Positions 1-42,047 of a stretch of DNA of 42,047 nt are shown in pieces. Position 1 is the first letter of the stretch. Each line of letters starts with the position of its first letter. Both the position numbers and the translations under genes were made by a program. The stretch comes from a virus. The stretch spans positions 1 to 42,047 of IMG/VR virus record IMGVR_UViG_3300040806_000461; one strand, written 5' to 3'. Under the pieces are notes generated by a model. It did not search any database. It was not told the origin of the DNA and saw only the letters and a program-made list of their open reading frames with translations.

Positions 1-5
1 AATAA

Positions 6-203
6 ATGTCGATTGGCATAGCATTACACAACAGTTATGAATACACATGCAAAGCATGTGAGGTGATTAGAACTGCATTTATTGCGGGTTTAGTATTTGT
101 AATCACAATTAGTGAGACTGCAGGACGTGCAAGAGCGGCACATGCATTATCACAAATGGGTTACCATGAAGAGGCAAAAAGAATAATGTTGGGTGACAAC
201 TAA
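6..203 (+). CDS. Small hypothetical membrane-associated phage protein
   Basis: A 65-residue ORF. It has one hydrophobic stretch (residues about 22-36, AFIAGLVFVITISE) followed by an Ala/Arg-rich amphipathic C-terminal part with the motif ARAAHALSQMGYHEEAKRIM. I recall similar short proteins ending in 'MGYxxEAK' from marine T4-like phages, but no function is known to me. The start lies only five bases into the window, so the promoter and ribosome-binding site cannot be judged and a longer N-terminus cannot be excluded. A rho-independent terminator follows directly after the stop, so this is the last gene of a plus-strand unit. Confidence 0.6.
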   Translation: MSIGIALHNSYEYTCKACEVIRTAFIAGLVFVITISETAGRARAAHALSQMGYHEEAKRIMLGDN

Positions 204-205
204 GT

Positions 206-238
206 AGAAGGAGAATTATCTCCTTCTTTTCTTTTCTA
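206..238 (+). terminator. Rho-independent terminator, embedded in the end of the opposing gene
   Basis: AGAAGGAGA (206-214), loop ATTA (215-218), TCTCCTTCT (219-227), then a T-rich tract (TTTCTTTTCT). The 9-bp perfect stem and U-tract suit termination of the plus-strand transcript. The loop holds the stop codon (TAA, read on the minus strand at 218-216) of the convergent kinase gene. Its last codons (Lys-Arg-Arg-Arg) form one stem arm. Confidence 0.8.
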
Positions 239-923
239 GTTCGTTAGCAATCCACTGCTTTGCAATGTAGTTCTTAACTGGAGTTTTGACCATGTTACGA
301 ACTCTCTTAAAGACCATTTGTAGAACATCATCATTAGGACCATTGTTGTCGAGAATGATAAAGTTCTTGCTACCAAAGAAACGCTGAAATGCACCAATGT
401 TCTTTTGAACATCCATCCACATTGATTTGACTTCTTCTCTTGGTAGTGTTCTTTTTCTTGCTTGATTTCTTTCTTGTGCAACTTCTTCTGAAGTATTAAC
501 GAAAATCATATAAGTATCATAACCGAGTTGCTTTAGCGATGCCGCTTGTCTTTGAATTTTGTCAAAGTCTTTACCAGTACCATCAATAACAACACCAAGA
601 CGACCCATTAAAAAATTTGATTGTCTTGCCTTTGTCACTCGCTTTGCTTGTCCGCGAATTTCTTGACCTTTATCTGAGTAGATATCTTCTGGTGTTGTAT
701 CCATACCAGCATCTTTTAACATCTTCTCATAAATGTCATCTGAGTTAACTACTTTAAGACCCATACCACCAGTCGTTTGTTTTTGAACATAAGACTTACC
801 TGAACCAGGACCTCCTGCTAAGAAGAATGCTTTGAAGATGCCAGGATCATAAACGCCCTCATTTAAATCTGCAATTTGTTCTACTACAATTGCATCTTTA
901 ATATCTTGAAATCTTTTACCCAT
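216..923 (-). CDS. P-loop kinase / zeta-toxin-like nucleotide-binding protein
   Basis: A 235-residue protein with a Walker A motif GGPGSGKS at residues 37-44. A VNSDDIYEKML segment (about 59-69) resembles the acceptor-side Asp region of the zeta-toxin/polynucleotide-kinase-like P-loop family, and GVVIDGTGKD (about 110-119) is a plausible substrate-binding strand. An Arg-rich lid-like region (QERNQARKRTLPREEV) follows. Families of this type phosphorylate nucleotides, sugars or nucleic acids; the substrate here is unknown. Related P-loop proteins are common in marine T4-like phages. It is the only minus-strand gene in the first 12 kb. It has a GGAG ribosome-binding site just upstream and a late-type TATAAATA box at 961-954 on its strand. 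Confidence 0.75.
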   Translation of the reverse strand: MGKRFQDIKDAIVVEQIADLNEGVYDPGIFKAFFLAGGPGSGKSYVQKQTTGGMGLKVVNSDDIYEKMLKDAGMDTTPEDIYSDKGQEIRGQAKRVTKARQSNFLMGRLGVVIDGTGKDFDKIQRQAASLKQLGYDTYMIFVNTSEEVAQERNQARKRTLPREEVKSMWMDVQKNIGAFQRFFGSKNFIILDNNGPNDDVLQMVFKRVRNMVKTPVKNYIAKQWIANELEKKRRR

Positions 924-935
924 CTTATTACTCCG

Positions 936-943
936 TATAAATA
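936..943 (+). promoter_or_regulatory. T4-type late promoter box (TATAAATA), plus strand
   Basis: An exact TATAAATA. T4 late promoters consist of this box, with transcription starting about 6 bases downstream, here near 949. It would serve the gene at 985. It faces an oppositely oriented box at 954-961. Confidence 0.65.
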
Positions 944-953
944 TATCTAAGAG

Positions 954-961
954 TATTTATA
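954..961 (-). promoter_or_regulatory. T4-type late promoter box (TATAAATA), minus strand
   Basis: TATTTATA on the plus strand, that is TATAAATACTCT on the minus strand. The predicted start is near 948, giving a leader of about 25 bases with GGAG before the kinase start at 923. Together with 936-943 it forms an inverted repeat with inward-facing boxes. Confidence 0.65.
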
Positions 962-984
962 TTTTTACTATAGAGAGGATTATA

Positions 985-1587
985 ATGTCTGAAGAAAATG
1001 ATGCTTATGAACATGAGACATATGATACAACTCAGCGCCGAGTGACAAAAGAAGGCATTCAATATGCTAGTGGTTCATCAAGAGTAACAACTAACCGACA
1101 AATTGGTGAAGTATCCAAAATTGGTAAACTAAATCCAGTTGAAGTCTATGCTACTGAAAATAAAAAAGTGATGGTATCTCTTGATGATATACTTATCAGA
1201 GAGCGTCTTAGAGACGGTACATTTAAACTTCCTGAGGGAACTAAGTATGTGGGTAACAAAAATGATGATGGTAGTGTGTTACAAGGAAGTTATGCCCGCA
1301 AATATACGTTAAGCGCAGATGCGCCTGTACAACCTGGTGATGTTATAGAAATTATTGATCCGGCGGATCAACATTTTGGACAACGTGCAATTGTATATAG
1401 AATTCGTTCAACTTCATCCTGGACTATTTCATGTCACTTTATTGATGGTAAACACAACTCAACTAAGTGGGTGTTTAATGGTGACCAATATGCTCTAGTT
1501 AAGCGATGTGGTGCATTAGAAGCGACCGACTATATATTTCATGGTTTGGAAAGAAGTAAAAGAATTGTTAGAGAGGATGATGAGTAA
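985..1587 (+). CDS. Conserved hypothetical phage protein
   Basis: A 200-residue soluble protein with no signal peptide or membrane segment. The first 60 residues are polar and Thr/Asp/Glu-rich (THETYDTTQRR-like), and the rest looks like a mixed beta domain (VEVYATENKKVMVSLDDILI, then DVIEIIDPADQHFGQRAIVY). I do not recognise the family. The start has GAGAGG at about 974-979 and lies downstream of a late promoter box at 936-943, so it is likely expressed late. The stop codon abuts the GTG start of the next gene, so the two are probably translationally coupled. Confidence 0.7.
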   Translation: MSEENDAYEHETYDTTQRRVTKEGIQYASGSSRVTTNRQIGEVSKIGKLNPVEVYATENKKVMVSLDDILIRERLRDGTFKLPEGTKYVGNKNDDGSVLQGSYARKYTLSADAPVQPGDVIEIIDPADQHFGQRAIVYRIRSTSSWTISCHFIDGKHNSTKWVFNGDQYALVKRCGALEATDYIFHGLERSKRIVREDDE

Positions 1588-2214
1588 GTGAACATTGATT
1601 ATATTTTTCCGCATCCAATCGCGGAGGTGCAACTAGATATCGATAATGACAAACTATTACAAACAGTAGAAACCACTATTAGAGATTACTCAAACAATCC
1701 TTGGGATTGTGAAGTATTTTCAACTTACACTCATAGAGAATTAAATGACGATATTATGAGTGTCAATATTGAACTATTAGAGCAGGTTCAATATCACGGT
1801 AGAGAATTCATAAAAGAAGTTGGATGGCATACTGATGCGCCTTTGTATGCAGGTGACTTTTGGTTTAATTTTTATGAGAATGTTCATTGGCAGGAATCAC
1901 ATCATCACGGTATACATGACATATGTGCAATATATTACGCCACACCTGATATAGTTGCAACAGAATTTTTAAATCCAAACGACTATACATTTCATGCGAA
2001 GTATCCTAGAACTGGAAACAGTCCTGTTACTCAAAAATATTACAGTTCATTTCCTAAACCAGGAAAACTAATATTATTTCCTGGATATATAATGCATCAG
2101 GTTCCTTATAAGACTAGACAACCTATTACATATAAACAGCGAAGATTGACAGTTGCTTTCAATTTTGATAAAGAAACTGATAGAATTGCCAACATTTGCC
2201 AAAAAAAGACTTGA
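1588..2214 (+). CDS. 2-oxoglutarate/Fe(II)-dependent oxygenase
   Basis: A 208-residue protein of the phage 2OG-Fe(II) oxygenase group (2OG-FeII_Oxy_5 type). The opening IDYIFPHPIAEVQL matches the 'FPTPI' start typical of the family. The metal site is probably in ESHHHGIHD (His105-His107 region) with distal His170 in LILFPGYIMHQVPY. Arg185/186 before LTVAFNF would bind 2-oxoglutarate. Such enzymes hydroxylate proteins, nucleotides or small molecules; the substrate is unknown. I accept the GTG start because it gives the conserved N-terminus and follows directly after the preceding stop, with GAGAGG about 11 bases upstream. One of four such enzymes in the window. Confidence 0.8.
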   Translation: MNIDYIFPHPIAEVQLDIDNDKLLQTVETTIRDYSNNPWDCEVFSTYTHRELNDDIMSVNIELLEQVQYHGREFIKEVGWHTDAPLYAGDFWFNFYENVHWQESHHHGIHDICAIYYATPDIVATEFLNPNDYTFHAKYPRTGNSPVTQKYYSSFPKPGKLILFPGYIMHQVPYKTRQPITYKQRRLTVAFNFDKETDRIANICQKKT

Positions 2215-2239
2215 CAAACTATACGAAGAGTGTTATATT
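2211..2239 (+). promoter_or_regulatory. Sigma-70-type promoter of the bS21 gene
   Basis: TTGACA at 2211-2216, a 17-bp spacer, TATATT at 2234-2239. The expected start is about 7 bases after the -10 element, at 2246, which is the A of the bS21 ATG. The -35 overlaps the stop codon of the oxygenase gene. Confidence 0.75.
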
Positions 2240-2245
2240 AAATTT

Positions 2246-2515
2246 ATGACTTATAAAAATAACTACAACAGTAATAGACGATACGTTAAAAACGATGATA
2301 GACCACGCGATGGGGGTCTAGAAGTAACAGTACGCAACGGCGATGTTGAAAAAGCATTGCGTCTGTTTAAGAAGAAAGTACAAAAATCTGGAATACTCAA
2401 AGAACTAAAAGCAAAACAGTACTATGAGAAACCAGCAGAAGCAAAACAACGCAAGAAAAAAGAAGCAGTTAAGCGTTGGAGAAAACTACAGAAGAAACTT
2501 GAAGAAAATTCTTGA
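2246..2515 (+). CDS. rpsU: Ribosomal protein bS21 homologue
   Basis: An 89-residue basic protein. From residue 24, GLEVTVRNGDVEKALRLFKK, through SGILKELKAKQYYEKPAEAK (residues about 48-67), to a Lys/Arg-rich helical end, it follows bacterial S21 closely. S21 sits by the 30S platform near the anti-Shine-Dalgarno region and takes part in start-site selection. Viral S21 genes are known in marine phages. A short Asn/Arg-rich N-terminal extension (residues 1-22) is unusual. I place the start at ATG 2246, not further upstream, because homology begins here and a strong promoter would start transcription exactly at this ATG. No Shine-Dalgarno is present, so the message is probably leaderless. Confidence 0.87.
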   Translation: MTYKNNYNSNRRYVKNDDRPRDGGLEVTVRNGDVEKALRLFKKKVQKSGILKELKAKQYYEKPAEAKQRKKKEAVKRWRKLQKKLEENS

Positions 2516-2540
2516 CATACTGACTGACTTATGATACATT
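2512..2540 (+). promoter_or_regulatory. Sigma-70-type promoter overlapping the bS21 stop codon
   Basis: TTGACA at 2512-2517, a 17-bp spacer, TACATT at 2535-2540. The TGA inside the -35 element is the stop codon of the bS21 gene. It would start transcription near 2547, about 23 bases before the next gene's ATG. Confidence 0.6.
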
Positions 2541-2569
2541 AATATAGTTAATGATACAACGAGGTGATG

Positions 2570-3163
2570 ATGAATATATTCTATCTACATAATGACCCTA
2601 AAACATGCGCTGAGTGGCATGTAGACAAACATGTGAGTAAGATGCTTGTCGAGTATGCACAACTCATGTCAACCGCCCACAGGGTGCTTGACGGCGTAGA
2701 GTACACTGATTATAGCAAGAACAACAGAAAAGTAAAACGATGGCGTTTACAGAACGATAATGCAGAGCAAATCGTATATAAAGCGTGTCATGTCAATCAC
2801 CCGTCTGCTATTTGGGTTCGCCAGTCTGTCTCTCATTATAAGTGGTTGTACGACCTCTGGTCTGAGTTGCATAAAGAGTTCATCTATAGATACGGAAAGA
2901 CCCATGCTAGTTATACGCTTCTGTCAGAACTTCTAAGAACTGTACCGACAAATATTCCCAATACTAATTTTACAGAACCGCCTCAAGCAATGAAGCAGTT
3001 TCCACAATGCATGGTAGAAGGTGATAGCATCAGTGCTTATCGCAACTTTTATCGTGAGGCAAAAAAGACTTTTGCTAACTGGAAAAAGAGAGATGTACCT
3101 CAATGGTACAATAACCAATCACTAAATAGAGATATAGATAATGCCTACATACACGTTTATTAA
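2570..3163 (+). CDS. Conserved phage protein, 'MNIFYL...DKHV' family, unknown function
   Basis: About 197 residues beginning MNIFYLHNDPKTCAEWHVDK, with a regular His pattern (HVDKHVSKMLVEYAQLMSTA), a conserved central segment (HPSAIWVRQSVSHYKWLYDL) and an ending RNFYREAKKTFANWKKRDVP. I recall this family as common in T4-like marine phages without an assigned function; the conserved His, Asp and Trp could mean an enzyme. Three in-frame starts exist (GTG 2564, ATG 2567, ATG 2570). I prefer ATG 2570 because GAGG at 2561-2564 then has a 5-base spacing and the conserved N-terminus begins there. Its end overlaps the next gene by 23 bases. Confidence 0.75.
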   Translation: MNIFYLHNDPKTCAEWHVDKHVSKMLVEYAQLMSTAHRVLDGVEYTDYSKNNRKVKRWRLQNDNAEQIVYKACHVNHPSAIWVRQSVSHYKWLYDLWSELHKEFIYRYGKTHASYTLLSELLRTVPTNIPNTNFTEPPQAMKQFPQCMVEGDSISAYRNFYREAKKTFANWKKRDVPQWYNNQSLNRDIDNAYIHVY

Positions 3164-3440
3164 TAATCAAACTGGAGAAGTATTTGACGAATTCATGTCA
3201 TGGAAAGACCGAGAAGACTTCCTTAAAACACATCCCAATATTGAACCAATCATTACCGCTCCTTCAATTGTTGGCGGCGTATCACTATCTGATAAAACCA
3301 CAGACGGATTCAAAGAAGTAATGTCACGAATTGGAGAGAATGCTCCTGGATCGGCAGTGGATCAACAATACAATCGTAAGTCTATTAAGAGAAGTCAGAC
3401 TGAACAAATTTTAGCAAAGCATAGGGCGAAAAATAAATGA
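3141..3440 (+). CDS. Small FmdB-like protein lacking zinc cysteines
   Basis: A 99-residue protein with the N-terminus MPTYTFINNQTGEVFDEFMS, which has the strand pattern of FmdB/zinc-ribbon regulators (MPTY.F.C..C) but no cysteine at all. The centre (ITAPSIVGGVS) and the following FKEVMSRIGENAPGS segment are typical of a conserved T4-like marine phage protein of unknown role. It overlaps the preceding gene by 23 bases, and its stop overlaps the next start (ATGA at 3437-3440), so it is translated as part of an operon. Confidence 0.7.
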   Translation: MPTYTFINNQTGEVFDEFMSWKDREDFLKTHPNIEPIITAPSIVGGVSLSDKTTDGFKEVMSRIGENAPGSAVDQQYNRKSIKRSQTEQILAKHRAKNK

Positions 3441-4489
3441 TAGATGTTATCAATGATTTTGCGAAATGGTTATCCAAACGAGGAAAAGTAGAGCAACCTA
3501 AGATTGAGTTTTATTCTTCAGTTGAGGGAATAGAAAAGTGGGCACCTATTGTACCAGCATCAAAATATATTCCTAACTGGTATAAACAACTACCTGCACA
3601 AAAAGTTCACACTTACGAAGAAATTAGAGTTATGTCCGATGCTACTAAAACTTTTCTTCCTACTGGCAATCCTCCAGAATGGAGAACTGCCGGTCAAACA
3701 ATAAAAACATGTCCTGGCATACAAGATTACTTAACAAATGGATTTATTGTTCCATTTTGGGGTTCTGCAATGCTTGAAATTTCTGCTAACGGTAATAGTG
3801 CTGTGGCAGTAACTTCATCGGCACTTGCACAATACTATCCTGATGGTGCAGATGGAAAGTCAACAGGAAACAATGCTGACTTTGTTAATCTTGACGTTAT
3901 GACAAGAGATAGTGATATCACTGCTTGGCAAGAGATGATAGCATATATGCGTGGACATGGATTCACCGAAGAAGAGATTGGGGATTGGACTAAAAATCAA
4001 AAAACACATTCATCTTCATGGGACTTTGGCGCACACCCGCAATATCAATACTCAACAATGATAAACGAGTGGCCTGACGAATGGGCAAAAGTAGTTCTAA
4101 AACTGAACTCACCTTGGAGAATTATGACACCTCCTGGTTATTCTACTATGATTACAAATTTAGATTATCATTTTGATACACAACAATTATTCTCTGTTCT
4201 TCCTGGAATCATTAATACAGATTACTACAGAACATTTAATATGTTTATGCACTTTAAAACAAGAGGATGTAAGTTTCTTATTCCTTTTCAGCAACCACTC
4301 TGCAGGTACATCATGATTAAGCGCACAGATTTACCTTTTGAAGTTCGGACTATGACAAAAGAAGACGAACAGGCAGAGCGAGAAAAAATGAACCTATTAA
4401 ACACAAATTGGGGTTCTTCAAAACCTTATCGTTTGATGGGTAAGATATTTAATAAAGGAAAAGGAGGTGGGTGTCCATTTAATCATTGA
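3437..4489 (+). CDS. Conserved hypothetical phage protein, 350 aa
   Basis: A soluble 350-residue protein. Landmarks are an N-terminal IEFYSSVEGIEKWAPIVPAS, KYIPNWYKQLP, a TIKTCPGIQDYLTNGFIVPF core, a region rich in aromatic residues, and a Gly/Cys-containing end (GKGGGCPFNH). The 'IPxWYK ... CPG ... GFIVPFW' arrangement recurs in proteins from T4-like marine phages and in some bacterial islands, without a known function as far as I know. The ATGA overlap with the gene before shows coupled translation. No membrane segment or signal peptide is seen. Confidence 0.7.
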   Translation: MIDVINDFAKWLSKRGKVEQPKIEFYSSVEGIEKWAPIVPASKYIPNWYKQLPAQKVHTYEEIRVMSDATKTFLPTGNPPEWRTAGQTIKTCPGIQDYLTNGFIVPFWGSAMLEISANGNSAVAVTSSALAQYYPDGADGKSTGNNADFVNLDVMTRDSDITAWQEMIAYMRGHGFTEEEIGDWTKNQKTHSSSWDFGAHPQYQYSTMINEWPDEWAKVVLKLNSPWRIMTPPGYSTMITNLDYHFDTQQLFSVLPGIINTDYYRTFNMFMHFKTRGCKFLIPFQQPLCRYIMIKRTDLPFEVRTMTKEDEQAEREKMNLLNTNWGSSKPYRLMGKIFNKGKGGGCPFNH

Positions 4490-4540
4490 TTATGTTATTG
4501 ATGTTCAGAATATGATGTCAGTCATAACAGAGGAGAACAC

Positions 4541-5278
4541 ATGACCAAATCTAAAGTAATTACCGTTAAAGCATTATCAGACACGTTACTAAAAAAAGTT
4601 AAACCGATTACAACCAATCAGGAAAAAACTTTTGAGGCATTTAATAACGAAAAGAATTTAATCCTTCATGGATGTGCTGGAACAGGGAAAACTTTTATTG
4701 CATTATATCTTGCAATGAACGCAATCCTATCGCGTAAAGTTGACCAAAGAAAAGTTGTATTAGTTAGGTCTATGTTACCTATCAGAGATATAGGTTTTCT
4801 TCCTGGATCACAAGAAGAGAAATCTGCAGTATATAATGAACCATATGTGGCATTGATGAATGAACTATTTCCTGGTGTAGAGAATCCATACGAACTTGCT
4901 AAATATCAAGAGATACTAGAATTTCTTCCTACATCATACATAAGAGGTATAACACTTATTGATAGTATTGTAATTGTGGATGAGTGTCAAAACTTAAACT
5001 TTCATGAGTTAGACACAATTATAACAAGAGTTGGTGAAAACTCTAAAATTATTTTCTCTGGTGACTTCATGCAAACTGATTTGACTAGACAGAATGAACA
5101 GAGAGGTATCATTGACTTTATGGACATTGTAAAGAATATGAAATCTTTTGATATGATTGATTTTAAAGAAGAAGACATTGTACGAAGCGGACTTGTTAAA
5201 GAGTATATCATAGCGAAGAACAGAAAAGAGTACGCTGGTCTTTACGAGAGTATAGACAAAAAACTAAAAATTGCATAA
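4541..5278 (+). CDS. phoH: PhoH-like P-loop ATPase
   Basis: A 245-residue PhoH family protein. Walker A is GCAGTGKT at residues 44-51. The PhoH signature VVLVRSMLPIRDIGFLPGS follows (72-90), with Walker B VIVDECQN at 144-151 and the sensor segment KIIFSGDFMQTDL (169-181). PhoH is very frequent in marine phages and is often treated as a phosphate-stress marker; its biochemical role (possibly RNA helicase or nuclease related) is unsettled. The length suits the stand-alone phage form. The start has AGAGGAG about 8 bases upstream. A 50-base gap from the preceding gene holds a weak TTGATT/TATGAT pair with a 19-bp spacer that I do not call as a promoter. Confidence 0.9.
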   Translation: MTKSKVITVKALSDTLLKKVKPITTNQEKTFEAFNNEKNLILHGCAGTGKTFIALYLAMNAILSRKVDQRKVVLVRSMLPIRDIGFLPGSQEEKSAVYNEPYVALMNELFPGVENPYELAKYQEILEFLPTSYIRGITLIDSIVIVDECQNLNFHELDTIITRVGENSKIIFSGDFMQTDLTRQNEQRGIIDFMDIVKNMKSFDMIDFKEEDIVRSGLVKEYIIAKNRKEYAGLYESIDKKLKIA

Positions 5279-5287
5279 GGAAAAAAT

Positions 5288-5797
5288 ATGAAAGACAATT
5301 ACGCAGAGTGTTTAAAAACCATCCTTCATCATGAGGGTGGTTATGTAAATCATCCTAAAGACCCAGGAGGTGAAACTAATCTTGGTGTCACCAAACGTGT
5401 TTATGAAGAATGGGGTGGAACAAAAGATATGAAAGACCTTACGGTTGATGATGTTGCTCCAATTTATGAAAAAAATTATTGGGGTCGCGTTAAAGGAGAT
5501 GAACTGCCTAGTGGATTAGACCTCTGCGTATTTGACTTTGGTGTGAATGCTGGTACAGGACGTGCCGCCAAATATCTACAGCGAATGATTGGTACTGTAG
5601 CGGATGGTGGAATTGGTCCTAACACACTTAAAGCAGTTGCAAACTACGTTGATGAGAATGGCATTGAAGGTGCTATCAGAGAGTATCAATCTGCGAGACA
5701 GAGTTACTATGAATCCTTGAGTACCTTTGATACATTTGGAAAAGGTTGGACTCGCCGTGTAGAAGAAACAACAGAGAAGGCACTAAGTTTAATTTAG
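5288..5797 (+). CDS. GH108-type endolysin (N-acetylmuramidase)
   Basis: A 169-residue lysozyme of glycoside hydrolase family 108. The catalytic motif HHEGGYVNHPKDPGGETN holds the presumed catalytic Glu16, followed by LGVTKRVYEEWGG. The C-terminal half (CVFDFGVNAGTGRAAKYLQR, GGIGPNTLKAV) is the peptidoglycan-binding part of the family. It cleaves the glycan strand of the host wall. There is no signal peptide, so it needs a holin or another route out. The start has AAGGA (5277-5281) 6 bases upstream, so it is cotranscribed with phoH, 9 bases away. A separate exported wall hydrolase lies at 8839. Confidence 0.88.
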   Translation: MKDNYAECLKTILHHEGGYVNHPKDPGGETNLGVTKRVYEEWGGTKDMKDLTVDDVAPIYEKNYWGRVKGDELPSGLDLCVFDFGVNAGTGRAAKYLQRMIGTVADGGIGPNTLKAVANYVDENGIEGAIREYQSARQSYYESLSTFDTFGKGWTRRVEETTEKALSLI

Positions 5798-5809
5798 TGA
5801 AAATTTATT

Positions 5810-6448
5810 ATGACTGATAATGCTAACCGCGAAGATTTAGAACCAGTAAGATATATGGAACTTGGAAGTAGCGAGGAAGACAAACGATTATACTCAGATT
5901 ACTTCCAAAGGTCCTTCTATTGGATGTTTGGTGCTGGCGCGGATGGAGCATTTGCACATAGAAATTATTTTGTTTCTGACTATGATAATAATTTAAACTA
6001 TATCAAATGCAATCCATATGTTAAAAATATTTGGATAAAGATAGCACAGAAGTTAGACATAAATGTTAAGACCCAAGTTGGTAGATGTTACCTTCTTGGA
6101 CAAACAGCGCAAATGGATGGTCCTTGGCATCAAGACAATATCGAAGATGATGACTGTAGAACAATTGTATATTATCCTGTAAAAGAAGTTCATCGTAGAC
6201 ATAGAGGAACTCAGTTTAGATTTGATGATGGTGCGGAAGAAGAAGCACCTTATCAACAAGATTGGTTCGTTGATTTCAATGCGGACATTTATCACAGAGG
6301 ATTATCAACAACATCTAAAGATGATTTACGAGTTGCGCTAGTATTTCAGTGTTATCACTTATCAAAAGTACAAGACTTTATTTTTCAGAACACTTGTGGT
6401 AATGATGAACGATTAGATGGTTTGATTGGTCCTATTATTCCAAGATGA
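5810..6448 (+). CDS. 2-oxoglutarate/Fe(II)-dependent oxygenase (HxD type)
   Basis: A 212-residue protein. The double-stranded beta-helix residues are clear: His107-x-Asp109 in GPWHQDNIEDD, distal His162 in DFNADIYHRGLS, and Arg174 in DDLRVALVFQ for the 2-oxoglutarate carboxylate. GTQFRFDDGAEEE is the usual strand between them. This matches the prolyl-4-hydroxylase-like group of phage 2OG oxygenases; the substrate is unknown. No Shine-Dalgarno precedes the ATG (the upstream sequence is AAAATTTATT), so translation probably depends on the endolysin gene 12 bases upstream. Its stop overlaps the next start (ATGA, 6445-6448). Confidence 0.8.
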   Translation: MTDNANREDLEPVRYMELGSSEEDKRLYSDYFQRSFYWMFGAGADGAFAHRNYFVSDYDNNLNYIKCNPYVKNIWIKIAQKLDINVKTQVGRCYLLGQTAQMDGPWHQDNIEDDDCRTIVYYPVKEVHRRHRGTQFRFDDGAEEEAPYQQDWFVDFNADIYHRGLSTTSKDDLRVALVFQCYHLSKVQDFIFQNTCGNDERLDGLIGPIIPR

Positions 6449-7143
6449 TTTTTGATAGTAAAAACATTGAAACAAGACATTCATTTAGATTTAAGAGTAT
6501 AGATGTTAAAAATAATCTATCTCTGAAGTATCCACGTTGTCTTATAGACATAACTAAGTTGAACGTGTCGTATTGCGATGAATTGTATAAGTTTCTTTTG
6601 AGTGAAGTATCAACTCTTATGAAACTAGATGGTCACAAAGAAACTACAGGACTTGATGACCAAAGTCTTTCTACAAGATGGGATAGATATAATCTTCTAA
6701 CAAAGTACAAAGACAACAAATTAATTCAAGAACTTGAAAAAAACATCTTGACTTCTTATGAAAAGTATTGTATACTATCTAATACTGAGATTGAACCTAT
6801 AATGGTTCATTGTTGGTATAATGTTTTAGAAGCAGGACAAAGCATAAGTGAACATGTACATGACTATGGAACATATTCATATATCAGTGGTAATCTTTTT
6901 GTTGGTGGTGCTTGCGATACTTCTGTGACAAAATATATAATTATTAATAGAGATGAAGAATTGAATATGAAAAATAATGTTGGAGATATGACCTACTTTC
7001 CTATGTATCTTCCACATCAAACAAATACCTATGATGGAGATATCCCTAGAGTAACCATAGGTATAAACATATATCCCAAAAGATTTTATGAAGACTTTCG
7101 CAAAAACAACCACAACTGGATAGAACATGTTTACACATCTTGA
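6445..7143 (+). CDS. 2-oxoglutarate/Fe(II)-dependent oxygenase, divergent
   Basis: A 232-residue protein. The C-terminal half has the fold signature: HCWYNVLEAGQSISEHVHD (His137/His139), a central strand YSYISGNLFV, GDMTYFPMYLPHQT (His191), and PRVTIGINIYP (Arg202). The N-terminal 110 residues are polar and not recognisable. It is likely a further member of the phage 2OG-Fe(II) group; the metal ligands are less certain than in the neighbour. It starts inside the preceding stop (ATGA) and overlaps the exonuclease gene by 17 bases, so the three are translationally linked. Confidence 0.65.
   Translation: MIFDSKNIETRHSFRFKSIDVKNNLSLKYPRCLIDITKLNVSYCDELYKFLLSEVSTLMKLDGHKETTGLDDQSLSTRWDRYNLLTKYKDNKLIQELEKNILTSYEKYCILSNTEIEPIMVHCWYNVLEAGQSISEHVHDYGTYSYISGNLFVGGACDTSVTKYIIINRDEELNMKNNVGDMTYFPMYLPHQTNTYDGDIPRVTIGINIYPKRFYEDFRKNNHNWIEHVYTS
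6748..6776 (+). promoter_or_regulatory. Possible internal sigma-70-type promoter
   Basis: TTGACT at 6748-6753, a 17-bp spacer, TATACT at 6771-6776, inside the oxygenase coding region. The hexamers and spacing are identical to the promoter at 8804-8832. It could drive the exonuclease gene at 7127 independently, but AT-rich coding sequence can produce such matches by chance. Confidence 0.35.
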
Positions 7144-7783
7144 ACCAAAAGAAATCGATGAACTACAAACAATCAATGAAGACAACATGCGTTTGTATGT
7201 GACACCTGAGGGATTAAAATATCCATCAGTAACAACAGTACTAGGATGGAAGTCTAAAGCAGGCATTCTAGAGTGGCGCAAACGAGTAGGTGAAGAAGCG
7301 GCGAACAAGATTAGTCGCCAAGCATCTACACGAGGAACTAAGTTTCACTATCAAGTAGAAGACTACATCAACAACAAAGATGTTACTTTTGCTAATCCTG
7401 CAGAGAAGTCTATGTTTACTTCAGTTCAAGATTATCTAAACAGGATAAATAATATACATGTTCAAGAAGCATCACTATATTCAGACTTCTTGAAGACTGC
7501 CGGTCGTGTAGACTGTATTGCAGAGTTTGATGGTCGCCTTTCAATTATTGATTTTAAGACCTCTAGCAGACCTAAACAAGCAGAGTACATTACCAACTAC
7601 TTTCAACAAGGTAGTGCATATGCAGTAATGTATGAAGAGAGAACAGGTATACCAATTGATACTGTCGTTATTATAATGGCAGTAGAAGGTAACGAACCAC
7701 AACTCTTCATAGAGAAGAGGGACAATTATATAGAGTCCTATAGAGAGGTTCGAAATGAATATCAGAAAGTCATGGGTATTTGA
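7127..7783 (+). CDS. PD-(D/E)XK exonuclease (RecB/MGME1-like)
   Basis: A 218-residue nuclease. The order of motifs fits the MGME1-like group: KYPSVTTVLGWKSKAGILEW near the N-terminus, RGTKFHYQVEDY (His74), then GRVDCIAEFDGRLSIIDFKT, which supplies catalytic Asp129, Asp142 and Lys144. The C-terminal QQGSAYAVMYEERTGIP strand-helix is also typical. Such enzymes degrade single-stranded DNA and are widespread in T4-like marine phages, where they probably act in recombination, repair or host DNA breakdown. It overlaps the gene before by 17 bases and the gene after by 29. Confidence 0.85.
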   Translation: MFTHLEPKEIDELQTINEDNMRLYVTPEGLKYPSVTTVLGWKSKAGILEWRKRVGEEAANKISRQASTRGTKFHYQVEDYINNKDVTFANPAEKSMFTSVQDYLNRINNIHVQEASLYSDFLKTAGRVDCIAEFDGRLSIIDFKTSSRPKQAEYITNYFQQGSAYAVMYEERTGIPIDTVVIIMAVEGNEPQLFIEKRDNYIESYREVRNEYQKVMGI

Positions 7784-8120
7784 TGTTATTGTATTGGTAT
7801 GGTGTCTAACATTTTTATCCAGCATCACATTTGCTCAAGATAATTCAGAACATGAATATAGACAAGGACAAAAACCTGTTGTCTGTACTAAGAAACCATA
7901 CAACGAAGTAAAAGCAGAATTCGCGAATGAGTACGGCGAAGTTGGAATGATTAGATACAAAACTACACTACCTAGTATTGTCGAAGTTCTAGTTAACAAA
8001 GACAAAGGTACAGTCACAATATTAGAATTTCTTCCATCAGCAAATGTAACTTGCGTTATATCAGATGGAGGTGAATTAGAGTATAACAGTATTTTTGGTA
8101 ATAATGGAATTACTACTTGA
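7755..8120 (+). CDS. Hypothetical exported protein
   Basis: A 121-residue protein with a clear signal peptide: a Lys/Arg N-terminus (MNIRKSW), a hydrophobic core (VFDVIVLVWCLTFLSSI) and a cleavage site near TFA-QD (about residue 28). The mature part contains two Cys (CTKKPYNEV and VTCVISDGG) that could form a disulphide in the periplasm. The middle looks beta-rich (IVEVLVNKDKGTVTILEFLP). The start has GAGAGG 6 bases upstream and overlaps the exonuclease gene by 29 bases in another frame. The function is unknown to me. Confidence 0.65.
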   Translation: MNIRKSWVFDVIVLVWCLTFLSSITFAQDNSEHEYRQGQKPVVCTKKPYNEVKAEFANEYGEVGMIRYKTTLPSIVEVLVNKDKGTVTILEFLPSANVTCVISDGGELEYNSIFGNNGITT

Positions 8121-8145
8121 CATTTACATCAAAGCATGTTATATA
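8117..8145 (+). promoter_or_regulatory. Promoter of the tmRNA gene
   Basis: TTGACA at 8117-8122 (overlapping the stop of the previous gene), a 17-bp spacer, TATATA at 8140-8145. A TATAAT at 8144-8149 is also there but with a 21-bp spacer. The start is predicted near 8152, just ahead of the acceptor half of the tmRNA. Confidence 0.65.
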
Positions 8146-8235
8146 TAATGTACAGTTTGTTGATACAATCTGAATGACGGGCAGGACGTGGGTGCGATAC
8201 CCACCGCCTCCACCATAAACACACTAGAGGTAAAC

Positions 8236-8376
8236 ATGCTAGAAGCATTTGCAAATTGGGTCTCAAAGTTTATTAAGGTGAAACCACAACCTGGATATCT
8301 CGGTAGAGATATGGCACGGAAGTGTGTTTATGATGGGGGCGAAATAGGATCGACTGACGTAAATAGGAAAGAGTAG
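8236..8376 (+). CDS. Possible 46-aa ORF in the tmRNA spacer
   Basis: ATG at 8236 with AGAGG at 8226-8230 (5-base spacing). The reading frame crosses the 119-base spacer between the two tmRNA pieces and ends in the coding piece. The peptide (MLEAFANWVSKFIKV at the N-terminus, then QPGYLGRDMARKCVYDGG) is amphipathic and basic and looks protein-like, but it has no known relatives that I recognise. It would be destroyed by tmRNA processing, so it is either translated from the precursor or spurious. Confidence 0.3.
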   Translation: MLEAFANWVSKFIKVKPQPGYLGRDMARKCVYDGGEIGSTDVNRKE

Positions 8377-8417
8377 AACTGTGGGATGACCGCCTAATAA
8401 GTCAAAACAAAGTAAAT

Positions 8418-8462
8418 GCAAACGATAACATTGCATATGAAGATATTCGCCTAGCGGCATAA
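8418..8462 (+). other. tmRNA tag reading frame (proteolysis tag)
   Basis: Resume codon GCA at 8418, preceded by AAAGTAAAT. The frame reads ANDNIAYEDIRLAA followed by TAA at 8460-8462. It starts with the AND common in proteobacterial tags and ends with the LAA degron recognised by ClpXP and ClpAP. Stalled host or phage proteins would receive this 14-residue tail (plus the tRNA-borne alanine). Confidence 0.88.
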
Positions 8463-8550
8463 TCTTCTGGGTGTCGTAGGGGCGCCTGGAAACAGAAGAA
8501 GCAATTGCTTCACCCTACATTTTACACACATACACACAAGGAGAAATAGT

Positions 8551-8769
8551 ATGAGTAATCCATTCGATTTGCGCTTCTCTATGATTGAGAGTGCTAAAAA
8601 CTTGCTCACTGAGCAATATCACACAGAATGTGGAAATCTAAAAGAGCAATACTTTGCAGACAGAGAAGCAGGACTAGATGTTTCTTTTCCTGAACTTCCT
8701 GCATTTCCAACATTCGAAGATATCAGCAAACTAGCAAATGAGATGAATTCTTTCGTTTCACAACGCTAA
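8551..8769 (+). CDS. Small conserved phage protein
   Basis: A 72-residue acidic protein beginning MSNPFDLRFSMIESAKNLLT, mostly helical, with a Pro-rich break (FPELPAFPTFED) and a helical end. I recall proteins beginning 'NPFDxRFxxxxxA' in T4-like marine phages, with no known role. A strong AAGGAG lies 6 bases before the start. It follows the tmRNA by about 40 bases with no promoter of its own, so it is probably read through from the tmRNA promoter. A terminator closes the unit. Confidence 0.7.
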   Translation: MSNPFDLRFSMIESAKNLLTEQYHTECGNLKEQYFADREAGLDVSFPELPAFPTFEDISKLANEMNSFVSQR

Positions 8770-8781
8770 GGTGGTAATAAT

Positions 8782-8820
8782 GAGAAGTCAAGTGGTTTTC
8801 TGCTTGACTTCTTTCTTCTT
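8782..8820 (+). terminator. Terminator overlapping the next promoter
   Basis: GAAGTCAAG (8784-8792) pairs with CTTGACTTC (8803-8811), extendable by two pairs, with a 10-base loop and a pyrimidine/T-rich tail (TTTCTTCTTTT). The 3' arm contains the -35 element (TTGACT, 8804-8809) of the promoter for the next gene. Confidence 0.65.
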
Positions 8821-8832
8821 TTATAGTATACT
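8804..8832 (+). promoter_or_regulatory. Sigma-70-type promoter of the SleB-like hydrolase
   Basis: TTGACT at 8804-8809, a 17-bp spacer, TATACT at 8827-8832. The predicted start is at about 8839, the A of the ATG, so the mRNA is expected to be leaderless. The -35 element is inside the preceding terminator stem. Confidence 0.7.
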
Positions 8833-8838
8833 GTGTAC

Positions 8839-9369
8839 ATGATGAAAAAAACAATTGTGTTAACAGCATTAGTTGCTTCTGCAATCGCTTATAAGTCAAG
8901 CGGATCAAGTGCAGAGGTTGCAACCGAAACATTTACTATTGATGCAGAAACAACTTGTCTCGCAAAAAATATGTACTTTGAAGCAAAGGGACAACCCAAA
9001 GCAGGTCAGATTGCAGTATCACTAGTTGTTATGAACCGCGTTAAGGATTCAAGATTTCCTAACACCATATGTGAAGTGGTGCATCAAGGACCAACATCTA
9101 AGTGGTGGAAAGAAGAACACGACAAAGATGTTCCAATTAGAAATAAGTGTCAGTTTAGTTGGTTCTGTGATGGCAAGTCTGACGAAATTAAAGATGTGTA
9201 TGCATACTCAGGATTATATCTTTTAGCGACAAGAGTAATAGATGGTCGTTATGATGGTATGATTGAGGGGTCGACACATTATCATGCAACTTATGTAAAT
9301 CCTTATTGGGCAAAGACGAAAACATATATTGCTCAAATAGGTGACCACATTTTTTATAGATGGGATTAA
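8839..9369 (+). CDS. Exported cell-wall hydrolase, SleB/Hydrolase_2 family
   Basis: A 176-residue protein with a signal peptide (MMKKTIVLTALVASAIAYKS) and the SleB-type catalytic domain: CLAKNMYFEAKGQPKAGQIA, with the presumed catalytic Glu48, then VVMNRVKDSRFPNTICEVVH and CQFSWFCDGK. The Cys residues probably form disulphides in the periplasm. The family are lytic transglycosylase-like or amidase-like enzymes acting on peptidoglycan. I choose ATG 8839 over GTG 8833 because the promoter at 8804-8832 should start transcription at 8839 and no Shine-Dalgarno is present. With the GH108 endolysin at 5288, this gives the phage two wall hydrolases, one of them self-exported. Confidence 0.83.
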   Translation: MMKKTIVLTALVASAIAYKSSGSSAEVATETFTIDAETTCLAKNMYFEAKGQPKAGQIAVSLVVMNRVKDSRFPNTICEVVHQGPTSKWWKEEHDKDVPIRNKCQFSWFCDGKSDEIKDVYAYSGLYLLATRVIDGRYDGMIEGSTHYHATYVNPYWAKTKTYIAQIGDHIFYRWD

Positions 9370-9375
9370 AATAAT

Positions 9376-9609
9376 ATGACTACAAATCCAGAACCGATGA
9401 CTCCAAGAAGATTTTCTAATATAGTAGAAGGTATAGTAAGAGAAAAGCAAGTTAATTATATGGATGCAATTCTTATTTATTGTGAGAAACATGAACTTGA
9501 ACCTGAAGACATTCGTAAGTTTGTAAGTAAAACACTTAAAGAAAAAGTAGCATTAAATGCACAAGACTTGCATTATCTTCCTAAGACAACTGCAGAATTG
9601 CCGGTATGA
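9376..9609 (+). CDS. 33: gp33-like late transcription co-activator
   Basis: A 77-residue protein: MTPRRFSNIVEGIVREKQVN, YMDAILIYCEKHELEPEDIR, KFVSKTLKEKVALNAQDLHY. This matches the short gp33-like proteins of marine T4-like phages ('TPKxFSxxIExLVxEKxxxYIDAVLxYCE'). In T4, gp33 bridges RNA polymerase and the sliding clamp to activate late promoters together with gp55. The T4 protein is about 112 residues, so this is a compact form. The late TATAAATA boxes in the window fit its presence. No Shine-Dalgarno is evident 7 bases after the preceding stop. Its TGA overlaps the next ATG. Confidence 0.75.
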   Translation: MTTNPEPMTPRRFSNIVEGIVREKQVNYMDAILIYCEKHELEPEDIRKFVSKTLKEKVALNAQDLHYLPKTTAELPV

Positions 9610-10136
9610 TGACAGAAATTGATTTATGGTCAACTCGACTGTATGAGTTTTACTTTTCGGAGGACCAGATTGACGCATCCAGACTTGAACTTGATGCATA
9701 TAGAAATAAAAATTCTAAGAATAAACAAAGTCCAGCGTTATATTATACCACTTTTAATAATCCGACAATCTTAGATGCTGGCGATGCAACTAGTGAATTA
9801 TTATCTCTTGTAGAGTGGCAGATAACAAAGCACACAAAACAAAAATGGACAATCAGTTCATCTTGGGTGAACTATGTTCCTAAGAATAATGTTCATAGTA
9901 TGCATAGACATGGTGATGATAATATGATGTGCGGCATTTTATATTATGACAATATAGGTGGAACAGATTTTTATGACCCTAGAGTTCAAATATATAATGA
10001 TGTTGCACAAGAGATTAAATCTGAGAAGGGAAAGTGTATATTATTTCCTGGTTGGTTGATGCATGAGATGTATCCTCACAATGAAGAAGTTGAACGTGTT
10101 ACACTACCATTTAACATGAATAGAGTAGTATTGTGA
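9606..10136 (+). CDS. 2-oxoglutarate/Fe(II)-dependent oxygenase
   Basis: A 176-residue protein of the phage 2OG-FeII_Oxy_5 type. SSWVNYVPKNNVHSMHRHGD supplies the first metal ligand(s) (His100/His102 region), CGILYYDNIGGTDFYDPR is the central strand pair, KCILFPGWLMHEMYPH holds distal His153, and EERVTL-like ERVTLPFNMN carries Arg164. This is closest in layout to the enzyme at 1588. It starts in the stop of the gp33-like gene (ATGA overlap, 9606-9609) and its own stop overlaps the gp59 GTG, so it is embedded between two core replication/transcription genes. Confidence 0.8.
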   Translation: MMTEIDLWSTRLYEFYFSEDQIDASRLELDAYRNKNSKNKQSPALYYTTFNNPTILDAGDATSELLSLVEWQITKHTKQKWTISSSWVNYVPKNNVHSMHRHGDDNMMCGILYYDNIGGTDFYDPRVQIYNDVAQEIKSEKGKCILFPGWLMHEMYPHNEEVERVTLPFNMNRVVL

Positions 10137-10774
10137 GGCAAACTTTTCGTATGAATGAATTCGATGCTTTTAATGTGTATCTTGCTTTCAAGTTACATTT
10201 CACAACAGATAGATATGATATCACCAAGACTAGAGGTGCAGTGAAAACAAAGAATGAGACCTTCTATAAAAGAAGTGACCAATTCAACTTTACTAAATTG
10301 GCAAAGGAGTTTAGTGAAGATGAGTTACCTAAGTTTTTAATTGCTAATCATGTTGATGGTAATAGATGGGGTGGAGCATTCATATATGAAGAGGCACTTC
10401 AGGTTTATAATATATGGAAAGGTCGTCTACAGAGTTTAACACAAAATTTTAGAGATGACCTGGAACAGATTTGCTCAGAACTTGCTTATGAAGAAGTAAA
10501 CAAGTTTGACAAATGCTTTGTAGTAAAAGATGAGCAACATCCTCTGCTACTACAAATGTACAGTCGTGGAGATGTAAAAATCGAAACGATGCTAATACTA
10601 GACGCTATTAACAACTATTTGTCATATTGGGACAAGACGCTAAAAGATGATTTCTTTTGGAAAGAAGAGCGGCGAAAGTTAATTAAATACCGACCTTTTC
10701 TTGATTTTGATGTTGACAAATACAAGGTAATAATGTATAGTAGAACACAGAAATATGACGAAACTAACGTGTAA
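10133..10774 (+). CDS. 59: gp59 helicase loader
   Basis: A 213-residue protein close to the T4 length of 217. DAFNVYLAFKLHFTTDRYDI, FYKRSDQFNFTKLAKEF and a helical C-terminal domain follow the T4 gp59 order (the 'YKLYLMIKQHxxGKYDVIKY ... YQKRRDKYFFQKLSE' pattern). gp59 loads the gp41 helicase onto gp32-coated forked DNA. I use the GTG at 10133 because it keeps an FRM segment equivalent to the T4 N-terminus, and it overlaps the preceding stop (GTGA). ATG 10151 is an alternative. It lies directly ahead of its partner gp32, and an early promoter for gp32 is embedded in its 3' end. Confidence 0.82.
   Translation: MRQTFRMNEFDAFNVYLAFKLHFTTDRYDITKTRGAVKTKNETFYKRSDQFNFTKLAKEFSEDELPKFLIANHVDGNRWGGAFIYEEALQVYNIWKGRLQSLTQNFRDDLEQICSELAYEEVNKFDKCFVVKDEQHPLLLQMYSRGDVKIETMLILDAINNYLSYWDKTLKDDFFWKEERRKLIKYRPFLDFDVDKYKVIMYSRTQKYDETNV
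10713..10741 (+). promoter_or_regulatory. Sigma-70-type promoter for gp32
   Basis: TTGACA at 10713-10718, a 17-bp spacer, TATAGT at 10736-10741, within the last codons of the gp59 gene. The predicted start is near 10748. Together with the late box at 10779 it gives gp32 both early and late expression, as known for T4 gene 32. Confidence 0.6.
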
Positions 10775-10778
10775 GTCA

Positions 10779-10786
10779 TATAAATA
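10779..10786 (+). promoter_or_regulatory. Late promoter box upstream of gp32
   Basis: TATAAATA, 4 bases after the gp59 stop, with a predicted start near 10792. It leaves a leader of about 73 bases before the gp32 ATG at 10865, which has GAGG at 10852-10855. Confidence 0.65.
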
Positions 10787-10864
10787 GTCTTATACATTAT
10801 GAAACATATGTGGATAAGATAAACTTATACAACGCAATATAACGTACATACGAGGTAAATACAA

Positions 10865-11794
10865 ATGACAAATTTTGCACAACTTAAAAAGTCTAACGAC
10901 AATCTTTCACGCCTACTTAACGAAGTAGAAAAAGTAAACACCCCACAACAATCCAACAACAGCAACAACGATGACCGCTTCTGGCGTCCAGAGTTAGATA
11001 AGTCTGGTAATGGTTTTGCTGTTATTCGTTTTCTTCCAGAGAGCGAAGGTGAAGAACTTCCTTGGGTTCGTATCTTTAATCATGGGTTTCAAGGTCCTAC
11101 TGGTAAGTGGTATATTGAGAACTCTTTGACAACGCTTAATGAAAAAGACCCTGTTGCAGAGTACAACTCTGTTCTATGGAACTCTGGTACAGAAGCAAAC
11201 AAAGATATCGCACGAAAGCAAAAGCGTAGACTTTCTTACATTGCCAATGTTCTCATTGTTTCTGATCCGAAGCATCCTGAGAATGAAGGTCAAGTCAAAC
11301 TGTTTAAGTTTGGTAAGAAAATCTTTGATAAGATTATGGATGTGATGAAACCTCAGTTCGAAGATGAGAGTCCTATTAACCCATTTGATCCTTGGGCAGG
11401 TACTAACTTCAAACTGAAAATTCGTAAAGTAGAAGGTTTTACTAACTACGATAAATCAGAATTCGATAGTGTATCACCACTCTTTGAGGGTGACGATGCT
11501 AAAATCGAAGCATTGTGGAAAACACAATATAAACTGCAAGACTTTCTTGCACCTTCTAACTTCAAGTCATATGAAGAACTGAAGGCAAAACTTGATTTGG
11601 TATTGAATGCTAATGCAGATGTACCAAGTTATACTCCTTCTGCACCTGTTAGACAACAGACCGCAGAGGAGACAGTGCCTTGGGTAGCAGAAGAGAAATC
11701 TACTACACCAACGCCAGCAATGTCAGCACCAGTACAAGAAGATGAAGATGATGAAGCAATGTCATACTTCTCCAAACTTGCCGCTGATGACTAA
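10865..11794 (+). CDS. 32: gp32 single-stranded DNA-binding protein
   Basis: 309 residues (T4: 301). The N-terminal basic helix (FAQLKKSNDNLSRLLNEVEK) is followed by the OB-fold core: FWRPELDKSGNGFAVIRFLP, WYIENSLTTLNEKDPVAEYN, RKQKRRLSYIANVLIVSDPK, NEGQVKLFKFGKKIFDKIMD. A flexible Pro/Thr linker leads to the acidic tail (QEDEDDEAMSYFSKLAADD), which in T4 contacts gp59, gp43 and other replication proteins. There is no cysteine anywhere, so the zinc-binding Cys residues of T4 gp32 are missing. It covers ssDNA in replication, recombination and repair. Confidence 0.93.
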   Translation: MTNFAQLKKSNDNLSRLLNEVEKVNTPQQSNNSNNDDRFWRPELDKSGNGFAVIRFLPESEGEELPWVRIFNHGFQGPTGKWYIENSLTTLNEKDPVAEYNSVLWNSGTEANKDIARKQKRRLSYIANVLIVSDPKHPENEGQVKLFKFGKKIFDKIMDVMKPQFEDESPINPFDPWAGTNFKLKIRKVEGFTNYDKSEFDSVSPLFEGDDAKIEALWKTQYKLQDFLAPSNFKSYEELKAKLDLVLNANADVPSYTPSAPVRQQTAEETVPWVAEEKSTTPTPAMSAPVQEDEDDEAMSYFSKLAADD

Positions 11795-11811
11795 GAAAAC
11801 TATAGGAGAAC

Positions 11812-11895
11812 GTGGAAGTTATTCCTTTGTGTGATATGCGCCTTATACTAGTTTGGTCTACATGCGCTTGCTGTAGGTATCACGCAGAAAAATAA
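11812..11895 (+). CDS. Possible 27-aa cysteine-rich ORF
   Basis: GTG at 11812 with AGGAG at 11804-11808 (only 3 bases of spacing). The peptide MEVIPLCDMRLILVW continues to a STCACCRYHAEK end with four Cys in total. It sits right after gp32 and ahead of a terminator. The close spacing and GTG start make it doubtful, and the stretch could instead be an untranslated gp32 3' region. Confidence 0.25.
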   Translation: MEVIPLCDMRLILVWSTCACCRYHAEK

Positions 11896-11900
11896 CAGTA

Positions 11901-11908
11901 TATAAATA
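11901..11908 (+). promoter_or_regulatory. Late promoter box just before a terminator
   Basis: An exact TATAAATA whose predicted start (about 11914) lies only a few bases before the terminator hairpin at 11920-11944. A transcript from here would be stopped at once unless termination is suppressed. Confidence 0.4.
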
Positions 11909-11919
11909 ATGTAAACTTT

Positions 11920-11948
11920 AAAAGAGGACCTTGTGTCCTCTTTTTTTT
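11920..11948 (+). terminator. Rho-independent terminator after gp32
   Basis: AAAAGAGGAC (11920-11929), loop CTTGT, GTCCTCTTTT (11935-11944), with the run of T continuing to 11948. It is the strongest terminator in the window and ends the replication operon. The T-run runs directly into the late box at 11948-11955. Confidence 0.9.
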
Positions 11949-11955
11949 ATAAATA
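11948..11955 (+). promoter_or_regulatory. Late promoter box fused to the terminator T-tract
   Basis: TATAAATA beginning with the last T of the terminator tract. The predicted start is near 11961, about 70 bases before the next gene at 12031. It separates late expression of that gene from the gp32 operon. Confidence 0.65.
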
Positions 11956-12030
11956 GTCATAACAACTTGAGTTGAAACTTCCCTTACAACATGATATATG
12001 ATACAACACCGAAAGAGGGGTATCATCATT

Positions 12031-12486
12031 ATGTTAGCAGAATTAGCATTAGCATCTGCGGCGTTCAATACTGTAAAAGAATTCATAAGCAATGGAAAAG
12101 AACTGTACGATTGTGGTGAGCAACTGGTCGGTTATTTTGATGCAAAAAATTCTTTACAGAAAAAAGTAAATAACGCAGGCGGAAACAAATCTGACTTAGA
12201 AGAGTTTATGGCACTTGAAAAACTCAAGGCACAAGAAGATGAACTCCGAGAGATGATGATTTATACAGGTCGTGCTGGCATGTGGCAAGACTGGTTACAA
12301 TTTCAAAAGCAAGCGGCAGAGAGAAGACGCGAAGCAGAAATCGCCGCAAGAAAAGCGGCAATAAAAAGACATGAAGATATAATGGAGTGGATTCAACTTG
12401 CCGCGGCATTAACTGCAGGTACGGCAGTATGTTCTCTTCTAGTGTGGTTGTTCTATACCTTTGCGTATCTACCTAAGTACGGTTAA
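12031..12486 (+). CDS. Phage membrane-anchored coiled-coil protein
   Basis: 151 residues starting MLAELALASAAFNTVKEFIS. The N-terminal helix is Ala-rich and is followed by NGKELYDCGEQLVGYFDAKN. The centre is a long charged helix (QFQKQAAERRREAEIAARKA), likely a coiled coil, and a single membrane segment lies near the C-terminus (IQLAAALTAGTAVCSLLVWLFY). Similar proteins ('SSAFxxxKxxVxxGKE...') are common in marine T4-like phages, with no proven function. The start at ATG 12031 has GAGGGG about 10 bases upstream; ATG 11998 would put that site inside the gene. Late expression is expected from the box at 11948. About 100 bases without a gene follow, holding only a weak 7-bp hairpin (TTGCTAC/GTAGCAA, 12537-12566). 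Confidence 0.68.
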   Translation: MLAELALASAAFNTVKEFISNGKELYDCGEQLVGYFDAKNSLQKKVNNAGGNKSDLEEFMALEKLKAQEDELREMMIYTGRAGMWQDWLQFQKQAAERRREAEIAARKAAIKRHEDIMEWIQLAAALTAGTAVCSLLVWLFYTFAYLPKYG

Positions 12487-12583
12487 TCAACCACACATTA
12501 CCGATACGACATTCATGCGTAATGCGAATGGTAAGATTGCTACTGCGAGTAGGAATTGCGTAGCAACTATGATAAGCATTGTT

Positions 12584-12823
12584 CTATTCAATTGAGTACT
12601 TCTTTAACTTGTGTATCAATAGAGTACGACCGATACCTAGACGTTTTGCCGCGTGTGATTTGTTATTGTTCGAAATCGCCATCGCATCGACTATTCTTCT
12701 CTTCTCTAGTTCTTCTAACTCTGTGGATAGTTTAGTCTCTGAAGTTGACCACATCTCTGCTAGATTTTTGAGTTCTGTGTACCATACGTCTTGCTCTTCT
12801 GCGTAACTTGCTGTCTGTCTCAT
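12584..12823 (-). CDS. Fis-type (HTH_8) DNA-binding protein
   Basis: 79 residues. The C-terminal half, LEKRRIVDAMAISNNNKSHA plus AKRLGIGRTLLIHKLKKYSI (residues 39-78), is a Fis/NtrC C-terminal helix-turn-helix: E..RI..AL....N.s.AA..LGI.R..L..KLKKY. The N-terminal 38 residues are helical and unrecognised; no AAA+ or receiver domain is present. Fis-type domains bend DNA and act at promoters and in recombination, so a regulator or nucleoid-like role in infection is likely. It is the last gene of a four-gene minus operon, with its start overlapping the stop before it (ATGA). Confidence 0.75.
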   Translation of the reverse strand: MRQTASYAEEQDVWYTELKNLAEMWSTSETKLSTELEELEKRRIVDAMAISNNNKSHAAKRLGIGRTLLIHKLKKYSIE

Positions 12824-13017
12824 GTTGATGATGATCCTAGTGGTTTACATTGCCATTCTACTGTCTGAAAAGGTCCATCAGGCGGAATCTCAGTATATTC
12901 ATTTAATGCAATTTCGCATTGTTTCTGTGTATCAAACCATTGTACGTCTTGTGATACGCATTGCATCATTTGTGTGTCTAGACATGCAGTGAGCATTATG
13001 TGCCATATTGTATTCAT
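12820..13017 (-). CDS. Small Cys-containing hypothetical protein
   Basis: 65 residues, MNTIWHIMLTACLDTQMMQC at the N-terminus, with four Cys in total and a weakly hydrophobic start that could be a signal or lipoprotein-like segment (TAC at residues 10-12). The middle contains WFDTQKQCEIALNEYTEIPP, a pattern like small phage proteins with a TxxxC-helix. The ATGA overlap with the Fis-type gene indicates real translation in the operon. The function is unknown. Confidence 0.5.
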   Translation of the reverse strand: MNTIWHIMLTACLDTQMMQCVSQDVQWFDTQKQCEIALNEYTEIPPDGPFQTVEWQCKPLGSSST

Positions 13018-13071
13018 TGCTTTTCTTCTTTCACGATTGGTTCAACTGCAGTCTCACATTGTCCGCAACAG

Positions 13072-13257
13072 TCAGAAGTTCCGCAATTTGGATGCAATTC
13101 GGTTATGTCTTTCTTGCTCTCTGTCTTCACTTGTTGATTGTTCATTGCTGTCATTTTCTTTTCTTTCTCTGTCATATAACCATTTATTCTTCATTTTAAA
13201 ATTATGAATTCTCATCTTAATGTCATGAATGACTTTATCTCTATTATCTATGCTCAT
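13072..13257 (-). CDS. Small highly charged hypothetical protein
   Basis: 61 residues, MSIDNRDKVIHDIKMRIHNF, then a Lys/Arg/Glu-rich stretch (KNKWLYDRERKENDSNEQST). It is soluble and probably helical or disordered, and I do not recognise it. Its start overlaps the stop of the upstream small gene (13254-13257), which supports it being a gene. A 54-base gap separates it from the next gene in the operon. Confidence 0.45.
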   Translation of the reverse strand: MSIDNRDKVIHDIKMRIHNFKMKNKWLYDRERKENDSNEQSTSEDREQERHNRIASKLRNF

Positions 13258-13436
13258 TTGTATACCGTCACTTTGCTAGGATCAACAGTCACTATCTTAC
13301 ATATTGCACTATAATCACGCTGTCTATTCATGCGATTTGCAAAATATAAACATCTGTCTATATCGTAGAAGTACATAGGTTGCGTTCTTTGTTCGCTTCC
13401 TTGAAGCATTACGACTAGCATGAATACATGTAACAT
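13254..13436 (-). CDS. Small hypothetical protein, first gene of minus operon
   Basis: 60 residues, with a hydrophobic N-terminus (MLHVFMLVVMLQG) that may be a signal peptide, then YFYDIDRCLYFANRMNRQRD and a C-terminal ICKIVTVDP. The 'F.d...C..fA.r.n' arrangement resembles the small exported phage protein encoded two genes later, so the two may be distantly related. A sigma-70-like promoter lies at 13517-13488 on this strand. The function is unknown. Confidence 0.5.
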   Translation of the reverse strand: MLHVFMLVVMLQGSEQRTQPMYFYDIDRCLYFANRMNRQRDYSAICKIVTVDPSKVTVYK

Positions 13437-13487
13437 TTCTTTTGCTTTCTCTCTGTCACATGTGCATAATATTTGCTTTAAGTATTT

Positions 13488-13517
13488 ATGTTAAAACTAA
13501 TTTGATTTTAATGTCAA
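13488..13517 (-). promoter_or_regulatory. Promoter of the minus-strand Fis operon
   Basis: On the minus strand, TTGACA (13517-13512), an 18-bp spacer, TAACAT (13493-13488). The -35 element is one arm of TGTCAA-GATG-TTGACA (13512-13527), an inverted repeat that could be an operator. A CATAAATA (13490-13483) also overlaps, so late use is possible. Confidence 0.45.
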
Positions 13518-13534
13518 GATGTTGACACCCAAAT

Positions 13535-13542
13535 TATAAATA
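13535..13542 (+). promoter_or_regulatory. Late promoter box for the exported-protein operon
   Basis: TATAAATA with a predicted start near 13548, 31 bases before the ATG at 13579, which has AAAGGAAA as ribosome-binding site. Confidence 0.65.
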
Positions 13543-13578
13543 ACTGAGTAAGACCTCAACCAATAAAGGAAACAAACA

Positions 13579-14133
13579 ATGCAAAGAATAATAACATCTG
13601 TTGTTATTGCATTTGTTATGATTTCGTTTAGTTCTATGTCTTTCAGTGCTGATCCTATTGTCACTGATAGTACGTCTAGAAGTGATGTGAATAGCAATAG
13701 CAATTCAAAGACCACTGTGAAATCTCCACCGCCTAGTGCTATTTCGCCTTCAATTAATAACTCTAATAGTGATGTATGTACAATTGCTTTTAGTGGAGCA
13801 GTACAAACACAAGTATTAGGTTTCTCAGGCGGTTCGGCAGTCAGAGATATGAACTGTGAACGTCTTAAACTCTCAAAAGTCCTCTATGATATGGGTATGA
13901 AAGTAGCGGCAGTCTCTAACATGTGTCAAGATGAGCGTGTCTTTGATGCTATGGAGATGGCAGGTACACCTTGTCCGTTTATGGGTAAAATCGGAGATGA
14001 AGCAAAACAACTATGGGAAACATATCCTGAGTTGAGACCTGAAAGCGTAAAAAAAGAGGAACAACGCAATGATACAATTAAAGGTGCCGCTATGGGCGCT
14101 GGTTCTGTTCTATTGCTTCTACTCTTACTCTAG
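13579..14133 (+). CDS. Exported phage protein with hydrophobic C-terminus
   Basis: 184 residues. A signal peptide (MQRIITSVVIAFVMISFSSM, cleaved near SFSA-D) is followed by a Ser/Asn/Thr/Pro-rich linker and a Cys-containing domain (CTIAFSGAVQTQVLGFSGGS, then CERLKLSKVLYDMGMKVAAV with four further or total Cys pairs). The protein ends in AAMGAGSVLLLLLLL, a C-terminal membrane anchor. I recall proteins of this plan in marine phage structural regions but not their role. The anchor codons overlap, in another frame, the signal peptide of the next gene. A late promoter precedes it. Confidence 0.65.
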   Translation: MQRIITSVVIAFVMISFSSMSFSADPIVTDSTSRSDVNSNSNSKTTVKSPPPSAISPSINNSNSDVCTIAFSGAVQTQVLGFSGGSAVRDMNCERLKLSKVLYDMGMKVAAVSNMCQDERVFDAMEMAGTPCPFMGKIGDEAKQLWETYPELRPESVKKEEQRNDTIKGAAMGAGSVLLLLLLL

Positions 14134-15754
14134 TATAGCAGAAGAGTTCATCGAACCTGGTTCTGAGGGTACAACTCAGTATCAGATATTTGATGATAGC
14201 AATGCTCTTGTAGATTTACCTGTTCCGTTCACTATGAATGGTCAAGTATTCACTAATAGTGCATTCATGTCTAATGGTGCTGTTGTCATGTACGGTCCTA
14301 ACATTAACACGAATGCACCTTTTCAGCATTTTTGTTGTAATGGACAAGACGTTGCATCAATGGCGGCGAATGGAACTCTTCCTGGACAACCATTCTTTAA
14401 TTATACTATCGCGGCATTATGGACAGACTTGATTGACTTGAATGTAGATGTGACTGGTGATGGTATACCTGATAGTGGATTCTTCACTAAAGAACTTGAT
14501 ACAGACAATGATGGTGATATCGATACACTACGTTATTATTGGCGGTATATCGCAGAGTTTCATGATGCAAACAATCTCAATACATTTGGTGTAGAGATGA
14601 ACTTTGATAGTGGTGCTATTGAGATACATCACTTTGATATTAACATTGTCAATCATGCTGTTACTGTAGGTATATTTGGTGACACTACTAATAATGAGAT
14701 AGAACAATTTAAATTTGAACCTAACGGATACAATAGTAAGGGTGAAGTAATATACACTTTCAATCTGGATGCTATGTGCGCCGCTAATCCGCTTTATAGC
14801 AGTCTGTGTACTGGTTATGCTGAAGCACTAGCAGAGATAGTATTTGCACAGAACTGCGCCGTAGACGCTTTATATGATGCATCATGTCCTGGTTACGAAC
14901 AACTTTACTATGAAACTTTTGTAGAACCTCAGCAAGAAGAATTGGCACAATTTGAGGAGCAACCTGTTGTTGAAAATGTAATTGAGTTTGATGAAGTTTC
15001 TACTACTGGTGATGCTATCATTGATAACTTAATAAGCAATGAGTTGAACACTACTGAATTTGGTGGGTTTTCTGTTATCGATATTTTTGAACCTGCGATA
15101 GAAGCACCTGTAGTTGAAACGGTAGAAGCATTACCGGAAGTAGAATTTGTTATAGAAGAACCAACTAGTCAGGAGATAGAGATTGCAGAGATACAGTCAT
15201 TTGAAGAAAGTCTTGAAGCACCTGAAGAGGTTGTTGAAGAAGTTGCTGAAACTATTGAAGAGATGCCTGAGCAAGAAGAGCGAGAAGAGGAAGTTGCGTC
15301 AACTGATGAGCAATCAGAAGAAGAGACTACAGATGAGGTTGCAGAAGATAGAGAACCTGCTGAAGAAGAGCAAGTAGCAGATACAGAACCAGAAGCAACT
15401 GAAGATGAACCTGAAGAAGAAGTTGCACAAGAAGAAAAGAAAGAAGATAAAAAAGAAAGTAAGAAAAAGAAACTACGCAAAATCATTGCAAAGAAAGCGG
15501 CAGATAATGCGTTGAAGATTGCGAATGCAGTATCACTTGAAGAACAGCAAGCGGCGCAAGGACTTGCTATAGCACTAATGAACTTCAATCAAGGATTTGG
15601 TGCATATCAAGCATCGATGCCTGACGGTGTTAGACTTGAAAGCGCGTTGCCTAATGAGTATACTAAATCACCGAAAGAAAATCAGCGAGGATTACGCAAT
15701 GGACTCGCACAACAAATTCTGCACGACAAGATGGTCGATATGCAGTATCAATAA
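14069..15754 (+). CDS. Large exported acidic protein (nidogen-like N-terminal region)
   Basis: 561 residues. A signal peptide (residues 1-24, VPLWALVLFYCFYSYSSIA) leads to a beta-rich domain that resembles NIDO/adhesin domains (FTMNGQVFTNSAFMSNGAVV ... IAALWTDLIDLNVD). Calcium-type Asp loops are at 126-135 and 144-152 (DTDNDGDID). Cys repeats of the kind CAANPLYSSLCTGY and CAVDALYDASCPGY (about 230-290) follow, then about 160 residues that are very Glu-rich, a Lys run, and an Ala-rich helical end. It starts 65 bases inside the upstream gene, with GAGG about 10 bases before the ATG. It is probably an envelope or virion-surface protein; the role is inferred only from this architecture. Confidence 0.65.
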   Translation: MIQLKVPLWALVLFYCFYSYSSIAEEFIEPGSEGTTQYQIFDDSNALVDLPVPFTMNGQVFTNSAFMSNGAVVMYGPNINTNAPFQHFCCNGQDVASMAANGTLPGQPFFNYTIAALWTDLIDLNVDVTGDGIPDSGFFTKELDTDNDGDIDTLRYYWRYIAEFHDANNLNTFGVEMNFDSGAIEIHHFDINIVNHAVTVGIFGDTTNNEIEQFKFEPNGYNSKGEVIYTFNLDAMCAANPLYSSLCTGYAEALAEIVFAQNCAVDALYDASCPGYEQLYYETFVEPQQEELAQFEEQPVVENVIEFDEVSTTGDAIIDNLISNELNTTEFGGFSVIDIFEPAIEAPVVETVEALPEVEFVIEEPTSQEIEIAEIQSFEESLEAPEEVVEEVAETIEEMPEQEEREEEVASTDEQSEEETTDEVAEDREPAEEEQVADTEPEATEDEPEEEVAQEEKKEDKKESKKKKLRKIIAKKAADNALKIANAVSLEEQQAAQGLAIALMNFNQGFGAYQASMPDGVRLESALPNEYTKSPKENQRGLRNGLAQQILHDKMVDMQYQ

Positions 15755-15765
15755 AGGAGAGAGAA

Positions 15766-16287
15766 ATGGCAGAAATAGAAGTTGCAGGAGCAAAAATATC
15801 TGGTGGTAAGATGTTACTCATACTACCATTGCTTAGTGCATTGGGTGGTGGTCTATGGGCAGGATTTGAATTCTACAAAGACTACATGAATATGAAAGAG
15901 CAAATACAAGAATATGTTGCACCTGACTTATCAGGTCTACAAGAACAATTATCTGTGCTTGATGCTAATATGATTAAACTACAAGAGAGTGTCACTGAAG
16001 CAAGAGATTACACTAGAGATATAAAGATAGATTTAAAGAGTGATATTGAACGTATCGAACAGATAGTTGACAAGACTGAACAAAGAGTGAAAGATAGCGA
16101 ATACGAGGTTCGCATACAGTTGACAGACCAGACTAAAGAAGTGCGAGAACTCGTAGACCTTGCCGACCAGAGGTTTGATAACAAACGTGATAAAGTCTCT
16201 AGTGATGTAGATAGGCAATTGAATGAACTAGAAGAAAGATTGAAAAAGATGGTACAACGTGCTTTAGATAATCCTTTGGCGAATTAA
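15766..16287 (+). CDS. Membrane-anchored coiled-coil protein
   Basis: 173 residues. One membrane helix near the N-terminus (MLLILPLLSALGGGLWAGFEF, about residues 16-36) is followed by a long charged coiled coil (about 45-165: LQESVTEARDYTRDIKIDLK, DSEYEVRIQLTDQTKEVREL). The shape would fit a spanin-like or envelope-spanning protein, or a virion assembly factor; there is no direct evidence for either. AAGGAGAG lies before the ATG. It is the third gene of the late operon starting at 13535. Its stop shares TTAA with the stop of the convergent gene. Confidence 0.65.
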   Translation: MAEIEVAGAKISGGKMLLILPLLSALGGGLWAGFEFYKDYMNMKEQIQEYVAPDLSGLQEQLSVLDANMIKLQESVTEARDYTRDIKIDLKSDIERIEQIVDKTEQRVKDSEYEVRIQLTDQTKEVRELVDLADQRFDNKRDKVSSDVDRQLNELEERLKKMVQRALDNPLAN

Positions 16288-18149
16288 TATACTAAGTCTT
16301 CCTGCCATGCTTTCTGTTGTTGATTTCTAGGCGAAATATTTGTATTACTGCTTGAGTTCATTGTTGTTGGTGCCGCCACGGTTGTAACAGTATTAATTAC
16401 TGGTTGTTGCGCTGGTGGCACTACTGCACTAGATACGTCTGCAGTTGGTGCCGCTTGAACTACTGGTGCTAGTCCTAAGGATTCTCTCAGTAATGTGATG
16501 TTCTTTGCCGCTTCATCAAACTTAATATCGCCAGATGCAAGACCTTTAATCTTTGTTCCAGATGATATCCATCCTTCCCCAACAGTACCACCATTGATAG
16601 CAGTTTCAATTGCAGGAATAGATTTCAATAAATCCTCTGCCATATCTGCGATATTCAAATCAGAACCATTAAAGTTTAGACCTGAGATTTTACTTAGTGC
16701 GCCAGCAATTCTATCAAGTGCATTAGCACCTTTTTCTAACTTATCTGCTTTATTCGCAATATTCATCATCTCTTCAATAGGACTCTCTTTACCAGACAAG
16801 AAGTTCAGAATACCACTTGCCGCACCTGCGAGAGAAGAAACTAGATTACCACCGGAGAACTTTAGTAGTCCTGCAGAGATAGTACCCATAACAGAAGAGA
16901 ATTCATCTGCTTTTTTCTGGTCGTATCCTTCACTAGTAATAGATAATAAGTTCTTAACATTATCTTTGATGGTTTGTGTCCAATCGTCTGCCGATATAAA
17001 CTTTGCAACTGCCGCCGCCGCTTGCCCGGCAGAGAATGCGGCAAGACCTAATCCAATGCCCGCCATCGCAAGAGCGAATGTTGCCGCTTCACCAATAAAT
17101 GCTTTAGCACCACCTAGAGCATCAGATATAGAAAGAAGAATTATAACATGGTCTTTAATTTTTTGTGACCAATCACCTGCCATCCAGTCTGCTAATGTTA
17201 AAGTAGCACCCGCAACTGCCATACCAATACCGATAGCGGCAAGACCAGCACCAACACCTCCCATTGCAAGAGCAAAGGCACCTGATGCTTTTAACATATC
17301 CCAGTTACCACCAAGTTCATCTTTGATTGATAGTAATGTAACTACATGGTCTTTAATTTTTTGTGACCAGTTGTCTCCACCTGCCCAATCGGAAAAACCT
17401 AATCCTGCACCACCAACAAAGGCACCAGCACCAAACGCGGCAAGACCTAATCCAACACCTGTCATTGCGAGTGTAAATGCAAACCCATCTTTTAGCATTT
17501 CAAGATTGCCACCAAGTTGGTCTTTAATAGAGAGTAGAGTTACAACGTGGTCTACGATTGCTTGAGACCAGTTTCCTCCTCCTGCCCAGTCCGCGAATGC
17601 CATACCACCTCCAGCAACAGCGGCACCAATACCAAATGCTCCAAGAGCAAGACCTATACCACCAAGAACTGCAATAAGCACACCACCTTCAGCAAGAAGT
17701 TTTAATAGACTACCATCTGCTACTTCATCTTTGAGTGAGAGAAGTGTCTTTACTTTTTGTTTTAGTGCTTCTGCATCAAAGTCAAGCAATCCTGAGAATG
17801 TTGCAAGTAATGCGCCAATACCACCAATAAGAGCGGCACCCATAAGCATTCCTTTGCCTGACATACCACTCTTCACAGGTTTAATTGCTTGTTGGTCTGG
17901 TGTTACATTCTGTCCACTAATGTCTGCTTCTCGCTCACGTTCTTTTTGTTGCACTCTCTCAAATGCATTGTCAGGAGCAAGTGCATCTTTAATTGCAATT
18001 AACTCCGCAAGCATTAGAGAAGATGTTGACACCAAATCTTCCATATTAACAGATAAACTATCTAGGAAAACAATCTGTTGCCCGCCCGTAGACTGAACTT
18101 CTATTTTTAGATGTTCAATTGCTTCCGCTAGTGATGCTATATCTGCCAT
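16284..18149 (-). CDS. Candidate tail tape-measure protein with internal repeats
   Basis: 621 residues. Residues about 130-392 are four repeats of about 66 residues, with a degenerate fifth. Each has a [KD]xVxTLLSIKDxLGGN helix, a Gly/Ala-rich hydrophobic segment (LAMTGVGLGLAAFGAGAFVG) and a closing FSDWAGGDNWSQ. The N-terminus is helical (VQQKEREREADI), and the C-terminus is Ala/Pro/Thr-rich and disordered. T4 places gp29, its 590-residue tail-length determinant, in the gp26-gp54 cluster. This gene occupies the equivalent place and size, and I see no other candidate in the window. At about 1.5 A per helical residue it would span about 93 nm. The function is inferred from position, size and repeats. 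Confidence 0.6.
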   Translation of the reverse strand: MADIASLAEAIEHLKIEVQSTGGQQIVFLDSLSVNMEDLVSTSSLMLAELIAIKDALAPDNAFERVQQKEREREADISGQNVTPDQQAIKPVKSGMSGKGMLMGAALIGGIGALLATFSGLLDFDAEALKQKVKTLLSLKDEVADGSLLKLLAEGGVLIAVLGGIGLALGAFGIGAAVAGGGMAFADWAGGGNWSQAIVDHVVTLLSIKDQLGGNLEMLKDGFAFTLAMTGVGLGLAAFGAGAFVGGAGLGFSDWAGGDNWSQKIKDHVVTLLSIKDELGGNWDMLKASGAFALAMGGVGAGLAAIGIGMAVAGATLTLADWMAGDWSQKIKDHVIILLSISDALGGAKAFIGEAATFALAMAGIGLGLAAFSAGQAAAAVAKFISADDWTQTIKDNVKNLLSITSEGYDQKKADEFSSVMGTISAGLLKFSGGNLVSSLAGAASGILNFLSGKESPIEEMMNIANKADKLEKGANALDRIAGALSKISGLNFNGSDLNIADMAEDLLKSIPAIETAINGGTVGEGWISSGTKIKGLASGDIKFDEAAKNITLLRESLGLAPVVQAAPTADVSSAVVPPAQQPVINTVTTVAAPTTMNSSSNTNISPRNQQQKAWQEDLVY

Positions 18150-18161
18150 TTAAGTGTTTCC

Positions 18162-18491
18162 CTATTTCTTCTTGTCTGTGTAAGCATTCGCGCCAAAGTA
18201 AGCGGCAACAATTGCTGAAGTGGCAACGAAGTAAGTCGGAGCAATATCTCCGATAATATTCGCCGCTGTATCATAACCTAACATTGCTGTAATCAAAATC
18301 GCCCCTGGATAGTTGAATATACCCAACAAAGCGAACCATGTCATATATCTCATTGCATCTCTTCTCGCATCTGCATCTTCAAGTTCTTTACGTTTGAACT
18401 CAAGATACATTTTTTGCTCATCTGTGGTTACTGTTCCATCACCATTGGTGTCTGCTGGATGGAAACCTGCTTCTTTAATATCTTCTCCCAT
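18162..18491 (-). CDS. EF-hand protein with two membrane segments
   Basis: 109 residues. A canonical EF-hand loop DTNGDGTVTTDE lies at residues 14-25, with ligands at 14, 16, 18, 20, 22 and 25. It is followed by a charged helix (KRKELEDADARRDAMRYM) and two hydrophobic segments (WFALLGIFNYPGAILITAML and APTYFVATSAIVAAYFGANA). It probably binds Ca2+ and sits in a membrane, or acts as a tail-tip component. It lies between the tape-measure candidate and gp26, 12 bases from the former, in one minus-strand operon. The start follows the frameshift ORF stop by 3 bases, so it depends on the same message. Confidence 0.68.
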   Translation of the reverse strand: MGEDIKEAGFHPADTNGDGTVTTDEQKMYLEFKRKELEDADARRDAMRYMTWFALLGIFNYPGAILITAMLGYDTAANIIGDIAPTYFVATSAIVAAYFGANAYTDKKK

Positions 18492-18494
18492 TTT

Positions 18495-18671
18495 TTATCC
18501 CTTTTGTCGTTCTTTTTCCTCTTCAATGTATTGCATTAGAAGAGTGACGTAAATTTCCCTCTCCCATGGCATCATATTTTCTAACTCTGTTAAAGAGTAT
18601 TTATGATGTTGCATAAGAGCAAAGTTAGTTTTTAATAAACCAAACAAATCTTCATGCGAGAGGACTATGCT
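18495..18671 (-). CDS. -1 frame extension of gp26 (58 codons, no good start codon)
   Basis: Read in the -1 frame after the slippery site, this gives SIVLSHEDLFGLLKTNF, then LMQHHKYSLTELENMMPWER, EIYVTLLMQYIEEEKERQKG and TAA at 18497-18495. There is no ATG or GTG before residue 20; only TTG (18647) and an internal ATG (18614) exist, neither with a proper ribosome-binding site. The short acidic helical module with 'YS.TELE.M.PWEREIY' recalls the C-terminal extensions of tail-assembly chaperones. If translated by frameshifting, the fusion is 234 + 58 = 292 residues. The alternative is a separate 39-residue protein from ATG 18614. Confidence 0.6.
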   Translation of the reverse strand, partial: SIVLSHEDLFGLLKTNFALMQHHKYSLTELENMMPWEREIYVTLLMQYIEEEKERQKG

Positions 18672-19372
18672 AAAAAATTTTGAAGTCCACTTAATTCTCT
18701 TTCACAGTGCGTTCCACAAGCAGAACATTCATACTCTAATTTTCCAGACATTCTTGGCATATCTGCAAAGAATTCTTTAATGAGTTCAAATTGTTGTTGT
18801 GTTAAATTTTCAATAAACTCTTGTAACTCACTTCTTGATGTTGTACTCATGTCAATGAGTTCTCCGTTATATTCAATACTTTCAATACAACTTGCAAGAA
18901 ACTTGAAGTTATCATCAAGACTGTTCAGGTCTTTTAAAACCCCTAAGTCAACTAGAGTTGGATATCTCATATTAACATATAAACTAGATGTTAACTCAAT
19001 AGTCTTAGACTTGATTTTTGTTTCATCAATTTTTAAATGTCTCAAGTCAATTTTTGTTTGGGTAGTTCCTTTACATTCATCACTAGTACATGCCACAGAA
19101 AATTCAGCAATCTCTCCTACTGACTTTTCTCTTAGACGTAAGAAAATGTTTTCAACTTCAAATACAGGAAGTTTAGATATATCAACAGAACCAAACGTAC
19201 AGTTCTGTAAGATTTGAGTGATTCCATTCATAACTGCATCTGGTGTTCCATCTTCTGCAGACATTAATAAAATCTTTTGCTCTTTGACCAAAAATGGTCT
19301 GTATTTAATAGTCTCGCCTGATGATACTAATTTCAAATCATAGGTTGGAGTATCAATTATTGGTAGTGCCAT
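18665..19372 (-). CDS. 26: gp26-like baseplate hub protein (T4_baseplate family)
   Basis: 235 residues (T4 gp26: 208). IDTPTYDLKLVSSGETIKYR, PFLVKEQKILLMSAEDG and VMNGITQILQNCTF are the conserved N-terminal features of the T4 baseplate family. A Cys pair at 95/100 and Cys216/Cys219 (plus Cys223) could bind zinc, as in other members. In T4, gp26 takes part in hub assembly. The start has GAGGAG about 8 bases upstream. Its last codons, CAA AAT TTT TTA GCA TAG, contain a -1 frameshift heptamer. It follows gp54 by 26 bases in the minus-strand operon. Confidence 0.85.
   Translation of the reverse strand: MALPIIDTPTYDLKLVSSGETIKYRPFLVKEQKILLMSAEDGTPDAVMNGITQILQNCTFGSVDISKLPVFEVENIFLRLREKSVGEIAEFSVACTSDECKGTTQTKIDLRHLKIDETKIKSKTIELTSSLYVNMRYPTLVDLGVLKDLNSLDDNFKFLASCIESIEYNGELIDMSTTSRSELQEFIENLTQQQFELIKEFFADMPRMSGKLEYECSACGTHCERELSGLQNFLA
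18671..18677 (-). promoter_or_regulatory. Putative -1 ribosomal frameshift site (T TTT TTA)
   Basis: Minus-strand heptamer in the gp26 reading frame: (AA)T TTT TTA followed by GCA TAG. It fits X XXY YYZ, and U UUU UUA is a proven -1 slippery sequence elsewhere (for example HIV-1 gag-pol). A slip leads straight into the open 58-codon frame. A weak downstream pairing, GCATAG (18670-18665) with TTATGC (18616-18611), could be a stimulator. Confidence 0.6.
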
Positions 19373-19398
19373 ATTATTTTCTCCTCATTATATGGTTA

Positions 19399-20190
19399 TT
19401 ATGGTCCTGGTGGATATGATGGTGCTGGTGCTGGTGCTAGTGTTCCTGTTGCAGGATTGTACTTAACAATATCCGATTCCGGTGTTGTTGATGTTACATT
19501 TCCAACTCCCATCAGTGTGCTTGTGTTTGTCCATTTTCTATATTGAAACTGAACTTGAAGTCTAGGTACTTCACCGCTACCAGCGGACATTTGAATTTCC
19601 GCTACACTTTTTGGGTAACATTCTTGTAGTGTACACTGATATCTAGATACGATGATACTATTTTGTAATGTTCCTATATCAGGAAGAACTCCAAAAGTAC
19701 CAAAACGTCCTTCGCGCATATCTAATCCTAGAATGTGTACATTCGTCACATATTCATTATAATAATTTAAATGAGATGAGTCCTCATTAAAAATCATTCC
19801 TTGCCAAATTTCAAAGAAATCTTTAATCTGATAACCAGCATCCATATAGAAAGACATATTAACAGGAGCATAACTACGACCGTAAGGAATTTCTCTCCCT
19901 GGACCATACTGCTTGTTTATCTTACTATCGATATTCAATCCTGGTAGTGCCGTGGATTCACAAAACAAAGATGCTAGATACTGACCGTCTGCCTTAACAA
20001 AGTTGTTTATGAGACCACCAAACGCATCGTTTGCACCTCTACCTCCAGTTCTAAACAGAGACCCAAATGGATCAGGTCTACCATAATTGTTTGCTGATGG
20101 TCCTCTGGGCATGTCAATAATGACAAGATATTTATTTGCTCTTGCGAAATTTCTAATTTTAGCATTCGCTATGAATTCTGTTAATGACAT
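19399..20190 (-). CDS. 54: gp54 baseplate-tail tube initiator
   Basis: 263 residues (T4: 320). MSLTEFIANAKIRNFARANK matches the T4 gp54 start. CESTALPGLNIDSKI, YGRSYAPVNMSFYMDAGYQI and KDFFEIWQGMIFN are the tube-protein fold features shared with gp19 and gp48, and the C-terminal strand (LQVQFQYRKW) closes the domain. A Pro/Ala/Gly tail (APAPAPSYPPGP) is specific to this phage. gp54 sits on gp48 and starts polymerisation of the gp19 tube. TAATG overlap with the preceding gene; gp26 follows 26 bases on. Confidence 0.8.
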   Translation of the reverse strand: MSLTEFIANAKIRNFARANKYLVIIDMPRGPSANNYGRPDPFGSLFRTGGRGANDAFGGLINNFVKADGQYLASLFCESTALPGLNIDSKINKQYGPGREIPYGRSYAPVNMSFYMDAGYQIKDFFEIWQGMIFNEDSSHLNYYNEYVTNVHILGLDMREGRFGTFGVLPDIGTLQNSIIVSRYQCTLQECYPKSVAEIQMSAGSGEVPRLQVQFQYRKWTNTSTLMGVGNVTSTTPESDIVKYNPATGTLAPAPAPSYPPGP

Positions 20191-20780
20191 TATCGTTGCC
20201 TCATTTTTCTATTGCTGTCTAAGTAAACCTTTTGCTTAGATGCCTTTTTAAATTGTTCGGTTGGTAATACTGCGGCAGTTACCCAATCATCTGGTTGAAT
20301 GAAAAGAAGTCTCCCTTTAATTAATCCTCTTCTATATCTTTTAACTGCCGGTCTAACTTCTCTAAATCTAGCAAAATTACTTAGAACATTCCAGTTTGCT
20401 CGGATTCTCGTTGCTATATCTGTATCGCCAATTTTAAATGGCATTAGTTTTTCTAAAAGAATTAATCTTTGTACTGGATGTAAATAATGAAAATTCAATG
20501 CTGTCACTAAATTACTCTCAATGTTGAATGGTAATATTAGTGGAAACATATCGTAGTATGGTAAAGTATCTCTACCTGCTGGATTTGAATAGTTGATTAA
20601 ATACATTCTTCCAGGTAACATGCGATTAGTCATGTTTTCTGCATATTCACGTTGAAATCTAGGTCCAGGATACTGAGTACCAACCAAGTCTCTAACTTGT
20701 TGTTGATACCATGTAAAGGATTTCGATGCATCTCCACGTGCGTTTCGAATTTGTTCTAATATTCTAGTTTCTTCTGCCAT
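20190..20780 (-). CDS. Conserved virion/assembly protein of marine T4-like phages
   Basis: 196 residues. SFTWYQQQVRDLVG, then GRMYLINYSNPAGRDTLPYY and DMFPLILPFNIESN, then ALNFHYLHPVQRLILLEKLM, and a basic C-terminal half (RPAVKRYRRGLIKGRLLFIQ). The 'GxMYxxxYxPxxxDTLPYYDxFPLxxP ... LHYLxPxxR' pattern recurs in T4-like marine phages next to gp4 or gp53. I recall no proven function; the basic end suggests contact with DNA or packaging. A late box lies exactly 5 bases before its ATG, so its mRNA is probably leaderless. Confidence 0.72.
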   Translation of the reverse strand: MAEETRILEQIRNARGDASKSFTWYQQQVRDLVGTQYPGPRFQREYAENMTNRMLPGRMYLINYSNPAGRDTLPYYDMFPLILPFNIESNLVTALNFHYLHPVQRLILLEKLMPFKIGDTDIATRIRANWNVLSNFARFREVRPAVKRYRRGLIKGRLLFIQPDDWVTAAVLPTEQFKKASKQKVYLDSNRKMRQR

Positions 20781-20785
20781 AATAG

Positions 20786-20793
20786 TATTTATG
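20786..20793 (-). promoter_or_regulatory. Late promoter giving a leaderless transcript
   Basis: Minus strand CATAAATA followed by CTATT and then the ATG at 20780. CATAAATACTATT matches the extended T4 late consensus except at its first base. The predicted start, 6 bases after the box, is the A of the ATG. The box sits just after the gp4 stop codon. Confidence 0.6.
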
Positions 20794-21228
20794 CTACTTT
20801 AAATGGTCTTCTGTAAGAATTATAAATTCCCAGTGTCTATCTTTAGCATACTCAGATGCCGCTTTCCATTTTGCAGAGTTTATACCCCATGCCTTAACTT
20901 CACCGAACCACGATTTAGATTTTCTAGTTGGGGATTTTTCTGGTGGTTTTGTATACTTTTTAGGTTTAACTTCTACAAGATATGATTTGAGTATGCCCTC
21001 TTTAGTTCGAACCTGTATATAGAAGTCAACAAAGTATCTGTGTCTTTTATTATCTAAAGGAGATATGTAAGGTATAACAGTTTCTTCACTTCCCCATTTT
21101 ATAACATCACTGTTCATATCACACCATACCATAAATTTTCTTTCCCAAAGAGAACGATAAATAATATTGGTTGGATTACCTTGATATTTCTTAGGATTTA
21201 GTGGAGAATATCTTCCTTTGTATGCCAT
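20794..21228 (-). CDS. 4: gp4 head completion protein
   Basis: 144 residues (T4 gp4, also called gp50: 150). MAYKGRYSPLNPKKYQGNPT, IIYRSLWERKFMVWCDMNSD, IKWGSEETVIPYISPLDNKR, YFVDFYIQ, SYLVEVKPKKYTKPP and KWKAASEYAKDRHWEFIILT follow T4 gp4 throughout. The fold is PD-(D/E)XK nuclease-like, with Asp in FVDF and Glu-Lys in VEVKPK as the likely active residues. It completes DNA-filled heads before tail joining. It is the first gene of the minus tail block, driven by the box at 21269-21262. Confidence 0.9.
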   Translation of the reverse strand: MAYKGRYSPLNPKKYQGNPTNIIYRSLWERKFMVWCDMNSDVIKWGSEETVIPYISPLDNKRHRYFVDFYIQVRTKEGILKSYLVEVKPKKYTKPPEKSPTRKSKSWFGEVKAWGINSAKWKAASEYAKDRHWEFIILTEDHLK

Positions 21229-21240
21229 CTGTATAACTCA

Positions 21241-21248
21241 TATAAATA
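21241..21248 (+). promoter_or_regulatory. Late promoter box for the gp48 operon
   Basis: TATAAATA with a predicted start near 21254, 26 bases before the gp48 ATG, which has GAGGG at about 21270-21274. It faces the minus-strand box at 21262-21269. Confidence 0.7.
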
Positions 21249-21261
21249 ATACTGCAATAAC

Positions 21262-21269
21262 TATTTATA
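21262..21269 (-). promoter_or_regulatory. Late promoter box for the gp4-gp54-gp26 block
   Basis: TATTTATA on the plus strand, that is CTATAAATAG on the minus strand. The predicted start is near 21256, 28 bases before the gp4 start at 21228. It is arranged head to head with the box at 21241-21248. Confidence 0.7.
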
Positions 21270-21279
21270 GAGGGACGCA

Positions 21280-22389
21280 ATGGCACTAAATACACTTTCA
21301 AAACTAGTGGGGGATATAGTAGGTGGACACGGTTTAGTGTCTAGCAGACAAGAACCACGCAAAACAGGTAGAACTTACGGAACTCGTGGACTGACTTATC
21401 CTATTGATATGGGTATTGACGCACCTGCGGAGTTGGACAATCACGTTATCTTTGATATATACATTGATGATACCACATCATTCGCAATGAAAAAACAAAC
21501 AACCGAAGGTGAACCTAGAGCATTCCAAGGTCATACTGCAATTGCATCTCAGAAAATTAGAAATGGTTTGACAAATACAGGAAATGATATTAAGGGTGCT
21601 TTGAATAAGGGTGTTGGACTATTAGGTGGCGGTACCGCTGGAAAAGTTGCTGGTGCTGTTGTTGAATCCACAAGTAATTTTACAGGCGCAGTGTTTGCTG
21701 GCGCAAGAAACATGAAGAAGTTAAATAGTTCTATTGCTCTTGCTGTTCCTAACACTTTTGTTTCTACATCTAGCGCACAATGGGCAGATGCTAAGATTGG
21801 CGCAATGGGTGGTGGTATAGCAAGATTGATGGAAGGTGGTATCAGTGGAATTAAAGAGAAAGCACAAGCATCATCTGCTGGAGATTTAACACAAGTTGGT
21901 GGTGAAGTCGCAAGACTTGCATTAGAAACTGCCGCTAAGTTACCTGATGCATTTGGTATGAACTTACAAAACATATTAGAAGTATCTACAAGAAGAGTTT
22001 CAAATCCTCACGTTGAACAAAGATTTGATAGCATGAACTTTAGAACATTTCAGTTTGTGTATGAATTTGCGGCAAGGTCTCAAGCAGAAGCGCAGGCAAT
22101 TGATAATATTATTAAAACATTTAGATTTCACATGCATCCAGAATTAATTGAGAGTGGATTATATTTTCAATATCCGTCTTTATTCGATATTAGTGTTATG
22201 TTCAAAGAAAATGACAACCCATACATGCATAAGATATCTACTTGTGTTCTGACAGACTTTACAACTAACTATACATCTTCTGGTGTCTTTTCGACAAACC
22301 GCGATGGACAACCTACTGAGATACAAATTACAATGGCGTTCAAAGAAATTGAACCTTTACATAAACAAAGAATTGCAGAGGGTTATTAA
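21280..22389 (+). CDS. 48: gp48 baseplate tail tube cap
   Basis: 369 residues (T4: 364). The C-terminal third holds the strongest signature: RFDSMNFRTFQFVYEFAARS, QAEAQAIDNIIKTFRFHMHP and LYFQYPSLFDISVMF, ending in a tube-like strand set (EIQITMAFKEIEPL). The middle is Gly/Ala-rich (GLLGGGTAGKVAGAVVESTS). gp48 caps the hub and is the platform for gp54 and the tail tube. It is the first gene of the plus-strand baseplate operon. Its stop overlaps the gp53 start (TAATG). Confidence 0.85.
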   Translation: MALNTLSKLVGDIVGGHGLVSSRQEPRKTGRTYGTRGLTYPIDMGIDAPAELDNHVIFDIYIDDTTSFAMKKQTTEGEPRAFQGHTAIASQKIRNGLTNTGNDIKGALNKGVGLLGGGTAGKVAGAVVESTSNFTGAVFAGARNMKKLNSSIALAVPNTFVSTSSAQWADAKIGAMGGGIARLMEGGISGIKEKAQASSAGDLTQVGGEVARLALETAAKLPDAFGMNLQNILEVSTRRVSNPHVEQRFDSMNFRTFQFVYEFAARSQAEAQAIDNIIKTFRFHMHPELIESGLYFQYPSLFDISVMFKENDNPYMHKISTCVLTDFTTNYTSSGVFSTNRDGQPTEIQITMAFKEIEPLHKQRIAEGY

Positions 22390-23207
22390 TGTCATATTTT
22401 TCAAAATATCCAGAAATAATTTATGATTTAACAAAACCAAATTCAACGGTTGATAATTTATTCATAGCAAAAGATATTATTCGAAGAGTAAAACTTAAAG
22501 AAAACTTATCGACAAATGTTTTCTCATATGATGAGTATGACATTCAAGAGGGTGAGCGACCAGATATATTAGCACATCAATTCTTTAATGATTCCGAACT
22601 TGCATGGATAATTTTATTGACTAATGAGATACATGATGTGTTAGAAGATTGGCCGCGCACAGAAAATGAATTGCGAAAAATGATTGCTAAGAAGTATGGT
22701 GGTAGTGGTCCTTATGCGTTATATGGAACAGGCACTTCTGGTATGCATCTTGGTGAAGGTTATTGGTATCCTATATTTTTAAACGAAGCGGATGCGAAAA
22801 GTTATAACAGATACAAACAAAATGGAGAAGGCATTGCACACATCCATACGTTTGCTGAGTTTCCTAATCAGACATTTTATATGCCAGGTAACTATGGACA
22901 AGGTCATGCACAATCTTCATATGATGGTAATACATATAAACTCTGGACTATTAATTCAGGTCCTAATGGAATTCATCATTATGAAAGACCACAGTCTTCA
23001 GGTGACCCAACAAAGATGGTAAGAACCAGCAGTGAATTCTACACACAAACCACAGGAATTGGAGTTGTACAACAATTCAGTTCAGTTGCCATTACTAACA
23101 CAGTTTATGAACAACAAGAGAACGAAAAGAAAAGAAGAATACGAATTCTGCGACCTACTCTTGTACAAGAATTCATTGAAGAATTTACTAATTTGATAGG
23201 AGACTAG
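22389..23207 (+). CDS. 53: gp53 baseplate wedge protein
   Basis: 272 residues, longer than T4 gp53 (196). The N-terminal 110 residues hold the family signature: MSYFSKYPEIIYDLTKPNST, IIRRVKLKENLSTNVFSYDE, YDIQEGERPDILAHQFFNDS and ELAWIILLTNEIHD. A His/Tyr/Gly-rich insert occupies the middle (about 120-225), and the C-terminus KRRIRILRPTLVQEFIEEFT is conserved. gp53 clamps the wedge to the hub in T4. The 'LAHxxYxDxxLxWxILLxN' part is a LysM-like module seen in many phages. Confidence 0.85.
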   Translation: MSYFSKYPEIIYDLTKPNSTVDNLFIAKDIIRRVKLKENLSTNVFSYDEYDIQEGERPDILAHQFFNDSELAWIILLTNEIHDVLEDWPRTENELRKMIAKKYGGSGPYALYGTGTSGMHLGEGYWYPIFLNEADAKSYNRYKQNGEGIAHIHTFAEFPNQTFYMPGNYGQGHAQSSYDGNTYKLWTINSGPNGIHHYERPQSSGDPTKMVRTSSEFYTQTTGIGVVQQFSSVAITNTVYEQQENEKKRRIRILRPTLVQEFIEEFTNLIGD

Positions 23208-23208
23208 C

Positions 23209-24624
23209 ATGGCGGCGCCTGTAAAAGGTGGTGGAGAAGTACTATTTTCCTCCATGAAACTATATCACAATAGAGTTAAGAACATCAAAACTGCGAAGGG
23301 TTCTGACCAGTTTATGGATTTACTCTCAGTATATACTGCTCTCAATATCTATGAAAGTATCAAGTCTCCATTTCAGACTGCAGAACTAAGTATCACAGAC
23401 AGCAATGATATGATTGCTGACTATCCAATTCTAGGTGGTGAAATTGTCAATATCGTTTACAATGTATCAGGTGGAGTTGAAGATACAAAGATATCAAAGT
23501 GGTTTAGAGTTGCTAATATTCAAGGACCCATAATTCAAGAAAGAAAACAATATTTTACTTTAAGTCTTATTACCGAAGAAGGTTATAACAACATTCATAC
23601 AAGTATAAGTCAAGCATTTACTGGTGCGCCGCATGATATTGTTCGCGATATATTTAAAAATTACATCTTTTCTAATGATACAAAAGAGGGTATATTTTTT
23701 GATATGTCTATAGGGTCTTTAAAATTTGTTTCTCCAAGATGGAGACCAGCAAAAGCAATTCAATGGGTAACCGGAAAAGCAATTGATCCTGATACAGACA
23801 TGCCCGGATTCTTTTTCTTTCAATCTATGCATGGATTTAAATTTTTATCAACATCAACATTATTCAGCAATACAAAAAATGTGGTTATAACAGATTTGAT
23901 GGAAGAAATTCCGGTAGATAGAAAGAGTGGCGCAATAAAGAATGGATATTTATATAAAGTTCCTGGTGTTCCTACATATGGTGCAGATGGTAAACCTCTA
24001 AGTGGAATGGTTGCATCTGAAAGCGCACAGAATGTTGATGACTTTAGAATTGATGAGAAGTCTAATTATCTTTCCGATATTCAAAACGGAAATTTATCAT
24101 CCAAACACATCATACATGATACTTTTCATAAATCTTATCAAGTTCAGACATATAACTATTTTAATTCATATGATAAATCATCAAAGAAGTTTGCATCAAA
24201 AATGAAAAGATTATCCCCTAATTCAAAATATGTAGATTGGGGATCAGAGATTAATCCTGATGTTAAAGTTTATATGAGTCCTAAATCGAGTAGAATACAT
24301 GCTGAAAAGAAAGATGAAGTTGGATACAGAGATTTATTTGCAAATGATTATCTTTTAGGAAGAACTGTTATTGCAAAACAATTGCAAGATGAGGTCCTTA
24401 GTTCTTTTCAAGTTCCTGGACATCCAGTTATAACAGTGGGTAGATTAGCATACTTTAATTTTCCATCAGTAAAAAAAGTTGATACACCAAGTAAAGTTTA
24501 TCAACCGAAGTATAGTGGTATGTATTTAGTTAGAGATGCTATTCATATTTTTAAACCTGTTGGTAACTCAACAGCATCATATAAGTGCGATACTGTAATT
24601 ATAAAGGATGGATTTAATGCGTAA
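23209..24624 (+). CDS. gp27-like baseplate hub protein
   Basis: 471 residues. An N-terminal tube-like domain (FMDLLSVYTALNIYESIKSP, FQTAELSITDSNDMIADYPI, GGEIVNIVYNV) is followed by FVSPRWRPAKAIQWVTGKAI and PGFFFFQSMHGFKFLSTSTL, and by a further beta domain at the C-terminus. This layout is that of gp27/VgrG-type hub proteins: two tube-like domains forming a pseudo-hexameric ring that carries the gp5 spike. The sequence similarity to T4 gp27 (391 residues) is weak, so the assignment rests on domain pattern and location between gp53 and gp5. Confidence 0.7.
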   Translation: MAAPVKGGGEVLFSSMKLYHNRVKNIKTAKGSDQFMDLLSVYTALNIYESIKSPFQTAELSITDSNDMIADYPILGGEIVNIVYNVSGGVEDTKISKWFRVANIQGPIIQERKQYFTLSLITEEGYNNIHTSISQAFTGAPHDIVRDIFKNYIFSNDTKEGIFFDMSIGSLKFVSPRWRPAKAIQWVTGKAIDPDTDMPGFFFFQSMHGFKFLSTSTLFSNTKNVVITDLMEEIPVDRKSGAIKNGYLYKVPGVPTYGADGKPLSGMVASESAQNVDDFRIDEKSNYLSDIQNGNLSSKHIIHDTFHKSYQVQTYNYFNSYDKSSKKFASKMKRLSPNSKYVDWGSEINPDVKVYMSPKSSRIHAEKKDEVGYRDLFANDYLLGRTVIAKQLQDEVLSSFQVPGHPVITVGRLAYFNFPSVKKVDTPSKVYQPKYSGMYLVRDAIHIFKPVGNSTASYKCDTVIIKDGFNA

Positions 24625-25003
24625 ATTTTCAGAATTACGAGAAGAGATATCACAAAGAGATTTAGATGGTATCGAAAAGTTTGCAGATAGATTATTTGCA
24701 AAAGTTAAAATTGACGTTGAGTTCACTCGACATTTTTTAGATAGGGTTAATGATGAACGTAACAAGAAACAGATTACTACTGCAGAACTTACGAGACTGT
24801 TTAAGCAGACTTATAACAAACATGGTAAGAAAATTCCACAGTTGGGTCCTGATGCTGAAGCGGTAATCAAAGATATGCAAACAGATATTAATATGCCATT
24901 TGTTCTCAAGTGGGATAAAAACTCACAAGAGTTCGAATTAGTTGCGAAGACTGTTATGCGTAAAAAGGGTTTTGCAACAAGCAACCAAACGCTTTCTGTA
25001 TAA
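24617..25003 (+). CDS. Conserved hypothetical protein of T4-like marine phages
   Basis: About 128 residues, MRKFSELREEISQRDLDGIE, then VEFTRHFLDRVNDERNKKQI, LFKQTYNKHGKKIPQLGPDA and INMPFVLKWDKNSQEFELVA. The highly conserved centre ('FTxHFLDRVNDxRNxKxIT') is familiar from cyanophage and pelagiphage baseplate regions, with no known function. It may be a small fold that masks or binds RNA, as its centre loosely resembles RelE-type toxins, but that is speculation. AAAGG (24603-24607) is well spaced for ATG 24617; an in-frame ATG at 24608 is too close. Its TAA forms part of the late box at 24999. Confidence 0.7.
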   Translation: MRKFSELREEISQRDLDGIEKFADRLFAKVKIDVEFTRHFLDRVNDERNKKQITTAELTRLFKQTYNKHGKKIPQLGPDAEAVIKDMQTDINMPFVLKWDKNSQEFELVAKTVMRKKGFATSNQTLSV

Positions 25004-25006
25004 ATA
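24999..25006 (+). promoter_or_regulatory. Late promoter box overlapping a stop codon
   Basis: TATAAATA with a predicted start near 25012, ahead of AAAGAGGAG and the ATG at 25031. The TAA stop of the preceding gene (25001-25003) is inside the box. Confidence 0.65.
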
Positions 25007-25030
25007 AGATAAAGAGGAGAGACTAAACCA

Positions 25031-25783
25031 ATGGGTAACTATTTTTTCAATGACGAATCCATCAATATTGCACGAGGATTATACAAAGGAGTTACTCACA
25101 TTGCTAAGTTTGGGCGTAATCCTTCTGTTGGTGGTGCACCAGAAACAATTTGGATGCATGGTGGAATATACACATATCTAACTACAGCATCTACTCTCTT
25201 TATTCATAGTGCAAACGTAAATGATAGTGCCGCTGGAACAGGTGCAAGAACAGTCACTATTCAAGGTCTAGATGCAAACTTCAACCCCATCGAAGAAACA
25301 GTTACAGTAAACTCTGATGTAGCAACAACAGCATCATTTCTAAGAGTATATCGTGCATTCGTTGCTACTGCTGGTTCATCTACAACTAATGAAGGCGCTC
25401 TTATAATTTCTACTCTGGTGAATGGTGGCGGAACAGTTCTTGCAGATATTGGAGTTATTGGAACAGGTACAACTTACGGACTAGGACAAACACAACTTGG
25501 TATATACACTATTCCTGCTGGCAAAACTGGATATCTAACACAATGGAATATTGGTATTGGAAATTATAATGACAGCGCAACCGCAACGCTTCTTGCTAGA
25601 GAACTAGACGGCGGTGCGCCATTTAGAAGTAGAGATATTATGGATGTTCCTGGTGGTCATCACACACGAAAGTATACTGTGCCAATTGCTTTACCTGAGA
25701 AAACAGATGTTGAAGTAAGAGGAATTGCATCTACTGGAACAAATATTTCAACAACATTCGACATTATACTTAGAGATAATTAA
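25031..25783 (+). CDS. Virion structural protein (beta-rich)
   Basis: 250 residues with almost no Cys and a strong beta pattern. MGNYFFNDESINIARGLYKG, a jelly-roll-like middle (RTVTIQGLDANFNPIEETVT) and a C-terminal part typical of small phage decoration proteins (QLGIYTIPAGKTGYLTQWNI, DVEVRGIASTGTNISTTFDI). The 'IPAGKTGYL ... VRG' portion is frequent in marine phage structural proteins; the precise place in the virion is unknown. It has its own late promoter, which suggests a higher copy number than its neighbours. A good GAGGAG site lies upstream. Confidence 0.7.
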   Translation: MGNYFFNDESINIARGLYKGVTHIAKFGRNPSVGGAPETIWMHGGIYTYLTTASTLFIHSANVNDSAAGTGARTVTIQGLDANFNPIEETVTVNSDVATTASFLRVYRAFVATAGSSTTNEGALIISTLVNGGGTVLADIGVIGTGTTYGLGQTQLGIYTIPAGKTGYLTQWNIGIGNYNDSATATLLARELDGGAPFRSRDIMDVPGGHHTRKYTVPIALPEKTDVEVRGIASTGTNISTTFDIILRDN

Positions 25784-25793
25784 GAGGTAGATT

Positions 25794-26756
25794 ATGAAAA
25801 ATTTCATGGGCATGGACGGTTTTATCTGGTTCATGGGTGTAGTTGAAGACCATAATGATCCTGAGCAGATTGGACGAGTTCGTGTTCGTTGCTTGGGTAT
25901 TCACACAGAAGATAAAGAAACACTTCCTATTGAAGATTTACCATGGGCGATGGTTATGATGCCAACAACATCCGCATCAATATCGCAGATTGGTCACTCC
26001 CCATCAGGACTACTTAAAGGTTCGTGGGTGGTGGGGTTCTTTAGAGATGGTGAAGGATGTCAAGAACCAGTTGTTATGGGGTCTTTTCATGGACACCCAA
26101 CAGAACGTCCCAATACAGATTTGGGATTCTGTGATCCAAGCGGAACACATCCTACCGAAATTAATGAGGCGGATACTTCTCGATTGTCGAGAGGTGATAA
26201 AAAGTCAAAACTTTATACAGCAAGAAATGATGGTGTTAATAAAGGTCATCGCGTAGATGGAGAAGGACCTAACGGTAAACCTTCTATAGGAAAGAAGAAC
26301 ATTGCTTGGAGTACTGACACATGGACTCCTTCTGCGGTTCCTTTCAATGCACGATACCCATATAATAAAGTTTATCAAACTGAGAGTGGACATGCTTTAG
26401 AATTTGATGATACTCCTGATAATGAGAGAATTTTATTATTTCATCGTAAAGATACATTCATTGAATTGCATCCCGATGGAACTATTCAGATACATTCATA
26501 TAAGAATGCTGAAGTATTAGTAGATGAAGACTTTAACATTGAAGCAAAAGGTGCAGTTAATATATTCACACAAGGTAAGACAACTGTATATGCAAAAGAT
26601 AATATTGATATGCAGTCCGAAAAAGATGTACAGATTAAATGCGTAAACTTTAAAGTAGAAGCGCAAACTAATATTACACAAACTTGTGGTCAAACAATGG
26701 ACTTAAACGCTGGTGCAAACATTGATGCAGATGCACCTAGAATTGACTTGAACTAA
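25794..26756 (+). CDS. 5: gp5-like baseplate hub / central spike, without lysozyme domain
   Basis: 320 residues (T4 gp5: 575). The N-terminal OB-fold is clear: MGVVEDHNDPEQIGRVRVRC, ETLPIEDLPWAMVMMPTTSA, GSWVVGFFRDGEGCQEPVVM and GSFHGHP. The central lysozyme domain of T4 gp5 is absent. The C-terminal part (GTIQIHSYKNAEVLVDEDFN onward, with NIFTQGKTTVYAKDNIDMQS) is the triple-stranded beta-helix of the membrane-piercing spike. It should trimerise on the gp27-like hub and carry the PAAR tip encoded at 27118. Confidence 0.85.
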   Translation: MKNFMGMDGFIWFMGVVEDHNDPEQIGRVRVRCLGIHTEDKETLPIEDLPWAMVMMPTTSASISQIGHSPSGLLKGSWVVGFFRDGEGCQEPVVMGSFHGHPTERPNTDLGFCDPSGTHPTEINEADTSRLSRGDKKSKLYTARNDGVNKGHRVDGEGPNGKPSIGKKNIAWSTDTWTPSAVPFNARYPYNKVYQTESGHALEFDDTPDNERILLFHRKDTFIELHPDGTIQIHSYKNAEVLVDEDFNIEAKGAVNIFTQGKTTVYAKDNIDMQSEKDVQIKCVNFKVEAQTNITQTCGQTMDLNAGANIDADAPRIDLN

Positions 26757-26771
26757 TAATGGAGAGATAAA

Positions 26772-26924
26772 ATGGCAAAAGTAAAAGCAAGCATTGGAAC
26801 ATATATTCATGAAAGTAATCCAAAGAAAACATCAACAAGTGGTAGAATGTCTATGGTTAAATTTGCTTCTATGAATAAAGATAAAAAACGCAATTTTAAG
26901 AAATACAGAGGACAAGGTAGATAG
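26772..26924 (+). CDS. Small basic phage protein ending in KKYRGQGR
   Basis: 50 residues: MAKVKASIGTYIHESNPKKT, then a Ser/Met/Lys-rich stretch, ending RNFKKYRGQGR. The C-terminal 'FKKYRGQGR' is a hallmark of a very short protein found beside gp5 in T4-like marine phages. It is strongly basic and could bind nucleic acid or an acidic virion partner; its role is unknown. GGAGAG lies before the ATG, and its stop abuts the next start at 26925. It is easily missed because of its size. Confidence 0.68.
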   Translation: MAKVKASIGTYIHESNPKKTSTSGRMSMVKFASMNKDKKRNFKKYRGQGR

Positions 26925-27134
26925 ATGACAGGAATATTTTGCGTTCTTATTAATGGAGTAGTACACACATATAATAAGTATGAAGATATTCCGCTCGGTT
27001 TTGATAATCTAATTAGATTTGAACCTGAGTATCCACCAGAACCTCACACAGACGAACAACATCATATTATTGCACAGTACAATAGTAAACTCAGAGAGTT
27101 GATGGGGAGAGAACGAAATGCCAGCGGCAACTAG
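26925..27134 (+). CDS. Small hypothetical protein in the spike operon
   Basis: 69 residues: MTGIFCVLINGVVHTYNKYE, DIPLGFDNLIRFEPEYPPEP, then a helical C-terminus. The 'F.P..P..PHT..QH..I..' end is recognisable in other T4-like phages of this kind. It begins directly after the stop of the preceding small gene and overlaps the PAAR gene by 17 bases, which points to coupled translation. It may assist spike assembly, judged only by position. Confidence 0.62.
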   Translation: MTGIFCVLINGVVHTYNKYEDIPLGFDNLIRFEPEYPPEPHTDEQHHIIAQYNSKLRELMGRERNASGN

Positions 27135-27408
27135 AATAGGTGATGCAGACGTACCACATTGTTCAGGTATGACAAGAGCGGTAGGTAGTCCTAATGTGTT
27201 TGTGAATAACATTCCGTGGTCTCGCCAAGGAGATGTAAACACAGGACATTTGCTTCCTGGTGCGCCATGTCCCTCACACGCGGCACCAATAGCATCTGGT
27301 TCATCTACTGTTAAAGTAAATGGAAAAGGTGCAGGTAGAGTAGGTGATGGTGTGAGTGGTTGTACATCAGTCGCCGCCGGATCATCTAATGTATTTGCTG
27401 GTGGATAA
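27118..27408 (+). CDS. PAAR-repeat spike tip protein
   Basis: 96 residues with the PAAR pattern: MPAATRIGDADVPHCSG, the middle VFVNNIPWSRQGDVNTGHLL and the C-terminal TVKVNGKGAGRVGDGVSGCT, with His and Cys residues placed to bind a metal at the tip of the cone. PAAR proteins sharpen the gp5/VgrG spike; T4 uses gp5.4. GGGGAGAG lies just ahead of the ATG. It follows gp5 within one operon. Confidence 0.88.
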   Translation: MPAATRIGDADVPHCSGMTRAVGSPNVFVNNIPWSRQGDVNTGHLLPGAPCPSHAAPIASGSSTVKVNGKGAGRVGDGVSGCTSVAAGSSNVFAGG

Positions 27409-27413
27409 AGAGG

Positions 27414-27421
27414 TATAAATA
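27414..27421 (+). promoter_or_regulatory. Late promoter giving a leaderless gp25 mRNA
   Basis: TATAAATA, then GTTCT, then ATG at 27427. The predicted start, 6 bases after the box, coincides with the ATG. The nearest Shine-Dalgarno-like AGAGG (27409-27413) is 13 bases from the ATG and would not be in this transcript. Confidence 0.65.
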
Positions 27422-27426
27422 GTTCT

Positions 27427-27828
27427 ATGGCAACGATAACAAGGCAGACTGCAGATTTTACAGACTTAGACTTTAATTTTACAAAGTTGAGTAGTACTAA
27501 TGATGTGGCGAAAAAATCTGATGTTGAAGCAGTAAAGCAGTCTATGAGAGCGTTAATTAACACTCGGCATTTTGAAAGACCATTTCAACCTTATTTAGGA
27601 TGTGGTATAGCGGAACTACTGTTTGAAAACAATACTCCAATGACCCGCCGAATGATTGAAAAGACAATATATGAGGTTATTCAAAATCACGAACCTAGAG
27701 TAAAATTGACAGCGGTTGACGTATTTGACAATTCTGATAGCAATGAATATCAAGTGAGAATATATTTTTATGTAGTTAACCATACACAAGAACAAATATT
27801 TGAGACATATCTCACAAGGACACGATAA
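27427..27828 (+). CDS. 25: gp25 baseplate wedge protein
   Basis: 133 residues (T4: 132). DLDFNFTKLSSTNDVAKKSD, VEAVKQSMRALINTRHFERP and FQPYLGCGIAELLFENNTPM are the gp25/GPW family hallmarks, followed by the conserved VKLTAVDVFDNSDSNEYQVR. gp25 joins gp6 and gp53 at the core of the wedge and starts sheath assembly. The EPR-type motif is present as NHEPRVKL. The late box 5 bases upstream suggests a leaderless message. gp6 follows after 3 bases. Confidence 0.92.
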   Translation: MATITRQTADFTDLDFNFTKLSSTNDVAKKSDVEAVKQSMRALINTRHFERPFQPYLGCGIAELLFENNTPMTRRMIEKTIYEVIQNHEPRVKLTAVDVFDNSDSNEYQVRIYFYVVNHTQEQIFETYLTRTR

Positions 27829-27831
27829 TTC

Positions 27832-29796
27832 ATGGCAAATACAACAAAAAGACTTAGGGTAACCGAATTAGATTTTGCTGATATTAAAGCAAATCTTAAA
27901 ACATATCTATCATCTCAGGAATCTTTCAAAGATTATAATTTTGAAGGTTCAGCAATGAATACTTTACTAGATGTATTATCATATAATACTCACTATAACG
28001 CAGTGTACGCCAACATGGTTTCGAATGAGATGTTCTTAGATAGCGCAGTTAAGCGAGACAGTGTGGTTTCTCTTGCTAAACATCTTGGTTATACACCATC
28101 ATCATCACAAGCGGCAACTGCTAGAATTAACGTCACAATTAATAATCCTGTTGGTTCGCCTCCACAATTAACAATGTCAAAAGGTACAGTTTTTAGAAGT
28201 CGTGTATCGGACATCAACTATCAGTTTGTAACAACCGCAGATGTAACTATTGTACCTACCGAAGGTGTTTATACTTTTACAAATATTGATATTAAAGAGG
28301 GAACTCTACTTCAACTATTATATACTAAGAATTCATCTAGCAAAACACAGAGATTTTTGATTCCTGAAGAGAGTTTTGATTCCACCACACTTTCCGTTCG
28401 TGTACAAAATAGTTTAAATGATTTAACTGTAACAACATTTACTAAAGCGGAAAATATTTTAGATATACAAAATACTTCAAATGTATATTTTTTAAATGCT
28501 GTTGAAAACGGAACATACGAAATATCATTCGGTGATGGAGTTTTGGGTACTGCATTAGAAGATGGTAATATTATCATTCTAGAATATATTGTGACTAATG
28601 AAGCAGAAGCAAATGGCGCATCAAACTTTACTCTGTCATCTTCAGTTGGTGGTTCTACAAATGCTACAATTACTACTGTTATCTCTGCAGAGAATGGTGG
28701 ACCTAGAGAGACAATTGATAGTATTAAATTCAATGCTCCTAAGTTTTACTCAGCACAAAATCGTGCGGTTACTGCAGAAGATTATAAAGTCATTCTACCT
28801 AAATTATATAACAACGTAGATACTATGCAAGTATGGGGTGGAGAAGATAATGATCCTCCTGTTTATGGAAAAGTATTCATGTCAATTAAACCTAGAACAG
28901 GTAGAACTTTAACCACATCAACCAAAGATGCGATTAAGAACACTATTTTATCATCGAAGACTATGGTTTCAATTACACCTGAAATTATTGATCCTGTTTA
29001 TATTAATATTATTCCTACTATTAATGTTTACTGGAATCCTAATAGTACAACATCATCTTATACTGATATTTCATCTGCAGTTCGAACTTCTGTAATGGAT
29101 TATCAAAACAACGAACTTAAAAAGTTTGATAGTGTGTTTAGATTTTCAAAATTTAGTAATATTGTTGATAGGTCCGATCCTGGTATTGTTTCAAATATTA
29201 CAACCGTAAGGTGTCAGAGAAGTTTTGATGCTATTATAGGTCAAGAAAGTAAATACACAATTAATTTCTACAATCCTTTGTTTACTCAAGGACCTGGTTC
29301 ACCTACTAACTTATCGTCAACTGGATTTAATATATCTGGTAGAACACAAACAATTTATCTAGATGATGATGGTAATGGAAATATTCGTTCATACTATCTT
29401 GAAGAAGGTTCATCTACAAGAGTTTATGTAAACAGTCAACAAGGAACAATAGAATATTCAACTGGTAAATTAATTATTGACCAATTAAATATTTCTGATA
29501 CAACTTTGGATGCAAATACAGTTGAGATATACATAACTCTAAACTCAAGTGATATTGTGAGTGTTAGAAATGTTCTTTTGTCTATTAGTGAAGATGATAT
29601 TACAGTTAACACAATTGTAGATAAAGTCTCAACTGGCGAATCCTCTGCTGGTGTTGAATATATCACAACACCGAATAGTGAATTAAGTAAAACTGGTGGA
29701 ACTGGAGTTGTTGGTTCTGCTGGTTCTGGTTCGGCATCCTCTGTTGTAAGTAGTAGTAGTAGTGGAAGTAGCGGAAGTAGTGGAAGTAGTTACTAA
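27832..29796 (+). CDS. 6: gp6 baseplate wedge protein
   Basis: 654 residues (T4: 660). The N-terminus is diagnostic: LRVTELDFADIKANLKTYLS, FEGSAMNTLLDVLSYNTHYN, AVYANMVSNEMFLDSAVKRD and VVSLAKHLGYTPSSSQAATA. The central baseplate_J-like part (ENGTYEISFGDGVLGTALED, AENGGPRETIDSIKFNAPKF) follows. gp6 forms the inner ring that triggers contraction. The end is unusual: a Ser/Gly low-complexity tail of about 25 residues encoded by AGT-rich repeats. The stop and the next start share TAATG. Confidence 0.92.
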   Translation: MANTTKRLRVTELDFADIKANLKTYLSSQESFKDYNFEGSAMNTLLDVLSYNTHYNAVYANMVSNEMFLDSAVKRDSVVSLAKHLGYTPSSSQAATARINVTINNPVGSPPQLTMSKGTVFRSRVSDINYQFVTTADVTIVPTEGVYTFTNIDIKEGTLLQLLYTKNSSSKTQRFLIPEESFDSTTLSVRVQNSLNDLTVTTFTKAENILDIQNTSNVYFLNAVENGTYEISFGDGVLGTALEDGNIIILEYIVTNEAEANGASNFTLSSSVGGSTNATITTVISAENGGPRETIDSIKFNAPKFYSAQNRAVTAEDYKVILPKLYNNVDTMQVWGGEDNDPPVYGKVFMSIKPRTGRTLTTSTKDAIKNTILSSKTMVSITPEIIDPVYINIIPTINVYWNPNSTTSSYTDISSAVRTSVMDYQNNELKKFDSVFRFSKFSNIVDRSDPGIVSNITTVRCQRSFDAIIGQESKYTINFYNPLFTQGPGSPTNLSSTGFNISGRTQTIYLDDDGNGNIRSYYLEEGSSTRVYVNSQQGTIEYSTGKLIIDQLNISDTTLDANTVEIYITLNSSDIVSVRNVLLSISEDDITVNTIVDKVSTGESSAGVEYITTPNSELSKTGGTGVVGSAGSGSASSVVSSSSSGSSGSSGSSY

Positions 29797-32786
29797 TGTT
29801 AAATATTAATTCAGATGAAGTAAAGGGTACCGTCTCGGCAGTATTGTCTGAGCAACTACCTGAATTTGTACAATCTGACCACACTACGTTTGTTGCTTTT
29901 ATAGAAGCATACTATGAGTGGTTAGAACTGGAAGGTAATGCAATTGAGCGTACTAGAAACGCACATTTGTATAGTGACATTGATAAAACTGTGGATTCTT
30001 TTGTTTCTTACTTTAAGAAAAATTATCTTGTAGATATTCCAGATAATATTATTAATGATAAGAGATTATTTCTTAAAAGAGTAAAAGACTTTTATCAAAG
30101 TAAAGGCACGGATAAGTCGCTTATACTATTATTCAGAATGTTATTCAATGAAGAAGTTGAAGTCTATTATCCAAAAAAGGATATGTTACGAGTTTCCGCT
30201 GGTAACTTTACATCAGATACAATTCTAAACATTAAAAATGTTGTTGGTGATAGCGGATTACTTATTGGTCAAACTATTGTACAAGCAAACAAACCACTAC
30301 AACCTAATGTTAACTTAGCAACAGGTCTTGTTGAGAACTTTATTGCTTTCGCTGTAGGTGATGATGAAATTTATCAACTAGTATTAACTGAAAATTCTGT
30401 GAGTGGACAGTTTGTTGCCGGTGAGATTGTTACAGTAACGGATTCCGTATCTGGTCAAGTTGTCACTGCTATTGTTGATGAGATTATTACTGACATTACT
30501 ATTACGAATGATGGTACATATTATGTACCTAGTGACCCACTAGTCACAAAAAACTTAACTCCATTTATAGTTAAAGAGGTAGATGGAGATAATATTTTAA
30601 CCGAGACTGGTGATAATATTATAAGTGAAGATATTGGTAACGGTGCTCAATTTGATATTACCACTATAGGTAAAGGTGGCGTTGATGGATTTATTATTGA
30701 AAACGGCGGTAAAGATTATCAACTACAAGATGCTATTGTATATTCTAATACAGGTTTAGGAACTTCTTCTGTTGCCTATGTCAATAGAATTGAAAGACAA
30801 TTGGTATTGGAATCTGGTGAAAGTGATGCTATTCTACTTGAAACCGGAGATAAAATTCTCGTTGGGGACTTTAGAAGAATTGTCACTGAGGGTGGTGTTG
30901 ATAAAGTATTGTTAGAAGATGGTAATCACATTGTACCTGAAGATGCGGATCATGATGGTGTTATACAAGATATTAGAATTGTTAATACTGGTTCCAACTA
31001 TCAAGCACTACCAACTGTTGAAGTTGATGATACAAATGGTACTGGTGCTGAGATTTATGCAACGTCAACGGGAATTGGTAGAATTTCAGGTGTGCAGAGA
31101 ACAAACTTAGGTAGTGGATATTTTTCTGCGCCTTTAGTGACACCTAGACAACTTGCATTATTAAAGAATATTGTTGGAACATTCCAACCAGGAGAAACAA
31201 TAAACGAAAGACACGGTAGAATTCTCGCCGAAGATGGTGATGAGATTTTATTGGAAGATGGAAGTTGTTTATTAGATGAAAATGATGTTTTGTCTTCTGG
31301 TACTATTGTATCTTTTGATAATACTCGTAATTTATATAATATTAGAACAACCACATCTACTGATAATTTTGCATCGAATAGAGGACGCATACGAGTTGTT
31401 GGTGCGGTGTCAGGAGCAGAAGCAATAATACATGATTGTGATCCAGCAATTATTCATCCAATAACAGGAACCGTTTCGCGAAGTGAAGGTGTTCTATTTG
31501 GAGCAGATGGGCGTATCTCTGAAAGTTCTAAAAAAATTCAAGATAGTTTATATTATCAAGACTTTTCTTATGTTGTCAAAGTTGGTAACTCAATTAACGT
31601 ATGGAGAGATGCGGTTAAGAGAATTCTTCATCCAGTTGGTCTTGCTTTATTTGGTGAAGTTTCAATTTCAACTTCAGTCCGAGCAAGAGTATTTGGAGGA
31701 AGTGACTTTAGATTAAACTCAGCAACACCTAGATTTAAACAAATTAAGTTGTTGAATGAAATTATATTACAAACATTAACAACGCCGCATCTTCAAAAAC
31801 TTGAACTGGAAATATTCTTTGAGGTGGCGCAAGCAACATTGTTCCCTACAAGATTAATGAAAGAAGATGGAACTTATCTTTTGGCGGAAGATAGTTTTGA
31901 AACATTGTCCAATAAAGGTAAAAATTATCTACGAGGTGAAGAGTATATTCACGGAACAGAACCTGGATTCGGATTAAGTCCAACTTTAATATTCCCAAGA
32001 TTTAGAACACCAATGGCGAATATAGATGCTACAATAAATCTACTGAAACAGGTCGTACTGTATATCAGAGGGGGTGGAGTACTTGAAGCGATTGTTGAGA
32101 TACCTACTGCACCGAACATTCCTACTTTGGGTGGTAATCAGCATAACAAGACTTCCGAAACTCCGGATATTACTGTGCTTATACATACATTTGAAGCACT
32201 CGTAAATGATTTAACGATGAATACGAGTGTTAAACATCAGATTGAAATATACAAGCAACTTTCGCGTATCGCAAGTGTGGCACAACAAGTAGTAACTTTA
32301 TATCTACCAACTATTACAAGTGTAGATGATTTAAAAGTTGTTACTTCATCCAAGTTGCATTTAATTGCATCACTTGGACTAGAAGATACTATGTTACACG
32401 AAAGTTTTGGAAGCGCAAAACTAGGAACAACAGGATACTCAATTGATAGGTTCAAGTTCCTTATGCCACCATATGCAGATGATAGAAGAGTAACAAAAGA
32501 AGATGGAGAAGATATTTTATTAGAAACTGGAGACAAGATTATTCCAGAATTAATAGGATTTAGAAGCGTTGACCGTGGAGGTAGAATTTATAGAGATACC
32601 TATAATAGTTCTATCATGACCAGTAATTATACTGGCACGAACACAGCAAATAATAACTACTGGGATACTTATGCGAATACTCAAATTCAGAACATAGGTA
32701 ACTTAGTTATAGATGACTTGGTAAATTATCCAGGGCGTAAGACGGATTTCACGTTTGATAGTGAAATCTTCTTGAGAGACAGTTAA
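29796..32786 (+). CDS. 7: gp7-like baseplate wedge protein
   Basis: 996 residues (T4 gp7: 1032). The N-terminal 130 residues are conserved in the marine T4-like group: LPEFVQSDHTTFVAFIEAYY, EWLELEGNAIERTRN, KRVKDFYQSKGTDKSLILLF and RMLFNEEVEVYYP. The body carries repeated beta modules (NTGSNYQALPTVEVDDTNG; NLGSGYFSAPLVT) and a recurring acidic motif of the type EDGDxILLExGDxI (six places). Assignment to gp7 relies on the N-terminal pattern, length and the gp6-gp7-gp8 order rather than on clear similarity to T4. TAATG coupling to gp6. Confidence 0.72.
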   Translation: MLNINSDEVKGTVSAVLSEQLPEFVQSDHTTFVAFIEAYYEWLELEGNAIERTRNAHLYSDIDKTVDSFVSYFKKNYLVDIPDNIINDKRLFLKRVKDFYQSKGTDKSLILLFRMLFNEEVEVYYPKKDMLRVSAGNFTSDTILNIKNVVGDSGLLIGQTIVQANKPLQPNVNLATGLVENFIAFAVGDDEIYQLVLTENSVSGQFVAGEIVTVTDSVSGQVVTAIVDEIITDITITNDGTYYVPSDPLVTKNLTPFIVKEVDGDNILTETGDNIISEDIGNGAQFDITTIGKGGVDGFIIENGGKDYQLQDAIVYSNTGLGTSSVAYVNRIERQLVLESGESDAILLETGDKILVGDFRRIVTEGGVDKVLLEDGNHIVPEDADHDGVIQDIRIVNTGSNYQALPTVEVDDTNGTGAEIYATSTGIGRISGVQRTNLGSGYFSAPLVTPRQLALLKNIVGTFQPGETINERHGRILAEDGDEILLEDGSCLLDENDVLSSGTIVSFDNTRNLYNIRTTTSTDNFASNRGRIRVVGAVSGAEAIIHDCDPAIIHPITGTVSRSEGVLFGADGRISESSKKIQDSLYYQDFSYVVKVGNSINVWRDAVKRILHPVGLALFGEVSISTSVRARVFGGSDFRLNSATPRFKQIKLLNEIILQTLTTPHLQKLELEIFFEVAQATLFPTRLMKEDGTYLLAEDSFETLSNKGKNYLRGEEYIHGTEPGFGLSPTLIFPRFRTPMANIDATINLLKQVVLYIRGGGVLEAIVEIPTAPNIPTLGGNQHNKTSETPDITVLIHTFEALVNDLTMNTSVKHQIEIYKQLSRIASVAQQVVTLYLPTITSVDDLKVVTSSKLHLIASLGLEDTMLHESFGSAKLGTTGYSIDRFKFLMPPYADDRRVTKEDGEDILLETGDKIIPELIGFRSVDRGGRIYRDTYNSSIMTSNYTGTNTANNNYWDTYANTQIQNIGNLVIDDLVNYPGRKTDFTFDSEIFLRDS

Positions 32787-32793
32787 AAACTGT

Positions 32794-32801
32794 TATAAAT
32801 A
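32794..32801 (+). promoter_or_regulatory. Late promoter box for gp8
   Basis: TATAAATA with a predicted start near 32807, 25 bases before the gp8 ATG, which has AGAGAGG. A small hairpin, ACAGTT/AACTGT (32779-32793), spans the gp7 stop codon directly upstream. Confidence 0.68.
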
Positions 32802-32831
32802 TAGTAATAGATTAACTTAGAGAGGAATAAA

Positions 32832-34190
32832 ATGGCCGCTATCATTACGAACAAGTTTCGGATTCACAATGCTGAACAATACATGGAAGCATTTAGTGAG
32901 ACTGCCGCAACTAACACTTATTTGTTCATCGGAAGACCACAGGCGTGGACCGATGATACCGCACCGCCTACTCCTGCTGACAACGATGATACAGCATTTA
33001 ATGCATATGACGATATGGTTGCAATGAAACGTGTAACCTCATCTGACATCACTCACGCAGTAGTTCGCAGAAACTGGGCATCAGGTACAGTTTATGATGA
33101 GTACGAACATAATATCTCATCATCAAATCAATCAAACAGTGGAGCATCTTCATTATTTAGTGCTTCATTCTATGTATTGACTGATGACTATAATGTTTAC
33201 AAATGTATTTCTAATAATGGAAATACTGCATCAACAACCAAACCAACAGGAACTTCAACTGGTTACATCACAACTGCAGATAGTTATGTGTGGAAATACA
33301 TGTACACAATCTCTGCTTCTGATGCACTGAAGTTTTTATCAACTGACTTTATGCCAGTTAAATATGTCACTTCCGATCCGGGTGCTGGACAACCATACAA
33401 AGAACAATGGGATACACAGCAAGCGGCAGTAGATGGTGAAATTCGTCATATCATCATTACAAACGCTGGTTCTGGTTATAGTTCTGCTCCAACCGTCACT
33501 ATCACAGGTGATGGAACAGGCGCAACTGCAACTGCAACTGTTTCCGCTGGTGCTATCACTGCAGTAACAATTACCGCAGAAGGAACAGGATATACTCAAG
33601 CATCTATCTCTATTACCGGTGGTTCTGGTTCTGGTGGTGCGATGACTGCAGTAATTTCACCAAAAGGTGGACACTCATCTAATCCAGTACATGAACTTGG
33701 TGGATTTTATGTAATGAACAACGTAAGACTTGAGTACAATGACGGTTCTGGAGACTTCCCAGTTTCTAACGACTATCGTAGAATTGGTCTTGTTCGTGAT
33801 CCTTATAACTTTGGTACTAGTGTAGTTTCAACTGCAGTAACTATGTCTGCAACAAAATCAATTACTCTTGCCGTCGCTGGTTTAAGTGGAACATTTGTAA
33901 CTGATGAAACAATCACAGGTGGTACCTCTGGTGCATCTGCAAAGGTAATTGATTACGATTCCGCAACTAGAATTTTACGCTATTACCAAGACATTAACAC
34001 TGGATTTATCGCAATTCAAGCGGCAGAAACAGTGACGGGTGGTTCTTCTTCTGCAACTGGTACAGTAGATACTCTGAACAATCCTGAAGTAGAACCGGAC
34101 AGCGGTGATATCATGTATGTCGAACACAGACGCCCAATTAATCGTGCATCTGACCAGATTGAAGATATCAAACTCGTTGTTGAATTCTAA
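32832..34190 (+). CDS. 8: gp8 baseplate wedge protein with inserted repeat domain
   Basis: 452 residues (T4 gp8: 334). The N-terminus IITNKFRIHNAEQYMEAFSE, TNTYLFIGRPQAW, MVAMKRVTSSDITHAVVRRN and YVWKYMYTISASDALKFLST are typical. From about residue 200 to 278 an insert occurs: AGSGYSSAPTVTITGDGTGA, then AGAITAVTITAEGTGYTQAS. These are Gly-Tyr-Pro-Val beta repeats also seen in gp7. It may decorate the baseplate surface. gp8 is a dimer that links gp7, gp10 and gp6 in T4. A good ribosome-binding site lies upstream. Confidence 0.85.
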   Translation: MAAIITNKFRIHNAEQYMEAFSETAATNTYLFIGRPQAWTDDTAPPTPADNDDTAFNAYDDMVAMKRVTSSDITHAVVRRNWASGTVYDEYEHNISSSNQSNSGASSLFSASFYVLTDDYNVYKCISNNGNTASTTKPTGTSTGYITTADSYVWKYMYTISASDALKFLSTDFMPVKYVTSDPGAGQPYKEQWDTQQAAVDGEIRHIIITNAGSGYSSAPTVTITGDGTGATATATVSAGAITAVTITAEGTGYTQASISITGGSGSGGAMTAVISPKGGHSSNPVHELGGFYVMNNVRLEYNDGSGDFPVSNDYRRIGLVRDPYNFGTSVVSTAVTMSATKSITLAVAGLSGTFVTDETITGGTSGASAKVIDYDSATRILRYYQDINTGFIAIQAAETVTGGSSSATGTVDTLNNPEVEPDSGDIMYVEHRRPINRASDQIEDIKLVVEF

Positions 34191-34223
34191 TCTAAATACT
34201 TGTACAAAAAGATTAGATTAGAA
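34185..34223 (+). repeat. Intercistronic stem-loop between gp8 and the DUF4815 gene
   Basis: TTCTAATCTAA (34185-34195) and TTAGATTAGAA (34213-34223) form a perfect 11-bp stem with a 17-base loop. It includes the gp8 stop codon. No T-tract follows, so it is not a classical terminator; mRNA processing or 3'-end protection is possible. A degenerate late box TCTAAATA (34191-34198) lies in it. Confidence 0.6.
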
Positions 34224-34245
34224 TAAAACCGCACTGGAGAAATAA

Positions 34246-37200
34246 ATGGCAGTTATCGACTTTAATGTAGACCCTTATTATGATGACTTTGAAGGCGCCG
34301 CGGGTGCCAAATCAAAGAAGTATCATCGTGTACTCTTTCGTCCTGGATTTCCTGTTCAGGCGAGAGAGTTAACACAGTTACAATCAATTCTTCAAAATCA
34401 AATTGAAAGATTTGGTAGTCATGTATTTGAAGAAGGATCGATGGTGATTCCTGGTGATGTTGCATTTGATATGGAATATGATTTCATTAAGGTTCAATCT
34501 ACATTTAATGCACAGAATGTTGAAAGTTATAGAACAGACTTTGTTAATAAAATTATTACCGGTAGTGAAACTGGCGTTAAAGCGAGAGTTATTGGAACTG
34601 TAGCGGCAACCTCTAGCACTCCAATGACGCTATACATTAAGTATGAAGATAGTGGTACTAATAATACAACGAATACCTTTTCTATTGGTGAAACTGTAAC
34701 ATCTCTCAATGCGGATAATACTCAATTAAAAAATCAATTTCTTACCGCAGACCAAACTACTGAGATTTCTGCATCTATAAGACCTACTGGAACTGTTAGA
34801 AGTGTAATTAATGTTGCACAGACAGATGCCGGTGGGTTATTAGAAGCAGGACTAAACGACACAGTAGGTACTGGTTCTGCGGTAAGAGTAAATGCTGGTG
34901 TCTATTTTGTAAATGGGTTCTTTGTTGCTAACGAAAACCAAACCATATTGTTGGAACCATATCATAATGCTCCATCATATCGTGTTGGTTGGAAAGTTGT
35001 ACAAAGCACACTAACACCAGAAGAAGATGAAACACTAAAAGATAATGCACAAGGAGCATCAAACTTTGCCGCTCCTGGTGCCCACAGATATAAAATTACT
35101 CTCACTCTTGAAAAAAGAGCATTAGATGCAACTACTGATACAAACTTTATCGAATTGGGTCGTGTTAAAAACGGTACTATTCAAAGATTTGTCAAGAAAG
35201 CAGACTATAATGTTCTTGCTGAAGAGTTTGCAAGAAGAACATATGACGAAAGTGGTGACTATGAAGTTAAACCATTCAAAGTCGATGTTCGCGAAAGTTT
35301 AATCTCTGGTAATAACAGAGGTATCTTTACTACCTTAGAGGGTGGACTTGCTGAAAATCTTGCTTTAGGCATCGAACCTGGTAAAGCATATATTCAAGGT
35401 TATGAAGTTGAGTTACAAGCAACTCGTTTTTTGAATGTTGAGAAACCAAGAACATTTAATCGTGTAGTAGATACACCAATTCAGACACCAATTGGCAACT
35501 ATGTAATTGTACAAAACGTAACTGGTATGCCTGAGATTGATGATTATGAAGAAATTTATATTTACGATGACTTTGTTAGTGGTACACCAACAGCAATTGG
35601 TAGTTGTAATGTAAGAAGTTTCATGCTTCATAGTGGTGACTATGATGATGCACATACAGGTGATACTGAATTTAAGTTTGGTATTTTTGATATTGTTATG
35701 AACCAAGGTAAAGATTTTACTAGAGATGCTAGAGCATTTGGAGATAATTCAACTGCCGCAAGCGCAACATTCAAATGTGATATCTCACCTAAACTAGTAA
35801 CACTCACAGGTAGTGCTACAGTAGGCACAGGCGCAGTAACCGTAACTGGACAAGGAACACTGTTTAATTCACAGGTGAGTGTAGGAGACCGTCTATACAT
35901 CAACGACATCGATGTTGGTGAAGTTGCTACAATTACTAACAACTTATCTCTAAACCTTACTGCTAACGGTCTAGCGGCGATTACTTCTGGTTCTGTGAAG
36001 CGTTTTAGCGCAGAGATTATCAGACCAGATAGAAAAATTCTTGTATTCGATACAAACTACTTCCGTATGAGAAAAGTTCGTGGTGATAGTTCTGCCACAC
36101 CAGATAATGTTGCATCTACTAACTACACTGTTCGTAGAAAATTTGCAACAGGAACAGTAGCAAACGCAAACAATGGTTCTGTGTCATTTACTGCCGCTGG
36201 AACCGAAGAGACATTCGCTTCTACTGGCAATATTTCTAACTTTACACTTATTATTAATACACCTGCAGGCGGTTCGGCAAGAAGTGCTGGTGATGTTCTA
36301 AAGATTACAACGTCAAACTTAACCCTTACTGGTTCTGACCGCACACTAAACATTAGTGACCTTCACACTCTAACTGATACTCCTGTAACTGATGGTGATA
36401 CAGTAGATTTGATTGCTTCGGTTGATGTTCGTGGTAATGATGCTGTTGAAAAAAGTAAAACATTAAATCTTAATGAAACAAAACAAGTTACTACGCAAGC
36501 AGAAGCACAAAACACAGTTATTAAACTCGGTAAAGCAGATGGATATCGATTGGTATCTATTAAAATGTCTGCTGACTTTAGTACTAATGCAACAGCATCC
36601 GATTTAGATATTACTAGTAGATATGATTTCGACACGGGACAAAAAGATGCATATTACGACTTAGCAAGCATTAAGTTAAAATCTGGCAATCCTGCCCCAT
36701 CTGGAAGATTGCTCATTACTTTTGATTACTTCACTCATGGTGCTGGAGACTATTTCTCAGTAGATAGTTATGATGGCGTTATTGATTATGAAGATATTCC
36801 TACATATATCTCATCTGGAACTGATGGTGCATCATATGACTTGCGAGATAGTTTAGACTTTAGACCTAGAATTGATGATGCTGGAGTATCATTCACAGGT
36901 TCTGGTTCAGCAAAAGGTGAACTACCTGTAATCGGAACCAATGTAGAAGCAGATTTCTCATATTACTTACCTAGAATTGATAAAGTTGTTGCTAACTTTG
37001 ACGGAGAATTCTTTGTTGTCAAGGGTGTTCCTGCAGATGATCCTAAACCACCTGCCGACTTAGATAAGGCAATGACGTTATTTGTTGTAAGTTATCAACC
37101 ATATGTACTTAATACAACAGAAGCAATTGCGAAAAAAATCAATAACAAACGATATACAATGCGCGACATTGGTAAATTGGAAACTAGAATTAATAATCTA

Positions 37201-40200
37201 GAATTGATTAGTAGTCTTAACTTACTTGAAAAAGCAACAACCGACCTACTAGTTAAAGATGTTAATGGTAATGATAGATTAAAGAATGGATTTATTGTTG
37301 ATCCATTTAGTGGACATGGCATTGGTAACGTATCAAATGAAGATTATCGTATTGCTGTAGATATGAAGAGAAAAGTTGCGCGACCAATGGCGCACTCAGA
37401 TATTGTTTCTTTAGTAGAAACTGTATCTACAGACGCCGAGAGAGCAACATCTGGATATAAAAAACACGTTGATGGTATTATCACTCTTCCATATTCAGAA
37501 GTTTCTTATATTAATAATCCATATGCATCAGACACAATGGATGTCAACGCATATAAAGTTTCCGCCTTTACTGGTGAAATGATACTTACTCCAGCATCAG
37601 ATGACTGGAAAGATACAACTCGCAGACCTGACCTAATTGTACAAGATGATAACAACTTTGATGCAATTCAATTCTTAGCAGATGAAATTGGAGTTGAAGG
37701 TACAGTTTGGGAAGGTTGGCAAGATAATTGGTTTGGTGCTACCAATCAAACAAGCGTAAGGGGTGGTCTAGAACGTCGGAGCAGATTTATTGGATTTAAT
37801 ACTGTAACAACGACTACCCAAGAGGTTGGACAAATCAACATTGGAACAGAGACTTCTCTTCAAAGTAGTTATGTAAACAAATCTCTTGGCGATAAGATTG
37901 TAGACCTTTCTTTAATTCCTTACATGCGTGAAATTCCAATTCACGTTTCTGTTGGAAACATGAAACCGCGCACCAAAGTACAAGCATTCTTTGATAATGT
38001 TAATGTTAATGCATATGTTCTTCCAGATGAAAAACTAACAGTAACATCAACAAATCGTACTGATTTTCAGTTTACCCCAATGGCAGACCCTGGATCACAG
38101 GCAGATACAGATAGTGCAAGATTTTGGGATTCATTTGACCAAAATTCTGGGTCATGGTTAAAGCAACCATTTGCCGCATTTGGATTTGGTGATGTGGTTC
38201 GCAACCAAGTACACACACCAACAACTGTAACTAACGTAACTCAAGTTGGTAATGTAACAACTATCACACTCGCAAGCGTGAATGGTATTGCAGTTGGTCA
38301 TATGGTCACCTTTGCCAACATTGGTGGTGCGATAGAACTTAACTATGATGGTGTTAATGATAACAGATATTTTGTAGAAAGTGTAAACACCGGAACAAAT
38401 CAAATTACTATTATTCAAATTGATTATAATAATTCACCTGTATCTGCACTAACCGCATATACCAGCGGTGGAACTGCTACAAGATTGCAAGCATCTGGTG
38501 TTGTCTCTTATCAGAGACCAGATGATCCTAATGGTGCCGCTAACGCTCCTGTTGATATTAATATTACAAACAGACAAAATGGATTTGCAATTGGTGACGT
38601 TTTAACAGGAACACTTCTTAATAATGCTGGTAATATTAACCAGTGTACAATTACAGCGGTGAATGATGTAACAGATGCTACATCAACTGATGTTTATAAG
38701 AAACTTCAGAAGTTTGGTGGTGATAAGATTACTGATGATGATGGTTCATTTAATGGCGTATTCGTTGTACCAAACAATGCATCAACGCAGTTTAGAACTG
38801 GTGAGAGAGTATTTAGATTAATAGACAATATATCGAACAATCTAGATTACGGAACACACTCAACCAAAGCAGAGAGAATTTTCCATGCTTCTGGTCTAAA
38901 TGAAGAGAGAGAAGAAACAATTCTATCTGTTCGTCAAGCAGAGTTTGTTCGTGACCGCGTACAGCAAGATAGGGTTGTGACAAGAAGTATTGGTGTAAGT
39001 TCAAGATTTACCCCAACTCGTAGAATTGGACATGATCCACTTGCACAAACTTTTGTAGTTCAAGATGTTATTGATGGAGCAATGATTACTAAAGTTGATT
39101 TGTTCTTCTCTGCTAGAGGTACTCGCCCATTAATTGTACAGTTACTTAATACTAAAGATGGAAATCCATCAGGTAAAATTCTAGCACAGAAAACAATTCC
39201 TGCATCAGCAATTAATACTTCTGATGATGCTACTGTATCAACCACTATTTCCTTTGATAGTCCTGTGTTTATGCAACAAGACGCAACTTATGCGCTTGTT
39301 CTTAAAGCAGATGAACCTGGAATGAGAGTATTCTTCTCTGAAGTTGGTAAAACAAATATTGGTGATGGTCGAATTGTATCTCAAAATCCGTTAACTGGAA
39401 CAATGTTCTTATCGCAGAATGGTGGAACATGGACTCCTTTCCAAACTAGAGATTTGAAGTTTACCTTACATCGCGCCGAGTTTAGTGATGCAGTTGGACA
39501 AATTAACTTTCAGAACTCCAGAAATGGTTACACAACTTTAAGAACTGACCCATTTGAAACAACAACTGGTTCGAATAAAGTTCGTGTGTATCAAAGAAAT
39601 CATGGATTTGTTGCTGGCAACAAAGTATCAATTGCTGGAGTACCTAGTGGGTTCTATGGTGCAAACTCAACAAGCGTTGGTATTCCACACACAGAGTTGA
39701 ATGGACAACATACAGTTGTTGCTCCAGTTACTACAGACACATATGTCATTGAAGTTACTGAAGCAAACATCGCGGATGGTGGAGCGTATCCTGGAACTGA
39801 AGCAGATATTCTTTCTGCAGATTTTGTTGGGGGTGCTGGAGTTCGCGCAACTAGAAATCTACCAGTTGACGTTATTACTCCTACTGTTACACAACTAAAG
39901 TTTGCAAACACATCATTAACATATGACTTGAATATCGGCAATACAAACGGAGTATTTACTGGATTGCAAAATATTGCTGAAAATGATATTACATATTTTA
40001 CAGATAGAAAATCTATAATGTCATATGATAATCAATCAACGGCAGGATATTCTGCTCAACTAAGAGCAACATTGTTTAGTTCTAATTCTTTTGTAAGTCC
40101 TGTAATTGATAGTCAGAGAGTATCGTTATGTACTGTTGCTAATAGAATTGATAACTTGACTGCATCTGGTGTCAATGTTGCTGACTTTGATAATAGAACT

Positions 40201-40842
40201 GTTGCTAGTGCAAATACACATATTGCATACTCTGCAACTAATAGTACTATTACAACCACTAACGCAACTCTTAGAGAAGAGTTTGATACATTAGATATTG
40301 GTAAAGAAATTACAACTAGTGGTTCAGGTAACGCATCAAATGATAAAACTTATATCATCACAAATTACAAAAATGATGGTACCACATCGACTATTACAGT
40401 TTCGCCTGCTCCTGGAGTAGATGAAAGTGCTACTAGTGCTATCACTCTTATCCAAGCAGAGAAGTTCATTCACGATATTGCACCCGTTGGCGCAACCAAT
40501 CTTGCAAACTATGTCACTAGAAGATTTACATTAGAAAATTCTTCTACCGCGATTAAGATTTTATATGAAATGAACAGACCTGCTGGAACAACAGTTGATG
40601 TTTATTATAAAGTATTGCCTGATGGTGATGAAGCAACATTTGACACCATTCCATATGTACAAACTACGACAGAAATTCCGGATTCACCAGATGAAAATCA
40701 ATTCATCTTTAGAGAAAGAACACATCTAGTCGAAAATCTAAATGGATTCTCATCAATTGCCGTGAAGTTGGTGTTTAAATCTACTAATCCAGCAAGCGTT
40801 CCGCAAATCAAAAACTTGCGTGTACTTGCACTGGCGGTGTAA
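34246..40842 (+). CDS. Giant DUF4815 baseplate/tail-fibre protein
   Basis: 2198 residues, the largest gene here. The N-terminus MAVIDFNVDPYYDDFEGAAG, YHRVLFRPGFPVQARELTQL and QSILQNQIERFGSHVFEEGS is the DUF4815 signature of marine T4-like structural proteins, with further conserved parts (EGWQDNWFGATNQTSVRGGL; FTPTRRIGHDPLAQTFVVQD). Repeating beta modules fill the rest, with a receptor-binding-like C-terminal region. It follows gp8, the place of gp9 to gp12 in T4, so it probably forms the outer wedge and fibre attachment. The function as host-binding component is inferred. Confidence 0.75.
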   Translation: MAVIDFNVDPYYDDFEGAAGAKSKKYHRVLFRPGFPVQARELTQLQSILQNQIERFGSHVFEEGSMVIPGDVAFDMEYDFIKVQSTFNAQNVESYRTDFVNKIITGSETGVKARVIGTVAATSSTPMTLYIKYEDSGTNNTTNTFSIGETVTSLNADNTQLKNQFLTADQTTEISASIRPTGTVRSVINVAQTDAGGLLEAGLNDTVGTGSAVRVNAGVYFVNGFFVANENQTILLEPYHNAPSYRVGWKVVQSTLTPEEDETLKDNAQGASNFAAPGAHRYKITLTLEKRALDATTDTNFIELGRVKNGTIQRFVKKADYNVLAEEFARRTYDESGDYEVKPFKVDVRESLISGNNRGIFTTLEGGLAENLALGIEPGKAYIQGYEVELQATRFLNVEKPRTFNRVVDTPIQTPIGNYVIVQNVTGMPEIDDYEEIYIYDDFVSGTPTAIGSCNVRSFMLHSGDYDDAHTGDTEFKFGIFDIVMNQGKDFTRDARAFGDNSTAASATFKCDISPKLVTLTGSATVGTGAVTVTGQGTLFNSQVSVGDRLYINDIDVGEVATITNNLSLNLTANGLAAITSGSVKRFSAEIIRPDRKILVFDTNYFRMRKVRGDSSATPDNVASTNYTVRRKFATGTVANANNGSVSFTAAGTEETFASTGNISNFTLIINTPAGGSARSAGDVLKITTSNLTLTGSDRTLNISDLHTLTDTPVTDGDTVDLIASVDVRGNDAVEKSKTLNLNETKQVTTQAEAQNTVIKLGKADGYRLVSIKMSADFSTNATASDLDITSRYDFDTGQKDAYYDLASIKLKSGNPAPSGRLLITFDYFTHGAGDYFSVDSYDGVIDYEDIPTYISSGTDGASYDLRDSLDFRPRIDDAGVSFTGSGSAKGELPVIGTNVEADFSYYLPRIDKVVANFDGEFFVVKGVPADDPKPPADLDKAMTLFVVSYQPYVLNTTEAIAKKINNKRYTMRDIGKLETRINNLELISSLNLLEKATTDLLVKDVNGNDRLKNGFIVDPFSGHGIGNVSNEDYRIAVDMKRKVARPMAHSDIVSLVETVSTDAERATSGYKKHVDGIITLPYSEVSYINNPYASDTMDVNAYKVSAFTGEMILTPASDDWKDTTRRPDLIVQDDNNFDAIQFLADEIGVEGTVWEGWQDNWFGATNQTSVRGGLERRSRFIGFNTVTTTTQEVGQINIGTETSLQSSYVNKSLGDKIVDLSLIPYMREIPIHVSVGNMKPRTKVQAFFDNVNVNAYVLPDEKLTVTSTNRTDFQFTPMADPGSQADTDSARFWDSFDQNSGSWLKQPFAAFGFGDVVRNQVHTPTTVTNVTQVGNVTTITLASVNGIAVGHMVTFANIGGAIELNYDGVNDNRYFVESVNTGTNQITIIQIDYNNSPVSALTAYTSGGTATRLQASGVVSYQRPDDPNGAANAPVDINITNRQNGFAIGDVLTGTLLNNAGNINQCTITAVNDVTDATSTDVYKKLQKFGGDKITDDDGSFNGVFVVPNNASTQFRTGERVFRLIDNISNNLDYGTHSTKAERIFHASGLNEEREETILSVRQAEFVRDRVQQDRVVTRSIGVSSRFTPTRRIGHDPLAQTFVVQDVIDGAMITKVDLFFSARGTRPLIVQLLNTKDGNPSGKILAQKTIPASAINTSDDATVSTTISFDSPVFMQQDATYALVLKADEPGMRVFFSEVGKTNIGDGRIVSQNPLTGTMFLSQNGGTWTPFQTRDLKFTLHRAEFSDAVGQINFQNSRNGYTTLRTDPFETTTGSNKVRVYQRNHGFVAGNKVSIAGVPSGFYGANSTSVGIPHTELNGQHTVVAPVTTDTYVIEVTEANIADGGAYPGTEADILSADFVGGAGVRATRNLPVDVITPTVTQLKFANTSLTYDLNIGNTNGVFTGLQNIAENDITYFTDRKSIMSYDNQSTAGYSAQLRATLFSSNSFVSPVIDSQRVSLCTVANRIDNLTASGVNVADFDNRTVASANTHIAYSATNSTITTTNATLREEFDTLDIGKEITTSGSGNASNDKTYIITNYKNDGTTSTITVSPAPGVDESATSAITLIQAEKFIHDIAPVGATNLANYVTRRFTLENSSTAIKILYEMNRPAGTTVDVYYKVLPDGDEATFDTIPYVQTTTEIPDSPDENQFIFRERTHLVENLNGFSSIAVKLVFKSTNPASVPQIKNLRVLALAV

Positions 40843-40843
40843 T

Positions 40844-41068
40844 ATGTCTTCTAGACTTAGAATTGAAGGGCATGATAATTTAGTTAGAGATGTGTCAAGT
40901 GGTGCAGTAATTAACGCTTCTAGACACGAATATATTCAATTTATGCAGGCGTATAATAATAAAACCGCAGAAAAACAAAAAGTAGAGCATCTATGTGATG
41001 AACTAAATAGTTTAAAAGATGAGATGACAGACATAAAGAATTTGTTAAAAGAAATTTTGGAGAAATAA
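40844..41068 (+). CDS. Small tail-associated coiled-coil protein
   Basis: 74 residues: MSSRLRIEGHDNLVRDVSSG, AVINASRHEYIQFMQAYNNK, then a C-terminal coiled coil (LCDELNSLKDEMTDIKNLLK). The 'IxGHxxLVRDxxSxAVIN' start is familiar from T4-like marine phages, where the gene follows the DUF4815 protein or gp10-like genes. Its role is unknown, perhaps a fibre accessory. I use ATG 40844, directly after the preceding stop, because an earlier in-frame start at 40820 would only add residues overlapping the upstream gene with no similarity to the family. Confidence 0.72.
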   Translation: MSSRLRIEGHDNLVRDVSSGAVINASRHEYIQFMQAYNNKTAEKQKVEHLCDELNSLKDEMTDIKNLLKEILEK

Positions 41069-41069
41069 T

Positions 41070-41351
41070 ATGGCAGTTACGCAAGTATTATCAACGGACA
41101 GTTTAGACCAGTGGCGTCAAAAAACAAATACAGTATCTACAACTTTAGGTGATCCTGCTTCTCTTCCTGCTGGTGTAACAACTGTTGTTGGTGGTGTTAA
41201 TACTTTGAATAATAATGTTGGGGATTTGAATAACTTATCAACAGCAAATAAATCAAATATAGTTAGTGCCGTTAATGAAGTAAAAACTAATTTTGATAAT
41301 TTATCAACCGCAACTGCATTGACGCGACCACAGTTGATTGCATTTGCATAG
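41070..41351 (+). CDS. Small tail-fibre-region protein A
   Basis: 93 residues: MAVTQVLSTDSLDQWRQKTN, a Gly/Val/Asn-rich middle (VVGGVNTLNNNVGDLNNLST) and a helical end with NIVSAVNEVKTNFDNLS. The last motif ('SxIVxAVNEV') is common in phage fibre shafts and in small proteins attached to them. It resembles the next gene in its N-terminal 40 residues (W..kTNT...t.lGD...L), so the two look like paralogues. It starts 1 base after the preceding stop with GGAG about 8 bases upstream. Confidence 0.68.
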   Translation: MAVTQVLSTDSLDQWRQKTNTVSTTLGDPASLPAGVTTVVGGVNTLNNNVGDLNNLSTANKSNIVSAVNEVKTNFDNLSTATALTRPQLIAFA

Positions 41352-41360
41352 GAAGTAAAA

Positions 41361-41696
41361 ATGGCAGTAACTATATTCGACAGATTAATATCTCTAAAGG
41401 AATGGTTTACTAGAACTAATACAATGTTTAATGATGTTGGAGATACAACTTTATTAGATGTATCTCTTGGAAATAATATTATCAGCGGCATTGGAGTTGT
41501 TGAAACGAAAGTTGGAGATACTTCATTACTTGCGGGTGATATCAGTACTGGCGATGTTGTTGGTACTATGAACGAATTGAGTGATAGAATTACAAGAGCG
41601 AGAATTTCAGAGGGAGAACCTCTAGCATATGATATGCATCCTATTCATGTTGTTGGAACTGACACTGATTTAGATGCACATGGATTTTATGAATAA
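41361..41696 (+). CDS. Small tail-fibre-region protein B (paralogue)
   Basis: 111 residues: MAVTIFDRLISLKEWFTRTN, TMFNDVGDTTLLDVSLGNNI, DISTGDVVGTMNELSDRITR, then a His/Asp-containing end (YDMHPIHVVGTDTDLDAHGF). It shares the N-terminal layout (MAVT...W..TNT.....GD) and a 'V..MNEL' motif with its upstream neighbour, which suggests duplication. The unique C-terminal 30 residues may contact another protein. AGGAAG lies before the ATG, and its stop overlaps the late-like box at 41692. Confidence 0.68.
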   Translation: MAVTIFDRLISLKEWFTRTNTMFNDVGDTTLLDVSLGNNIISGIGVVETKVGDTSLLAGDISTGDVVGTMNELSDRITRARISEGEPLAYDMHPIHVVGTDTDLDAHGFYE

Positions 41697-41699
41697 ATA
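41692..41699 (+). promoter_or_regulatory. Late promoter-like box (AATAAATA)
   Basis: GAATAAATACTATAAAGG: one mismatch in the box, but the following CTAT matches the extended late consensus. The predicted start is near 41705, with AGAGGA before the ATG at 41722. It overlaps the stop of the preceding gene. Confidence 0.45.
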
Positions 41700-41721
41700 C
41701 TATAAAGGATAGAGGAAACAA

Positions 41722-42047
41722 ATGGCAAACGATTTTGAGAATAGAATTGCTAGTGGGGTAGGAACATCAAGAGTTGATATGTATACTACACCATCCGCAG
41801 TAGGTAAGCGTAGTATGCTTATTGGATTAGAACTTGCTAATACCACTGTTAGTGCAATTGCCGTTACAGTTGAAATCTGGGATGATTCCGCTTCTGCATA
41901 TGTAGTGCTTGGAAATGGTATAACTATACCTGCGAACTCAACGCTTTCATTTATTAGTGGACAGAAGATTGTTCTGAATGAAAGTGATAAAGTAGCAGTG
42001 ACAAGTGATACCGCATCATCACTCAATGCAATTGCAAGTATCTTAGA
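41722..42047 (+). CDS. Structural protein, partial (runs off the window)
   Basis: At least 108 residues, open to the window's edge. MANDFENRIASGVGTSRVDM, YTTPSAVGKRSMLIGLELAN, TTVSAIAVTVEIWDDSASAY, then VVLGNGITIPANSTLSF. This is a beta-sandwich of the type found in small phage head- or tail-decoration proteins ('TxxxVxxxxYxxPxxxxSxxxGLxxANTT'). The C-terminus is missing, so the full size is unknown. AGAGGAAACA lies before the ATG, and a late-like box stands 30 bases upstream. Confidence 0.7.
   Translation, partial: MANDFENRIASGVGTSRVDMYTTPSAVGKRSMLIGLELANTTVSAIAVTVEIWDDSASAYVVLGNGITIPANSTLSFISGQKIVLNESDKVAVTSDTASSLNAIASIL

What the first reader, a model, noticed from the sequence alone, without database searches (positions are those of the whole stretch)
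18495..18690. Putative programmed -1 ribosomal frameshift at the end of gp26
Seen: the minus-strand gp26 frame ends CAA AAT TTT TTA GCA TAG, which contains the canonical heptamer U UUU UUA three codons before the stop. A -1 slip continues for 58 codons to 18495. That ORF has no ATG/GTG start at its beginning and no ribosome-binding site. Its product contains a compact helical module (YSLTELENMMPWER, then an acidic end). Known: lambda G/GT, P2 E/E' and many tail-chaperone pairs use a -1 slip near the end of the first gene to make a C-terminal extension. I know of no such frameshift described for the T4 gp26 family. Inference: gp26 of this phage is a tail-assembly chaperone-like protein made in two forms (235 and 292 residues).
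Basis: partly seen in the sequence, partly recalled or inferred. Interest (0 to 1): 0.82.

Follow-up and report, generated by a model that had tools for sequence, protein, structure and literature searches.

The report
Frameshifted tail-assembly chaperone, T4-like marine phage
The sequence carries a real, strongly conserved ribosomal frameshift signal that would let one phage gene make a short and a long form of a tail-assembly chaperone, a trick already known from many phages and, by published accounts, from T4-like phages too.

Summary
On the minus strand gp26 (PF12322, 18665-19372) ends AAT TTT TTA GCA TAG, with the heptamer T TTT TTA in the slipping phase at 18671-18677. A -1 slip opens 58 more codons to 18495.

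All 79 readable IMG/VR relatives (43 distinct genes) carry T TTT TTN in the same phase within the last four codons, with the homologous extension in the -1 frame. That frame is under purifying selection (pN/pS 0.24). It has no conserved start codon and no ribosome-binding site for a separate protein. Cyanophages, phi-pp2 (KVP40 group), phiM7, pf16, Cr30, ACP17 and others share the arrangement.

[quoted passage not shown] T4 gp51 is itself a gp26 paralogue with this extension fused in frame, and T4 gp26 lacks it. So T4 uses two genes where this phage uses one gene plus a slip: a short/long tail-assembly-chaperone pair, as in lambda G/GT.

Vladimirov et al. 2022 identified T4-like chaperone genes, and a 2025 paper cites them for poly-T -1 slippery signals there (primary paper not readable here). 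This is a new member of a known kind. Frameshifting itself is inferred, not measured.

The parts
18665..19372 (-). gp26 (short form, TAC-N), 235 aa, PF12322 T4_baseplate / phrog_150
   Evidence: PF12322 E 1e-57; phrog_150 E 2e-61; good anti-SD pairing upstream of the ATG, -7.2 kcal/mol
18671..18677 (-). slippery heptamer T TTT TTA, zero-frame codons TTT TTA
   Evidence: sequence; TTTTTTN in the same phase in 43/43 distinct relatives
18665..18667 (-). gp26 stop codon TAG, one codon after the slip codons
18495..18671 (-). -1 frame extension, 58 codons plus TAA; gp51-type C-terminal domain of the long form (fusion 292 aa)
   Evidence: phrog_634 E 3e-27 over the window's 18498-18677; conserved in frame -1 in relatives with pN/pS 0.24
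16284..18149 (-). 621-aa protein in the position of the tape measure gene; no family match, role inferred from position and hydrophobic helical repeats
   Evidence: no Pfam hit and no significant PHROG hit; no BLAST similarity to the Cr30 tape measure; order tube - gp26 - extension - long protein
19399..20190 (-). tail tube protein upstream of gp26
   Evidence: PF23849 E 3e-8; phrog_45 E 6e-28

Best explanation
gp26 and its -1 extension are the two halves of one tail-assembly chaperone gene. Most ribosomes finish gp26 and make the 235-residue short form. A minority slip back one base at U UUU UUA, bypass the stop and make a 292-residue long form that carries the gp51-type helical C-terminal domain. 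By analogy with lambda G/GT, the short form would coat the tape measure protein and the extension of the long form would recruit tail tube subunits during tail assembly. The gene structure and its conservation are shown. The slip itself, its frequency and the chaperone action are inferred.
For: All 79 readable loci (43 distinct genes with the window's) keep T TTT TTN in the slipping phase within the last four codons, and the extension in frame -1. The -1 frame is under purifying selection, pN/pS 0.24 in closer pairs against 1.1 and 2.5 when the same bases are read in the other frames. Of 43, 32 have no ATG/GTG and 9 have not even a TTG in the first 18 extension codons, and there is no SD upstream of the commonest candidate start. 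An SD-like stretch 6-9 nt upstream of the heptamer is stronger than amino acids and codon usage explain (-6.17 against -4.39, SD 0.18), as for known -1 stimulators. T4 gp51 and Aeromonas phage 25 gp51 are natural in-frame gp26+extension fusions, so the fused product exists as a protein elsewhere. Gene order tube - gp26 - extension - long protein matches chaperone position. Among solved structures, HK97 tail assembly chaperone 2ob9 has the highest Foldseek probability listed for the window gp26 model (0.44, but E 1.5).
Against: No proteomic or reporter evidence that the fusion is made. The window's own SD-like element is weak (-3.0, no better than its codon null), and the stimulatory-looking hairpin seen after the heptamer in some relatives (7-8 of 8 pairs in 11 of 43) is absent here (4 of 8). 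Fold matches to known chaperones are not significant. The tape measure identity of the 621-aa protein is by position only.
Confidence: 0.93

Rival explanations
1. The extension is a separate small gene ('gp51, baseplate hub assembly catalyst') started at an internal TTG/ATG or by re-initiation at the gp26 stop, as public annotations have it.
For: Annotated that way in S-RS29, MED4-213, phiM7, RL38J1, Cr30 and S-H34. TTG is over-represented at extension codon 11 (18 of 43; TTG is 22% of leucine codons in these genes). In Mendera and a few others the stop overlaps an ATG.
Against: The annotated starts differ between relatives and often fall inside the conserved domain. 32 of 43 distinct relatives have no ATG/GTG and 9 no start of any kind in the first 18 codons. 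No SD upstream of codon 11 (mean +0.25 against background -0.32; gp26 starts -6.15). It does not explain the invariant T TTT TTN or the fused long form in T4 gp51.
Confidence: 0.04
2. The heptamer is a by-product of a conserved Phe-Phe/Phe-Leu C-terminus in AT-rich genes and the -1 ORF is chance.
For: The C-terminal G-L-x-x-F-F/L is conserved as protein; the genes are AT-rich.
Against: The base before TTT is T in 43/43 whatever the residue, and the codon is TTT, never TTC; the -1 frame is homologous across phages at 45-78% identity and under selection.
Confidence: 0.01
3. The arrangement is a decayed fusion: the long form was once one ORF and a frameshift mutation split it, leaving gp26 alone functional.
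For: T4-group phages have the long form as one ORF.
Against: A dead fragment would not keep pN/pS 0.24 and an invariant slip site over lineages only about 35% identical in gp26.
Confidence: 0.01

Closest known systems
T4 gp26 / gp51 tail assembly chaperone pair (Vladimirov, Gautam and Davidson 2022, Virology 566:9-15; paraphrased in PMC10885494)
   Same: Same protein family; short form without and long form with the same C-terminal domain
   Different: T4 encodes the two forms in two genes on opposite strands, with no frameshift; here one gene and a -1 slip
Poly-T -1 slippery sites in 'TAC-N genes of T4-like phages' (as cited in PMC12846349)
   Same: Apparently the same phenomenon in the same gene family
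   Different: The primary paper could not be read; whether this lineage was in its sample is unknown
Lambda G/GT, P2 E/E+E' and other frameshifted tail assembly chaperones (established knowledge)
   Different: Sequence similarity to them was not tested directly; the fold match to HK97 chaperone 2ob9 is not significant
Cyanophage gp51 of Sullivan et al. 2010 (PMC3037559)
   Same: The same extension; that paper noted it lacks the first ~200 residues of T4 gp51
   Different: It was treated there as a shortened separate gene; the missing part is gp26, reached by the slip

Membership tests
[quoted passage not shown]
   T TTT TTA at 18671-18677; TTTTTTN in 43/43 distinct relatives
Frameshifted tail assembly chaperones (lambda G/GT kind) | -1 ORF conserved, coding, without its own start signal | tested here: met
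   pN/pS 0.24, no conserved start, no SD
Frameshifted tail assembly chaperones (lambda G/GT kind) | Located between tail tube and tape measure genes | tested here: inconclusive
   Tail tube gene upstream confirmed; the 621-aa gene downstream has no family match; Cr30 has an annotated tape measure at that place
Frameshifted tail assembly chaperones (lambda G/GT kind) | Chaperone fold shared with known members | tested here: inconclusive
   HK97 chaperone 2ob9 is the most probable PDB hit listed (prob 0.44), but E 1.5
Frameshifted tail assembly chaperones (lambda G/GT kind) | Both forms made and needed for tail assembly | not testable with these tools
   needs proteomics or genetics
T4 gp26/gp51 family (PF12322, phrog_150/634) | N-terminal domain matches PF12322 over the curated cut-off | tested here: met
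   195.8 bits against 24.5
T4 gp26/gp51 family (PF12322, phrog_150/634) | Extension homologous to the C-terminus of T4 gp51 | tested here: met
   Window extension to phrog_634 E 3e-27 and to phrog_150 C-terminus E 7e-7; T4 gp51 to phrog_634 E 8e-24 and to phrog_150 positions 13-280 E 1e-87

The most novel reading that the evidence does not exclude
Across PF12322 phages the short/long chaperone pair is made in three interchangeable ways: a T TTT TTN slip with a conserved SD-like stimulator (this phage's relatives, cyanophages, phi-pp2 and others); an N NTT TTC site, like that of T7 gene 10, in Ackermannviridae and Vibrio phage D492; and two paralogous genes (T4, Aeromonas phage 25, and a tandem pair in Vibrio phage TDDLMA). 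Frameshift and gene duplication have thus replaced each other within one family, and T4 gp51, long described as a hub assembly 'catalyst', is the long form.
Probability: 0.25. Interest if true: 0.5.

Novelty: new member of a known kind. Interest (0 to 1): 0.33.

Why it matters
It corrects a widespread mis-annotation: 'baseplate hub assembly catalyst' in cyanophages and many other T4-like phages is most likely not a separate small gene but the C-terminal part of a frameshifted chaperone. It also explains why cyanophage gp51 seemed to lack ~200 residues (PMC3037559). The same family offers a natural comparison of frameshifting with gene duplication as ways to set a chaperone ratio. The phenomenon itself is not new.

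Tried and rejected
Downstream stimulatory hairpin: 7-8 of 8 pairs in 11 of 43 relatives, but only 4 of 8 in this phage, so not claimed here. Rfam gave nothing at 18400-18900. PDB by sequence gave no relative; fold searches against PDB gave no significant match. BLASTP of the 621-aa protein against the Cr30 tape measure gave nothing. PF12322 in 399 bacterial genomes occurred only in one MAG, itself reached through a phage contig, so there is no information on bacterial injection systems. Stenotrophomonas phage IME-SM1 first looked like a different (+1/-2) frame relation; its relative Mendera has six T where IME-SM1 has five, so a homopolymer error is the likelier cause. The primary paper (Vladimirov 2022) is not held.

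Full report
What is there. On the minus strand gp26 (18665-19372, 235 aa) ends CTT CAA AAT TTT TTA GCA TAG. The heptamer T TTT TTA is at 18671-18677 with zero-frame codons TTT TTA, so it has the phase needed for a tandem -1 slip. After the slip the reading frame runs AGC ... GGA TAA, 58 codons, to 18495, and the fusion would be 292 aa. All numbers in the finding check.

Is it more than chance? A search of IMG/VR with gp26 gave 80 loci, one of them cut before the end. With the window's own copy, and after removing near-identical genes, 43 distinct gp26 genes remain. All 43 have TTTTTT in the slipping phase followed by A, C or T, within the last four codons. In-frame TTTTTT occurs only 16 times in 10,266 codons elsewhere in the same genes. 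The codon before TTT varies (AGT, AAT, GAT, TCT, ACT) but always ends in T, although T is used at only 77% of pyrimidine-ending codons in these genes. That is constraint on the bases, not on the protein.

The -1 frame is coding. The extension follows the heptamer in the -1 frame in every readable locus. Over 39 distinct sequences pN/pS is 0.27, and 0.24 in closer pairs, against 1.1 and 2.5 when the same bases are read in the other frames. Most have no ATG or GTG before the conserved domain (32 of 43), and nine have no start codon of any kind there. Upstream of the commonest candidate start, extension codon 11 (TTG in 18 of 43), there is no anti-SD pairing (mean +0.25 kcal/mol, background -0.32), whereas the gp26 starts average -6.15. 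TTG is somewhat over-represented at that codon, which I cannot explain.

Stimulators. Across the 43 genes there is a strong SD-like stretch 6-9 nt before the heptamer (mean -6.17). Redrawing synonymous codons from each gene's own usage gives -4.39 with SD 0.18 between replicates, so it is selected beyond the conserved Gly-Leu. No start codon follows at a usable distance, so it fits the internal SD known to stimulate -1 slips (dnaX type, from general knowledge). In the window phage itself it is weak (-3.0). A hairpin directly after the site is present in a minority (7-8 of 8 pairs in 11 of 43) and absent here.

What the extension is. It matches phrog_634 'baseplate hub assembly catalyst' (gp51) at E 3e-27 and the C-terminus of phrog_150 at E 7e-7. 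T4 gp51 matches PF12322 (E 8e-55) like gp26 does, and matches phrog_150 over its whole length including the extension. Alignment shows T4 gp51 as a gp26 paralogue with this domain fused in frame, while T4 gp26 ends before it. Aeromonas phage 25 has the same two-gene arrangement, and Vibrio phage TDDLMA has a short and a long PF12322 gene in tandem. By contrast S-RS29, MED4-213, ACG-2014e, S-H34, phi-pp2, phiM7, pf16, Cr30, ACP17, RL38J1, Atu_ph04, XG4 and Mendera have one gene with T TTT TTN and a -1 extension. None of the records opened annotates a frameshift; the extension is a separate gene with varying starts, or is left out.

How it most likely works. By established knowledge of lambda G/GT and relatives, a short and a minor long form of the tail assembly chaperone keep the tape measure soluble and bring in tube subunits. 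The gene lies after the tail tube gene and before a 621-aa protein that fits a tape measure by position only. AlphaFold gives confident models of the T4-type long form and of the window's short form (mean pLDDT 87 and 90). Foldseek finds no significant solved relative; for the window gp26 the most probable PDB match listed is the HK97 tail assembly chaperone 2ob9 (probability 0.44, E 1.5), a hint only.

Novelty. Vladimirov, Gautam and Davidson 2022 is not held. [quoted passage not shown] PRFect (PMC10885494) paraphrases it: some T4-like phages carry one short gene and one long fused gene. PMC12846349 (2025) cites it for poly-T sequences as known -1 signals in T4-like chaperone genes. The frameshift in this family is therefore most likely already reported, and this phage is a new member. 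Sullivan et al. 2010 (PMC3037559) had noticed that cyanophage gp51 lacks ~200 residues, which the frameshift explains.

Variant sites. In Ackermannviridae the extension is also in frame -1, but the end of gp26 is GAR ATT TTC ATY TAA, and in Vibrio phage D492 TCA CTT TTC AAG TAA. In several Ackermannviridae loci the -1 frame has a stop just upstream, so the slip must fall within about ten bases. N NTT TTC resembles the T7 gene 10 site (from general knowledge). I found no report of this, but did not search for it specifically.

Noticed in passing
L094-L111, L086:3280-3470, L093:3220-3410: Ackermannviridae gp26 genes end GAR ATT TTC ATY TAA with the gp51-type extension (phrog_9633/634) in frame -1; no canonical heptamer, but an N NTT TTC site like T7 gene 10. 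In several loci the -1 frame is closed just upstream, so the slip must lie within about ten bases.
   Followed up: partly
L087:3140-3350: Vibrio phage D492 gp26 ends TCA CTT TTC AAG TAA with a gp51-type extension in frame -1, again without a canonical heptamer.
   Followed up: partly
L091:3215-3240 and L129:1496-1510: Stenotrophomonas phage IME-SM1 has five T at the slip site where Mendera has six; this alters the frame relation in the deposited gp26 and is probably a sequencing error.
   Followed up: partly
L126:1314-2653: Vibrio phage TDDLMA carries a short and a long PF12322 gene in tandem on one strand, a possible intermediate between frameshift and T4-style separate genes.
   Followed up: partly
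extension codon 11 in L002-L081; window 18645-18647: TTG is over-represented among leucine codons at this place (18 of 43 distinct genes, usage 22%) without any SD upstream; unexplained.
   Followed up: partly
window 18162-18491: A 109-aa protein with an EF-hand-like loop (weak, below cut-off) and hydrophobic stretches sits between the extension and the presumed tape measure; no family.
   Followed up: no
window 1588-2214, 5810-6448, 6445-7143, 9606-10136: Four ORFs that by eye look like 2-oxoglutarate/Fe(II) oxygenase-type proteins; not tested.
   Followed up: no
L133, L136-L141: A Rhodobacteraceae MAG holds seven PF12322 genes on different contigs, most with the same slip site; it probably contains several binned T4-like phages.
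   Followed up: partly
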